Source: Promethearchaeota archaeon (GTDB taxonomy: Archaea; Asgardarchaeota; Lokiarchaeia; Sigyniarchaeales; SOKP01). From it: a stretch of DNA of 47,080 nucleotides. The notes under the pieces were generated by a model. It had not been told where the DNA came from. It did no database searches and saw nothing but the letters and a program-made list of their open reading frames with translations. The stretch covers positions 1 to 47,080 of the forward strand of contig JAGXNP010000003.1 in NCBI GenBank assembly GCA_019894885.1, read 5' to 3'. This document shows, in pieces, positions 1-47,080 of the stretch (positions are counted from its first letter, which is position 1; each line of letters begins with the position of its first letter). Position numbers and translations under genes: made by a program.

Positions 1-537
1 TCCATAGATCAAAACTTTTTGACCACTCTTGATATTTGCTTTTCTAAGAGTAATCAATGCTGTTATTCCCCCTCCAGCAACAGGGGCGGCTTCCTCAAAG
101 GTCATATTAGATGGTTTTTTTTCTACCATCCCGTCTTTTGGGAATCTTCCTTTGTCAGTTTTTTCAGGCAAACATATGTACTCAGCATATCCACCATAAC
201 GAAAACCCGGAGATGCAAAAACAGGGTCAGTTTTCTTAAATCGTGTTATATCTTTACCTACTGCTACAACTTCCCCGGCTAATTCAAGCCCTAGTATGGT
301 TACTTTTTTAGGTCCTCTAAGACCAAACATCAATCGCGCAAAGAAACGTGTCAAAGGATTGAATCTTTTAAAGCCATTTCGAAACGTTACGTCCCCTTTT
401 GTAACTGTCGTTGCATAAATCTTCACAAGTATTTCATTGTCCTTCGGAATTGGTTTTTCTACTTCTTTGAGCTGAAGAACTTCCGGTGGTCCATATTCTT
501 CATATACAATCGCTTTCATTTTTTCTTTATTTTCCAT
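1..537 (-). CDS. Medium-chain zinc-free oxidoreductase (quinone oxidoreductase-like), partial
   Basis: The gene enters from the left edge, so only the first 179 codons are visible. The frame is open throughout and translates as a GroES-like N-terminal half of an NAD(P)-dependent medium-chain dehydrogenase: [20 protein letters not shown] near the start and SGQKVLIYG, the lead-in to the Rossmann domain, at the edge. It is a close paralogue of the complete gene at 966-1904. I place the start at 537 because GGTGA lies 5-6 bases before that ATG; ATG 519 and ATG 549 are alternatives. It is the last gene of a minus-strand operon with the small membrane protein 593-958 and the paralogue. The substrate cannot be told from sequence; family members reduce enones, quinones or aldehydes with NADPH. 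Confidence 0.88.
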
Positions 538-592
538 TTTTTTCACCATTTTAATTTCAAAAAAATTCCATTATTATCGCTAATTGATATCA

Positions 593-958
593 TTAAAGAA
601 ATTGAGTCCATGCATACCAAATAGTCAGTACATTAAACATCATGCTTACAATGAGCAAAAAAACATCATAAGCCTTATAGCCCTTTATTCCAGCTAGGTT
701 GAACACGATAAAGAAACCGGCTACGATGATGTTTACCCAGCTATTTACAGGAACATCCAAAGTAATGGATAGGACAACCATAACAATTGGAACCACCATT
801 ATTATTGCCATTCCAAAATACATTTTATGAGACACAGGCTTACCATCTACTTCTCCAGGTTTAAAATCCCCTGCAAATATTCGCAAAACATCACCTAACA
901 AAAAAGTTAACATTACTGCTACCCATATGAATGAAAATATTATCTTCACATCTTCCAT
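593..958 (-). CDS. DUF6326-like four-helix membrane protein
   Basis: A 121-residue protein with four hydrophobic segments (about residues 5-27, 46-66, 72-90 and 98-118) and no soluble domain. The conserved polar stretch between helices 1 and 2 (FAGDFKPGEVDGKP) and the YKAYDVFL motif before helix 4 resemble DUF6326 proteins, an uncharacterised family. GGTGTGAT precedes the ATG and overlaps the end of the upstream dehydrogenase (stop at 966-968), so translation is probably coupled. It sits between two paralogous medium-chain dehydrogenases in one operon. Function unknown. Confidence 0.85.
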   Translation of the reverse strand: MEDVKIIFSFIWVAVMLTFLLGDVLRIFAGDFKPGEVDGKPVSHKMYFGMAIIMVVPIVMVVLSITLDVPVNSWVNIIVAGFFIVFNLAGIKGYKAYDVFLLIVSMMFNVLTIWYAWTQFL

Positions 959-965
959 AATTTTA

Positions 966-1904
966 TCACACCCTCTCAGTTTTTACAGTTATTACTACAT
1001 TTCCCTTTTTATGCCCTTCATCGACATAACTATGAGCCTCGGCAGTTTTCTCTAAAGGATAACTCTTATCTACGACCGGTTTTAGCTTCCCCGCCTCAAA
1101 AAGCTCTCCTAAGAAGATTAAATCTTCTGCTTTTTCTTGATAGGTTCCCTTTAGAACAGTCAAATAGGTCCCGTTCGGAGCTAGTGCTTTTTGGCAATCT
1201 GAAGAAGAGGCTTTTCCAACGGCATCAAAGACGAGATCATAAAGTTCTCCGCTTTCAGTAAAATCCTCCTTAGTGTAATCAATTACCTTATCTGCACCCA
1301 GAGATTTCACCAGTTCTAAATTCGTGGTGCTACATACCCCGGTAACTTCAGCTCCAAAATACTTGGCAAGCTGTACCGCATACGTACCGTTACTTCCAGA
1401 TGCTCCATAGATAAGCACTTTTTGTCCTCTCTGGATATTTCCTTTTCTTAGATAATTCAATGCCGTAGATCCACCAACAGGTAAAACTGCCGCTTCCTCA
1501 AATGACATTTTAGCTGGTTTTATAGCTATCATCCCTTTCTTCCATTTTTCAGGCAGACATACATATTCGGCATAAGCACCATCCCTCAATCCTGTGGTAG
1601 TTCCAAAAATTTTGTCGCCTTTCTTAAAAAGTGTTACATCTTTCCCTACGGATTCAATTTCTCCTGCAAACTCATAACCTAATATTGGTCGTTTTGGTTT
1701 TTTGAGACCATACATTAATCGCAACGCGAAAGTATATAATTTTTTATCTGGGTGTTTACCACTTCGAACTAACCTTGCCGAGTAACTTACTGATGACGTA
1801 TACACTTTTACAAGTATTTCGTTATCCTCGGGAGTGGGTTTTTCTACTTCTTCGAGGTGAAGAACTTCCGCGGGTCCGTATTCTTCGTATACAATTGCTT
1901 TCAA
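966..1904 (-). CDS. NAD(P)-dependent alcohol dehydrogenase / quinone oxidoreductase (MDR family)
   Basis: A full-length 312-residue medium-chain dehydrogenase. The N-terminal GroES-like domain has the [17 protein letters not shown] signature; the nucleotide-binding domain has [27 protein letters not shown], a variant of the AxxGxxG dinucleotide motif. The Cys/His set of zinc alcohol dehydrogenases is absent, so this is the zinc-free quinone-oxidoreductase-like branch. The start is TTG 1904, supported by GAGGTAT just upstream and by alignment with the paralogue at the left edge. It is the first gene of the three-gene minus-strand operon; the 76 bases upstream are AT-rich and should hold the promoter. 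The real substrate is unknown. Confidence 0.92.
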
Positions 1905-1980
1905 AATTATACCTCTTAAATTGATATTTATTTATTTTATTTTTAATAAAATATAGTATATAAAATAACATTAACTACTA

Positions 1981-2622
1981 TTATCTAAAGAACAGTAACC
2001 ATCCTCCTAAGACTACTTCAAAAAGTAAAATTAGCAGACCTCCGATGTTCCACAGGATTTTAAAGTTAGATTTTATATGGAATATAGCGTTACCGAAACC
2101 ATAGAGAAAACTGGCAACAATTCCAAACCATCCGATAATTGTTGGTACAACTCCATAGGTAACAAACAGGATTGAATATGCGAGCGTACCAATGGAGAAT
2201 AAGATTTGTGCAAATGAGAATCTAGAGGTTTTTGTTTTGAGAATGCTACGACCTAAATCAATTAACTCATCTTTTTTAGCACCACTAGTATCTGAGTATT
2301 GTTTTGCTAAATTGAGAAGTCCCCAGTAACTTTTTTTATCATAAATTTGGATCAAGGCTTCTCCTATTCGAAAGATACACCAGACAATTCCAAGTATTAT
2401 GTTATATTGACTAAAAGCAATAAACAGCGTTACAGCAAGAGAAATTATGCTAAGGTGCTCTACGAGGATTAATACAACGCTAATTTTAAATTTTGTTGGA
2501 TCCCTGTTAATCTTTTGTAGTTGAGCGTTTGAGTCTATGTCACCAAATGTTTTATAACCAAAAAAACTACTTGCAAAGTTTGTAATTATAATAAACAGAA
2601 AGAGAAAACCAGATAACCTCAT
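1981..2622 (-). CDS. DUF4386-family membrane protein
   Basis: A polytopic protein of about 213 residues with six predicted membrane segments. The order of helices and the loop between helices 1 and 2 (SSFFGYKTFGDIDSNAQLQ) match DUF4386, a family of unknown function common in bacteria and Asgard archaea. I prefer ATG 2622; an in-frame TTG at 2634 would add four residues, and neither has a clear ribosome binding site. It is divergent from the DUF998 gene, and the 100-bp AT-rich gap probably holds both promoters. Confidence 0.85.
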   Translation of the reverse strand: MRLSGFLFLFIIITNFASSFFGYKTFGDIDSNAQLQKINRDPTKFKISVVLILVEHLSIISLAVTLFIAFSQYNIILGIVWCIFRIGEALIQIYDKKSYWGLLNLAKQYSDTSGAKKDELIDLGRSILKTKTSRFSFAQILFSIGTLAYSILFVTYGVVPTIIGWFGIVASFLYGFGNAIFHIKSNFKILWNIGGLLILLFEVVLGGWLLFFR

Positions 2623-2734
2623 TAAGATAATCAAAGGGGAATACCTTTTTTTAAGTATTATTAATTATAATTTTCACTTAAAATAAAGTTAATCGAAGAT
2701 AAAGTTTTAATTTTAAGCACATTACAAAAAACCT

Positions 2735-3343
2735 ATGATTATATTTCAAATTTTGGCAATTTGTGGAATGCTTAGTCCAATTATATATACTGCGATGTGG
2801 ATATACGTTGGCAGTTTAGATTCAGAGTATAGTCATATTCGAGACGATATAAGTTCGCTTTTTGCAGTTGGTGCGCCTAAGCAACGCTTAGCGCAAGCAT
2901 TTATAATTATATCCAGCGTCCTACTATTTATATTTTATCTTGGATTACACGAGGGCATAAACGATGGAGGAGGGTCAATAATAGGACCAAATCTACTCGT
3001 AATTAGCTCAATCTTAGGAATGCTCGTTGCTCTTTTTTTCCCTCTTGATGTTGGTGGTGAAATAAAGACTTACAGGGGAATAATGCATATTCTTCTTGTG
3101 GTTGCATCGGGAATATTAACAATTGCTGGCATGGTGGCATTATGGCTTCGATTACAATTAGTAGCAGTTTGGAGTGGTTTTGGTACGTTTTCACTCATAT
3201 CAGCTATAGTTTCAGCAATTCTTATTATTATATCAGGTATTTTTGCTCAAGGTAAATACAGGGGGATACTTGAAAGATTTGGGGTTACCCCTTATCAACT
3301 CTACTATTTTGTTCTTGGTCTGATGGTGTTTTTGGTTAACTAA
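2735..3343 (+). CDS. DUF998-family membrane protein
   Basis: A 202-residue protein with six hydrophobic segments. The first helix followed by YSHIRDDISSLFAVGAPKQR and the FPLDVGGEIKTYRGIMH loop after helix 3 are the usual DUF998 signatures. The family is uncharacterised; related proteins are small integral membrane proteins that are not clearly transporters. It has its own promoter region, shared divergently with the DUF4386 gene. No good ribosome binding site precedes the ATG, so the message may be leaderless. Confidence 0.87.
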   Translation: MIIFQILAICGMLSPIIYTAMWIYVGSLDSEYSHIRDDISSLFAVGAPKQRLAQAFIIISSVLLFIFYLGLHEGINDGGGSIIGPNLLVISSILGMLVALFFPLDVGGEIKTYRGIMHILLVVASGILTIAGMVALWLRLQLVAVWSGFGTFSLISAIVSAILIIISGIFAQGKYRGILERFGVTPYQLYYFVLGLMVFLVN

Positions 3344-3384
3344 CCAATCGCTTTTAAAAAGAATAAAGCCTTAAATAATCAAGC

Positions 3385-4125
3385 TTATTTTTTTCTATTT
3401 TTCCACCAATATGGGATTCCAAGCTTGATAAATTTACCGTAATCTAAGAGTAAAATATGATCTTCGATTATTGAAAACGCAAATCCTCCCAGATAATCTA
3501 CCCAGCGCTCATCAGGTGGGAGCCCAAACCATCCAAATCTAAAAATCATAGTATGAAAATCATGAGTAACAAAGATATTGATACCACCTTCAGAAATGCG
3601 CTCTACTTGGCTCCAAATTAGTCCACCACTTCTTTCATAGAAAGGTTGTGCTGGAGGCCATAGATTTGGTGAATAGACGCCTGCTAAATAACGAAGGATC
3701 ACTTGATAATCTTTATAAGTATTAAATTCATCCAAATACGATTGAGAGTTTATTCCAATGCCATATAAAGCGTTACATTCTCCGATAATATCTCCCTTTC
3801 CGTTTGCTTCTTTGAACCCTTGGTAAATTTTCTCAGCAGTCACTTTACAACGGATGCGAGGGCTATGAAATAATCGTATATATCTATCTTTTAGTAGATT
3901 TCCGCCAAAAATTTTAGCAAATTCTTGTCCTAACGGAGTAAGCTCCATATTTGCCCCTTTCAGATCATTCTCATTAACCAATTTTGGCTCGTATCTTTGG
4001 GAATGTCTCATTATTATAATAATCTTAGAATCAGCGGGAAATTTATCAAGACCTTCAATGATATTACTCGCTTGTTTTGTCCAAGTATGTTCTTTCCTAA
4101 TATTATTACTTAATTTATTCGGCAT
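3385..4125 (-). CDS. Histidine-phosphatase-like protein (paralogue 1)
   Basis: A protein of about 246 residues. IIIIMRHSQRYEP lies near the N terminus, matching the RHGxR(x)xP catalytic motif of histidine phosphatases with Ser for Gly. A late FVTHDFH segment would supply the second catalytic His (the HD motif of branch 2, or the second His of branch 1). The tail has GWFGLPPDERWVDYLGG and PYWWK, both shared with the gene at 23049-23777. An upstream in-frame ATG (4212) exists but would overlap the Fpg gene by 53 bp; I use ATG 4125 because the homology with the paralogue begins just after it. Substrate unknown: it could dephosphorylate a small molecule, a lipid or a protein. No signal peptide, so probably cytoplasmic. 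Confidence 0.8.
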   Translation of the reverse strand: MPNKLSNNIRKEHTWTKQASNIIEGLDKFPADSKIIIIMRHSQRYEPKLVNENDLKGANMELTPLGQEFAKIFGGNLLKDRYIRLFHSPRIRCKVTAEKIYQGFKEANGKGDIIGECNALYGIGINSQSYLDEFNTYKDYQVILRYLAGVYSPNLWPPAQPFYERSGGLIWSQVERISEGGINIFVTHDFHTMIFRFGWFGLPPDERWVDYLGGFAFSIIEDHILLLDYGKFIKLGIPYWWKNRKK

Positions 4126-4159
4126 AATTATGCTCCAATTTTTAAATAATTTGATGGGT

Positions 4160-4939
4160 TTAATTCTTTTGACAAGATGGGCAAAAAAAGCCATGGCGTC
4201 CTGAAATTTCAAAACGGGTAATATCGCTATTGCAAGTTGGACATTTTTCTTCTTTCTTACGATGGGGAATTAAAAACTCGTTTGGATAAGTGCTTAAATC
4301 ACCTTTTTTCTTTATTCCAAATTCTAATACATCTTTAATATTCCTGTATAGCTCTTTTACTTTGCCTTCACTTAACGTATTAATATTAGTTTTAGGGTGT
4401 ATCCTTGTCCTGAACAAAATTTCGTCAGAATAAATATTCCCGACACCTGCGATAAAACTTTGATTTAGTAATGCGTTCTTAGCAATCGCTTTTCTTCTTT
4501 GCACAGCTTCTTGAAATTCCTCGAGCGACATTTTGTAGGCGTCTGGCCCTAATTTTTTATATTCGATAAATTCCTCTATTGAATTAGCAATAGATACCTT
4601 CCCAAACATTCTAATAGAGATGTATGCTAAATTATAGCCGTTATTGAAATGAAATATAACTTTACTGAATTTAGGAGGTTCTTCTTTTGAATCGTAATAT
4701 TCTAAATCTCCGCTCATCCCAAAATGTAGTATAAGATATCCTGGCTTGAGATAGACTAATAGATACTTACCATGGCGGATGGTCGATTCGAATTTCCTGC
4801 CTTTTAATAATTTATTTAGATCATTCTCTTCTGTCTTTAGAATTCTCTCGTCCAATATTTGAACTTTATTAATCAATAGCTTTAGGGATGTTTTATCTAG
4901 GTATCGTTTGAATGTTTCTACTTCTGGAAGTTCTGGCAT
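4160..4939 (-). CDS. mutM: Formamidopyrimidine-DNA glycosylase (Fpg/MutM)
   Basis: A bifunctional base-excision repair glycosylase/AP lyase that removes oxidised purines such as 8-oxoguanine. The 259-residue protein begins PELPEVET, with the catalytic Pro2 and Glu3. Lys58 in RHGKYLLVYL corresponds to Lys57 of E. coli Fpg, and HFGMSG holds the intercalating Met. The helix-two-turn-helix has LLNQSFIAGVGNIYSDEILF. The C-terminal zinc finger is intact: CPTC, 16 residues, CPSC, with the finger Arg in GRHGFF. Fpg is mostly bacterial and patchy in archaea, so ancient transfer is likely. The histidine-phosphatase-like gene lies immediately downstream, suggesting co-transcription. Confidence 0.95.
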   Translation of the reverse strand: MPELPEVETFKRYLDKTSLKLLINKVQILDERILKTEENDLNKLLKGRKFESTIRHGKYLLVYLKPGYLILHFGMSGDLEYYDSKEEPPKFSKVIFHFNNGYNLAYISIRMFGKVSIANSIEEFIEYKKLGPDAYKMSLEEFQEAVQRRKAIAKNALLNQSFIAGVGNIYSDEILFRTRIHPKTNINTLSEGKVKELYRNIKDVLEFGIKKKGDLSTYPNEFLIPHRKKEEKCPTCNSDITRFEISGRHGFFCPSCQKN

Positions 4940-4967
4940 GGTATAGATGATCTTTTGTCTATTCTCT

Positions 4968-5354
4968 CTATGCGACTATTGCGACTACAAAACAACATAT
5001 TGCGGCTATTAACGATAAGGGAGTCATTATAATCTTTTCTTTTTTGCTTTTTGATAATGCGTTTAGTAGTGTATTTAAAGCTAAATATACCGCAATAACC
5101 CAAACAACTACTAGAGTAAAAATTGGGTTGTTAAAGAGAATAATTATGCCAGTTCGTTCTAATATTGAAATTGATGCTAAAACAAAAATTCCAATAGCCA
5201 CAATGCTCATTATCCTCATCTTAGTAGGAAGTCTTTCGTACTTTCCTCCATAAGCTAGTTTGCCTAATGGTAATCCCAAGGCAAGCAGTAATTGAATTAT
5301 ACTCACTACAGCAAAAATAACAACAGCAATTAAAGCTGCAATTAAAATAGTCAT
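4968..5354 (-). CDS. Small conserved four-helix membrane protein
   Basis: A 128-residue protein with four hydrophobic helices (about residues 4-26, 47-67, 75-95 and 107-127). The loop after helix 1 reads GLPLGKLAYGGKYERLP, a recognisable signature of a widespread uncharacterised family also found in actinobacteria and bacilli. AGGAGATA sits 5-6 bases before the ATG, a good ribosome binding site. Fpg follows 29 bases downstream on the same strand, so the two may share a transcript. No function can be assigned. Confidence 0.8.
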   Translation of the reverse strand: MTILIAALIAVVIFAVVSIIQLLLALGLPLGKLAYGGKYERLPTKMRIMSIVAIGIFVLASISILERTGIIILFNNPIFTLVVVWVIAVYLALNTLLNALSKSKKEKIIMTPLSLIAAICCFVVAIVA

Positions 5355-5548
5355 TTTTTATCTCCTAACATGATGGCTAACTTTTGAATATTAATTATTG
5401 TGTTTCAAACTTTATATATAATAGCATCATAAGAAATAATAGTAACACCTTGAATCAATAAAATTAATGTGGGTGAAAAAGATTGAGTAAACATTATAAA
5501 TTAAGTGCGTCTGATTTTACAGAGGGAATCTCTGCTTAAGGAGCTGCA

Positions 5549-6070
5549 TTGGCCACTGCGGCAGCTGTACTCGGCTCGAACCTAGTAGTTGTCGCTCTTG
5601 CTTGGGATCATCCTCCTGAAGAAGGAGGGATTGTTACCATTACATTCCTTATGATGATTTCGTTTGTATTTTTCGTTAATGATTTACATTATATAATGAG
5701 AGCAGAATATCTAGTTACGCGTTTAAGATTATTAGATAACGATGACGGAGCCAAAGGAAAAGTATTGCAGGAATTGAGCCAAATCTCGAGATGGTCTCGT
5801 TTCATGCATGTAGCTGGATTGGTTTTCACGATGATTGCATTTTGGGTTATTAGTTATAAATATTTAGTCAGCATACCTAACGTAGGTTATCATCCTATCG
5901 TTTTAGCCCTTCCGTTTATTCTGTTCGCGCTTAGTTGGTTACCTAAATTTTTTGGTATTGAGAAAGAAGTCTCTGTTAAATCAAGCGAAACGATAGTACA
6001 ATTAATTATCGAGATCATATTTCTTACGCTTATTTGTCTTGATTTCCTAAGAGTTATAACCATATTTTGA
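5549..6070 (+). CDS. Polytopic membrane protein with possible in-frame stop near its start
   Basis: The open frame gives 173 residues with four to five hydrophobic helices and the charged loop LRLLDNDDGAKGKVLQELSQ. The reading frame continues upstream: TTG 5483 is preceded by GGTGA at ideal spacing and reads LSKHYKLSASDFTEGISA, then a TAA at 5537-5539, then GAALATAAAVLGSNL. The TTG at 5549 lies inside an obvious first helix and has no good ribosome binding site of its own. The likely ancestral start is therefore 5483, with a nonsense mutation or a base-call error (TTA to TAA would do it). I recognise no family. A terminator-like hairpin overlaps its stop codon. Confidence 0.65.
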   Translation: MATAAAVLGSNLVVVALAWDHPPEEGGIVTITFLMMISFVFFVNDLHYIMRAEYLVTRLRLLDNDDGAKGKVLQELSQISRWSRFMHVAGLVFTMIAFWVISYKYLVSIPNVGYHPIVLALPFILFALSWLPKFFGIEKEVSVKSSETIVQLIIEIIFLTLICLDFLRVITIF

Positions 6071-6105
6071 GTATCAATTTACTCAAGAATTTTTTTCTTT
6101 TTTTA
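6067..6105 (+). terminator. Hairpin plus T-runs after the membrane protein gene
   Basis: Arms TTGAGTA (6067-6073) and TACTCAA (6080-6086) with a six-base loop, followed by seven Ts, C and seven more Ts. The TGA stop of the upstream gene lies inside the left arm. This looks like an intrinsic-type terminator; T-runs alone can also terminate archaeal RNA polymerase. Confidence 0.6.
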
Positions 6106-6287
6106 ATTAAGAATTTATGATAAATTTTTATTCAGCTATCTCTTAAGTTTGATTTTTCCGCATATTAACAGTTAAGAATTGATAAATAGAGGTTGAGAAA
6201 CCCAAAGATATAAACTTATCTTAGTGATTTAACAATCTTCTATGAAATGATATAGTTTTTTATCGAGAAACCATTTTTTTTTATTTG

Positions 6288-7583
6288 ATGAACTTATCTG
6301 CGATAATATTTATTTTAGTGCTCTTTGGCATTTTAATGGCATTTTTTTCTCAACAGAAGATTGATTATTTTCCAATTGCTTTAATCATAGGTGCCATCGC
6401 AGTGGTTTCAATGATTACATTTGGCGGCGTTTCAGAGCAAGAAATCGTTGGTTTCATCAATTTTAAAGCGCTGATCTTCATATTCGCCATGCAAATAATC
6501 ATCTATTTTGCTACTCGTAACCGTGTATTAGATTATGCGGCGATCAAAATAATCCATATTACGAAAGGAAACAATCGCTTGTTTTTTTATATGATTTGCT
6601 TGTTTACAGGCACCCTGGTTGCTTTTATAGAAGATTTAACCCTTTCGTTGATATTAGTCCCCCTCATCTACAGGACGTGTCGGATTTTAGATATCCCTGC
6701 TGGGAGTTATATGATGGGGATGACCATAACGATAAACATTGGCGCAATTCTCACGCCTGTTTCAAGTTTAAAAAATTTGATAATCGGCGAAGAATTTGGA
6801 TGGGGTTTTGGCGATTATTTAGCCAATATGGGTATTTTATATCTGATATCGCTAATTCTCACCATATTTTTGATGGATTGGTTTATAATAAGAAAGGAGG
6901 AACAACCAACGGAAGAAAATAAAAATATGCTCTTATCAATGCTCGACCCTGGAATGGTTATAGAAAATAAATTGTATTTTTTAACAACAATTATAGTAAT
7001 TCTAGCCTCTTTTGCGTTAATGATTTTAGGATTTGAACCTGCAATTATCGCACTCGTGTCTGCAGCAATTTTTCTGCTTATTTTTTCAAAAAATTCTAAT
7101 TTTTCTGATCTGAAGAACGAAATCACGTGGAAAATTATCATTATTTTTGCGATTTTGTTCATTCTTTCGAATTCTTTATCGCGTTTTGGCTTCTCGGAGT
7201 TAATCTCTACGGGAATTGTTAATGTAGTAAACGATAACATTTTTCTGGCCGTACTGATTACTTTAGGTCTTTCAACTCTCTTGTCTGCGTTTCTTGCCGG
7301 GACGCCTGTTACCATTATTCTTCTCCCGATTTTTTCTGCTATCGTAGGAAAAGGATTCTTTCCAAATCCGATCATCATAGCCTTCATAGGCGGAGTTAAT
7401 ATGGCTGGTAATTTTTTACCACAAGGTTCAGCGTGTGATCTTCTCACCCTCACGTTGGCAAAAAAAAACAACGTCGTGAATCTTGATTACAATCGCTTAC
7501 TCAAAAATGGATCTATTTTTGCGACGATGCACTTTTTCCTTATTCTAGGATATACTATGATTTACACTTTAATTTTAATGTAA
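6288..7583 (+). CDS. ArsB/NhaD/SLC13-superfamily ion transporter
   Basis: A 431-residue protein with about 11-12 membrane helices. Two half-repeats each contain a re-entrant-loop signature: ITINIGAILTPVSSLKNLII in the first half and AFIGGVNMAGNFLPQGSACD in the second. This pattern belongs to the ion-transporter superfamily of ArsB, NhaD and P-protein permeases. The FIEDLTLSLILVPLIYR segment matches the conserved ATAL/ED region of that group. Substrate could be sodium/proton, an organic anion or an oxyanion. No arsenic gene is nearby, so an arsenic role is not supported. ATG 6288 is preferred to the adjacent in-frame TTG 6285. It is monocistronic. Confidence 0.85.
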   Translation: MNLSAIIFILVLFGILMAFFSQQKIDYFPIALIIGAIAVVSMITFGGVSEQEIVGFINFKALIFIFAMQIIIYFATRNRVLDYAAIKIIHITKGNNRLFFYMICLFTGTLVAFIEDLTLSLILVPLIYRTCRILDIPAGSYMMGMTITINIGAILTPVSSLKNLIIGEEFGWGFGDYLANMGILYLISLILTIFLMDWFIIRKEEQPTEENKNMLLSMLDPGMVIENKLYFLTTIIVILASFALMILGFEPAIIALVSAAIFLLIFSKNSNFSDLKNEITWKIIIIFAILFILSNSLSRFGFSELISTGIVNVVNDNIFLAVLITLGLSTLLSAFLAGTPVTIILLPIFSAIVGKGFFPNPIIIAFIGGVNMAGNFLPQGSACDLLTLTLAKKNNVVNLDYNRLLKNGSIFATMHFFLILGYTMIYTLILM

Positions 7584-7821
7584 AAGAATAAACCCTAGAA
7601 AATCTTGAATAAAAAAATCTCATAATTTTGTCTTTACATAAGGTTAGATATATTTTAACAAAATTATTTTTAAATAAGTTTAATGATCATAATTTAATAC
7701 TTAGTTTAAAGATTAATAACAAGAAATCTTTATAAAATCCGAATAATTCTACAGTTTAGTAAATTTATAGATGACTGAAATCTAATATAAATTAATCTAA
7801 ATTAAACAATAAGGTATGATA

Positions 7822-8222
7822 TAATGACTGAAATTCAGAAACTTACCAAAATTTCCTTGCTTTTATATGCGCTCGCAGGTTTTATTTTTGCATTTCTCTA
7901 CTTGGTGATTCCTGATATTTTTATTTACGGTTTAACTCAGTGGCCATTTAACGATCCTATTTACTTTAGGTTATTTGGAGGAACTCTTTTAGTTCTTGGC
8001 TTAGCTTCTCTTTTGGCTTATTTTAAAAAGGAATGGGAAGAAATAAAACTATTTTTCGAGTTAGCCGTGATGTGGTTATTAATGGTAACAATTATTAATT
8101 TTTTTGAATTGACAATGTTATCTTTGCCCGTTATAGCCCTTGCGAATACTATAGTCGATACTATTCTCGTAGCAATCTATTTAATCCTAGGGATATATTG
8201 CTGTATAAAACAAAGAGGTTAA
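7822..8222 (+). CDS. Four-helix membrane protein of unknown function
   Basis: A 132-residue protein, start ATG 7824 with GGTATGAT just upstream. Four hydrophobic segments lie at about residues 12-34, 47-67, 77-97 and 104-126. The helix-2 sequence FRLFGGTLLVLGLASLLAYF resembles that of several uncharacterised small four-helix families (DUF4345-like), but I cannot assign it firmly. It stands alone; the 240-bp upstream gap is AT-rich with a TATA-like TTTATAAAA near 7730 and no other visible gene. Confidence 0.75.
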
Positions 8223-8279
8223 ATTCAAAAATATAATTTATTTATATTTTTTTTATTTGTTTTTTGCGCTAAATCCAAT

Positions 8280-9158
8280 TTACTTTGCTAATTTTTCTTT
8301 TATTTGAGTAACCAACTTCTCACTTTCTTCAGAATCAGTCAAAAATTCAATATCCGATGGTGAGGTAACCCCTAATCCTAATTCTACTGCTCTTTTAATT
8401 TGATCTTGTCTAAAAATAGGACCTTTAGTAACCTCTGGAGTAGTCCCCAAAGCTCTCAATACCGCTACGCCTACAGCGTCGATTGCAATTTTGTCCGTGC
8501 CCGCAACGAAAACATTCCCTTCTACACGAGTTCCTTCCATAGGTCCTCGATCTACAAAAGTAATAACACCGTCCATGATAATTAGGTCAGGTTTGTAAAC
8601 AGAATTTATTTCTGCAATCATGTCTCTCTGATGTTCCGAGGAATGCAATTCTGACATATTTTTCTTTTTTACTATTCCTACTGCGTTCTTAAGCGATAAG
8701 GTGAAGTGTCCACCGTACATATGAGTCTTTAAACAGCAAGTTTCTATAATACATTCCGCTTCATCGTATATTTTCGCAAAAAAGAAACCATCTCTCCAAT
8801 GGCTGCCCTCTGGTTTTTTAAGGACATATTCATCTCGGGGTATTCTTGTTAAGTCAACGATCTTAAAATCCAATTCTTTTGCTAAAGCATTCAAGCCCTT
8901 TTTTTCAAAAACATCCGAAGTTTTAGCGGGACCGCTCCGTTCAGCAATAGTTATCGATTTTGCTCCCATTTCTTTTAACTTTATAATAAGCTGCTTTATT
9001 GTCTCCATTGAGCTTGAAGCCGGAGGAGGATCCGCAGTATTGAAATTTGGCTTGAAAATTACATCTTTGCCCTTAACGGGATTTAATCCTAACAACTCGA
9101 GGGATTTATTTACTCCATACACGCGATCGTTTGTAGAAATAACAGCAACTTTAGTCAT
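8280..9158 (-). CDS. DUF362 domain protein
   Basis: A protein of about 292 residues that is a DUF362 domain over its whole length: KVAVISTNDR at the N terminus, KPNFNTADPPPASSSMETIK, the CCLKTHMYGGHFTLSLKNAVGI segment and DLIIMDGVITFVDRGPMEG. DUF362 proteins often carry a ferredoxin domain; this one has none. The function is unknown; some family members act in uncharacterised redox or cofactor chemistry, and the conserved Cys and His residues fit metal or cluster binding. The start ATG 9158 is supported by GGTGA five bases upstream; an ATG at 9170 would precede that site. Confidence 0.87.
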   Translation of the reverse strand: MTKVAVISTNDRVYGVNKSLELLGLNPVKGKDVIFKPNFNTADPPPASSSMETIKQLIIKLKEMGAKSITIAERSGPAKTSDVFEKKGLNALAKELDFKIVDLTRIPRDEYVLKKPEGSHWRDGFFFAKIYDEAECIIETCCLKTHMYGGHFTLSLKNAVGIVKKKNMSELHSSEHQRDMIAEINSVYKPDLIIMDGVITFVDRGPMEGTRVEGNVFVAGTDKIAIDAVGVAVLRALGTTPEVTKGPIFRQDQIKRAVELGLGVTSPSDIEFLTDSEESEKLVTQIKEKLAK

Positions 9159-9271
9159 TTTATTCACCATAAATTAGGTAGCTAATTAGATGAATAAAAA
9201 TAAATTTAACTGTTTAGAAAATTCAGTCTCTATTTAATATTTGAAAATATCAAAATTCGACAAAGAAATTG

Positions 9272-10141
9272 CTAATTTAGTATTCGATTGAGCTTATTTC
9301 CAAGAACTTCGGGTAGTTCTCCAAGGTAAGAGTTAAGATCACAAAAAAGTAAATAAAGGTAAGGTTCAAATAAGCTATCAACCGTTGGACCTACATCCGA
9401 TTTATAGATATAGACCCATATTTGCTCACCCGCATGAGTAGATTGACGATAAATCCAATTTAAAGGTGGAATTTCTGGGATATTGCCAATATTTCTTAAA
9501 ATTTCGTGGATATCGTCGAAGGAATACTTTTTCCCGAGGCTCATTAGTGGTGAAAGGTCGAACGATGTAATACAAATGTCCCTTAAGCCGTAATTTTTCA
9601 TCTCTCTTAAAAAGTCGTTCCCTAATCGTTTTAGTTGAGTCTTATGTTCACTAACTCGGGCTTTGGCATCAAAGTCAGTTAAAATATTATAGATTTTTTC
9701 TTCCTGTACGGGTAATATCTCGATAGCAGACACTAGAGGGATTTTATATGTAATGAGCGAATCATAAATTAGCTTAATTTTTGCGTAAATTGATTTATGA
9801 AATAGATATGACTCTGTTTGACATGTAATTAAAACATCTCCAAAGAATTTGGTTTTATCCTTCTCAAAGTCTGAAGATTCGTCAGAATTAAATTCAAGTA
9901 TATGAATATTCTTAGACATCGCTCGTGCGAATTTAAATAATGCTGAAACTAACCCCGCGTTTAATTCAAAAGAATCAGATACCCCATAATCGGATTGAGG
10001 TTTTATTTCTTCTTTCGAAAAATCAAAAAATCGCAAATTTAATTTGATACCGGTGGGAGCTTCTTTTACATCCAAATTATAATAAGGAAATCCATTACTT
10101 GTAATAACCGAAAAATTATAGATAGTCAACTTTCTTGACAA
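9272..10141 (-). CDS. Longin-like domain protein (Asgard type)
   Basis: A 289-residue protein. Residues 1-135 have the layout of Asgard longin/sensor-type domains: a first strand (LTIYNFSVITSNGFPYYNLD), then a helix with FELNAGLVSALFKFARAM, then strands HILEFNSDE and DVLITCQTESYLFHKSIYAK leading into a helix. The same pattern occurs in the proteins at 37143 and 41512. The C-terminal half (about 140-289) is not recognised. The start is TTG 10141, with no clear ribosome binding site. Longin folds in eukaryotes act in trafficking and GTPase regulation, so a scaffold role for small GTPases is a reasonable inference. It is monocistronic. Confidence 0.65.
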   Translation of the reverse strand: MSRKLTIYNFSVITSNGFPYYNLDVKEAPTGIKLNLRFFDFSKEEIKPQSDYGVSDSFELNAGLVSALFKFARAMSKNIHILEFNSDESSDFEKDKTKFFGDVLITCQTESYLFHKSIYAKIKLIYDSLITYKIPLVSAIEILPVQEEKIYNILTDFDAKARVSEHKTQLKRLGNDFLREMKNYGLRDICITSFDLSPLMSLGKKYSFDDIHEILRNIGNIPEIPPLNWIYRQSTHAGEQIWVYIYKSDVGPTVDSLFEPYLYLLFCDLNSYLGELPEVLGNKLNRILN

Positions 10142-10262
10142 TTATGTATAAAGAGATTATTATAATGATATATTCATTGTATAAAAATATGATTTTAAAT
10201 AGTTTTAGTATGATTTTGAAGTATATAGTAAAATCTAAATCAATGGAAATTAAAATAATAAA

Positions 10263-11666
10263 CTATTCGATTCTAACTCCCTGTTTCTTAAGGCTTGTTT
10301 GAACCTTAGAAAGATTAACCTGTCTACAAGAAACATTATCTTTGTAAGAAATAGCGGCAGCAACTCCTGCTCCTTGACCTGTAACTGTACAACAACACAT
10401 CTGTCGGGTTGCCGCGTGAGATATTTTATCACCTGCTACACAACGACCTACCACGAGTAGGTTTTCTACCTTCTGAGGAACGATAATGCCATAAGGGACT
10501 TGAAAATATCTTCCTGTAGTAGGCATGATCGCGATGCCATACCCGTCTATGAATTCAGGACATATCCCAATGGAATCCTCAAAATGGCCCTCATTTCTTA
10601 CATCGTGTTCGGTGATCTCATATTCACCCATAATTTTTCTCGATTCTCTAGTACCCACTGATGCCCCGATCGTTCTAAGTCTTGCTTTTTTAAAACCGGG
10701 AGTGTATTTTTTTAATGCTTCAATTGCCCACATAACTCGCTTTCTACCTTCGATTTCTGCTTTAGTGAGGTCCCATACATCTGTAGGGTCTATATCTGTC
10801 ATGTGAATCCCATTGAAAGATGTAATTTCTCCCGCATCTGTATAATTGGTCCAAAAACTTTCTATATCGACATCTTTTGGTATCTCACCAGCTTTTTTGG
10901 CCTTGTTGAACGGTTCAACCAAATATGTGCTAAAAGAACTTTCTTCCTTTCCGGAAGTATCACCCCAGTCTCCTATACTACCAGGATTTAGGTATACATA
11001 CATAAGAAATTTACCAATGTTAATTCCACTACAACCGTAATTAACCGTTACTTCCATTAATTCGTTCTTTGGGCTTTTACGAAAAGGTACACCTGAGTGA
11101 TATGCTATATCAGCATCTCCAGTGGCATCTATCACTCTTTTTGCTAAAATCGCTTGTCTCCCCGATTTACTTTCCGTTATAACTCCTATAATTGTCTGAT
11201 CTTCCATTATCACATCAACAGCTGAGCAATGGAGTATAGGTGTAATATTTGCATCTTGTACGAGCTTATCTGCTATACATTTAAACATTTCAGTATCCAG
11301 GATTTCATAGGTTGGTTCCCCATTAGCCATTAATCCCTCCTTTTCTAATGTTTTTATCATTTCTTTATTCTTTATGTTTCCGAATACATTGATGCTTCCA
11401 TTCATATCTTTTGCTAATTTTTCAAATTCTAAACCAATTCCACCAGCATCAACTGTTTTCGCATATCGATACCACGCAATGGTTCCGATCATCGCTTGCG
11501 TTATAACTCCTCCGAAACAACCATAGCGTTCGATAAGCATTGTGTTTACTCCTTCTCTAGCAGCAGCAATAGAAGCAGAAAGTCCAGCTGGTCCTCCTCC
11601 CACGATTAAAACATCGGTTTCTGCCATGATGGGCGTTTTTCTTGAAGGTTCTTCTATTATATTCAT
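10263..11666 (-). CDS. FAD-dependent oxidoreductase (FAD_oxidored family)
   Basis: A 467-residue flavoprotein. The N terminus has the dinucleotide-binding motif DVLIVGGGPAGLSASIAAA followed by an acidic end (MLIERYGCFGGVIT), as in the FAD_oxidored (PF12831) family. RVIDATGDADIAYHSGVPF is the second FAD motif, and the C-terminal VVGRCVAGDKISHAATRQM completes the FAD site. Proteins of this group are often annotated as HdrA-like or xanthan-lyase-like, but no Fe-S motif is present, so an HdrA role is not supported. It stands alone, with the UspA gene divergent. Substrate unknown. Confidence 0.88.
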   Translation of the reverse strand: MNIIEEPSRKTPIMAETDVLIVGGGPAGLSASIAAAREGVNTMLIERYGCFGGVITQAMIGTIAWYRYAKTVDAGGIGLEFEKLAKDMNGSINVFGNIKNKEMIKTLEKEGLMANGEPTYEILDTEMFKCIADKLVQDANITPILHCSAVDVIMEDQTIIGVITESKSGRQAILAKRVIDATGDADIAYHSGVPFRKSPKNELMEVTVNYGCSGINIGKFLMYVYLNPGSIGDWGDTSGKEESSFSTYLVEPFNKAKKAGEIPKDVDIESFWTNYTDAGEITSFNGIHMTDIDPTDVWDLTKAEIEGRKRVMWAIEALKKYTPGFKKARLRTIGASVGTRESRKIMGEYEITEHDVRNEGHFEDSIGICPEFIDGYGIAIMPTTGRYFQVPYGIIVPQKVENLLVVGRCVAGDKISHAATRQMCCCTVTGQGAGVAAAISYKDNVSCRQVNLSKVQTSLKKQGVRIE

Positions 11667-11852
11667 AATTTTTCACTTTTAAACAAGCACTTGAATATGG
11701 TGAATATTACATAAACATATGAATTTTAAGATTCATATACAATGAAGCGTTTTTGTTTATTAATCAAAAATAGAGGGTGGTCATATTCGATACTTTATAG
11801 TACTAAATTTTAAAAATGTAATTCTCCATTGATAATTAATAAATATTATGAG

Positions 11853-12317
11853 ATGATTCAATTGTTTAAAAAAATACTATTAGGTGTTGACGGATCCGAA
11901 GATGCTATGAAAGCAGTTAATAGAGTTCTTGAAATGACAAAGGAAGATAACTCAGAGGTAGTTTTATTTCATTCCGTTTTGCACCGCGTAAAAGATATGA
12001 AATTCAGTTTAGGAACAAACATTTCTATGGGGAGTAATTTAAGTTACGAAATTCACAGAGATCAGGTCAAGGCTGCCAATGAACTTTTGAAAAAAATTAA
12101 AGATATGTTTTCAAAAGAAGGAAAAAATGTAGAAACGAGATTAATTTACGAACATGGTCCGCAATATTATATTGAGGAACAAGTTAAAAAAGAAGGATTT
12201 GATCTTGTTGTTTTAGGATGCAAAGGAGAACATACGAAATTAAAAAGGACAATAATTGGCACAGTTCCGGAGTACGTCATAAATCACGCTAATACAGATA
12301 TTCTCATAGTTAAATGA
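11853..12317 (+). CDS. Universal stress protein, UspA family
   Basis: A single-domain Usp of about 154 residues. It starts FKKILLGVDGSEDAMKAVNR and ends with VVLGCKGEHTKLKRTIIGTV...TDILIVK. The Gly-x2-Gly ... Gly-Thr loop is that of ATP-binding Usps, one residue longer than usual. These proteins are cytoplasmic alpha/beta homodimers that bind nucleotide and are induced by stress; the exact role is unknown. ATG 11853 is chosen over the upstream TTG 11829 because family members begin a few residues before the first strand. Confidence 0.9.
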   Translation: MIQLFKKILLGVDGSEDAMKAVNRVLEMTKEDNSEVVLFHSVLHRVKDMKFSLGTNISMGSNLSYEIHRDQVKAANELLKKIKDMFSKEGKNVETRLIYEHGPQYYIEEQVKKEGFDLVVLGCKGEHTKLKRTIIGTVPEYVINHANTDILIVK

Positions 12318-12522
12318 TACGAAAATAACAGTCACTATTTTAAATGTAGACTAATTAAGCAAAAAGGAGATCTTCATAACTAAAAAAGCAAATATTTTTT
12401 TTTAATTAATCTATTTTGAATTAAGAGTTAGATCAACCCTACTTCTAGCATTATAATTAATTTTAATCAGAAGTACTTAAATTATAATTTCATTTTTATA
12501 TTGCTGTGATTTATCTATTCTT

Positions 12523-13683
12523 ATGAGTATTATAAACTCATTTATTAATTTTGAGCTTAAACTAAAACAATACAAATTGCAATTCCTATTTCTTTTCCTA
12601 TTTTGGTTTGCGGGGTTTCTTTTCTTTCTTTTTACAGAACTAGGTTCGAATTTTGGCGAATTAGTCTTATATTCCTTAACTGTGCGTTCTCCCTTAAACG
12701 CAGGAGATTTTGCCAATTTTTACTCTTTAATCTGGCCAATTCTATTGGAAGTGATCGTGTTTGGATTTATTATGGGAGAACTATTAGAAAAATATAATCC
12801 GCTCATAACAAGTAGAATCCTCGCAAAACATAAGCGTAATCATACTGTAATTATAGGACACCATCATTTATCAGAGAGGATTATTGAATATTGTACCACT
12901 AATAAGGAACCATATTGTATCATCGAGGATAGGGAAGAATTAGTAGAAGATTTGATCAATTCGGGTTGTCCAGTGGTAGTTGGGGACCCTACAGAGACAA
13001 CCAACCTTGCGTTTGCGAATGTAAAGCGAGCAAAAGAAGTCTTTATTGCTATTGATGATGCCAGAGTTGCGATAATCTGTACAGAAAAGATTCGCAGAAC
13101 CAACCAGGAATGCCCAATTTACATACGCGCTTTTGAGGATCACGTGCAAGAATATCTCAAACAGTCTCCGTTAAACGCAATTCCTTTTTCCACCTCAAAA
13201 TGGGCGATGGATGGTATCCGAGAGTGGATCAAAGGTAAAACAGGTAAAGCTATCGTAATCGGACGAGATAGTTTGACTCATCGAATTGCTTATGATATTT
13301 CTTTACAACCCGATCGGGAAGTGTTCCTTTTTGATGACGAGCACGATGGCATCGAATTTAAAGTAAACGATCAATTACATATCATAAATGAGTTCGCATG
13401 TTTTTTAAGTGATTTAAAAGCTCATGTAAAATTGGAGGAAGTCACTCAAGCATTTATTTGTTGGAAACGAGATTCGGAATTTGATGAATCGCTTTATCTG
13501 ACATCCAAGCTAAATTTACGTTTTCCTCATATAGAAATTTTTGTAAGGATTTTTGACGAGGAACTCATAGATTTGGTTGAAAAATATAATGCAAAAACAT
13601 TTTCAACCTCTTCCAATGCGTTTAAAATGCTTCAGAAGCAGGTGCCCTCATATTCTGCAATTGCTCCTAAACGCGATGAGTAA
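12523..13683 (+). CDS. Two-helix membrane protein with tandem TrkA-N/RCK-like domains (channel-like)
   Basis: A 386-residue protein. Hydrophobic helices lie at about residues 20-41 and 66-88, with a short pore-like segment between them. A TrkA-N Rossmann domain begins at about 107 (HTVIIGHHHLSERIIEYC; ED and GDPT motifs follow), and a second degenerate RCK-like half begins near 240 (KAIVIGRDSLTHRI). The architecture is that of RCK-gated potassium channels, yet the filter TVGYG is absent; the place is taken by SLTVRSPLNAGDFAN. It may conduct another ion, resemble CASTOR/POLLUX-type pores, or be a non-conducting sensor. NAD(H) or nucleotide binding is likely. Stands alone, with a 205-bp AT-rich gap upstream. 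Confidence 0.8.
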   Translation: MSIINSFINFELKLKQYKLQFLFLFLFWFAGFLFFLFTELGSNFGELVLYSLTVRSPLNAGDFANFYSLIWPILLEVIVFGFIMGELLEKYNPLITSRILAKHKRNHTVIIGHHHLSERIIEYCTTNKEPYCIIEDREELVEDLINSGCPVVVGDPTETTNLAFANVKRAKEVFIAIDDARVAIICTEKIRRTNQECPIYIRAFEDHVQEYLKQSPLNAIPFSTSKWAMDGIREWIKGKTGKAIVIGRDSLTHRIAYDISLQPDREVFLFDDEHDGIEFKVNDQLHIINEFACFLSDLKAHVKLEEVTQAFICWKRDSEFDESLYLTSKLNLRFPHIEIFVRIFDEELIDLVEKYNAKTFSTSSNAFKMLQKQVPSYSAIAPKRDE

Positions 13684-13829
13684 ACTTCAGAATCTTTTTT
13701 TTACACTTTTTTTTTAAGAAATAAAACTTCGATTTATTAGATATCGGTAAAAAATTGATAACTTTTACATTATTTGAAAGTTTATTAATTATTAGGATAA
13801 TTGCTGAAAACGAGTTGGGGATATAAATT

Positions 13830-14666
13830 ATGAGTATGGAAGGAAAGATATGTATAGTAACCGGTGCGAACTCCGGCATTGGTAAGGCTACAGCTATTGG
13901 TTTAGCAAAGATGAATGCTACAGTTGTAATGCTGTGTCGTAGTAGAGCGCGTGGAGAAGAGGCGCAAAATGAAATAATTGACCTTACCGGAAATAATAAT
14001 GTGGATTTGCTTATATGCGATTTGTCATCTCAGAAAGAAATCCGCGATTTTGTATCGGAATTCAAGAGTAAATATCAAAATCTCCATGTTCTGATAAATA
14101 ACGCTGGAGTTATGTTATCAAAAAAACTTCTATCTGTAGATGGATTTGAAATGAATTTTGCCGTTAACCATCTTGCACCTTTTTTGCTGACTAATTTGTT
14201 ACTTGATATATTGAAAAAATCAGCACCAAGTCGCATCATCAATCTAGGTTCAGCAGCACATAGAATGGGGAAGATAGATTTTGAGGATCTACAAAAAAAA
14301 AACAAGAAAGGACGGTTTTTCAGATTATACGGATCTTCAAAATTAGCATTGACTCTCGTGTCCTATGAGCTCAGTAGAAAATTGGAAGGATCTCATGTAA
14401 TCGTAAATGTCGTCCATCCTGGGCTTATTAATACTAAATTAGGTCGAGATCGATCCTCGACCAGAAACGGTTTCGCAAATAAATTCCTTAAAAGCCCAGA
14501 AATTGGTGCTGAAACTTCAATTTTCTTAGCCTCTTCACCTGAAGTCGAGGGAATTACGGGAAAATATTTCGCTAAAAAGAAGGAAAAACCATCTTCTAAA
14601 GACTCTTATAACGAAGAGTATGCTAAACGATTATGGGAAATCAGCACAGAGATGACGAAACTTTAA
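13830..14666 (+). CDS. Short-chain dehydrogenase/reductase (retinol-dehydrogenase-like)
   Basis: A 278-residue SDR. TGANSGIG (residues 11-18) is the cofactor motif, CRSRARG after strand 2 suggests an NADP preference, LINNAGVM is the structural motif, and the catalytic set is Ser in LGSAAH, Tyr167 and Lys171 in YGSSK. NVVHPGLINTKLG completes the fold. The spacing and the DFEDLQ segment resemble retinol-dehydrogenase/WW-oxidoreductase-like SDRs; the natural substrate is unknown, possibly a lipid-like alcohol or ketone. No membrane helix. It has its own upstream AT-rich promoter region. Confidence 0.92.
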   Translation: MSMEGKICIVTGANSGIGKATAIGLAKMNATVVMLCRSRARGEEAQNEIIDLTGNNNVDLLICDLSSQKEIRDFVSEFKSKYQNLHVLINNAGVMLSKKLLSVDGFEMNFAVNHLAPFLLTNLLLDILKKSAPSRIINLGSAAHRMGKIDFEDLQKKNKKGRFFRLYGSSKLALTLVSYELSRKLEGSHVIVNVVHPGLINTKLGRDRSSTRNGFANKFLKSPEIGAETSIFLASSPEVEGITGKYFAKKKEKPSSKDSYNEEYAKRLWEISTEMTKL

Positions 14667-14775
14667 AAAAAACTAAAATCTAAAAATTCGACAAAAGAGT
14701 ATTTTACACTTTAAAGTGAAAAATCTATTAAGTGAAATGGATTACTAAGATATCATAAACAGAGTATTAGCGACG

Positions 14776-15711
14776 ATGAGCGAAAATAAGATTATTGAGA
14801 ATTTTTACAAAATTTTAGAATCAAAAGGGTATAAAGGAAAAATTGTCTCTGCTAAATGTATTCCCGATTTACAAAAATCCATTAAAATTTTACACGAACA
14901 AAAGCTATTGGACTCAAACTTCTACGATGAATATAAAGACTATTTCGAATTCCAACCAGAAACGAAATTTGGCGAGATTAAATCTCTTTTTATTCTAACA
15001 GTACCGCAACCTCAATATAAAGTTATTTTTCATTGGAATAAAAAAGAGGTTCCACTTATTATTCCCCCAACTTATCTTCACAGTAGGGCTGTAATCGATA
15101 ATGTTGAAGCTTTCTTAACAGAAATTTTAAAACCAGCGGGTTATAGTGTAGAGTTTGCTCTAGTTCCTCAAAAGACTTTGGCTGTGCGTGTCGGATTAGC
15201 TGAATACGGAAGAAATAATATTACTTATGTGCCTGGTATGGGTAGTTTTCATCGCCCTTCTACATTTTATTCAGACTTCCCTTATGACCAAGAAAATTGG
15301 CAGGAATTACGAATGATGGATCTTTGCAAGGAGTGTTCTGTTTGCGTTCGTAAATGTCCTACTGGGGCGATTCCTAAAGATAGGTTTCTATTACGCGTCG
15401 AAAGGTGTTTAACCTTTCATAACGAACATCCCGCTGATATGCCTTTTCCGGACTGGATAGATCCTTCCTGGCATAATTGTTTAGTGGGATGTATGTATTG
15501 TCAAAAAGTGTGCCCTGCAAACAAGAAAGTTATTAATTGGATCGAACCTGGACCTGTTTTTAGCGAGGAAGAGACAAAATTACTTGTTAATGGAACGATC
15601 GTAGAAAACTTACCTGAGGAAACCAGAATTAAAGTTGAAGAACACGACTTAACTAACTATTTATATGTTTACCCCCGTAACTTGGGCGTAATTCTAGATA
15701 GAGAACAATAG
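14776..15711 (+). CDS. QueG-like double [4Fe-4S] oxidoreductase
   Basis: A 311-residue protein related to epoxyqueuosine reductase. Two ferredoxin-like motifs are visible: CKECSVCVRKCP (residues 184-195) and CLVGCMYCQKVCP (235-247), with an extra Cys at 211 in the linker that can complete a cluster. The N-terminal domain corresponds to the cobalamin-binding part of QueG, and RVGLAEYGRNN is the conserved segment before the Fe-S region. The C-terminal HEAT-like extension of some QueG proteins is absent. Archaea use archaeosine rather than queuosine, so a QueG reaction is doubtful; reductive cobalamin chemistry on another substrate is the better inference. Confidence 0.85.
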   Translation: MSENKIIENFYKILESKGYKGKIVSAKCIPDLQKSIKILHEQKLLDSNFYDEYKDYFEFQPETKFGEIKSLFILTVPQPQYKVIFHWNKKEVPLIIPPTYLHSRAVIDNVEAFLTEILKPAGYSVEFALVPQKTLAVRVGLAEYGRNNITYVPGMGSFHRPSTFYSDFPYDQENWQELRMMDLCKECSVCVRKCPTGAIPKDRFLLRVERCLTFHNEHPADMPFPDWIDPSWHNCLVGCMYCQKVCPANKKVINWIEPGPVFSEEETKLLVNGTIVENLPEETRIKVEEHDLTNYLYVYPRNLGVILDREQ

Positions 15712-15764
15712 AGTAATCAATATTCAAAAACAAAATCTACCTTCGATAAGATCTTTACTAATAC

Positions 15765-16184
15765 TTATTTTTCTCCTATTTTTTCCTTGATTTTGAAAAC
15801 CGAATATGTTCCTAGAGCTTTCGCTACAATTTGACTGTCGTTAAAAATTTCAGAATCCATTGTAACAATTTTTTTGCCTTGATGTATTACTTTTGTATTG
15901 CAAGTAAGCACACCAGCCTTAGTAGCTTTGAAGTAATTAATTTTGATTTCAATTGTTGCGCAAAGTTCGTTTTTAGCTAAAGTAGTATAAGCTGCTGCCC
16001 CCATACCCGTATCTGCCATCGAGTATAACACCCCTCCATGGACTACCTTGTGAGGATTTAGCAATTTATCAACTACCTCTAAAGTGCATTGAGAATATCC
16101 TTTTTCGAGTTTAGTAAATTTTAAACCAATTAAATCCCCAAATGGATGGAATCCTTTATGATTCAGAAGAAAATTTTTAGACAT
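15765..16184 (-). CDS. PaaI-like hotdog-fold thioesterase
   Basis: A 139-residue single hotdog domain. VVHGGVLYSMADTGMGAAAYT carries the HGG motif and the acidic residue (Asp in ADT) of PaaI/YdiI-type acyl-CoA thioesterases; it is followed by ELCATIEIKINYFKA, the usual central strands. It probably hydrolyses a medium-chain or aromatic acyl-CoA in the cytoplasm. Start ATG 16184. A 24-bp palindrome lies 47-70 bases upstream. Confidence 0.9.
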   Translation of the reverse strand: MSKNFLLNHKGFHPFGDLIGLKFTKLEKGYSQCTLEVVDKLLNPHKVVHGGVLYSMADTGMGAAAYTTLAKNELCATIEIKINYFKATKAGVLTCNTKVIHQGKKIVTMDSEIFNDSQIVAKALGTYSVFKIKEKIGEK

Positions 16185-16230
16185 CTTAAAGATTAGTAGG
16201 TTGTGATATTAGATAAGATTTTTACATTTG

Positions 16231-16254
16231 AAAAACGAAAATGTTTTCGTTTTT
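16231..16254. promoter_or_regulatory. Perfect 11-bp-arm palindrome
   Basis: Arms AAAAACGAAAA (16231-16241) and TTTTCGTTTTT (16244-16254) flank the dinucleotide TG. It lies between two minus-strand genes, downstream of the 111-residue gene and upstream of the thioesterase. It may be a terminator hairpin for the former or an operator for the latter. Confidence 0.5.
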
Positions 16255-16326
16255 TGAAAAAAAATAAATTGATTGAAAGTAATCATAAAAAAAAAAGGTT
16301 TTGGAGTAATTTTTATGGCGTATGTT

Positions 16327-16662
16327 TTATTCTGGGGCTGCTAATCCTATTAGTGGCATGCCTTCCACGAGATCATAAGCAATATGTATCTCATATTTAA
16401 ATCCATCAATAGATTCCGCTAACATTAATAATCGTTTCATTGCGAGGTCCATTGATTCCTTCACCTTTCCGGATTGAATAGAACTAACCGTGATACTAAA
16501 CGAGCCATCCTTTACTGCCCATATAGCAGAGCGTAAAATGGGTTTGGAAATTGTTTTATCATCGGGATATTTCTTCATTGCCTCTAGATATATTTTTCCA
16601 ACTTTACTTGATGCCCCATGAGGCCACCAATGTTGAGTTACTATTAACACTTCATTTTTCAC
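16327..16662 (-). CDS. Conserved small protein, unknown function
   Basis: A 111-residue soluble protein preceded by GGTGAAAA directly before the ATG, a strong ribosome binding site. It begins EVLIVTQHWWPHGASSKVGKIYLEAMKKYP and ends with alternating strands and helices, giving a beta-alpha-beta pattern compatible with a ferredoxin-like or dimeric alpha/beta-barrel fold. I recognise no named family. Downstream, on the same strand, is the hotdog thioesterase; the 142-bp gap between them holds a 24-bp palindrome. Confidence 0.75.
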   Translation of the reverse strand: MKNEVLIVTQHWWPHGASSKVGKIYLEAMKKYPDDKTISKPILRSAIWAVKDGSFSITVSSIQSGKVKESMDLAMKRLLMLAESIDGFKYEIHIAYDLVEGMPLIGLAAPE

Positions 16663-16854
16663 CTATAATTAGTTGTTAACCTCAAATTTCAGAGGTGATA
16701 AAAAAGATTATTTTCTTATATTTAACTTTTATAATTTTGTCTAAAAAAAAAACCAATATTTTTTTCCTCCTTTATGGGCAATTTTTACCTAGAAAACCGT
16801 CTTTCTTATCATTGGCAAAACTTCAAAAAGTCAAATATTTAAATACGATATAGG

Positions 16855-16872
16855 ATAGTACTATATAATATT
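16855..16872 (+). promoter_or_regulatory. Palindrome next to TATA-like box, DUF3795-MarR operon
   Basis: The 10-bp palindrome ATAGTACTAT (16855-16864) runs into the TATA-like CTATATAATA (16861-16870), about 60 bases before the first start codon of the operon. A repressor there would cover the promoter, and the MarR gene at the end of the same operon is the obvious candidate. The identical 10-mer also occurs at 41475-41484, so it may be less specific than it looks. Confidence 0.4.
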
Positions 16873-16929
16873 AAGAAAATATTTTATATAATTAGCCTCA
16901 AGGATTAAAAGTATATCTAGGTGAATGTA

Positions 16930-17268
16930 ATGGGTAAAATGTTATCATATTGTGGTAATAATTGTGGTGAGTGTCCCGCATATTTAGCTACTCAAAAAAA
17001 TGACGTAGAGGAAATAAAAAAGATTTCAAACGAATGGTCTAGTGATAAGATGAAATTCACGCCTGAGGAAATATATTGTGATGGTTGCACTATTGAAGGA
17101 CGACATTTTAGCTGGGCTCCAAACTGCGATATAAGAATATGTTGTATGGAGAAAAAACTAGAAAATTGCGCCTATTGTGAAGATTATATATGTGACATTC
17201 TGAAAAATAGTCTTGACAAATCACCGAGCGCTAAACAAAATTTAGAAGAAATTAGACAAAATCTATGA
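16930..17268 (+). CDS. DUF3795 cysteine-rich protein
   Basis: About 112 residues. SYCGNNCGECPAY at the N terminus, then CDGCTIEG, NCDIRICCMEK and NCAYCEDYICD are the typical DUF3795 cysteine pattern, which probably binds zinc or an Fe-S cluster. The family is common in anaerobic bacteria and archaea and is uncharacterised. ATG 16930 is favoured over GTG 16921 because AGGTGA lies just before it. It is the first gene of a three-gene operon with a flavin-binding protein and a MarR regulator. Confidence 0.9.
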   Translation: MGKMLSYCGNNCGECPAYLATQKNDVEEIKKISNEWSSDKMKFTPEEIYCDGCTIEGRHFSWAPNCDIRICCMEKKLENCAYCEDYICDILKNSLDKSPSAKQNLEEIRQNL

Positions 17269-17299
17269 TTAATACCTAAAGTTTTGAGGTGTGGTAAAA

Positions 17300-17761
17300 A
17301 TGAATGTGGAAGAAGCTAAAAAATCAGGATTAAAGTTAATGGAAGAATCAAAAGCAGCTATTTTAACAACAATAGATTCCGAAGGCACTCCAATAACGCG
17401 GGCAATGTTTAATCTGAGAAATAAGGAGCAATTCCCCGAATTTTCAGAAGTATTTAAAAATGAACAAAACCAATTTACAATCTACATTTCAACTAATACT
17501 TCTTCAAGCAAAGTTGCTCACCTAAGCAAAAATCCTCGTATGTGCGTATATTTCTGCGACGCAGAAGTCTTCAAGGGTTTGATGTTAGGAGGTACAGCAG
17601 AGATTATTGAGGATAAAGAATTAAAGAAAAAAATTTGGTTAGATTGGTGGACGCAATATTATCCAGAAGGATTAGACGATCCAGACTATACTCTACTACG
17701 AATGGAACCAGATAATGCAAGATTTTATTACAAATTAAACCAGGTAAATTTTGAGTTATGA
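17300..17761 (+). CDS. Pyridoxamine 5-phosphate oxidase-fold protein
   Basis: About 153 residues of the PNPOx-like split-barrel fold: AAILTTIDSEGTPITRAMFNL, then YISTNTSSSKVAHLSKNPRMCVYFCD and the GTAEIIEDKELKKKIW strand-helix segment typical of general-stress-protein-26-like members. These bind FMN, F420 or heme and reduce small molecules. ATG 17300 has GAGGTG upstream. Its stop overlaps the start of the MarR gene (ATGA), which indicates translational coupling, so the pair probably forms a redox or toxic-compound response unit. Confidence 0.88.
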   Translation: MNVEEAKKSGLKLMEESKAAILTTIDSEGTPITRAMFNLRNKEQFPEFSEVFKNEQNQFTIYISTNTSSSKVAHLSKNPRMCVYFCDAEVFKGLMLGGTAEIIEDKELKKKIWLDWWTQYYPEGLDDPDYTLLRMEPDNARFYYKLNQVNFEL

Positions 17762-18216
17762 GTGAGAACATGAAGGAGCAGCGTGAGGGTGGTTTTCTCA
17801 TAGCAAAAATACACCAAATCACTGATAGAATATTCAAACAGATGTTGAAGGAATATGGGATTAAAGAGTTAAATCCAGGACAAGGAAGGATATTATTTGC
17901 TTTATGGCAGAAAGATGATATACCAATCCATGAATTGTCAAAAAAAACTCAACTGACGAAGTCTTCATTAACAACCATGCTTGATAGACTCGAAAAAGGT
18001 GGTTTTCTAAAGCGAGAGGATGACGAGAATGATAGAAGAGCAATAAAAGTCAAACTTTCTGAAAAGAGTAAGAGTTTCCAAAAAAAATATGTTGATATTT
18101 CAAAAAAAATGACTAAGGTGTTCTACGGAACGCTTACAGAGGAAGAAATAGATCAATTCGAAGAGTACCTTAGAAGGATTTTGATTAACCTCATAAAATA
18201 TAAAAATTCTAAATAA
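17758..18216 (+). CDS. MarR-family transcriptional regulator
   Basis: A 152-residue winged-helix protein. LNPGQGRILFALWQKDDIPIHELSKKTQLTKSSLTTMLDRLEKGGFLKREDDENDRRAIKVKL is the full MarR DNA-binding domain, including the DxRR wing. The flanking helices would form the dimer interface. It overlaps the preceding flavin-binding gene by four bases. MarR proteins usually repress their own operon until a small phenolic or oxidising ligand binds; the palindrome at 16855-16864 is a candidate site. Confidence 0.92.
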   Translation: MSENMKEQREGGFLIAKIHQITDRIFKQMLKEYGIKELNPGQGRILFALWQKDDIPIHELSKKTQLTKSSLTTMLDRLEKGGFLKREDDENDRRAIKVKLSEKSKSFQKKYVDISKKMTKVFYGTLTEEEIDQFEEYLRRILINLIKYKNSK

Positions 18217-18308
18217 TCAAATTTTTATTTTTCATTATTTTTGTTTGTAACTTCACAATAATTTGAACCTATGACGCTCCTTAGATGGTTTTACATAAAT
18301 TTCACGTT

Positions 18309-18364
18309 ATTATTCCAGAAAATTTTGAGTGATTTTTTTTTTCTGAAATAATGTTTTCCAGAAT
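18309..18364 (+). promoter_or_regulatory. Three half-sites upstream of the PadR-like regulator
   Basis: An inverted repeat with 14-base arms, one mismatch (18309-18322 and 18339-18352), overlaps a second dyad TTTCTGAAA (18340-18348), seven bases, TTCCAGAAT (18356-18364). The second dyad has nearly the same layout as the one at 19674-19699. A weak TATA-like stretch (ACTTAATAATA, about 18371-18381) follows it, and the regulator gene starts at 18441. Confidence 0.5.
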
Positions 18365-18440
18365 TAATAAAACTTAATAATACTCGTTATCTTATTGTTG
18401 AATATAGGAAGCAAATATCATTCTTGGGAGAACCAAAATT

Positions 18441-19445
18441 ATGTCAGAAAAAGATGAACAATCTACTCTATTGGAAAGTATTTCAATCAAACATATCGCA
18501 AATCTTTCGATAGTTGATATGGTAATGTTACAGCTACTCTTAAAACACGAAAAACCAGTGATTAGACATATTTTATACAATGAAATCTCTCAGTTTTTAA
18601 CTCGGGAAAGGAAAAAGGTAGCAAAAGCAATTAAATTCGATAAAGAAGCTCCTGGGGCTGAAGAATTTAATGAATGGCTTCAAGAACCAACTAGATTCTC
18701 AAGCTCAAGCCTTTACTATAGTTTAGACAATCTTGAGTCTAAAGGACTCGTAAAGTATAATCGTAACGAAAATAACAAAGTAATATCCGTAGAAGCAACT
18801 AAATATACAGAAATTTTACTTAATACAGTTTTAAAGCATATTATAAAATTTGGCTTAATCGATACTGAACAGAATAAATTCCTCCCTGAGATCATTAAAG
18901 AAGTAGTTGGTGATAAAATCCTCTCAACTTTGGATACAAAAAGTTTTGGAACCCTCCTATATATTTGGTTTAGTGACCTAATTAATACTAAATGTATGAA
19001 CCTTTTTTCTTCGTTATCAGATAACTTATTTGTATTATCTAACCGAGAAACTTTTGAAAGTGTGTTAAAACTAGGTATCGATAATGTTCAAAGAACTTCC
19101 ATTTTCAATGATACGATCAGGGAGTCAGATAAATTCTTTGATGGCATAGTCTTACCTTATCATTTTAAAAAAACTAATTTTGGAGAAGTATCAAAACATT
19201 CAATCCTCAAAGAAGCCTTTAGAATAGTTAAAGATAACGGAGTTGTTATTATCCATAGTTATACTGAAATTCCTAATGTTAACCACGCTATCTTCGATAT
19301 CTTTATCAAATGGGTAGAAAATATCTATGAAGAACTAGAATTTTATACAGAAGAAAAATTTAAACAAGAATTAATTAAAGCGGGTGCTAAAAAAGCCGAA
19401 GTTTTTGTGTATAAAGGACATCTATTCGGAATAGGTCGGAAATAG
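18441..19445 (+). CDS. PadR-like winged-helix protein with methyltransferase-like C-terminal domain
   Basis: A 334-residue fusion. Residues about 20-130 form a PadR-type winged helix (NLSIVDMVMLQLLLKHEKPV, then SSSSLYYSLDNLESKGLVKY, with an insertion between). The C-terminal 130 residues resemble the last third of a class I SAM methyltransferase: FDGIVLPYHF, LKEAFRIVKDNGVVIIHSY, then FKQELIKAGAKKAEVF. The GxGxG SAM motif is not visible, so the domain may be a non-catalytic ligand sensor. Upstream of it lies an operator-like dyad that recurs before the membrane gene at 19792, which suggests autoregulation and control of that gene. Confidence 0.75.
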   Translation: MSEKDEQSTLLESISIKHIANLSIVDMVMLQLLLKHEKPVIRHILYNEISQFLTRERKKVAKAIKFDKEAPGAEEFNEWLQEPTRFSSSSLYYSLDNLESKGLVKYNRNENNKVISVEATKYTEILLNTVLKHIIKFGLIDTEQNKFLPEIIKEVVGDKILSTLDTKSFGTLLYIWFSDLINTKCMNLFSSLSDNLFVLSNRETFESVLKLGIDNVQRTSIFNDTIRESDKFFDGIVLPYHFKKTNFGEVSKHSILKEAFRIVKDNGVVIIHSYTEIPNVNHAIFDIFIKWVENIYEELEFYTEEKFKQELIKAGAKKAEVFVYKGHLFGIGRK

Positions 19446-19791
19446 CTTATCAATATTCTTTATATTCTTGGGATATGAAAATTAAGAATGAAATTGCCCC
19501 ACTAAAATATAAGTGGTAAATATCCTATTACTAATAAAATGATAAGGATTGTCGTAAATACTTCCAAAGTTACATTAAAAATGCCCAAAATAGGTGATCT
19601 CGTCAATATTTTACCTCTTTTTGCTTTAATTAATTATTTTTGCCATTCCCAAATTTGGAAGTGATCTTTTAATTTTCTGTAATTTATATGTTACAGAAAT
19701 AAATAAACCTTTATATAATTGGAAAACATAATATTTTTATAAAATTTTTTTTTTAACAAAAACTTAAATTAAAAACGGATTGATAACAAAA
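19446..19791. other. Intergenic region with operator and promoter
   Basis: The 346-bp gap has no credible gene. It contains the 10-bp palindrome CCAAATTTGG (19649-19658), the dyad at 19674-19699 and a TATA-like box at 19710-19718, all reading toward the membrane gene at 19792. Confidence 0.6.
19674..19718 (+). promoter_or_regulatory. Operator-like dyad and TATA box
   Basis: Perfect 9-bp arms TTTCTGTAA (19674-19682) and TTACAGAAA (19691-19699) with an eight-base spacer. TTTATATAA (19710-19718) follows 10 bases later, and the gene starts at 19792. The arms match those upstream of the PadR-like regulator (consensus half-site TTNCAGAAA). Confidence 0.6.
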
Positions 19792-20637
19792 ATGACTGAA
19801 GAAACAAAAATTAAATCAAGAACTGGTGGATTTATGGGGATAGTTGGTATCTTTTTGGGTGCAGCAGGAATATTTTGCTCCTATTTTTTTATCTTTCTTC
19901 ATTTAGATAATATCGTATCTGCCGAAACCGCCGCTGCCACAGAGTGCAGACTTGTATCTCCCTTTTTCATACCGCTTTTTGCGGTTATCGGTATTCTGGC
20001 AGGAATGATATGGCTAACAGCGGGTGTGGGCTTTCTCCAGAAAAAGGAGTGGGCTTATACCATCGGTGTAATCGCCGTAGTTATAACCCTTTTTTCCAGC
20101 TTTTGGCCAAATATTCCTGCTATGGAAAGTAAAGCAGCGGTACCAGGACCTTGGTTTCTGATTTTTTTCCCTAATTTATTGGTATATTTCATTCTAGTAA
20201 TGAAAAAAGGGCATGAAAAAAAAAAGAAAGCATGGTTTGGTTTGGTCCTTGGTATGGCATTCATTCTGAATTTCATAAACGGAATTGCAGCAACTACCAG
20301 AATGTCAAATAGATTACCCGAAATTAATCCCTTGATTGATAATTATGCTCCGGCCAGTATTTATATGCTCACTATGCCAACGAACATGATTGCATCCATC
20401 CTTTTTGGAATTACAACAATTGGGATTTTCCTAGCCAGAAACAAAGAAAAAGTGCGAATTGCTGGATTGGCTGGTGCATTCTTGTCAATTTCGGCAGGTT
20501 TTCCTTTAGCTTTCTATTCCATGTTTATTGAAAGTGGGGTCCCCGCTTTCTCCATGTTCATCCTGGGTCCAGTTGTTAGCCTTGTGGCAGGGATCTTCAT
20601 CGTGTCTTCCAAAATGTGGAATAAAATCAGTGGGTAA
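19792..20637 (+). CDS. Polytopic membrane protein, unknown
   Basis: About 281 residues with roughly eight hydrophobic segments (near residues 15-38, 58-80, 87-105, 121-138, 149-168, 190-212, 224-246 and 252-275). No transporter motif is recognisable. ATG 19792 is preferred to the upstream in-frame TTG 19780. The spacing of helices and a KKEW segment after helix 2 recall the protein at 31639-32472, but similarity is weak. The operator-like dyad upstream suggests control by the neighbouring PadR-like regulator. It may be a drug or lipid-related membrane protein, but this is speculation. Confidence 0.75.
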   Translation: MTEETKIKSRTGGFMGIVGIFLGAAGIFCSYFFIFLHLDNIVSAETAAATECRLVSPFFIPLFAVIGILAGMIWLTAGVGFLQKKEWAYTIGVIAVVITLFSSFWPNIPAMESKAAVPGPWFLIFFPNLLVYFILVMKKGHEKKKKAWFGLVLGMAFILNFINGIAATTRMSNRLPEINPLIDNYAPASIYMLTMPTNMIASILFGITTIGIFLARNKEKVRIAGLAGAFLSISAGFPLAFYSMFIESGVPAFSMFILGPVVSLVAGIFIVSSKMWNKISG

Positions 20638-20717
20638 TACAAAGTGAGTAAAATCTATTTTCTTTTTTTTTCTTTTTAGAAATTAATGAATAAAATTAGC
20701 TTTGGATGTGAAAAAAA

Positions 20718-20915
20718 TTGGAACGGAAAAAAATGTATGGTATAATTCTATTTGTTGTAGGATTAGTATTTATTCTTGTAAATGTAATTGTGGTTTATCC
20801 ATTTATTAATTGCTCTTATGCTCCTCTTACATTTTGGATTCTCGCAATTGTAGGTGTTTCAGGTGGAATATTATTATTTTTTGATATAAGATTATTCTCT
20901 TCCGAGGAGGATTAA
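20718..20915 (+). CDS. Small two-helix membrane protein
   Basis: 60-65 residues with two hydrophobic helices (about residues 5-28 and 36-57 from TTG 20718) and an acidic tail SSEED. The start is TTG 20718, seven bases after GGATGTG, or ATG 20733. It lies 80 bases after the larger membrane protein on the same strand and could be co-transcribed. The codon pattern and helix layout look real, but there is no family match. Confidence 0.6.
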   Translation: MERKKMYGIILFVVGLVFILVNVIVVYPFINCSYAPLTFWILAIVGVSGGILLFFDIRLFSSEED

Positions 20916-20974
20916 AAAAAAGCATACAAAAAAAAATCTTTTTTTTTTTTAATATTATTCTTTTTCTAGATCTC

Positions 20975-22015
20975 TTATCTATTCAATTTTTGCTGAATAT
21001 GATTCCATACTGTATCTGCTTTTAGTTGCTCATATGGTTTTTTTTGGAATTGAGACTTACAAAGCTCGTATATTGTGTTATTATAAGGAGCTGATATTCC
21101 CCAATTTTTCGCGAGATTAACGATATACCCATTTAAATGTTCAAGTTCGGATTGTGTTTTTTGACGCATGATGATATCTTGAGTCATACTATTCGGGCCG
21201 GAAGCTTCTAATCTATTTATAAGCATAATCCCTGATTTTTCGTCTGAACCTTGAACCGTTTTTTTCAACACATTCCAGGGAATTAATCCAGGTAATCTAT
21301 GTTCTTTGAAACCAGCAGCTTCAAAAATACTAATTCCCTCAACTAGGGTATTATAGTAGATATGTCCTAATATTGAAACCGATTTTTTATCTATTTCAGT
21401 GTGGTTAATTAGAGTTATTATCGAGTTTGATAAATTGAAAATCAATTTAGTATGAATTGCATCTTGAATATTTTGAGAGATTTTGAATTTGAATCCTCTA
21501 ATGAAGCTATATTTAATAGTTTTCATCTCAGCTTGAAGAGAGTTAGTTAGAGTACCAATAATAACATAACCTTTGATATTATAACCATATATACCAGGTT
21601 CATCTCTCCACGCGGATAAAATGATAACACCGTATATAATCTTTGAAAAATATTTCGGTAAAATTTTTTGATTTTCAACACCATTTTGTAGAGCAATAAC
21701 CAAAGGTTTATCTCCGACTTTAGCGTAGATATCCTTAGCTACTTCTTCAAGATCATAATTTTTGACTGCAATTATTACGACATCGATTTTCTCAAGTTCG
21801 TTTAAATCCTCAATTATATTAACTTTAATTACATTCTTGTTTTCCAGCGTGTTTTCGTATATCACTAATCCTTTAGTTTTTATAACTCGAGCGTTCTCTC
21901 CTCGCGCTAATAGATAAATCTTATCGTAATGAGAACTTAACCATCCTCCAATTGTAGCTCCTATTGCTCCAGCGCCATATATAACGATTACAGGTTTATT
22001 CTGGGTTATTTCCAT
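20975..22015 (-). CDS. Ketopantoate reductase family protein (PanE/ApbA-like)
   Basis: A 346-residue protein. IVIYGAGAIGATIGGWL is the NADPH-binding GxGxxG motif, VVIIAVKNYD and VIALQNGVEN are the next conserved blocks, DAIHTKLIFNLSNSI carries the catalytic Lys, and TQSELEHLNGYIV the Glu/Asn of the C-terminal helical domain. In the coenzyme A pathway PanE reduces 2-dehydropantoate to pantoate; the family also contains reductases of other 2-keto acids, and the somewhat long length and lack of pantothenate neighbours leave the substrate open. Confidence 0.87.
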   Translation of the reverse strand: MEITQNKPVIVIYGAGAIGATIGGWLSSHYDKIYLLARGENARVIKTKGLVIYENTLENKNVIKVNIIEDLNELEKIDVVIIAVKNYDLEEVAKDIYAKVGDKPLVIALQNGVENQKILPKYFSKIIYGVIILSAWRDEPGIYGYNIKGYVIIGTLTNSLQAEMKTIKYSFIRGFKFKISQNIQDAIHTKLIFNLSNSIITLINHTEIDKKSVSILGHIYYNTLVEGISIFEAAGFKEHRLPGLIPWNVLKKTVQGSDEKSGIMLINRLEASGPNSMTQDIIMRQKTQSELEHLNGYIVNLAKNWGISAPYNNTIYELCKSQFQKKPYEQLKADTVWNHIQQKLNR

Positions 22016-22415
22016 AAAATACCAGATCTCATTCTTTTATTTTATTTAAATTAAATTTGAGAGCATAGGTTAACTTTAAATTGATATAATTATTGGCCTA
22101 ATCTTTTTTTATAATAGAGGTAATATTAAATTTTATATTAATTTACATTTAAAAAAAAACTAAAAATGATTTGCAGAGAAGTTTGAGATGAAAGCTTCAA
22201 TTTTAGATAGAACCAAATCGATTGCTAAATTCAATTTAGCTTTAGAATAATCTCAATTTAAATGTGAAAGTAGAAAATTTTTTAAACTTATGTTCTTTTA
22301 AGTGAATACTAAGGAAGTATAATAATTGCTTTCTGTTTTGGTATAAGAATAGTTTTTTACAGATTTTAAATTAATCAATGACTTGATAACACATATAATG
22401 AAGAGATTCTAGTTA
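22016..22415. other. AT-rich intergenic region between divergent genes
   Basis: The 400-bp gap separates the divergent ketopantoate reductase and Ras-like GTPase genes. It holds a 17-bp palindrome with arms GCTAAATT (22224-22231) and AATTTAGC (22233-22240) around one C. A possible 20-codon frame (ATG near 22189) exists but has no support. No RNA gene was recognised. Confidence 0.5.
22224..22240. promoter_or_regulatory. 17-bp perfect palindrome
   Basis: Eight-base arms GCTAAATT and AATTTAGC around a single C. It is about 175 bases upstream of the GTPase gene and about 210 upstream of the divergent reductase, so it could be an operator for either. Confidence 0.35.
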
Positions 22416-22979
22416 ATGGAAATTAAAACTCCAAAAATTGATTTAACATTTAAAATGTGTATATTTGGAGATTCACATGTTGGTAAATCAACATTGATCA
22501 ACCGATATATTACTGCTAAATTTGATCATGACCTCAAGTCGACTTTAGGAGCGGCAATTTTGATGAAATTCATAGAAACGGAAACTACGAGAATAACACT
22601 TCAAATTTGGGATTTTGGTGGAGAAAATAGGTTTACTTCTCTTTTACCTAGCTATGCTCAAGGATCATCTGCAGCAATTTTTATGTGCGACATTTCTAAT
22701 CATGATAGCATTACGAATATAGATAAATGGTTCTTGAAATTTAACGAAGGACTGAACAATCGGGATCCAAAATTTCCTCTAATTATAGTTGGTGGAAAGT
22801 TGGACTTAGAAGAACAGCGATCTTTTAATAAAAAAGATATTGAAACTATCTTTACAGTACGAAAAGAATTTGATTACCTCGAATGCTCTTCAAAAACCGG
22901 AGAAAATGTAAATTTGCTTTTTAAAACTATTGTCGATAAAGTGTTGATTTATAGAAAGATTAAGCCATCTATAAGATAA
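22416..22979 (+). CDS. Ras-superfamily small GTPase (Asgard type)
   Basis: A 187-residue small GTPase. G1 is GDSHVGKST (18-26), the switch I Thr is in STLGAA (43), G3 is WDFGGE (65-70), G4 is GGKLD (126-130) and G5 is CSSKTG (157-162). The position of Ras Gln61 is Glu70, and the G4 Asn is Gly126, so nucleotide affinity and hydrolysis may differ from eukaryotic Ras. There is no C-terminal prenylation Cys. Such GTPases are numerous in Asgard archaea and are presumed switches for membrane or cytoskeletal processes. It is probably monocistronic; a histidine-phosphatase-like gene follows 69 bases later. Confidence 0.92.
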   Translation: MEIKTPKIDLTFKMCIFGDSHVGKSTLINRYITAKFDHDLKSTLGAAILMKFIETETTRITLQIWDFGGENRFTSLLPSYAQGSSAAIFMCDISNHDSITNIDKWFLKFNEGLNNRDPKFPLIIVGGKLDLEEQRSFNKKDIETIFTVRKEFDYLECSSKTGENVNLLFKTIVDKVLIYRKIKPSIR

Positions 22980-23048
22980 AATCTAATCTCAATTTTCCTT
23001 TTAGGCTTAAATTAACTTTTTAAGTAGTAGATCCTTTAATTTTATAAG

Positions 23049-23777
23049 ATGGAAGGGGTAAACATTTGGGAAAATGCCAGTTGGACCGTACAGGCACGAA
23101 ACATAATTAAAGCTGTTAAGCAATTCCCAGAAAGCTCTAAAATAATTGTAATTCTGCGACATTCGCATAGAAATAATCCTAAAGAGTCTGAAAAGATGCA
23201 TGAGTTAAAATTAACACCTCAAGGTCATCAGATCGCTAAAATTTTTGGTCAAAAGTTACCCTTATCAAGAAAAATTAGATTGTTTCATAGCGTTGTAGAT
23301 CGCTGTCAAGAAACAGCAGAAGATATTTTGACGGGATTTGAAAGTGTTGGAGGAAAGGGAACCTTAAATGGAGCACTAACTCCGCTATTCCATGCGGGAA
23401 CCGCTCCAAAATTCTTTTTAAATGTTTTTAAAAATGAGTCCCCCATTGAATTTATATTTCGTTGGGCAGTTGGTTTCTATTCTCCTGATACAATAACCCC
23501 ATTTCAATCATACTGTCAAAATGCGGCGGAAATTATCTGGAAAAGAGTCAACGATGCTCAAGAAAGTGGAATAGATATCCACATCACACATGACATCTTT
23601 TTAATTGCGTTAAGATACGGGTGGTTTGGGTTACCTCCTGACCAAGAATGGATTCCTTTCTTGGGTGGTGTTGCATTTGTTTTAACCGAAAACGATATAA
23701 ACTTATTTGATAAAGATCGATTTTTCTCTATCCCTAATCCTTATTGGTGGAAAAGTAAAATTTCACCAAGACAATAG
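23049..23777 (+). CDS. Histidine-phosphatase-like protein (paralogue 2)
   Basis: A 242-residue paralogue of the gene at 3385-4125. It has IIVILRHSHRNNP as the RHxxR motif and DIHITHDIFLIALRYGWFGLPPD with the second catalytic His/Asp. The block WTVQARNIIKAVKQFPESSK and the ending NPYWWK are shared with the first copy. The RHSxR and THD motifs recall histidine acid phosphatases, but the enzyme lacks a signal peptide. Its position just behind the Ras-like GTPase may imply a shared pathway, which is only inferred. Confidence 0.8.
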   Translation: MEGVNIWENASWTVQARNIIKAVKQFPESSKIIVILRHSHRNNPKESEKMHELKLTPQGHQIAKIFGQKLPLSRKIRLFHSVVDRCQETAEDILTGFESVGGKGTLNGALTPLFHAGTAPKFFLNVFKNESPIEFIFRWAVGFYSPDTITPFQSYCQNAAEIIWKRVNDAQESGIDIHITHDIFLIALRYGWFGLPPDQEWIPFLGGVAFVLTENDINLFDKDRFFSIPNPYWWKSKISPRQ

Positions 23778-23811
23778 AGGCATAATCTTCATTAGTAAGG
23801 AAATAAAGGGT

Positions 23812-24225
23812 TTAGAATTCAAATCTGCACTTGGTACAGACTTTTTTTTTCATGTAAATCCTTCTTGGGACGTAAGTAATAATACGAGTTTTATCGTCTA
23901 CTTCTTTAATGGAAAAACCCGTTGCTCCACAATTTGGACATTTTCTTTTATTTTGTCTAATATTAGTATCAGAGGGAGAAACAGTAACAACATCTTCTTT
24001 TGGCACTTTAATTGTCTCGACTGGGGGGGTTTTAAATTGAACTGGTTTTGATTGTTGCTGCAATTTCTGGATTTGAGCTTTTAGTTCGAAATTTTCATCT
24101 TTTAACAGACTTATTTGAATTTCACTTTTCTCCAGAAGTTCGAATAATTCTGAAATCTGGGTTTCCAATTGGTTAAGTTCCTCATCGTATTCTTGCGGCA
24201 AGTCATCTAAATTATTATACATCAT
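23812..24225 (-). CDS. Coiled-coil protein with C-terminal zinc ribbon
   Basis: A 137-residue protein. Residues about 10-60 form a coiled coil (QLETQISELFELLEKSEIQ), residues 60-95 a Pro/Thr-rich linker, and the C-terminal 40 residues a zinc ribbon: CPNCGATGF ... VCTKCRFEF. The start is ATG 24225 or the adjacent 24222, preceded by GGATAA. It ends in the ribbon, as do many Asgard adaptor-like small proteins. Partner unknown. Confidence 0.78.
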   Translation of the reverse strand: MMYNNLDDLPQEYDEELNQLETQISELFELLEKSEIQISLLKDENFELKAQIQKLQQQSKPVQFKTPPVETIKVPKEDVVTVSPSDTNIRQNKRKCPNCGATGFSIKEVDDKTRIITYVPRRIYMKKKVCTKCRFEF

Positions 24226-24370
24226 TTATCCATATACCTCGCGTTTTTTACAAAGTTGTAATTCTAAAGCTAAATAAAACTTACGTTAGATTAAAATAAA
24301 TAGTTTATTCATCCATGAAAAAAAATTGTTTATAAACAAGAAATCAAAGTATAGAAGTAATTTTTACGAT

Positions 24371-25402
24371 TTATGAATAGTCGGTTTCTTTACCACAAAG
24401 GGGACAAATTTTAAGACCATATTCGATAAGGTTCTCACAAAAGCGACATTTCATTTTTAAACCTCTTCGCGATAAGATATGCGCTCCCACTGATAAATCT
24501 TCGATAAATTCCTTAGCAGTAACTTGATTAATAATCAAATAATCTCCATCGATTAAGAAGTTAAATTCTTTAGCCCATTGGAAAACCTTTTGAGTGAATA
24601 ATTTTTCGTCCATATCTAAAGCAACTCTGATCATGTCAAGCCTTAAACGATTAGAAACTTCCATCATCGACTTTATTCGTTCTATTTTTTCCTGCTCTTC
24701 CTTTTCCAGATGAATTTGCTCAGATGATTTGTATATTTTAGCTTGGTTTAAGAGTTCATAAAGTTTTTCTGTTTTTGACTTGTCTTTAGCATATATCTTT
24801 AATTGTTTTTTGAGTGCCATCAAAGTGTAAGAATTACCCTCTTTTGTTTGAATGTTTACCGCTGGTCCGATTTTTGAGGTGTCTATTAAAATTTTAAGAA
24901 TATTCAGTATTGGTATCTGATAAATTAATTTTTCATTAAACGGCTTAAAAGATAAAAAATCTTCGTTTAAAAATATAATACCCCTTTGAGAATCTAACAC
25001 CACCTTTCCATCATTTAAATCGTAATCTCTAAAGCTGCCAGTTGTTTCAAACAATATCGGACTCTCTTTTTTGAATGTCGATCTCGTCAACTCCCTAAAA
25101 AGATCTTCAGTAGCTTTCTTAGAAGTTGCATGTGAACTTTGTTCTTTCTTATGAGGATAAAAAGTGTATAATATTCCCAGAACGCTTAATAGTTCAATGG
25201 TTGGAAGCTGAAATCTAGTTTTCATCGCGAAATTTTGAATATCGCGAACTCTCAAGTGGAATGTTATTTTATCTTTTTCAGATTTAAACAAAAATTCTTT
25301 TTCTGTTAAAGTAATAGTACCTCTGGACTTTCTTGAGACAAGTGCCATATATGATGTTTGCCCCGTAGTAAAATTACCAAAGGATTCGAAAAGGATTACC
25401 AT
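24371..25402 (-). CDS. Tandem PH/GRAM-like, winged-helix and zinc-ribbon protein
   Basis: A 343-residue multidomain protein. Two PH/GRAM-like units occupy about residues 1-80 and 113-215: each has an entry strand (LFESFGNFTTGQ; LFETTGSFRDYD), a GTITLTEKEFLF or GIIFLNEDFLSF strand pair and a terminal helix. A charged helix (221-245) leads to a winged-helix or PCI-like domain (RLDMIRVALDMDEKLFTQ to DGDYLIINQVTA). A C-terminal zinc ribbon CRFC ... CPLC ends it. PH folds bind phosphoinositides or proteins in eukaryotes; ESCRT-II Vps36 has a similar PH-plus-winged-helix layout, but homology is not shown. It is probably a membrane or ubiquitin-related adaptor. Confidence 0.65.
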   Translation of the reverse strand: MVILFESFGNFTTGQTSYMALVSRKSRGTITLTEKEFLFKSEKDKITFHLRVRDIQNFAMKTRFQLPTIELLSVLGILYTFYPHKKEQSSHATSKKATEDLFRELTRSTFKKESPILFETTGSFRDYDLNDGKVVLDSQRGIIFLNEDFLSFKPFNEKLIYQIPILNILKILIDTSKIGPAVNIQTKEGNSYTLMALKKQLKIYAKDKSKTEKLYELLNQAKIYKSSEQIHLEKEEQEKIERIKSMMEVSNRLRLDMIRVALDMDEKLFTQKVFQWAKEFNFLIDGDYLIINQVTAKEFIEDLSVGAHILSRRGLKMKCRFCENLIEYGLKICPLCGKETDYS

Positions 25403-25606
25403 TTCACTTTCAATAATAGAAATTTAGTCATATATAATTTTACATTATACTTATGATTTAAAAATAATAATAAAAAAAAGGGGAAAAATCAAAACTAATA
25501 AAAAGTAAAAATCTCCTCCCATAGACATTTTATGCGTTTCTATTTTTCTGACATTTCCTAAAATATTTCTTTCTTACGCGTTCAAAATTTATTACTACAA
25601 TAATTT

Positions 25607-25858
25607 TTAATAACGACTTTCCGATCTAAAACTCTGGCGTGGCCCTTTCTCAACAACAGTTAAATCGGTTGCCTGAGGTCCTTTTTGACCTTCGGTAACT
25701 TCAAATTCAACGATATCTCCTTCGTAGATGATTTTAAATTCTTCGTCTTCCCCTTTAATAGCGGAAAAATGAACAAAGATATCGCCAGAACCATCTTCAC
25801 GAGTTATGAAACCATAACCTTTTCTAGAGTCAAACCATTTTACGGTTCCTTTAACCAT
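25607..25858 (-). CDS. cspA: Cold-shock protein, CspA family
   Basis: An 83-residue OB-fold cold-shock domain with both RNA-binding motifs: KGYGFI (RNP1) and DIFVHFS (RNP2), plus [11 protein letters not shown] and the GPQATDL end. The last 15 residues form a basic, Arg/Ser-rich tail. These proteins bind single-stranded nucleic acid and act as RNA chaperones in the cytoplasm. A TATA-like TTATATAA (25896-25903) would put the transcript start near 25872, giving a leader of about 14 bases. Confidence 0.95.
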
Positions 25859-26168
25859 TTCTAATACACTTCTTTCTTACTAATTCTTTATGTTATTATA
25901 TAACTTATTTTTTGAAATATGTAGAGTACATAACTATAACCGTACTCTTCACCTTTGAAGTAACAACCATTAATAATAAATCTTGGTAAAATTGAATATA
26001 AGAAAGTAATAGAATTAGGTTTTAATTGAAATCTTTACAATTTTATTAATTTATGAACTAAAGTTTTTAAATCGAGATTAAAAAGTTATATATGAGATTT
26101 GATTTAAAATAATAACTCCCTCAATCCGGATTATATTGGTATCACCAAATCTCAATGGATGAATTATT
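25859..26168. other. Intergenic region with cspA promoter and an inverted repeat
   Basis: The 310-bp gap contains a TATA-like TTATATAA (25896-25903) and an inverted repeat with 7-bp arms AGAGTAC (25923-25929) and GTACTCT (25942-25948), 20-25 bases upstream of the cspA TATA box. No gene is visible in the rest. Confidence 0.5.
25896..25948 (-). promoter_or_regulatory. cspA TATA box and upstream inverted repeat
   Basis: TTATATAA at 25896-25903 with an inverted repeat, arms AGAGTAC and GTACTCT, spacer 12 bases, directly upstream on the minus strand. The repeat is a possible activator or repressor site for the cold-shock gene. Confidence 0.45.
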
Positions 26169-26714
26169 ATGGCGAATCTGAACGATCTAACCGTTCCTTT
26201 ATTGGATCAATTAGCAAAAGAAATTGGAATCAAACTTAACAAAAAAGATAAGAAGCCAGATAAAATTTCTAAAATAAGAAGCGTTGGTCTTGAAGAACTA
26301 CAACTTAACCAATTAATACAAAAATATTACGACCAGAAATCTACCCCTAAAAAGACACGGAAAGATACGATTTCAGAGATAAAGGGTAGAGTTAAACTAC
26401 TTGAAGAACAAGTCAAATTTTTGATGTCAGAAATAAATGTATCTAAAATTTCTGTAATGAAAGAAGGAAACGACGATCTCTTAACCGTTACAACCGATTT
26501 AGCTGAAATCAAGAAATTTATTAAATCTCTTGTATCTCCGGGAGAACTTATTACGATTGATGAGTTAATTGAAATAAATGAAATTCAAAAAATACCTTTG
26601 ATTACTCTAAAGCATTCAATTTACGATCTAATTGACGAAAATGTGTTTGGTGTTGCGGAAGGCAACTCAAGGCAAAAAATTGGGGGAAAAATCGGAGTTT
26701 TGGTAAGAAAGTAA
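26169..26714 (+). CDS. SAP-like/coiled-coil/winged-helix protein, unknown function
   Basis: A 181-residue protein. The N-terminal 60 residues (TVPLLDQLAKEIGIKLN) look like a short helical SAP-like unit, residues 62-90 form a coiled coil (TISEIKGRVKLLEEQVKFLM), and the last 70 residues resemble a small winged-helix or PCI-type domain (GELITIDELIEINEIQKIP to ENVFGVAEG). No named family is recognised. It sits alone upstream of the sulfur-transfer region. A DNA- or protein-binding role is possible. Confidence 0.7.
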   Translation: MANLNDLTVPLLDQLAKEIGIKLNKKDKKPDKISKIRSVGLEELQLNQLIQKYYDQKSTPKKTRKDTISEIKGRVKLLEEQVKFLMSEINVSKISVMKEGNDDLLTVTTDLAEIKKFIKSLVSPGELITIDELIEINEIQKIPLITLKHSIYDLIDENVFGVAEGNSRQKIGGKIGVLVRK

Positions 26715-26859
26715 TTAAAATATTAAGATCAGATTTGATTAAATGGATATCCTTTTTTTTTATCTCTGACCTATTTCAGATAATAGTGTAAAAATGGCAG
26801 TCTTTTTTTTATAATCAAAAACAATTTCACTATTAGATAATTTTTTTATATGAATACAA

Positions 26860-27669
26860 ATGGATTTATCGGACGAACAAATTAATAGGTATTCACGGCA
26901 GATTGTGCTAAAGGAAGTTGGTGGAATAGGCCAAAACAAGTTGCTAGATTCCAAAATTTCATTAATAGGATTAGGAGCTCTCGGATCCTCTGCTGCTTAC
27001 TATTTAGCTGCTGCTGGCGTCGGAACATTACAGATAATTGATTTTGATACCGTTGAATTATCAAATTTACATAGACAAATCCTTCATTTTACGAAGGATA
27101 TTAACAGTAAAAAAACTAGTAGTGCTGCAGATAAGCTAAACTCGTTGAATCCAGATTGTACTATTGAAATTGTTAACGATCACATTACTCCTAAAAATTC
27201 TAAAGCTTTACTTAAGGATTCGAACTTCGTTATTGAAGGTTCTGATAACATTCAAACTAAAATGCTCATAAACGATACATGTATTAGTTTAAAAATTCCT
27301 TTCACGATTGCGGGTGTATTGAGGTTCCACGGTCAAATTATGACTGTTGTTCCAGAAAAAAAGACATCATGTTATCGGTGCGTGTTCGGTGATATCACCG
27401 AGGTGGATTCAAGTATGTCGTGTTCTCAAGCGGGAGTAATTGGTTTCGTTCCTGGAGTTTTAGGTTGCCTAGAAGCCAATGAAGCGCTGAAATATATACT
27501 AAATATAGGTGATTTATTAACAAACAAAATAATGTATGTGGATCTTTTAAGAAACAGTTTTAATTTTATTGAAATACACAGAGATAATAAATGTATCGCA
27601 TGTGGGGACAACGCTAAGGATTTAGTTGAAGAAGCAAATTATGGGGGTTTAGATGCTTGCGATGAGTAG
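26860..27669 (+). CDS. E1-like activating enzyme, ThiF/MoeB/HesA family
   Basis: A 269-residue adenylating enzyme of the E1 superfamily. Residues 37-42 (GLGALG) form the nucleotide loop, DFDTVELSNLHRQ holds the acidic and Arg residues for ATP, and the zinc pairs are CYRC (171-174) and CIAC (245-248). Cys188, in SMSCSQAGV, lies where ThiF has its catalytic cysteine. It would adenylate the C-terminal Gly-Gly of a sulfur carrier, and the MoaD-like gene 29020-29307 encodes such a carrier. No rhodanese domain is attached. The 3-prime end overlaps the TusA gene by 17 bases, so they form one operon with the PP-loop gene. Confidence 0.93.
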   Translation: MDLSDEQINRYSRQIVLKEVGGIGQNKLLDSKISLIGLGALGSSAAYYLAAAGVGTLQIIDFDTVELSNLHRQILHFTKDINSKKTSSAADKLNSLNPDCTIEIVNDHITPKNSKALLKDSNFVIEGSDNIQTKMLINDTCISLKIPFTIAGVLRFHGQIMTVVPEKKTSCYRCVFGDITEVDSSMSCSQAGVIGFVPGVLGCLEANEALKYILNIGDLLTNKIMYVDLLRNSFNFIEIHRDNKCIACGDNAKDLVEEANYGGLDACDE

Positions 27670-27925
27670 TATAGATAAACCAAGCTATAAAGAAAGCACT
27701 CAATTAGATATTCGAGGTAAAGTCTGTCCATTAACATTTGTTTACACTAAATTAGCATTAGAGGAACTAGAGACGGGTAGGATTCTAGAGGTATTTTTAG
27801 ATTTTCCTGCAGCTCTTAAGAATATTCCCGAAAGTTGTAGAAGACAAAATATTGCTGAATTATTAGAAATAAAGAAACACCATTCTGATAAACCGGAATG
27901 GATAATGATATTGAAAAAACTATAA
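27653..27925 (+). CDS. TusA/SirA-family sulfur carrier
   Basis: A 90-residue TusA-like protein with the persulfide-accepting cysteine at residue 25 in LDIRGKVCPLTFVYTKLAL; the canonical CPxP motif is CPLT here. TusA proteins take sulfane sulfur from a cysteine desulfurase or rhodanese and pass it to DsrE-type acceptors or biosynthetic enzymes. The start ATG 27653 overlaps the E1 gene; ATG 27662 is an alternative. The PP-loop gene begins directly after its stop codon, so all three are translationally linked. Confidence 0.9.
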   Translation: MLAMSSIDKPSYKESTQLDIRGKVCPLTFVYTKLALEELETGRILEVFLDFPAALKNIPESCRRQNIAELLEIKKHHSDKPEWIMILKKL

Positions 27926-28963
27926 ATGTCGGTGAGCTATTTCCTGAACGATATTACTAATGAGACCCCTATAGGTTTAGGTTTAATTTCTGGTGGTTTA
28001 GATAGTTTAATTGCATGTTTGGTTTTAAAATTACAGGGTATTAAAGTCGTTGCATTGAATTTCAAATCTCCATTTTGCATCTGTGATAAGGCCTATAAAA
28101 ATGTAGAATGCGGCTTAAATCTCTATTCCGATAAATTGGATATAAAAACTTATCATCTTCAGAAAGAAGACGATTATTTAGATGTAATTCAAAATCCTAA
28201 ATTTGGCTATGGTAAAAATTTGAATCCATGTATAGATTGTAGAATATACATTTTAAAGAAGGCAAAATTATTCGCTGAGAAAATTAATGCTGATTTTATT
28301 TTTACCGGTGAAGTCTTAGATCAGAGACCTAAGTCTCAGAATCTTAAAGCGTTAAGAATAATCGAGGAAGAATCAAATCTTAAAGGAAAATTGCTTAGAC
28401 CTTTATCTGCTTTAATGCTAAAACCAACTATTTTGGAACGAGAAGGATTAATTGATAGATCTAGGCTACTCGGGATTAAAGGGAGGAGTAGAAAAAAGCA
28501 ATTAGAACTCGCGAGAGCTCATGGTCTTTTGAACGAATATAACGCGTGTGGAGGATGTCTCCTTACAGAAAAAGAATTTGCTAATAGAATGAAAGACTAT
28601 CTTAAATTTAGCAAAAATCCTACCATGGAAGGGGTAACACTTCTAAAGTATGGCAGACACTTCAGATTTAATGGAGCTAAAATTATCATTGGGAGAAATG
28701 AATTAGAAAACGATTTTTTACTCCAACTAAAGGGATCGGATGGACTTATAATGGAAGCTTCCGATGTAAAGGGCCCGATAACCCTTATTCAGGGTAATGT
28801 TGAAGAGGCTGTAATTAAATTTGCTGCGAGATTGACATTAAGATATTCAGATGCTATAAAATCCCGGGGAGAAGTTATATATGGTAGAGATTCTAGCATC
28901 CTCAATGAATATTTATTAGTAGAAAAAGCAACTCAAGAATCATTAAAACCCTATCTTCTATAG
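27926..28963 (+). CDS. PP-loop ATPase (thiolation-type) with NFACT-R-like C-terminal domain
   Basis: A 345-residue protein. SGGLDS (residues 22-27) is the ATP pyrophosphatase loop; CIC, NPCIDCR and NACGGCLLT supply three cysteine groups, suggesting zinc or an Fe-S cluster. The layout is that of MnmA/ThiI-like sulfurtransferases, which adenylate a tRNA base or other substrate. The last 100 residues (RFNGAKIIIGRNELENDFLL to EVIYG) resemble the NFACT-R RNA-binding domain. Start ATG immediately follows the TusA stop codon. A tRNA thiolation role with the nearby E1, Ubl and TusA is the best inference; a cofactor-thiolation role is equally possible. Confidence 0.87.
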   Translation: MSVSYFLNDITNETPIGLGLISGGLDSLIACLVLKLQGIKVVALNFKSPFCICDKAYKNVECGLNLYSDKLDIKTYHLQKEDDYLDVIQNPKFGYGKNLNPCIDCRIYILKKAKLFAEKINADFIFTGEVLDQRPKSQNLKALRIIEEESNLKGKLLRPLSALMLKPTILEREGLIDRSRLLGIKGRSRKKQLELARAHGLLNEYNACGGCLLTEKEFANRMKDYLKFSKNPTMEGVTLLKYGRHFRFNGAKIIIGRNELENDFLLQLKGSDGLIMEASDVKGPITLIQGNVEEAVIKFAARLTLRYSDAIKSRGEVIYGRDSSILNEYLLVEKATQESLKPYLL

Positions 28964-29019
28964 TTCAATACTTATCGTAGTGTAATATAAAAATACATAG
29001 GAGTTTGACTAAATTCTCT

Positions 29020-29307
29020 TTATCCTCCAGCTATTGCCGGCATTAGAAGAATTTCATCGTGATGGTTGACAATTGTATCTAAATTTTCAAGTGTACGTAT
29101 ATCTTTACCATTTAAACCTAAAATTATGTATCTACTTAAAGAATTCGGAGAATCTAATATCTTATTTTCAAAATTCTCTCCAAATTTAGAGATAAGTCTT
29201 CCTAGAATCTCCTTAATTGTAGCGTTATCTTGAACTGATATATTTAATTCTTTAATTTTAGTAATATCCGCTAATAACGATAAGAAATTTATTTTTATGT
29301 CAATCAT
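29020..29307 (-). CDS. MoaD/ThiS-family ubiquitin-like sulfur carrier
   Basis: A 95-residue beta-grasp protein ending in Gly-Gly, with the family pattern VDIKINFLSLLADIT at strand 1 replaced by IDIKINF, a central DNATIKEILGRLISKFG helix and HHDEILLMPAIAGG as the last strand and tail. The Gly-Gly C-terminus is adenylated by an E1 and can be converted to a thiocarboxylate or conjugated to lysine. It lies on the opposite strand from the E1 gene at 26860, convergent with the PP-loop gene. It may serve MoCo/tungsten cofactor, tRNA thiolation or protein conjugation. Confidence 0.92.
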   Translation of the reverse strand: MIDIKINFLSLLADITKIKELNISVQDNATIKEILGRLISKFGENFENKILDSPNSLSRYIILGLNGKDIRTLENLDTIVNHHDEILLMPAIAGG

Positions 29308-29439
29308 TTGGATAATGTTAGGTTTTTTTATAATATCAATATTATATCCATTAACAAAAAAAAATTAAAAGAAATTAACTATTTTGGTTATAATTTGAAA
29401 ATATAATGTTCTTAGTGCAATTTAATATTAATCAGATCG

Positions 29440-30387
29440 GTGCTTTTAATTAGGAAAAATAAATTAAGGATTGGGCATCTCTCTACAGCTTACCATGCGA
29501 ATTTCGTATTAATGGGGAATAAGGACCTAAATCATGAATTTAATAAGGATATTCGATGGAAAATGTTTGGTACTGGTCCATCGATGGTTAAGGCTTTTCA
29601 AGACAATAAGTTAGATATTGGCTATATGGGATTGCCTCCTGCTATTATAGGGATAGATAATGAAGTTCCGATTAAATGTGTAGCTGGTGGTCATGTAGAA
29701 GGGACTATCTTAGTTGCTAATAAAGCATATAAATCAATGGCTCAACTTAATAACAACCTCTCTGATGTATTATCTCAGTTTAAGGGCTGTGCCATTGGAG
29801 TTCCAAGTAAAGGATCGATCCATGAAGTAATCCTTAATTTTTATCTAAAAAAATATAGTCTAGTAGAAGATATCGAAGTAAAACATTATAAACAGGCAGA
29901 ATTTATAGCTACAGACATGCAAAAGGAAATTTTGGGAGGAGGTGTTGGTACTCCCGCTTTAGCAGTTTTTTCTTCAACCATTTTTGATTCCCATCTAATA
30001 ATCCCCCCAGAATTTTTATGGAAGGATAATCCAAGTTATGGTATATTCTTTCATGAAAGTATGATTGAAAATGAACCTGAAACAGTATTAAAATTCTTAC
30101 ATCATAATAAGGAAGCATCTTTGATACTTAGAGAAACTCCCTCAAAGGCAGCTAATATCATATCAAAAACTTTTGAAATTTTAACTGAAAGGTACGTTTC
30201 AGAAGTGTTAAAAATCTCACCAAAATATTGTATAGCTCTTTCAGAAAGATATATTAAATCTACAATGGAATTCGTGAGAACTCTCAAAGAGCTAGGTTAC
30301 ATTAAAAAAGAACTGCGAAATGACGATATTTTTGATCTTATGTTTGTACAAGAAGTGCATCCTGAACCTGAACACTATTCTAAATAA
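29440..30387 (+). CDS. SsuA/NMT1-like periplasmic-binding-fold protein without signal peptide
   Basis: A 315-residue protein of the NMT1/THI5/SsuA-like type: LRIGHLSTAYHANFVLMG, then WKMFGTGPSMVKAFQDNKLDIGYMGLPPAIIG and VPIKCVAGGHVEGTILVA are its usual first-lobe motifs. It starts within that lobe: GTG 29440 is preceded in frame by a TAG at 29413-29415 and no start in between, and no hydrophobic N-terminus exists. It is therefore probably cytoplasmic. No ABC permease or ATPase is nearby. Family precedents for cytoplasmic use of this fold are THI5, MqnA and MqnD, which are enzymes, so an enzymatic role in the sulfur-transfer region is plausible. Confidence 0.85.
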   Translation: MLLIRKNKLRIGHLSTAYHANFVLMGNKDLNHEFNKDIRWKMFGTGPSMVKAFQDNKLDIGYMGLPPAIIGIDNEVPIKCVAGGHVEGTILVANKAYKSMAQLNNNLSDVLSQFKGCAIGVPSKGSIHEVILNFYLKKYSLVEDIEVKHYKQAEFIATDMQKEILGGGVGTPALAVFSSTIFDSHLIIPPEFLWKDNPSYGIFFHESMIENEPETVLKFLHHNKEASLILRETPSKAANIISKTFEILTERYVSEVLKISPKYCIALSERYIKSTMEFVRTLKELGYIKKELRNDDIFDLMFVQEVHPEPEHYSK

Positions 30388-30407
30388 GAGACACGAATAA
30401 AAAAAAA

Positions 30408-31286
30408 TTAGGTATTATTTCTTCGCCAGATTAGTAAAGAGATTAAGCCAATGGAGACTAATAATGCTGGGTAAACAATTACTTCTAATAAAGCAGGATT
30501 AGCATTATATCCAAATAGCGCTTTTAGCAATGCTCCGATAATTTCTAAGAATTCTAGAGTGGCTGGATTCCCATCGGGAAAGCTTTCCGGTAAAATGTGC
30601 TTAATGTTCCAAACTTCGTTAATAATCGGGGGAATTATTCCCGCTTCGATAAATTCGTGAATTCCATAAGTAATTAATCCCGCAGCGAACAGTATTAGCA
30701 TCACATTTGTTATTTTAAAAAATACCTTTAGATTTATGGATTTTATACCATAGAAAATTAAAAATCCAATAAGAATCGAAATTGTTAACCCAATAATAGA
30801 ACCTAATATAACACTAATTTGATTTAAGGACCCTATCGATGCGGAACCTGTCGTTAGCAGAACCAATTCTATTCCTTCTCTAATTATAATTATAAATGTA
30901 GTAATCGAAATCGAGAACACTTTTTGAGTTCTAATGGAATCTTCAACCTTTCCTTCGAGATTTTCTCTCATCTTTGGGCCTTCTTTGCTAACCCATAAAA
31001 CTAAAGTTAATATAAAAATCCCTGAAACGATAAATGTTGTTCCCTCAAAAATCTCTTCAAGTATACCGGTAAATCCACCAAATGCTATTGAGAATATTAT
31101 AGCAAATACGATGCTTGCAATTGTCGCTAAAATTATTCCTAGGTATACATATTTATAATAAATCTTTTGGTTGGTCTTCCTTAAATATAATAAAATTATT
31201 ACTACGACTAAGACAGCTTCTAATCCTTCTCTTAATGCTAAAAAAATCGGGATTGGTAGATCAACTAGTGATATCTGATTTAACAT
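30408..31286 (-). CDS. FTR1-family iron permease
   Basis: A 292-residue protein with seven hydrophobic segments and two REGxE motifs: REGLE at residues 19-23 and REGIE at 136-140, the iron-binding signature of Ftr1/EfeU permeases. It probably imports iron across the cytoplasmic membrane. GGTGGTT precedes the ATG. The 352-bp divergent gap upstream contains several dyads, including TTAGGTTTATCTAA (31358-31371), similar to DtxR/IdeR boxes, so iron-dependent repression is plausible. Iron supply fits the nearby sulfur and Fe-S genes. Confidence 0.92.
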   Translation of the reverse strand: MLNQISLVDLPIPIFLALREGLEAVLVVVIILLYLRKTNQKIYYKYVYLGIILATIASIVFAIIFSIAFGGFTGILEEIFEGTTFIVSGIFILTLVLWVSKEGPKMRENLEGKVEDSIRTQKVFSISITTFIIIIREGIELVLLTTGSASIGSLNQISVILGSIIGLTISILIGFLIFYGIKSINLKVFFKITNVMLILFAAGLITYGIHEFIEAGIIPPIINEVWNIKHILPESFPDGNPATLEFLEIIGALLKALFGYNANPALLEVIVYPALLVSIGLISLLIWRRNNT

Positions 31287-31357
31287 GTTTTAACCACCAT
31301 ATAAAATATTTTAAAGTAATTTTCTATGTAAATAAAGAAAAAATAGAGATTTAAATC

Positions 31358-31371
31358 TTAGGTTTATCTAA
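31358..31371 (-). promoter_or_regulatory. DtxR/IdeR-like box upstream of FTR1
   Basis: TTAGGTTTATCTAA, with TTAG and CTAA ends in inverted order, resembles the metalloregulator consensus TTAGGTTAGCCTAA. It lies about 72 bases upstream of the FTR1 ATG. Only the ends are symmetrical, so this is a candidate rather than a clear site. Confidence 0.4.
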
Positions 31372-31442
31372 TATAAAAAAAGAAATCTCACTCGAAATAA
31401 GATTTTTCTTTTAAATCGTTAAAATTTATTAAATAAAAGTGA

Positions 31443-31484
31443 TATTTAAATATTTAAATAAAAGATAATGAAAAAATTCATTAT
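31443..31484. promoter_or_regulatory. 18-bp AT palindrome and adjacent dyad
   Basis: A perfect 18-bp AT palindrome, with half TATTTAAAT, at 31443-31460. Next to it are arms ATAATGAA (31465-31472) and TTCATTAT (31477-31484) around AAAA. Both occur by chance more easily in AT-rich DNA. Confidence 0.35.
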
Positions 31485-31545
31485 ATAAATGATTGTAGCG
31501 TTTATTTACAGCACTTAATTATTTAAATACCGATTAATAAAAATA

Positions 31546-31561
31546 ACTTTACAAGTAAAGT
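31546..31561 (+). promoter_or_regulatory. 16-bp dyad upstream of the membrane-protein gene
   Basis: Perfect 7-bp arms ACTTTAC (31546-31552) and GTAAAGT (31555-31561) with spacer AA, about 78 bases before the ATG at 31639. It is a candidate operator. Confidence 0.45.
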
Positions 31562-31638
31562 AATATCTTTATTTATTTCATTAACGAAATAAAAAACAAA
31601 AATTAACTCATAAAAACATACTTTTTGGTGGTAAATAA

Positions 31639-32472
31639 ATGAATATGACTCAATTGATCAAATGTATAATAGCAGTTGGAGTTGGTTTTTTCATGCTCCT
31701 CGTTGCGCCTATTCTGGTGCAGATTTCTCTGGAAGCTCTTTTAGGCGAACTTCTCATCATCGTAGTAACTCAACCCCAGTTTAGTAGTGGAATTACTCTA
31801 TTCTCCTTATTTTATCCTTTGTGGCGAGCTATAGGATATATAGCAGGAATTGTTCTATTAGCCATGGTCCCATCAATCTATAAAGGTAAGGAATGGACGA
31901 TGAAAGTGGAATTAACTGCTTATGCAGTACCAGCTGTTAGTGGAATGTTTATGTTTCTCCCTTATATAAGTTTCGTGGGAGGTTTCCCGATACCTATGAT
32001 AATCTCATTTGTTGGATTGCTGGGTTTTTGGAGTGTATTTTTATTTCAAAAATATGATAGTGTTCTTGAAAAAATAGTGAATATAATTACTTATACATTT
32101 ATAGGTATGCTGACTACACACGCGTTTGTTATAGGCGTTGGAGCACAAAGAATGTTACTCACACGCGCAGCGGCACCTCTTTTCGATGGTTTGGAATGGT
32201 GGATACTAACTCTATCAGGTGAGGTCAACTGGATGGCCGTTCTTATGCTCTTCGCTTCCATCCCTTTGATGGCAGAGCGTAAGAAGAATGGATGGTGGAT
32301 AGCATTAGTTGCGGCATTAACAATTGTAACGATCAATATTCCTACACAGATTATTCGAACGAGAACATTAGATTATCTGATAGGAGCGATACTTGCAGCT
32401 GGGTTACTAGCACTTCTATTGATATTTAAAGACCGCTTGATTGATGAGAACCAAACTAACTTAAGAGAGTAA
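31639..32472 (+). CDS. Polytopic membrane protein, unknown
   Basis: 277 residues with about seven to eight hydrophobic helices (near residues 10-30, 55-77, 92-110, 118-136, 150-170, 194-212, 220-238 and 248-265). No known family motif. GGTGGTAAATAA leads into the ATG, a reasonable ribosome binding site. It is divergent from FTR1 across a dyad-rich region and lies upstream of the DsrEFH genes, but a terminator-like hairpin separates it from them. It could be an iron or sulfur-compound transporter by context only. Confidence 0.72.
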   Translation: MNMTQLIKCIIAVGVGFFMLLVAPILVQISLEALLGELLIIVVTQPQFSSGITLFSLFYPLWRAIGYIAGIVLLAMVPSIYKGKEWTMKVELTAYAVPAVSGMFMFLPYISFVGGFPIPMIISFVGLLGFWSVFLFQKYDSVLEKIVNIITYTFIGMLTTHAFVIGVGAQRMLLTRAAAPLFDGLEWWILTLSGEVNWMAVLMLFASIPLMAERKKNGWWIALVAALTIVTINIPTQIIRTRTLDYLIGAILAAGLLALLLIFKDRLIDENQTNLRE

Positions 32473-32488
32473 TTTTCTCTTTTTTTTT
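32463..32488 (+). terminator. Hairpin plus T-run after the membrane-protein gene
   Basis: Arms AAGAGA (32463-32468) and TCTCTT (32476-32481), loop of seven, followed by a run of Ts. It overlaps the end of the coding sequence and separates the gene from the DsrE start at 32549. Confidence 0.5.
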
Positions 32489-32548
32489 CCTTTTTTGATG
32501 TAAATATTAGCATTAACTATTTATTTCAAAATAATTTATTTTGTTAAT

Positions 32549-32917
32549 ATGGTTATTTTTACCTTTGTAGTATGCGCTGAGCCTTATAAATTCGAAGCAC
32601 TAGACACGATGCTTAACTTAGGACAAGCAATCCTAAAGAAAGGTCATAAAATATTGGGGATTTTTTTTTATGGAAGCGGGGTGTATAGCGCAAAACGGGA
32701 AATACATATAAGTTCATCAATGAGAGATTTACCTAAACGACTCGAAAATTTTGTCAACGAGAATGATATGAACCTATCTGCTTGTAGCACATGGATGAAC
32801 TTTACTGGCTTAAAACCTGAGGAGTTAATCGAAAGAGCGTGTCAAGTAGGTTTAGGAGGATTATCAGAGTGGATGGCAGAATCAGATAGAGTAATAGTTT
32901 TTGGCCCTGGAGGATGA
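32549..32917 (+). CDS. DsrE/TusD-family sulfur relay protein
   Basis: A 122-residue DsrE-like protein. FTFVVCAEPYKFEALDTMLNLGQAILKKGHKI is the N-terminal Rossmann-like unit, and FFYGSGV the loop. Cys79 in LSACSTW lies at the position of the active-site Cys78 of E. coli TusD, which accepts persulfide from TusA. The C-terminal GGLSEWMAESDRVIVFGPGG matches the family end. Followed immediately by DsrF, with its ribosome binding site GGAGGATGA overlapping this stop codon. Confidence 0.9.
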   Translation: MVIFTFVVCAEPYKFEALDTMLNLGQAILKKGHKILGIFFYGSGVYSAKREIHISSSMRDLPKRLENFVNENDMNLSACSTWMNFTGLKPEELIERACQVGLGGLSEWMAESDRVIVFGPGG

Positions 32918-32921
32918 TAGC

Positions 32922-33290
32922 ATGGTTAAATCAGTAGTAATTTTATGTGAGGATTCTCCCATTGGTAAGAACTCAGCTGTCGAAGCGATCCGTATGGGTG
33001 CTGGAATTATGGCAGTAGGAGATCTAGATAAATGTAAGATAATCTTTATGGCTGACTCCGTCTACTTTTTATCCAAGAATTTTGACCCAGAGAAGGTCAA
33101 TAGGGACGCCCCTTCGAATATTTTTAGGATGATGGAACTTTCTGATTTAGAAGTTTACGCTCTAGATTCTGCTTTAGAAATTGCGGGCATTAACCATTCT
33201 GATTTAATAGAATTTGACAATATAAAAGTAGCAAGTATGCTAGAAATTTCAAAATTTATCTTAGAAGCAGATGTTATGTATAGGTATTGA
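32922..33290 (+). CDS. DsrF/TusC-family sulfur relay protein
   Basis: A 122-residue partner of DsrE. VVILCEDSPIGKNSAVEAIRMG is the first strand-helix unit and DKCKIIFMADSVYFLSKN the second, as in TusC/DsrF. It lacks the active-site cysteine and is a structural partner in the DsrEFH heterohexamer. ATG 32922 is preferred to the in-frame TTG 32901 because GGAGGATGA lies directly upstream and overlaps the DsrE end. Confidence 0.88.
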   Translation: MVKSVVILCEDSPIGKNSAVEAIRMGAGIMAVGDLDKCKIIFMADSVYFLSKNFDPEKVNRDAPSNIFRMMELSDLEVYALDSALEIAGINHSDLIEFDNIKVASMLEISKFILEADVMYRY

Positions 33291-33299
33291 TATGTTGAG

Positions 33300-33650
33300 G
33301 TGATAATTATAGAAAATGAGAAAGCTATTGTATATCTATATGGATTCAGTACTAGAAAACGGATGTACATAGATAATTTGTTAGGTATTTTAAGTGAACA
33401 GACTAAAAATAATATTAGTATTGCAATCGTTCTAATTCACGATGGAGTAATAGGAACATCACAAAGAGGTACAATACCACGCTTATTAGATAAATTGTTA
33501 AACCTCTCAATATCGGTATTTGCACTGTTACCTGATCTATTAGCGCGAGGAATTGAACCAAATACGGTTGATCCTAGAATTAAATGTATTGAATACGAAG
33601 ATCTTGTGGAAATTTTAGCGGAAACTCCTAAAGTCGCTTCTTGGATGTAA
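33300..33650 (+). CDS. DsrH/TusB-like sulfur relay protein
   Basis: A protein of about 115 residues. KAIVYLYGFSTRKRMYIDNLL, IAIVLIHDGVIGTSQRG and ISVFALLPDLLARGI match TusB/DsrH. GAGGTGA (33297-33303) sits too close to GTG 33300 to serve it, so a start at ATA 33309 (or ATT 33306) is possible; a TGA at 33288-33290 ends the previous gene in this frame. It completes the DsrE-F-H set. Confidence 0.8.
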   Translation: MIIIENEKAIVYLYGFSTRKRMYIDNLLGILSEQTKNNISIAIVLIHDGVIGTSQRGTIPRLLDKLLNLSISVFALLPDLLARGIEPNTVDPRIKCIEYEDLVEILAETPKVASWM

Positions 33651-33739
33651 GACTAAATTCAAAATCTATTAACTTTTTATTATTAGTTATCTAAATATTC
33701 ATTAATTATTCTATTTGAAATCTGAATGGTAAGGAAAAA

Positions 33740-34501
33740 TTGCAAATTATAGATTTAGAGGAAAAATACAACCATCTTTATTTTATGTGTTTAGAAGATT
33801 GGAGCGACGAAATGAAAGAAGCTGGTGACCATAAAGAGCGTTGGTACAATAAGATGAAAAGTGAAGGTCTTGGAGTAAAATTGGCATTAAATAAAAAAGA
33901 AGAGTTAGTAGGAATGATACAATACATTCCAATTGAGCATTCTTTTGCTGAAGGAGACAATTTATACTATATCAATTGTATATGGGTACACGGCTATGAT
34001 GAGGGCGTTGGTAACTTTCAAAAAAAAGGAATAGGTAAGAAATTGATAAGAGCTGCCGAGGAAGATGTCCGAAACAGAGGAGCTAAAGGAATGGTAGCTT
34101 GGGGTGTTTCGCTACCTTTTTGGATGAAAGCTTCTTGGTTCAAAAAACAAGGATATGAAAAAGTCGATAGACAAAGTATAACAGTGTTACTATGGAAACC
34201 ATTTTCCGACGATGCGATTGCAACTAAATGGATAAAACAGAAAAAAATACCTGAGAAAATACAGGGAAAAGTATCGATAACAGCATTTTTAAACGGATGG
34301 TGTCCTTCTCAGAACATCGTGTTTGAAAGAGCAAAAAAAGTAGCCTCAGAATTCGGAGATAATGTAGTTTTTACAGAAATAGATACATTTAATAGGGATA
34401 TATTTTCAGAAAATGGGGTATTGCTGATGCCCTTTTTATCGATGGGAAGGAAGTTAGAACTGAACCTCCGCCATCATACGAAGATATTAAGAATAAAATA
34501 G
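33740..34501 (+). CDS. GNAT acetyltransferase with thioredoxin-like C-terminal domain, frameshifted
   Basis: The frame gives 253 residues. Residues about 1-155 form a GNAT domain: the acetyl-CoA loop is QKKGIGKKLIRAAEEDVRNRGAKG. A thioredoxin-like unit follows (KVSITAFLNGWCPSQNIVFERA). After AAT GGG GTA (34412-34420) the protein becomes unlike the family, while the +2 frame continues as IADALFIDGKEVRTEPPPSYEDI and ends at TAA 34525-34527. One missing base in the GGGG run (34415-34418) would restore the full protein of about 262 residues. Either a real frameshift or a homopolymer sequencing error. Start TTG 33740. Confidence 0.8.
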   Translation: MQIIDLEEKYNHLYFMCLEDWSDEMKEAGDHKERWYNKMKSEGLGVKLALNKKEELVGMIQYIPIEHSFAEGDNLYYINCIWVHGYDEGVGNFQKKGIGKKLIRAAEEDVRNRGAKGMVAWGVSLPFWMKASWFKKQGYEKVDRQSITVLLWKPFSDDAIATKWIKQKKIPEKIQGKVSITAFLNGWCPSQNIVFERAKKVASEFGDNVVFTEIDTFNRDIFSENGVLLMPFLSMGRKLELNLRHHTKILRIK

Positions 34502-34651
34502 CTAAACGAGTCAAGAAACTAAAATAATTAAGTTCATGTTTATAAGTTATAATGAGAAGATTCAATATTTATAACCAATATTCAATAATCAATAAATTAT
34601 CAATATTTCAAGCAATTTTATGAAATAATATAAATAAAATGAGGTTCTATT

Positions 34652-35056
34652 ATGTTATTTGAAATCTTTAACGAAGATTGGGCTCAAACTTTTGGCACCC
34701 TTGAAGATATCATGTGGTTTCTGATCTTATACTTCATCTTTTTAATTGTCATGGCGATCTTTCTTAAAATCGCTTTGAGTTTCTTCAGTAATACAAGACA
34801 TACGGAGTTCGGACCAGTATTTGCATCATCTTTTGTAATAACTATTATTTATGCCCTAACATTTCTATTCATTAGTAGTTGGTTGGTGGCATGGATAATT
34901 GTATTAATTGCTGCGTGGTTGATAATTAGTGCTAGTCATCATACAGGATTTTTAGGAGCGATAGCGGTAACCATCGTGGCTTTTATACTCTATATTATCG
35001 TTGCTATATTACTTGGCTTACTATTGGGTGTTACATTAATAGTGTTACCATTTTAA
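34652..35056 (+). CDS. Small polytopic membrane protein, unknown
   Basis: A 134-residue protein with four hydrophobic helices (about residues 20-44, 55-80, 82-98 and 103-131). GAGGTTC precedes the ATG. An HHTG motif sits between helices 3 and 4. No recognised family. It stands alone between the frameshifted GNAT gene and the thioredoxin operon. Confidence 0.75.
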   Translation: MLFEIFNEDWAQTFGTLEDIMWFLILYFIFLIVMAIFLKIALSFFSNTRHTEFGPVFASSFVITIIYALTFLFISSWLVAWIIVLIAAWLIISASHHTGFLGAIAVTIVAFILYIIVAILLGLLLGVTLIVLPF

Positions 35057-35151
35057 ATTTTTTTTATTTTTTCTAAATTAACTTAGAACTTAGGTAGTAA
35101 GGGAATTTTGGACTAAAATAAATGGTTAATAGATATTTATCAAAATACGGT

Positions 35152-35598
35152 TTAGCAAGTTTCACCATCTTTTTCGTAGCAATCAAAAATACTATCTAAA
35201 TTTTCAATATAATTTACCATAGATTTATACCATCTATCAAGTAAATCGTGTAATTGGCTCCTGATTATTTCTAAATTTTTAGCACCATAAACGTACAAAT
35301 ATCCGCGTATGTTTTTTACTTCTTGATCTGATGTTTCATTATAGTCTTTCAAGGACATTGATCTCTTTTCTATGATATCGAGATCGTGTAAAACTTGAAG
35401 TGCCCTTTGGATTGAACTACGATCTTTTTTAAAGACTCCAGTTAAATCCATAGTAGTCACATTGTCGTGCTTCAATAAATAAGAAAAAACATTTGATTCA
35501 ATAACATTTAATCCTAATATGCATTTAAACAGCTTTCCGCTTTTGAAAACTTTTTTCTCTTCAACCATATCTTTTAGTTGTTCTGAAATACTTTCCAT
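35152..35598 (-). CDS. TrmB/MarR-like winged-helix regulator
   Basis: 148 residues. LGLNVIESNVFSYLLKHDNVTTMDLTGVFKKDRSSIQRALQVLHDLDIIEKRSM is a winged-helix domain of TrmB/MarR type, and the C-terminal 50 residues form a helix for dimerisation. The last residues, CYEKDGETC, place two cysteines near the end, which may sense redox state. GGTGGAAAACC before the ATG is a good ribosome binding site. It lies 60 bases after the thioredoxin gene on the same strand, so both probably share a transcript. Confidence 0.8.
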   Translation of the reverse strand: MESISEQLKDMVEEKKVFKSGKLFKCILGLNVIESNVFSYLLKHDNVTTMDLTGVFKKDRSSIQRALQVLHDLDIIEKRSMSLKDYNETSDQEVKNIRGYLYVYGAKNLEIIRSQLHDLLDRWYKSMVNYIENLDSIFDCYEKDGETC

Positions 35599-35658
35599 GG
35601 TTTTCCACCAATATATTTAGTTGGATTCTATAAAGTTAAGAAATTAAAGATAAAAAAA

Positions 35659-36066
35659 TTAAGTAAACGATTTTAACTTCTCTAATACTTTTCTTATATA
35701 CTCTTCGTTCGCCGCACCAACAATTTTGTGAATCACTTTATCGTTCTTAATGAATAGCGTTGTAGGAATTCCAGTTATTCTATAATTTTGCGCAATTGAA
35801 CCAACTTCGTCAACATTTATTTTAACAAAAATAAATTCTTGATAGTGCTCCTTTTGAATCTTTTCGAATACTGGGGCGAACATCATGCACGGTGAACACC
35901 AAACGGCCCAAAAATCTATGATCAAAATCTTATCAGGATACTCCTTTTTTAGATTTTCAAATTCTTGTGCCGAATGAATTTTAACTATTTCTGTTGGCAT
36001 GGATTGAGATTTTAACAGCATTTCAGCCTTTTTTAGCCTAATTTTATTCAAGTCATTTTCAGTCAT
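35659..36066 (-). CDS. Thioredoxin
   Basis: About 135 residues with a full thioredoxin domain: DKILIIDFWAVWCSPCMMFAPVFEKIQ carries the WCxPC active site (WCSPC), then KINVDEV and GIPTTLFIKNDK with the cis-proline. The N-terminal 35-residue helical extension (MTENDLNKIRLKKAEMLL) resembles archaeal thioredoxins with helical leaders. A longer frame from TTG 36123 adds a Cys-rich stretch (CDCAEL) without homology support, so ATG 36066 is preferred. Its regulator-like neighbour is downstream. Confidence 0.92.
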   Translation of the reverse strand: MTENDLNKIRLKKAEMLLKSQSMPTEIVKIHSAQEFENLKKEYPDKILIIDFWAVWCSPCMMFAPVFEKIQKEHYQEFIFVKINVDEVGSIAQNYRITGIPTTLFIKNDKVIHKIVGAANEEYIRKVLEKLKSFT

Positions 36067-36198
36067 TTTCTTAGCTTTTTCGTGTATTTTAAAGATGTGA
36101 GATAGTTCCGCACAATCACACAACTTTCTTAATTGGGATCATTTAAGCTTCTATTTAAAGATGGTGCTTATAAAAAAAAATAAAATAATTCTTGAATC

Positions 36199-36986
36199 TT
36201 ATTCTAACTGCTTACTTTTCCCTTTATAATAACGCAATTTCGTTTCTAGATGCCACCACAAAACACCTATAGGTATAGTTATCATCCAATTCATAATTAG
36301 TAACAATACACTAATAATAATTTCATTTGAAGAATAACCAAAAATATTTATAATAAGTGGAGCTTCAACCCAAAGGTTATACATAGTCTCACTGATAGCA
36401 AAATAGAGATTTTGGACAAGGAAAATATGAAAAGATGATTTTCCTATATATTTAATTACTTTGCCGATTCTTTTTTCATAAGTATCTGGTAATATCTTCA
36501 AGATTAATAATATTATAACCGCAGAGTAAGGGAAAAAGAGATAGTTATAATCTCCTCTTATTAAATGAGCCCCATCTATTGCTAATCAATAGTCAAAGAA
36601 CTGATATTGTATAAGATATAGTAAATTAACTGGAAATAATATACATATGAAAAAATTCTTCTTACTGAATATATTATGTTCCTTAGAAAACCACAAACCT
36701 ATTCCTATTGCAGAGAGATGCAAGAATATGCTATAATGGAAGTATATTTCAACCGTCCAATCATCAAGGGTAGATTTTTCTCGCAAATGATTTGCCAATA
36801 TTAAAGCCCATTATAATTAAAAAAACGGGAATAGCTATTCGTTCCCATAATTTTTACCAATTCGGGACTCATATATGACCTAGAATGATCAAGGACAACG
36901 AGCATAATCATCCAAGCCTTAAGAAAATCAATTTGAAAGAAATTAATCTAATCTTTTTTTTGCATTAATTCGTTTTTTTCCACCAT
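36199..36986 (-). pseudogene. Decayed acyltransferase-3 family gene
   Basis: Fragments of a polytopic acyltransferase-3 protein occur in three frames. ATG 36986 follows GGGGATAAA; after 12 codons a TAG (36948-36950) interrupts, then DFLKAWMIMLVVLDHSRS follows, the family N-terminal motif with the catalytic His. A frameshift near 36850 leads to WERIAIPVFLIIMGFNIG (to about 36790), another near 36780 leads to EIYFHYSIFLHLSAIGIG, and a TGA (36586-36588) precedes the C-terminal part (DTYEKRIGKVIKYIGKSSFH). The middle is shorter than in intact family members. Too many lesions for a sequencing error; this is a relic. Confidence 0.8.
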
Positions 36987-37142
36987 TTTATCCCCTAACA
37001 TTAAAACAACTCAAATTTAAAATTATAAATTATCGTCATTTATAAGAATATTTTATCATTATAAACTCAGTCATCATTTAAAAATACTTAAAAGCGTAAA
37101 TTTCTATAATCTTTCTATAATTATATTTCATTATAGTTAAAG

Positions 37143-37895
37143 ATGAAGTTACACTCACTTTTTATTTTGACTAAGGCGGGAGCTTGTCTATACAGCAGAA
37201 ATATTACAAAAGATTTTGAGAATATAGAACCAAATCTGATAACACCTTTTTTCTCGGCTATTTTTTCCTTTTCTGAAAACGTTATTTCTAAAGAAACACC
37301 CGAAATCCTCGAAATGGGTGGTTTTAGAATAGTTTTCAAAGTAGAAGGTGAGCATATTTACGCTATTCTAGCAGATACAAGCGCTAATATTTTGTATATT
37401 AACTCTAGATTGGCTAGCATCATTCAAATATTTAAAGAATTCCTCCAGAATAACATAGTTGAAGATTACGAAAAAATCCAAAATAGCGACTTCGATGCTA
37501 AAATTGATTCGATTATAAAAGGGGAGGATGAATTATCTTCAAGTCAGCCATTATATAAAAAGATAATCGATCTTATTAAAAGATTAACCCTTGAAAACGA
37601 AATTCTTGGAGCAGCGTTATTTTCTATAAATGGAAATGTAATTTTTTCATCCTTACCGCATGATATATTATTGTCCTCTCTTAAAGAATTAGAAATTCGA
37701 CATATAGTAGCCAATGAATACTCCCTAACATTTTATAGTTTAGAGAACAATCAGAAAGTATTTTCGAGAATAATTGATATTCCCTGGAAGTTAGATCCGA
37801 TTTTGATAGTATTACTATATGAGTCTTCAGTCCCTCTTGGTATGGCAGAAGTGAATTTAGAAAAGATAACAAAAACTATTCAAAACATTATATAG
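37143..37895 (+). CDS. Longin-roadblock two-domain protein
   Basis: 250 residues. Residues 1-105 form a longin-like domain: HSLFILTKAGACLYSRNITKD, then the helix LITPFFSAIFSFSENV and the strands EMGGFRIVFKVEGEHIYAILADTS. Residues about 145-245 resemble a roadblock/LC7 fold (ILGAALFSINGNVIFSSLP and DIPWKLDPILIVLLYE). The two folds are related structurally and both associate with GTPases in eukaryotes, where they form Ragulator-like and Mgl-type regulators. It precedes the GGR-like gene by 90 bases. Confidence 0.8.
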   Translation: MKLHSLFILTKAGACLYSRNITKDFENIEPNLITPFFSAIFSFSENVISKETPEILEMGGFRIVFKVEGEHIYAILADTSANILYINSRLASIIQIFKEFLQNNIVEDYEKIQNSDFDAKIDSIIKGEDELSSSQPLYKKIIDLIKRLTLENEILGAALFSINGNVIFSSLPHDILLSSLKELEIRHIVANEYSLTFYSLENNQKVFSRIIDIPWKLDPILIVLLYESSVPLGMAEVNLEKITKTIQNII

Positions 37896-37984
37896 TTCTT
37901 AATCACATTTTATCCTTTAACCAGAATTCTAAGATTCGGAAAAATAAAATAACCTTTTTTTATGGTTAATGATTTTGGAACTTT

Positions 37985-39250
37985 ATGTATGATTTTATTG
38001 TTATTGGTGCGGGAATATCTGGAACTTCATTTGCATATAAGGCTTCAAAGTTCGCAAAAACTCTTCTTATCGAATCGCAAGATTACCAACGAGAAATCCC
38101 TGTGAGAACTAACATTTTTGCTGAACACAATAAACCTTTTGTTGATGATGTGTTCTGGAACGATGATTCTATCTTTCCAAGACCATTCCTTCAATTGAAT
38201 TATAAAAGTGAAAAACATAATGGACTTTTACATTCAAAGGAGTTTGGAGCACCATTAGGAAAAATTTCTCATACCGAAATATTGATTCAAAAAATCATCG
38301 ATAAATTTAGAGATCAAGGGGGAACTACACTTTTCAATCAAACTGTTTCTAAAGTAGTCAGACACTCAGATCATATTGAAGTTATTAATAATAAAGGAGA
38401 ATCTTTTACTTCTAAACTTTTAGTTTTAGCAACAGGATCTCGGGGTTTTCCTTTGCAAAAATCTCTTGGTTTTCAAACTCCTGATTCGTTTATGGGAATT
38501 TATACTAATATTTACGCTGATGAATCCCTTCTAGAAGAAAATTTCAGTTTCCAATACATGTTTCATTTAAATCCTACTATTAGCCAAAACGGCCCTTTTT
38601 TCTTTAATGTTGGAAAAGGAAGAATTGCAGCCGGATACTTAGGGAATAAAGAAAATCCCGCAGAGCTTAAGGATAAGTTATTTAGAATCCTCAAGAACTA
38701 CCAAAAAATTCAACCTTTTCTAAAAGGCATAACTTGGGACGAATCTATTCCAACTATAAGTGGAGGTATTTCAAAGCATCCAATAAATTCCTTTTCAAAA
38801 GATCGCGTTATTGTGTTAGGGGAAGCAGCAGGATTAGTTACAGCATTTTTTTACGAAGGAATCTTATGTGGATTGGCTAGCGCTGATATTGCAACGAAGT
38901 TATTAAAACCTTTACTCGCAAATGATTCGAATTTTACTAGGGTTGAATTAAAAAAATACGACGATGAGGTCGCTCGAGTGTTATTCACTTATTTTAGAAA
39001 TGGCAATGCCTGCGAATATCTCTTTTATAATGAAAGTTCTTCAACGAAAACATTGTGGGATTCTTATACAAACTTATTAAATACTAATAAAACCGTGAGA
39101 GAATATGTCTACGAAGCACATATTAACCAAGATTTATCAACACATAATACTGATAACGACAGATGGGTTGGAGAAAGGCTTTTCGCTACAATACCTGTTT
39201 TTTCTAAAATGACGCTATGGCCAAAGTTCCTAAAAGCCATGAGTTTTTAG
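37985..39250 (+). CDS. Geranylgeranyl-reductase-like FAD oxidoreductase
   Basis: A 421-residue flavoprotein: FIVIGAGISGTSFAYKASKF is the N-terminal dinucleotide motif, LLVLATGS the second FAD motif, and VIVLGEAAGLVTAFFYEGILCGLASADIA the third, in the form typical of the geranylgeranyl reductase family. GGRs saturate isoprenoid chains of archaeal membrane lipids or quinones. Alternatives in the family include other prenyl reductases. It starts ATG 37985. Confidence 0.85.
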   Translation: MYDFIVIGAGISGTSFAYKASKFAKTLLIESQDYQREIPVRTNIFAEHNKPFVDDVFWNDDSIFPRPFLQLNYKSEKHNGLLHSKEFGAPLGKISHTEILIQKIIDKFRDQGGTTLFNQTVSKVVRHSDHIEVINNKGESFTSKLLVLATGSRGFPLQKSLGFQTPDSFMGIYTNIYADESLLEENFSFQYMFHLNPTISQNGPFFFNVGKGRIAAGYLGNKENPAELKDKLFRILKNYQKIQPFLKGITWDESIPTISGGISKHPINSFSKDRVIVLGEAAGLVTAFFYEGILCGLASADIATKLLKPLLANDSNFTRVELKKYDDEVARVLFTYFRNGNACEYLFYNESSSTKTLWDSYTNLLNTNKTVREYVYEAHINQDLSTHNTDNDRWVGERLFATIPVFSKMTLWPKFLKAMSF

Positions 39251-39368
39251 TTTTTATGCTTCTTTATCCTTTTGGTTACTCCTAAATTTTTTCTAGCCTA
39301 TTTCATTGTACTTGTATGTAAAAAAAGTATTTTGTGTCAAAAGAAAAACAATTTTTAAAAAAAAACCC

Positions 39369-39378
39369 TTTTATATAT
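39369..39378 (+). promoter_or_regulatory. TATA-like box upstream of the longin/membrane operon
   Basis: TTTTATATAT at 39369-39378, preceded by an A-rich stretch and ACCC, about 80 bases before TTG 39461. The spacing suits an archaeal promoter with a leader of about 50-60 bases. Confidence 0.45.
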
Positions 39379-39460
39379 CATCATTTTTACCACAATATTA
39401 TATTCTAATTTAATTTTGATAACAAAAAACAAAATGTTATAAAAAAATTAGGGATCGTCT

Positions 39461-39952
39461 TTGGCAACAGATTATAGCGTAATATGTAAACTCGGAGGAT
39501 ATGTTAACAGCAATCCAGAACTCATTTCTTCCTATCCGTCACTTGATCAATCATTAAAAACAGAGATTCTACCAAAGTGTTTCCCAATTGGCGCTAAAAC
39601 TGGTGACTTTATCGTCGAAAAATATCGCAAATATGTTGTTTTATCTTATATTTTTAGGGTCAATCAAACAGCAGATAGAGACGATATCTTCTCATTATCA
39701 GTTCTACTTAATAAAAAAGATAAGACAGAAATTTACAAGCCTGTGCTTCAAAGTTTGATAGACAAATTAGAACAGAATGATCTCTTAAACGAGCATGTAT
39801 TAACTAAGAACCAACGAGCTATCTTTGAAGGGATGAACCAAGAAAAGAATGTTACTATTAGTAATGTCTTAATTGATCTTTCTAAAGTTTTTAAAGAAAT
39901 CAAATCTAAAATACTGAAACCAGAAATAAAAGTGAAAGGGAGTTTTTTGTAA
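39461..39952 (+). CDS. Longin-like protein (Asgard type)
   Basis: 163 residues starting at TTG 39461, after GGGATCG. The N-terminal half contains GDFIVEKYRKYVVLSYIFRVNQT, DIFSLSVLLNKKD, then the helix YKPVLQSLIDKLEQNDLL; this alternation of strands and a long helix is that of longin-like or profilin-like folds in Asgard trafficking proteins. The membrane protein at 39954 starts one base after its stop codon, so the two are coupled. Family assignment is tentative. Confidence 0.65.
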   Translation: MATDYSVICKLGGYVNSNPELISSYPSLDQSLKTEILPKCFPIGAKTGDFIVEKYRKYVVLSYIFRVNQTADRDDIFSLSVLLNKKDKTEIYKPVLQSLIDKLEQNDLLNEHVLTKNQRAIFEGMNQEKNVTISNVLIDLSKVFKEIKSKILKPEIKVKGSFL

Positions 39953-39953
39953 A

Positions 39954-40595
39954 ATGGCAGAAGATTTTTTTTTATCAAGTCTTGGAATTGTGGCTAATCT
40001 TTCGAGTGCAATATTTATACCTATTGCGACATTAATTTTAGGCAGAAAGCTTCTCAAAGACAAGAAAGAAACGGGAAAATACAATATTATACGATTAATT
40101 ATATTTCTTTCTTTCCTGAACTTCTCGATATTAGCAATCATCGAGTTTCTTTTAAAAAATACCCCGTTAATTCCACCTTTTATAGAAGAATTATATAGCG
40201 CTGAATTCGGTTTCTATAATACATCTGTAGCTATTAGGGTGACCTTAGGTCTTACTTTGATTTTTTATATTAATAGATGGGAAATATTACACTTCTCAGC
40301 TATTTTCTTCTTCATTGGAATGTTATTTCTTTATTTATTTACTGGGTTTTCCGCTTGGCTTGAGAATTACACGATTATTGCAGGAGTTGCAAGCATTCTC
40401 TTTTTATACTTTACGGCATTTCGCATGAAGGACAATGGCGCTCTTAGTATAGCAATCTTTTTCACCCTAACATTTAGTATTCAATTTATTTCTGAAGCAT
40501 TGGTCTCAGAAATAATTATTATAAGTTATGTAGCTTTTGTTGTTATCTTCTCACTGGGATTGTTTAGACCATATAAACAGGAGGTAAATACTTAA
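39954..40595 (+). CDS. Seven-helix membrane protein A of the longin/Arf region
   Basis: 213 residues with seven hydrophobic segments (about residues 10-32, 45-65, 88-106, 110-128, 135-153, 160-178 and 182-202). The first loop is basic (GRKLLKDKKETGKYN). No transporter or receptor motif is recognised. It begins directly after the longin-like gene and ends just before AGGAGGTAA that serves the next gene. Confidence 0.75.
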   Translation: MAEDFFLSSLGIVANLSSAIFIPIATLILGRKLLKDKKETGKYNIIRLIIFLSFLNFSILAIIEFLLKNTPLIPPFIEELYSAEFGFYNTSVAIRVTLGLTLIFYINRWEILHFSAIFFFIGMLFLYLFTGFSAWLENYTIIAGVASILFLYFTAFRMKDNGALSIAIFFTLTFSIQFISEALVSEIIIISYVAFVVIFSLGLFRPYKQEVNT

Positions 40596-40596
40596 T

Positions 40597-41247
40597 ATGG
40601 CGGAGATAGGTTTCTTGTTTATGGAACTCGTTTATTTTACTATGGGGCTGATGACTGTTTTTACTACATTAAAACAATGGAAGATAAATAAAAACAGAAT
40701 GTTAATTGCTGTATCAATATATGTTGCAGCGGTATTGGTAACATCAATCATTGATATTTCAATCTATCTGTTTGACTTTGATATTGATATCCTGATAGCT
40801 GGAGGATTGACAATTGGAATGATTCTCGGGTTCATATTATTTACGATTCAATTAGAATTCATGTTCTATTTAAAGGATTTACCTAAACTATACACTCTTC
40901 CCTTTTTTGCCAGTTTTTATCTTGCATTCGGAAAAGTGTTAGTTGACTCAACAATACCTTTTATAATTTACGCGATGATTGTAAGTTACGGATCTGCCTA
41001 CTTTCTCATCAAAGACGGAAGGAAAAGTCGTAACGGATTAGCAATCGGAATGGGGCTATTCTTTCTCATATGGGGCCTAGGACAGACATTTCAACTTGAG
41101 ACTATAATCATTAGCTTTAGAATAGTTGCAATGGTGGCACTCTTATTAGGTACAAGAGGTTTTTATGAGAAATATGTATTCGTCAATGTAGAAGAAGAAC
41201 AGAAAATAATGGGAACCTGGATTGCAAAATTGGTAGTAAAGGAATAA
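40597..41247 (+). CDS. Seven-helix membrane protein B of the longin/Arf region
   Basis: 216 residues with seven hydrophobic segments (about residues 5-24, 36-57, 66-90, 100-115, 121-139, 147-165 and 171-188) and a charged C-terminal tail of about 25 residues. AGGAGGTAA lies eight bases before the ATG, the strongest ribosome binding site in the region. The helix layout is similar to protein A, so the two may be paralogues and form a heterodimer. Function unknown. Confidence 0.75.
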   Translation: MAEIGFLFMELVYFTMGLMTVFTTLKQWKINKNRMLIAVSIYVAAVLVTSIIDISIYLFDFDIDILIAGGLTIGMILGFILFTIQLEFMFYLKDLPKLYTLPFFASFYLAFGKVLVDSTIPFIIYAMIVSYGSAYFLIKDGRKSRNGLAIGMGLFFLIWGLGQTFQLETIIISFRIVAMVALLLGTRGFYEKYVFVNVEEEQKIMGTWIAKLVVKE

Positions 41248-41511
41248 TAACGATTTTTTTAATTTTTTTCTTTTGCTATTAACCCAATCAGGGATATTAA
41301 TGAAATTTTAATCTAATTTTAGGTTTGTATTTTTACAATAGACTCTTTTTGTTCTACTGAAAAAAAGGAAAATAGGTTCAACAAAAAAATAATTCTGTGA
41401 CAATGTAACAAACAATAACATAAATAATTTCGTTTATAATTATAGTGTGTTATTATAGTTTCAAGATATAAATTATAGTACTATTTCTAAAACAATATAA
41501 GATAGAGTATA

Positions 41512-42408
41512 ATGGGAATTAAAGATATTTTGAAACGAGTATTTACTAAAGAAAAAAAAATTGTTATTACCGGACTTGACAGCGCTGGCAAAACCACCAT
41601 GATTAGTTTTCTACAGAATGGTACCTTTATGGAACATACACCCACAATGGGTAAAGAATTATCTCAAATTGAAGTACAAGGAATTCGTATAAATGTTATG
41701 GATATGGGTGGGCAAAAAGATTTCAGAGATTTATGGATTGGAGAAGCTTCGACTGCTGAGTGTGTAATATTTATGATAGACGCAGGGGCTCGAGAAAGAT
41801 TCAACGAAGCTAAAGACGAGCTATGGAAGTTATCTTCCATTTTTAAGAAGAAACCCCTGATAGTACTAGCAAATAAATACGATCTTCAACCTATTGCCTC
41901 TATTAGTGAAATTATTGCAGCTTTGAATTTGAAAGATTTACCCTCTTTTGAAGTATTACCGATTTCATGTAAAACTGGATATGGAATTGTAAAAGCATTC
42001 ATGAAGATGTACTATAAATTAACTGGTAAGCAACTGACCCAAAAGACAAGCCTTAGAGCTATTACCATTTTTGATCAGGGAGGAATTCCTTTAACATCAT
42101 CCTCAAATAAAGATATATTACAGGGGGGATTATTTACTGCCATTCATAATTTTGTGAGGGAATCTTTTAATTCTGAACTTGATCAACTTAAAATGGGAGA
42201 ACATCTTATCCTATTCAAACGATCGAAACATCTTATGGGCTCAATAATAGTTAATGATAATGATAATGTTGATATCAAAGAAGCAGAGTCAGGATTAAAT
42301 GATTTATTACTCCATTTAGAGCATATGTGTCCTGAGCTCGAGAAAGAACAATTAAATTATGGTAAAATCGAGTATTTAGTGGAACAATACGCTTCAAATC
42401 TGTTCTAA
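41512..42408 (+). CDS. Arf-like GTPase with C-terminal longin-like domain
   Basis: 298 residues. The N terminus MGIKDILKRVF is a short amphipathic helix with Gly2, as in Arf proteins. G1 is GLDSAGKTT (21-29), switch I Thr45 is in HTPTMG, G3 is MDMGGQ (63-68), G4 is NKYD (121-124) and G5 is SCKT (152-155), so nucleotide binding and hydrolysis residues are all present. Residues 180-298 form an extra domain (AITIFDQGGIPLT, QGGLFTAIHNFVRESF, GEHLILFKRSKHLMGSIIV) with a longin-like pattern. It lies 264 bases after the longin/membrane operon. Confidence 0.93.
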   Translation: MGIKDILKRVFTKEKKIVITGLDSAGKTTMISFLQNGTFMEHTPTMGKELSQIEVQGIRINVMDMGGQKDFRDLWIGEASTAECVIFMIDAGARERFNEAKDELWKLSSIFKKKPLIVLANKYDLQPIASISEIIAALNLKDLPSFEVLPISCKTGYGIVKAFMKMYYKLTGKQLTQKTSLRAITIFDQGGIPLTSSSNKDILQGGLFTAIHNFVRESFNSELDQLKMGEHLILFKRSKHLMGSIIVNDNDNVDIKEAESGLNDLLLHLEHMCPELEKEQLNYGKIEYLVEQYASNLF

Positions 42409-42525
42409 ATCCGTTTTTAGCTTTTTTTTTCCAATCTTTTTATTTAATAAAAACTACTTAATCGTTAAATTAGGGTATATTAAAGCTTTTTTCACATTCT
42501 GTTGATGATCATATATGGAAAAGCG

Positions 42526-44883
42526 TTATTTATTATTGAACTTCTCTAATAAACCTTTTTGAAGCTTTTCTATTGACTTTTTAATGTTATCAATAAAAAT
42601 TTTAATCTCTTTTCCAAGATTTGGGTTAATATCAATTGCTTTCTCGAGGTTTTGAAATGCCGCATGGTAATCGTTCTTATCTAAATAGGCGTAACCCATA
42701 AAAAGCCAAGCGAACGCATAATTCGGGTCTATTTCTGTTGCTTTTTTATAGGATTCAATTGCTATATTATATTGTTTCTCGTGTTTATAAGCGTTTGCCA
42801 AATTATAATGGGCTAAAGTATAAGTGGATTCAAATCCAACTGCTATTTTATAAGAATCTATTGCTTTATCAAATTTATTTAATTTTTCGTAACTAAAACC
42901 CATATTGTTCCAAGCTTTTGCGTGATTTGAATTGAGATCAATCGCTTTTTTGAAGTACTCAATCGCGTTTTTATATTCTTTTTTCTCGTTATTTGCGATC
43001 CCGATATAATAATATGCATCGATATGTGTACTATCTAATTCTATCGCTTTATTACAGTCTTGAATCGCTGTATCATAATCTTTCCTTTCAATTTCTAATT
43101 TCGCTTTATTTATCAACTTCAATTTGTATTCGTATTTTATAGCAATTCGATTTTTAAATTCTGGGCTTTTAATTGATTCGTTAATTGTAATGGCACTTTC
43201 AAAGTGTTCAAAAGCATCTTTAAAGCTTTCGCTATCAGCCAATTGAATACCTTGTTCGACTAATAGTTTAATTTTGGAATAAAATACCTCGTCAATAGAT
43301 TTCTTGATCTGCTCCATCTCTTGGAATCTACGCGTAGGGTCATCTATTGTTTTTGCATAATCCATTTTTTTATTTAGTTTATCTAACTCTTTTTCAAATT
43401 TCTGGAGTTCTTCAGATAAATCCCCACGATCTACTAAGTCTTTTAATTCTGCTTGATACACTAAACCTTTTATTTTATTAATTTCTTCTTCCATTTCTTG
43501 AGTTAGGTACATTTTATTAGTCATTTCTAATGCTCTGTTAAAACTTTTAATAGCTTCGTTGTATTTTTTACTCGCCAATTTATCATTTCCCTCCCTAACG
43601 ACTTCATCTATCTGAGCCAAATACACTTTGTTGACTGTATTTTTTAAATCTTCTAAGTCTTCGTTAGTTTCGTCAGAGATTGGTAATCTTTTTGCTACAC
43701 TAATTGCCGCATATAGATCATTAATAGCTTTTTCGTATTCTCGTTGCCCAATTTTTTGAATAGATTTTTCTTTAATAAATTTGATTCGAATTTTGCAAGT
43801 ATTATTAATAGAATTAGTTATTTCCCTTATCTTCTCGCTTTTCTCGTTTGAATCAGGCATTTTATTTGCTAATTCTAAGGATTTGTCAAATAAATCTAAT
43901 GCCTCATTCACTACAACTATATCTTCTTCAAAGTTATCTTTTATAATTAATTCTTTTCCTTTATTAAAGATGGGTTTAATTTTCTCCAAATAGATTGGAT
44001 TTAGCACCATTGATGCGATTGAATTAATTCTTTGTATTTCTGATTTCTTGTAGTCTGTGTCGTACATATTTTTAGAGATACTTACAGCTTCTTCGAATTT
44101 TTGAGCAGCGTCCTCGAAAGTGTTTTCTTCAAATAGTTTTTTACCATCTTCCATGATTACATTTATTTTCTCTGAGTATAAGTGATTAATTAAATTTATT
44201 GAATTCTTTTTATCTGTGTTTTTTAAGTCAGAATCAAAATACTTATCCACTAGTTCCAAAGCATTCTGGTATTCTTCAAGAGCTTTATCAAATTTATTAT
44301 TATCTTTAAATTGGTTAGCAGTTTCAATTAGAGGGGAAACTTTTAATGAATAAGTATGATTAATAGTATCTTCAATTTTTTTAATCATTTGATCTTCTAG
44401 ATCTTCCATGTAAAAATCTTTTGCAGCGTTTAGTGTGTCGTATAGCATACTTATGGCTTTATCTAACTCCTGCTTATTCTTCACTCGGACGGCTTGAAAG
44501 AGAGATTCTTCGATCCTTGTTTTATTTATTAGATAACTAATCTCTTTAACTTCATAATCTCTCAAATCTTTATCTACTATCTTATCAGCAATTCTCGCTG
44601 CTTCGTCGAATGTGTTGAAAGCGGAATCAAAAATTTCATTTTCAATGAATTTTCTTGCCTCGTCAATGATATCAATGATTTTTACAGAATATATTTGGTC
44701 AATTTGGGATTTAATGTTTGCTGTTTCATCTAAGCGCTCCTCTGGTTCTTTAACTGACTCCTCAACGAATTTCAGAGCTTCTAAATACTTTTCAACAGCT
44801 TTATTGTATTCTTTAAGGTTTTTAAATTCATTCCCTTCTTGCATGATGGAATTAAGTTTCTTTAAGTCAGATTTCTTTACCAT
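42526..44883 (-). CDS. Large TPR protein
   Basis: 785 residues, no signal peptide or membrane helix. Residues about 1-587 hold ten degenerate units of about 57 residues, each with a helix pair and a third helix that ends near Tyr-x-x-Lys-Ile. Residues about 588-757 are five canonical 34-residue TPRs (AIEYFKKAIDLNSNH; AIESYKKATEIDPNY). The last helix is lysine-rich. TPR arrays bind peptides and build scaffolds; partners are unknown. The gene reads leftward and is convergent with the Arf-like GTPase gene. Confidence 0.9.
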   Translation of the reverse strand: MVKKSDLKKLNSIMQEGNEFKNLKEYNKAVEKYLEALKFVEESVKEPEERLDETANIKSQIDQIYSVKIIDIIDEARKFIENEIFDSAFNTFDEAARIADKIVDKDLRDYEVKEISYLINKTRIEESLFQAVRVKNKQELDKAISMLYDTLNAAKDFYMEDLEDQMIKKIEDTINHTYSLKVSPLIETANQFKDNNKFDKALEEYQNALELVDKYFDSDLKNTDKKNSINLINHLYSEKINVIMEDGKKLFEENTFEDAAQKFEEAVSISKNMYDTDYKKSEIQRINSIASMVLNPIYLEKIKPIFNKGKELIIKDNFEEDIVVVNEALDLFDKSLELANKMPDSNEKSEKIREITNSINNTCKIRIKFIKEKSIQKIGQREYEKAINDLYAAISVAKRLPISDETNEDLEDLKNTVNKVYLAQIDEVVREGNDKLASKKYNEAIKSFNRALEMTNKMYLTQEMEEEINKIKGLVYQAELKDLVDRGDLSEELQKFEKELDKLNKKMDYAKTIDDPTRRFQEMEQIKKSIDEVFYSKIKLLVEQGIQLADSESFKDAFEHFESAITINESIKSPEFKNRIAIKYEYKLKLINKAKLEIERKDYDTAIQDCNKAIELDSTHIDAYYYIGIANNEKKEYKNAIEYFKKAIDLNSNHAKAWNNMGFSYEKLNKFDKAIDSYKIAVGFESTYTLAHYNLANAYKHEKQYNIAIESYKKATEIDPNYAFAWLFMGYAYLDKNDYHAAFQNLEKAIDINPNLGKEIKIFIDNIKKSIEKLQKGLLEKFNNK

Positions 44884-45062
44884 ATTCTATTCGCCTAATC
44901 TATTTAACGAAAACAATTTACATTTTAGCAATTAATCCACTAGAATTATTCTAAATTTTAAAAACTTTTCATATAAATAAAAAGCTCTACAGAAAAATTA
45001 ATTTTTAATTTACTAAATCAATATATATTAGATAAAATAGTTTTTAGTATAGGTGTGTTTGA

Positions 45063-46676
45063 ATGACAACTATGGATAATAAAATACTATATGGTGGAAT
45101 AATAATAACAATAAATAACACTCAACCATATGTAGAAGCTGTAGGAATTAAAGGTGATAAAATTGCTTCTATAGGAACTTTAGAAGAAGTAAAAGTTGAA
45201 ATGGGCGAAAATAGTGAATTAATTCATTTAAAAGGAAAAACATTACTTCCTGGTTTTATAGATTCTCATATTCACGCGATAGGTTCGATATTTTTATTAC
45301 TCTACCCAAGTTTAAAGAACATTAAAAACCTAAAAGATTTACAAAATCTATTAAAAAAAGAAGCATTTTTAAGAGAACCAGATGAATTACTCATAGCTTT
45401 TGATCTTGACGAAGAAAAGCTGGAAAATCCCATAATTCCTACTAAATGGGAATTAGATGAAGCGTGTCCAGATACCCCTGTATTTATTTTTCGGCACGAT
45501 TTGCACATAGGTGTTGCGAATAGCAAATTGTTAGAAATACTAAATATTAACAAAGATACAGTAGCTCCAGAGGGAGGTGAAATCAGAAGAAATTCTAAAG
45601 GAGAAATTACAGGCGTCCTAACTGAAAATGCAATCAACAAAATTCTTGGGGCTATAAGACTTCCAGACTCTAAAATCATTAGAGAGAGCGCTGATAAATT
45701 TTTCTATAGCTTGGCTGAAAAAGGAATAACTTCGATTCATGGCGTGTTAGAGTTAGACCGAAAAGGTGGCGTAGAAAATTTAGGAGGCGTGGCACTACCA
45801 ATTCTAAAATTAATTCAAGAAAATATCCTTCAAAATTATTACGGTATTTTTTTCACTGCTACTCCCAAAAAGATACTTAAAATTAAGAAACCACCGTTAG
45901 ATGAAAAAGATGAATTTAGTAAATTCAAAGTAGGATGCTTAAAAGCTTGGTTAGATGGTTCATTTGGGGCATATACTGCCTGTTTATTCGAACCTTTCAC
46001 GAATCAACCAGAAAATTCTGGCTATTGCGTAATAGAAGAAACTATCCTTTACGAAAGGATGGTAAAAGCACATAATGTGGGGCTTCAAATTGCTATCCAC
46101 GCTATTGGTGATAAAGCTAATAAATTGGTTGTTGATCTTTACGAGAAATTATTAGAAGAAAATCCTAGGGATAATCATAGACATCGAATAGAACACGCTT
46201 CCATGCTTACTCCTGAGGTTATTAAAAGAATAAAGAAATTAAACTTGATCGCTTCGTGTCAACCAACATTCATTCTTTCTGAGTTTAACTGGCTAGAGAA
46301 AAGATTTGGGGCTAATAGATGTAAAATTACTTATCCGTTTAAATCGCTTGTTGATGCAGGTATAGTAATAGCGTCTGGTTCCGATGGTCCAGTTGAAGAT
46401 CCAAATCCGATATTAGGACTTCACGCAATGGTAAACAGAGAAGGATTTGTTCCTGAGGAGTCAATCTCTATTGAGGAAGCGTTAAAAACATATACAATTA
46501 ATGGTGCTTATGCTGCTTTTGAAGAAGATGTGAAGGGAAGTATAGAAGTAGGAAAACTGGCTGACTTCGCGATTTTAGATAGAAACCCCCTAGAGATACC
46601 AAAGGATGAGATTAAGCAAATCCAAGTAGTAGAAACTATTATTAGAGGCAAAACTGTCTACAAAATGCAAAGTTAA
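45063..46676 (+). CDS. YtcJ-like metal-dependent amidohydrolase
   Basis: 537 residues. FIDSHIHAIGS is the HxH metal motif, AWLDGSFGAY a conserved barrel loop, IAIHAIGDKANKLVV and RHRIEHASM carry the following His residues, and ASGSDGPVEDPNP the metal-binding Asp. This is the amidohydrolase-3/YtcJ layout. It probably hydrolyses an N-acyl or exoenzyme substrate in the cytoplasm; the exact substrate is unknown. GGTGTG lies before the ATG. Its C-terminal segment contains the amidohydrolase small domain (GKLADFAILDRNPL). Confidence 0.92.
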   Translation: MTTMDNKILYGGIIITINNTQPYVEAVGIKGDKIASIGTLEEVKVEMGENSELIHLKGKTLLPGFIDSHIHAIGSIFLLLYPSLKNIKNLKDLQNLLKKEAFLREPDELLIAFDLDEEKLENPIIPTKWELDEACPDTPVFIFRHDLHIGVANSKLLEILNINKDTVAPEGGEIRRNSKGEITGVLTENAINKILGAIRLPDSKIIRESADKFFYSLAEKGITSIHGVLELDRKGGVENLGGVALPILKLIQENILQNYYGIFFTATPKKILKIKKPPLDEKDEFSKFKVGCLKAWLDGSFGAYTACLFEPFTNQPENSGYCVIEETILYERMVKAHNVGLQIAIHAIGDKANKLVVDLYEKLLEENPRDNHRHRIEHASMLTPEVIKRIKKLNLIASCQPTFILSEFNWLEKRFGANRCKITYPFKSLVDAGIVIASGSDGPVEDPNPILGLHAMVNREGFVPEESISIEEALKTYTINGAYAAFEEDVKGSIEVGKLADFAILDRNPLEIPKDEIKQIQVVETIIRGKTVYKMQS

Positions 46677-46813
46677 AACTTCCAGAAAATTCTCTAGCTA
46701 GTCGAGTTTTTCTTCTAGAAAGACCTATTTATTTATTCAAATATTCTTATTCCTCGCAGGAAGTATCATCCATTAACTATAATTTTATTAATGGACTCAT
46801 CTACAAAAGATAA
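46677..46813. other. Short convergent gap
   Basis: AT-rich gap between the amidohydrolase and the mini-gene end. A few T and A runs could serve as terminators for both strands. Nothing else seen. Confidence 0.4.
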
Positions 46814-46903
46814 TTATTTTTTTTCAGGGACAAATATATATAACACAAATAATAGTGCAAAAATTATATAAGACAACCCTGAGATTATATCAAATTCAGT
46901 CAT
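46814..46903 (-). CDS. Mini membrane protein, 29 residues
   Basis: A short frame with one strong hydrophobic helix (SYIIFALLFVLYIFV) and a basic end (PEKK), start ATG 46903 with GAGGTAAT just upstream. It begins nine bases after the stop of the upstream mini-gene on the same strand, so the pair looks like an operon. The form resembles the small KdpF-like subunits of membrane complexes, but no complex gene is visible inside the window. Confidence 0.5.
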   Translation of the reverse strand: MTEFDIISGLSYIIFALLFVLYIFVPEKK

Positions 46904-46912
46904 TCTATTACC

Positions 46913-47017
46913 TCAAGCTAAAACAGAATTTGCAATAAATGTCCCGAAGATCGCCGTAGTTAAGAATACTATACTAAAAACCAATAAGCTAACCTTTACA
47001 AATTTTAATAATTCCAC
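46913..47017 (-). CDS. Mini membrane protein, 34 residues
   Basis: A short frame from GTG 47017 with one hydrophobic helix (VSLLVFSIVFLTTAIFGTFI) and no other features. The start is weakly supported; the case rests on its helix and on the neighbouring mini-gene with its good ribosome binding site. The upstream gene would lie outside the window. Confidence 0.4.
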   Translation of the reverse strand: MELLKFVKVSLLVFSIVFLTTAIFGTFIANSVLA

Positions 47018-47080
47018 TTTCTAATCTTCTCATTTGTATTTTTTAAGGTACTATTATCTATAATAGCGAAGATATATAAA

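Follow-up and report, generated by a model that had tools for sequence, protein, structure and literature searches.

Five adjoining genes of the window, by which we mean the whole 47,080-nucleotide stretch of DNA analysed here, encode an E1-like adenylyltransferase, a TusA-like sulfurtransferase, a PP-loop ATPase, a ubiquitin-like protein (Ubl) and a PBP-fold protein (SBP), and together they form a cassette that genomes gain or lose as a unit and that has been lost at least once. The genes for FTR1, TM277 and DsrEFH are flanking backbone, present also in genomes that lack the cassette. The deepest association in the system is that of the Ubl with SBP. The best reading of the cassette is a relay from TusA to a Ubl thiocarboxylate that serves sulfur assimilation and represents a variant of the ThiS/E1/SirA operons, and on balance we favour a protein-thiocarboxylate sulfur carrier whose Ubl docks on the PBP-fold partner and thereby feeds sulfur assimilation. 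This proposal is built on gene content, co-occurrence, adjacency, an empty site, a predicted fold and invariant residues, from which we infer the chemical steps and the identity of the client.

The cassette and its flanking backbone

The source genome (G000, Lokiarchaeia) comprises 3.22 Mb in 279 contigs and is 88.8% complete; open reading frames were called mechanically, and many of the genomes surveyed are incomplete MAGs. All ten genes that an earlier note on this DNA had placed between 26860 and 33650 are found there with the spacings it gave, including the 17 bp overlap of E1 (26860-27669) with TusA (27653-27925) and the zero gap between the end of TusA and the start of the PP-loop gene at 27926. 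Its family assignments are borne out by Pfam and NCBIfam, the source of the families listed here.

26169..26714, + strand: g26169, left flank gene, 181 aa, without a Pfam family; kept whether or not the cassette is present
26835..30412, no strand assigned: five-gene cassette E1-TusA-PPloop-Ubl-SBP; the block missing from G002, with boundaries good to about 25-60 bp
26860..27669, + strand: E1-like adenylyltransferase of ThiF/MoeB/UbaA type, without a rhodanese domain
27653..27925, + strand: TusA-like sulfurtransferase with CP[LMFY]T instead of CPxP
27926..28963, + strand: PP-loop ATPase, ThiI/MnmA-like, with a C-terminal NFACT-R_2 domain; optional member
29020..29307, - strand: MoaD/ThiS/SAMP1-type ubiquitin-like protein (Ubl) with a Gly-Gly end
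29440..30387, + strand: PBP-fold protein (SBP), SsuA/TauA/Thi5-like, without a signal peptide (NMT1_2/SsuA-like)
30408..31286, - strand: FTR1/EfeU iron permease; resident right flank, not cassette
31639..32472, + strand: TM277, a 277-aa membrane-type protein without a family match; resident right flank
32549..32917, + strand: DsrE/TusD (Cys79); resident right flank
32901..33290, + strand: DsrF/TusC; resident right flank
33300..33650, + strand: DsrH/TusB; resident right flank

The E1 is 269 aa long, with ThiF as the sole Pfam family above cut-off, and the sequence features claimed for it are present (GLGALG, SNLHRQ, the CYRC/CIAC pairs and MSCS), as are Cys79 of DsrE and the Gly-Gly end of the Ubl, a stand-alone protein whose C-terminus, AIAGG, ends directly in these residues. 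The cluster-type E1 forms a clade apart from a second, near-ubiquitous MoeB-like E1 of about 40% identity. In TusA the motif CP[LMFY]T replaces CPxP in every motif-covering sequence of the cluster type, the exception in the TusA cluster being the second, ordinary CPxP TusA of G070; a clostridial TusA lead (Acetoanaerobium) was discarded as an unrelated YeeE/TusA locus. The PP-loop protein carries SGGLDS, NPCIDC and ACGGC motifs. When nearly every ORF in the window with a length of 100 aa or above was scanned against Pfam, there was no match to DsrAB, DsrC/TusE, a cysteine desulfurase or a molybdopterin enzyme, in agreement with the earlier note, and none to MoaE or JAB; no amino-acid sulfur genes adjoin the cassette in the window.

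The earlier note had assigned nine of the ten genes to one theme. The sulfur-relay theme and the logic of Ubl, E1 and TusA stand, but a single nine-gene system is ruled out by empty sites in related genomes. A genome of the same genus, G002, matches the window through 26834 and again from 30413, with nothing between, and retains the order g24371-cspA-g26169-FTR1-TM277-DsrE-DsrF-DsrH-GNAT-TM134-HTH-Trx. Two further genomes (G008 and G009) keep g26169-TM277-DsrEFH and lack the cassette, and all that they show of FTR1 is a brief stretch matching its 3' end. G020 has neither the cassette nor FTR1 nor DsrEFH, and only a 72-residue C-terminal piece of SBP is left between g26169 and GNAT. The empty sites together with this remnant argue for gain or loss as a block, with one loss at the least. 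This grouping into two modules was missed in the earlier note. In G002 a nitroreductase-like gene lies between g26169 and FTR1, and TM277 is split; such a gene also precedes E1 in some cassette-bearing relatives.

A profile survey of 65 genomes of the window's family, where the distribution is patchy both inside genera and between them, shows how the components travel. The cluster-type E1 and the CPxT TusA occur in an identical set of 24 genomes, and the signal-less SBP is found in 23 of these but is missing from all 41 others (23/0/1/41; Fisher approximately 1e-16 with shared descent ignored). Evolutionary distances co-vary between Ubl and SBP (r 0.87) and between E1 and SBP (r 0.85), vertical descent contributing to both values. 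Conservation of co-occurrence and gene order in relatives, on which the earlier note had made its grouping depend, is thus strong for E1, TusA, Ubl and SBP. There are also E1-TusA loci without SBP (G025, G065, G070, G074, G081, G103, G110 and G116), and SBP would therefore be dispensable for some such relays.

The remaining partners are more loosely linked. DsrE is found in 17/23 SBP-bearing genomes and in 13/42 without SBP, and the PP-loop protein in 15/23 and 7/42 respectively. The PP-loop distribution bears on the proposal that the Ubl acts like Urm1, SAMP2 or TtuB and that the PP-loop-NFACT-R protein thiolates tRNA. In the window, as in most genomes that have both, the PP-loop gene abuts TusA; its product has a ThiI/MnmA-like catalytic domain with Cys pairs, and archaeal links between Ubls and PP-loop proteins have been described (PMC2948915). 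However, the gene is undetected in 8 of the 23 SBP-bearing genomes and is present without the cluster E1 in 6, so that a tRNA base reached through this protein, one of the earlier candidates for the acceptor, is ruled out as the core function; as SBP would also go unexplained, we regard tRNA thiolation as an improbable account of the system.

Pairing of the ubiquitin-like protein with SBP

SBP is encoded in 36 of 228 Asgard genomes, each with E <1e-100. A Ubl of the ThiS/MoaD family lies beside it in all 35 testable loci, the 36th ending at a contig edge, and is its immediate neighbour in 34 of them, with one gene between the two in G082. For comparison, a rough estimate that assumes some four ThiS-family genes in each genome puts chance adjacency at about 0.2% per locus. 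As these loci span seven Asgard families and three orientations (divergent, co-directional and convergent), the adjacency is not one inherited arrangement, and pairs without an adjacent E1-TusA occur in distant Asgards. This most conserved pair, Ubl and PBP-fold protein, had not been singled out in the earlier note. Outside the Asgards, a search of the phylum to which G117 belongs (398 genomes), entered by way of a Nitrososphaeria locus, yielded one match, an exported-type SBP adjoining a permease, and on plasmids tblastn found ordinary ABC SBPs alone, at no more than 25% identity.

Constant pairing of a MoaD-like Ubl with one larger protein could mean that the Ubl is MoaD and SBP an unrelated stand-in for MoaE in molybdopterin synthesis, and a MoaE match is indeed absent from the source genome. 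Across the family, however, MoaE is also present in 16 of the 23 SBP-bearing genomes, with no anti-correlation, and in several genomes it has a ThiS-family neighbour of its own (G082 C1:566042/566391; G025 C220). Because most SBP-bearing genomes encode MoaE elsewhere, we reject SBP as its replacement, and the molybdopterin reading is extremely unlikely.

The AlphaFold2 model of SBP (mean pLDDT 91) has the PBP fold, and the closest solved folds are TauA (Foldseek E 6e-19), S. aureus 3un6, SsuA and the cytosolic enzyme Thi5. Among 25 sequences, the most divergent at 41% identity, ten residues are invariant (Y18, H19, C80, H85, E87, H128, C264, H307, H312 and Y313). In a profile alignment with 3un6, H85, E87 and H128 are retained, which suggests that these three could serve as metal ligands.

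Because its fold and families are those of SsuA and TauA, SBP might be the binding protein of an ordinary ABC importer that captures an alkanesulfonate or similar compound extracellularly and lies near sulfur genes for that reason. Its NCBIfam SsuA_fam score is 74 against a cut-off of 163.5, no SBP homologue has a signal peptide or anchor, no permease or ATPase partner of SsuB/SsuC type adjoins SBP, and the pairing with the Ubl is conserved. Two ABC-type SBPs, of G025 and G103, differ in having a membrane anchor with an ABC ATPase nearby, and N-terminal hydropathy reaches 2.3-3.1 in these two proteins but is no higher than 1.2 in SBP. An importer role is very unlikely.

The proposed relay and its client

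In the relay that we favour, the CPxT TusA would carry persulfide sulfur, probably obtained from a NifS-type desulfurase encoded elsewhere in the genome; E1 would adenylate the C-terminal glycine of the Ubl, and sulfur would then be moved onto this glycine to give Ubl-COSH. A TusA persulfide, adenylation by E1 and a Ubl thiocarboxylate are expected from what is established for the ThiS, MoaD, HcyS and CysO systems. That the cluster E1 charges this particular Ubl is guessed from its position, because other Ubls are found in nearly every genome, with four ThiS-family genes in the source genome. Ubl-COSH would dock on its dedicated cytosolic PBP-fold partner, which may hold a small anionic molecule, possibly together with a metal, and would either receive the sulfur or present the bound molecule for sulfuration. 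The output would go into cysteine, methionine or related sulfur assimilation. A second, optional client, for RNA thiolation, may be the PP-loop/NFACT-R protein, and DsrEFH and FTR1 would be neighbours and not core parts.

A link to sulfur assimilation is indicated by the genes found nearby in other genera. Genes for CysE, CysK, MetX, MetW, a Cys/Met PLP enzyme, NifS or NifU lie near E1-TusA or Ubl-SBP in six genomes (G025, G027, G029, G037, G052 and G081), and DUF169 and LarE also occur around these pairs; CysE, CysK, NifS, NifU and LarE were named from sequence and the remaining neighbours by Pfam. In G082 about 10 kb hold LarE, DUF2099, PP-loop, SBP, a PALP enzyme, Ubl, DUF169, E1, TusA and three DsrE/F/H-like genes, followed by a second TusA and a radical SAM gene. 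DsrE-family genes stand independently beside E1-TusA in G082 and G070, with a different DsrE in G055, G059, G061 and G064, and this recurrence in several lineages lends some general support to the DsrEFH link made in the earlier note. The window's own DsrEFH copy belongs to the backbone.

These neighbours also bear on the possibility that a PLP enzyme, either CysK or a Cys/Met PLP enzyme, takes sulfur from Ubl-COSH for cysteine or homocysteine synthesis, in the manner of CysO/CysM and HcyS/MetY, with the PBP-fold protein as an accessory or sensor. CysE, CysK, MetX, MetW or a Cys/Met PLP enzyme adjoin the relay in the six genomes above, and there are bacterial precedents (PMC1779556), as well as the Wolinella pathway, which PMC5764234 cites. 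Such genes are, however, near the relay in some genomes only, as against SBP in 23 of the 24 relay-bearing family genomes, and the Ubl ends directly in Gly-Gly with no JAB peptidase found in the window. We consider the PLP route rather unlikely.

The best candidate for the sulfur receiver is the PBP-fold partner, whose constant pairing with the Ubl suggests, by analogy with ThiS-ThiG and MoaD-MoaE, that it may be the acceptor. More tentatively, it might be an enzyme that itself takes sulfur from the Ubl thiocarboxylate, and so represent a new acceptor class beside ThiG, MoaE, CysM and MetY. This class would use a nutrient-binding fold that carries a conserved His/Cys/Glu site, possibly for a metal, and among the genomes and plasmids searched it has so far been seen only in Asgards. 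Should the partner prove to be the acceptor, such chemistry would gain a fold that is not known to carry it out. Ubiquitin is presumed to descend from ubiquitin-like sulfur carriers, and no archaea are closer to eukaryotes than the Asgards. Since each testable Asgard locus retains this dedicated partner at the side of the Ubl, the question of acceptors for the extra archaeal Ubls can be tested directly with two proteins.

Comparison with known sulfur-transfer systems

Our literature search found no description of the cassette. The nearest relatives are the ThiS/MoaD-JAB-E1-SirA sulfur assimilation operons (Iyer, Burroughs, Aravind 2006, Table 1 row 4e; PMC1779556), which combine ThiS/MoaD, a rhodanese-less E1 and SirA(TusA) with sulfur assimilation genes. 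Like them the cassette has a small Ubl, a rhodanese-less E1 and TusA/SirA; Cys/Met assimilation genes lie nearby in six relatives and are absent from the window. Unlike them the window has neither a JAB peptidase nor sulfate/sulfite reduction genes, its TusA is of the CPxT type, and the cassette adds a constant PBP-fold partner that is unlisted in row 4e; because JAB is missing and the PBP-fold protein is added, we count the cassette as a variant, and not a member, of these operons.

The TusABCDE relay and Urm1/SAMP2 tRNA thiolation have TusA, TusBCD-like and PP-loop parts that are also in the window, although TusE/DsrC is absent from the window, DsrEFH lies outside the cassette and the PP-loop protein is optional. 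Unlike in the molybdopterin synthase MoaD/MoaE, the Ubl is not paired with MoaE, which is encoded elsewhere or, in the source genome, absent. HcyS/HcyF of Wolinella and CysO/MoeZ of Mycobacterium use an E1-charged Ubl as sulfur donor, as we propose for the cassette, but the characterised acceptors of these pathways are PLP enzymes, whereas the constant partner here has a PBP fold. The sulfonate-binding proteins SsuA and TauA have this fold in common with SBP, which is without an export signal or transporter genes. The HMP-P synthase Thi5/NMT1 is a cytosolic enzyme with the same fold, but its Cys-rich CCCFC motif is absent from the SBP alignment, and we reject Thi5-like HMP synthesis by SBP. 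Lastly, S. aureus 3un6, whose title gives zinc as bound, shares with SBP its fold and the GHxEG and S-x-H motifs that contain H85, E87 and H128.

C-terminal variants and gene gatherings

The ubiquitin-like protein (Ubl) ends in GGSNG, not GG, in the Asgard genomes G115 and G108 (L064, 9216-9491; L066, 1666-1941), and such a terminus would need to be trimmed, by a JAB-like peptidase, before activation. In another genome, G082, a stretch of about 10 kb (L065, contig C11, 6473-16346) holds genes for LarE, DUF2099, PP-loop, SBP, a PALP enzyme, Ubl, DUF169, E1 and TusA, together with three DsrE/F/H-like genes, a second TusA and a radical SAM gene.

Neighbours of the SBP and PP-loop genes

The gene for a regulator-like 187-aa protein with a Cys-rich tail (locus L042, 13787-14350, and relatives) adjoins SBP or PP-loop/NifU/CysK in 11 genomes; the protein has no Pfam match and is possibly a sensor of sulfur or metal. 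Within genus g8 (L087-L090, L092, L095), HdrA/HdrB/HdrC-like genes lie close to the PP-loop-NFACT-R gene, a proximity seen in genomes with and without the E1.

Other genes of the window and its genome

The window encodes Ras-type (22416-22979) and Arf-type (41512-42408) small GTPases, eukaryotic-signature proteins typical of Asgards. Elsewhere in its genome, G000, there is a second TusA(CPxP)-DsrE-DsrF-DsrH set (L101, contig C161, 1303-2657), 46% identical to the window DsrE and followed by a DsrE-like gene and the beginning of an HdrC-like Fe-S gene; this set appears to be a general Dsr/Hdr relay of Lokiarchaea.

Follow-up and report, generated by a model that had tools for sequence, protein, structure and literature searches.

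An Arf-type GTPase, a longin-domain protein with a candidate arginine finger and seven-helix membrane proteins form a conserved cassette in Asgard archaea

Arf-type GTPases are known from Asgard archaea (PMC10933270; PMC12554972), and as a rule the GTPase genes of strain MK-D1 are not in operons with genes for roadblock or longin proteins, so that GAPs or GEFs are hard to match to them (PMC10933270). A 47,080-nucleotide stretch of DNA from a Promethearchaeota archaeon (GCA_019894885.1, JAGXNP010000003.1:1-47080; the whole stretch analysed is hereafter called the window) carries an Arf-type GTPase gene (ARF) behind the genes of a longin protein (P1) and of two seven-helix membrane proteins (P2 and P3). 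Do these four genes form a functional unit, and if so, what could the longin protein and its membrane partners do to the GTPase?

The coordinates proposed for the four genes in the original prediction were confirmed, as was the near-zero spacing within the operon: P1 and P2, like P2 and P3, are separated by a single base pair (Table 1). The gap between P3 and ARF measures 264 bp, and given this distance ARF may have its own promoter in the window. The source genome, a Lokiarchaeal MAG, is about 89% complete. A longin-roadblock protein had also been announced 1.6 kb upstream of the operon; a gene is indeed present there, but its longin match is weak and stays below the cut-off. An FAD oxidoreductase gene sits between this upstream gene and P1. 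The upstream longin-type gene is syntenic within the window's family only, where a longer block composed of the longin, the FAD enzyme, P1-P2-P3, Arf and a TPR gene is conserved, and one relative of its product matches the ARF-tail profile at 2e-5. Any link between this gene and the cassette is tentative.

Table 1. Features of the locus, in positions of the window
Feature	Coordinates	Strand	Description
Upstream longin-type gene	37143..37895	+	Fuz_longin_1 E 0.0027, below cut-off
FAD oxidoreductase gene, geranylgeranyl-reductase superfamily	37985..39250	+	NCBIfam GG-red-SF 5.5e-21, below cut-off; syntenic neighbour
P1 gene	39461..39952	+	163 aa, TTG start; longin domain and short C-terminal helix/hairpin extension
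R73 codon AGA of P1	39677..39679	+	beta4-beta5 loop; proposed arginine finger
P2 gene	39954..40595	+	213 aa; seven-helix membrane protein, probable N-out topology
P3 gene	40597..41247	+	216 aa; seven-helix membrane protein, N-out/C-in
ARF gene	41512..42408	+	298 aa; Arf-type GTPase, intact G boxes and C-terminal domain
ARF C-terminal longin/roadblock-like domain	42040..42405	+	weak profile matches

The assignment of the fourth gene to the Arf-like GTPases held. The G domain of ARF (residues 5-166) matches Pfam Arf at 6.8e-34 with 117.3 bits (cut-off 22.3), its G boxes are intact (GLDSAGKT, PTMGKE, DMGGQ, NKYD and SCKTG), and the switch II glutamine of the DxGGQ motif is retained in every member of alignment A3; these features place the protein in the Arf family. 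The Gtr1_RagA model scored 27.2 bits, slightly above its cut-off (22) and far below the Arf score, and the best PDB sequence matches are Arf-type chains (8oun, 8oum and Arl3). Residues 2-12 have a helical moment of 0.67, compared with 0.58 for ARF1 in the same script. The G domain is followed by a C-terminal longin/roadblock-like domain of about 120 residues, a part of the protein absent from the earlier description. This tail matches Fuz_longin_1 weakly (best E 0.0052, 5 of 20 members) and LAMTOR families weakly (LAMTOR3 chains, E 0.84). In Asgard archaea, Arf-type GTPases (ArfR) and fusions of a G domain to a longin or roadblock tail have been reported (PMC10933270). Unlike these, the cassette GTPases form two separate, well-supported clades fixed beside P1 and 7TM proteins. 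Cassette Arfs from Lokiarchaeal and from Heimdall genomes are each monophyletic (support 100/99), in a tree that carries a long-branch warning and does not tell whether the two clades are sisters.

Is the association conserved? A search of 58 relatives found P1 in 25 genomes and P3 in 20; P1 was not matched in G042, a single-contig genome of the window's order. Gene maps revealed the order P1-P2-P3-ARF in the window's genus and family, and the order ARF-P1-P2-P3 in other families of the order (L073-L075, L077, L078 and L080), where ARF abuts or overlaps P1. At L069, which belongs to the window's own genus, ARF also lies 5' of P1. Tandem copies of the whole cassette are found in two genomes, G002 (L058/L059) and G024 (L071). 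The cassette extends across Lokiarchaeia and relatives, including Sigynarchaeota and MAGs named Prometheoarchaeum sp. (L166, L167). A profile search across the phylum (228 genomes) brought in two further families from outside the class, Heimdallarchaeota and the family f15. Theirs is a compact version made of P1, a short tail-less Arf and a single 7TM protein (about 280 aa), and a genome can have as many as seven P1 places.

Among 67 strong P1 places, a cassette Arf lies within three genes at 45, a cassette 7TM gene at 50, and both at 43. Incomplete versions consist of P1 and a 7TM gene without an adjoining Arf (six Heimdall places) or of Arf and P1 without a 7TM gene (L074 and L078). An independent set of 78 named Arf loci, fetched by Arf similarity alone, includes 31 with cassette partners; the remaining 47 have no P1, P2, P3 or A6-type 7TM neighbour. 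Within 12 Heimdall cassettes the distances of P1, Arf and 7TM proteins co-vary (r 0.71, 0.67 and 0.85; Mantel p 0.0005). Since the gene content is conserved between families and between classes, in either of two gene orders, the grouping is more than chance: P1, P2/P3 and Arf are a conserved Asgard cassette, beyond local coincidence. The original prediction had tied the operon to an Arf-type switch and had staked this tie on conservation across Asgard genomes, with operon genes that are never found beside an Arf gene in relatives as the outcome that would speak against it. P1, P2 and P3 do adjoin Arf genes in relatives, and the tie is strongly supported.

The longer block of the window's family indicates that short-range synteny exists there, and the cassette could in principle be inherited synteny of this kind, devoid of functional coupling. 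We give this explanation next to no probability: the Heimdall version and the occurrence of two gene orders already largely refute it, and the whole-cassette duplications and the other Arf genes that have no such neighbours point the same way.

What, then, is P1? Scans of Pfam and NCBIfam returned no significant family match for P1, P2 or P3. The AF2 model of P1, built with 33 homologues, is confident (pLDDT 92.2, pTM 0.85) and adopts the canonical longin order b1-b2-a1-b3-b4-b5-a2, after which the chain continues with short helices, then a hairpin and a last helix. Its top PDB fold matches are longin proteins, in agreement with the 'longin-like' label that the protein had received. Npr2/NPRL2 chains lead this search both by E value and by TM-score, so that a GAP subunit is the closest fold. 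The best matches are the SEA/GATOR1 chains 8adl_S (E 9.9e-6), 9h4q_T, 9o5d_D (TM 0.64), 9o5a_H (TM 0.63), 6ces_N and 7t3b_B (TM 0.63). A lookup of the PDB entries identified 8adl_S as Npr2 and 6ces_N as NPRL2; judging from the entries listed, 9h4q_T, 9o5d_D, 9o5a_H and 7t3b_B are probably NPRL2/Npr2 as well. Most other longins reach a TM-score of about 0.35-0.47; the matches to zeta-COP, Lst4, adaptor longins and a Lokiarchaeal roadblock-longin all stay below the NPRL2/Npr2 chains in TM-score.

NPRL2/Npr2 is the catalytic GAP subunit of GATOR1/SEACIT and acts on RagA/Gtr1. P1 shares its longin fold and, with lower certainty, the helix/hairpin part that follows (TM-score up to 0.64 over 150-170 columns). 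This likeness is structural only, because the profile comparison of P1 with NPRL2 (hhalign) was not significant and none of 228 Asgard genomes scored above the cut-off of the Pfam NPR2 model (PF06218); P1 as an ordinary member of the NPR2 family by sequence is thereby ruled out. P1 also differs from NPRL2/Npr2 by the absence of a DENN domain: no DENN half was found in P1, which ends at 163 aa and whose model closes after the helix. Between P1 and the GTPase tail, no paralogy was recognisable by sequence. Some candidate relatives were discarded. Matches to PriX, TgpA_N, DUF4293 and others, obtained for P1, P2, P3 and the Heimdall 7TM protein, were weak and scattered and were ascribed to chance. 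Designed helical repeats, the sole PDB sequence matches of P1, aligned via one helix and were rejected.

The catalytic arginine of longin GAPs is carried by the beta4-beta5 loop (PMC12803157). In SMCR8, the longin residue Arg147 enters the ARF1 site (PMC8213707). In GATOR1, Arg78 of Nprl2 is the finger (PMC9646525), and it catalyses Rag hydrolysis according to the title of a study cited in PMC8213707; R78 is residue 78 of the human NPRL2 sequence, which a lookup confirmed. P1 harbors an arginine, R73, in the equivalent loop of its model, between the strands 58-67 (beta4) and 75-83 (beta5), a position common to P1 and NPRL2/Npr2. R73 is invariant in alignment A7 (33 rows), and the arginine is present in 50 of the 53 cassette P1s. 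The three sequences without it come from a shortened protein at a locus flagged for an in-frame stop (L127), a frame-broken fragment (L080) and a contig-edge fragment (L068). Outside the cassettes, 8 of 17 P1 relatives have arginine and 9 have lysine, glutamate, aspartate or threonine at this position, in a set whose members are not phylogenetically independent; as some of them lie at contig ends, a few may belong to unseen cassettes. Because its nearest folds are NPRL2/Npr2 and the arginine is kept at the finger position, a GAP role is more probable for P1 than a GEF role.

These two observations also bear on other roles for the longin protein. Longin/roadblock dimers are often GEF platforms and also serve as scaffolds (PMC10933270), and P1, a bare longin devoid of a DENN domain, shares its operon with 7TM genes. 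P1 could accordingly be an exchange factor or a recruiting platform, like Mon1-Ccz1, the TRAPP core or proteins of the MglB/RomRX type, that activates Arf at the membrane together with the 7TM pair. The closest folds are nevertheless NPRL2/Npr2 rather than the longins of Mon1-Ccz1 or TRAPP, and the arginine at the GAP finger position is kept specifically in cassettes, which makes this role unlikely in our view. Of the 'membrane receptor or exchange complex' of the original prediction, the exchange role of the longin protein is thus disfavoured. P1 could also be a structural longin, as in zeta-COP or SRX-SRbeta, within a membrane-remodelling or trafficking unit in which P2/P3 act as cargo or coat-anchoring proteins and Arf recruits effectors. 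Zeta-COP and adaptor longins do figure among the fold matches of P1, and Asgard Arf-type proteins are reported to be membrane-associated (PMC12554972, summarising Vargova 2025 and Zhu 2025). We regard such a unit as quite unlikely, given that these longins rank below NPRL2 in TM-score and that the conserved loop arginine is left unexplained.

Regarding the membrane proteins, P2 and P3 are paralogous (profile comparison, E 5.8e-10), and the similar seven-helix layout attributed to them was recovered. The AF2 model of P3 has seven helices (pLDDT 85.7, pTM 0.78), with a beta hairpin in the TM2-TM3 loop and C-terminal helices predicted to be cytoplasmic, and P2 displays seven hydropathy peaks. The positive charge of P3, located in loops 1, 3 and 5 and at the C-terminus, clearly indicates an N-out/C-in orientation; the same orientation is less firmly indicated for P2, whose charges agree mainly at loop 1 and the C-terminus.

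A predicted 7TM bundle with the N-terminus outside, encoded beside an Arf-family GTPase, recalls GPCRs, and GPCRs account for almost all of the best 50 fold matches of P3 (TM about 0.27-0.50), a family heavily represented in the PDB. None of these matches is significant (best E 0.024), Pfam holds no family for P2/P3, and a search of a viral fold library with P3 gave no significant match. Significant similarity to GPCRs was thus found neither in sequence for P2 and P3 nor in fold for P3, and the two proteins also differ from GPCRs by their size (about 215 aa) and their pairing. The receptor part of the original prediction remains plausible on the basis of the seven helices and the N-out orientation.

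P2 is almost confined to cassette-bearing genomes; the exceptions are G151 and G152, where it adjoins a zinc-ribbon protein, and G133, a marginal match. The 7TM protein of the compact cassette belongs to a wider Asgard 7TM family that ends in the motif 'YLG[YW]IMPDW'. The kinship of P2/P3 with the Heimdall 7TM protein is only likely, because P3 matches the wider family with 88% probability and P2 with 26%, and the direct comparison (hhalign) was not significant. The 7TM family has no known function and wide relatives of the compact-cassette protein occur without Arf or P1, which speaks for transporters or enzymes whose activity or placement is regulated by the Arf/P1 pair, rather than for sensors that signal to this pair. 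With about 215 residues, very short loops and few invariant residues, and an N-out/C-in layout that resembles sensors, P2 and P3 do not fit this description well, and we judge it very unlikely.

Taken together, we lean, if only slightly, towards a signalling cassette that combines an Arf switch, a dedicated longin-type GAP (P1) and a seven-helix membrane input. First, the Arf-type GTPase would be the switch, and its putative N-terminal amphipathic helix would carry the GTP form to the membrane. Secondly, P1 would be its dedicated longin-type GAP and follow the mechanism of NPRL2 and SMCR8: the arginine of the beta4-beta5 loop would insert into the GTPase active site and turn the switch off. 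Thirdly, P1 probably pairs with a second longin-type domain that completes the platform. This partner may be the C-terminal tail of the GTPase itself in Lokiarchaeia; in the compact cassettes, either a separate protein or another copy of P1 may take its place. In the family f15, a CCZ1/INTU-like longin protein encoded two genes 3' of the 7TM gene is a candidate partner. At one locus (L142), P1 and the tail appear as a fusion, or alternatively as the remnant of a deletion. Finally, P2/P3, or the single 7TM protein of the compact version, could act as the membrane input; they would serve as an anchor for the switch and link it to a signal from outside or from the membrane, either through control of P1 or by favouring nucleotide exchange.

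The proposed system resembles several known ones. Compared with NPRL2/Npr2, the proposed substrate of P1 is of the Arf type, not a Rag, and P1 is encoded with 7TM proteins. C9orf72-SMCR8 is an established case of a longin arginine finger that works on a GTPase of the Arf family, the role proposed for P1 (PMC8213707); these are, however, large longin-DENN proteins, and their fold match to P1 is weak (TM 0.28 for 7mge_C and 0.43 for 6v4u_A). A prokaryotic small GTPase with a GAP of the roadblock/longin superfamily is likewise found in MglA-MglB (PMC9481161), but MglB is a roadblock protein and the system has no 7TM partners. An 'NPRL2-like longin domain' category of eukaryotic signature proteins is enriched in Ca. 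Lokiarchaeum ossiferum, and P1 could be one of its members; the paper only lists the category, and the passage in question describes no Arf/7TM operon (PMC9834061). A literature search of limited reach, in which absence is not proof, found no published description of the cassette.

Asgard archaea possess dozens of small GTPases whose regulators are so far unpaired, and the cassette is an exception. Because it keeps a GTPase together with a GAP-like longin and membrane proteins across classes, the GTPase-GAP pair is directly testable. Should P1 prove to be an Arf GAP, the catalytic longin found in GATOR1, FLCN and SMCR8 would have a prokaryotic counterpart that stands alone, and the 7TM proteins would be candidate upstream inputs to a prokaryotic Arf-type switch. 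A bolder reading, which we hold to be rather doubtful, is that seven-helix receptors gate an Arf switch that a minimal arginine-finger longin GAP turns off; Asgard archaea would then hold the roots both of receptor-coupled G-protein logic and of the longin GAPs that act in mTORC1 control (GATOR1, FLCN and C9orf72).

Downstream of the Arf-type GTPase, the window encodes a TPR protein of 785 aa, whose synteny is kept within the window's family and whose MIT-like match (PF04212, 4.2e-7) lies slightly above its cut-off. A second small GTPase, of the Ras superfamily, neighbours a histidine-phosphatase-like protein. In family f15, most of the compact cassettes (L108-L109, L111-L113) are followed by two further genes, whose order is identical across several genomes: one encodes a flavin-reductase-like protein, the other a protein of ~470 aa carrying a weak INTU/CCZ1-type longin domain. 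Frame-broken members of some MAG cassettes reflect either assembly error or decay.

Seven-helix proteins of ~250 aa ending in YLG[YW]IMPDW, for which no Pfam model was found, form a phylum-wide Asgard family present in 69 of the 228 genomes.

At locus L142 (genome G164), the longin protein P1 is joined directly to the cassette GTPase's C-terminal domain, with the G domain missing, the gene being either a genuine longin-longin fusion or a deletion scar. Heimdallarchaeal P1-7TM pairs at L116, L117, L119, L123, L124 and L128 have no adjoining Arf gene, and the conserved arginine is present; their GTPase, if one exists, must be encoded at another place.

A zinc-ribbon-like segment (CPxC ... CEHxFxAYVDRxFxxRxY) occurs either as a fusion, with the seven-helix protein P3 or with a P1 relative, or as the product of a gene next to lone relatives of the seven-helix protein P2. 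It looks like an additional recurrent partner of the P1/P2/P3-Arf system.

Coordinates of the features, by locus
Feature	Locus	Position	Strand
TPR protein	window	42526-44883	-
Ras-superfamily GTPase	window	22416-22979	
Histidine-phosphatase-like protein	window	23049-23777	
P1-tail gene	L142	6073-6900	
Zinc-ribbon-like, P3 C-terminus	L072	8388-9350	
Zinc-ribbon-like, P3 C-terminus	L075	1782-2855	
Zinc-ribbon-like, P3 C-terminus	L077	10491-11465	
Zinc-ribbon-like, P1-relative fusion or lone-P2 neighbour	L076	9717-10400	
Zinc-ribbon-like, P1-relative fusion or lone-P2 neighbour	L276	5118-5963	
Zinc-ribbon-like, P1-relative fusion or lone-P2 neighbour	L277	6396-7247	
~250-aa 7TM family, example	G000:C279	9235-9552	
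~250-aa 7TM family, examples	L239-L255		
Frame-broken P2	L066	3754-4254	
Frame-broken P1	L080	5812-6159	
Frame-broken TPR gene	L062	5084-7362
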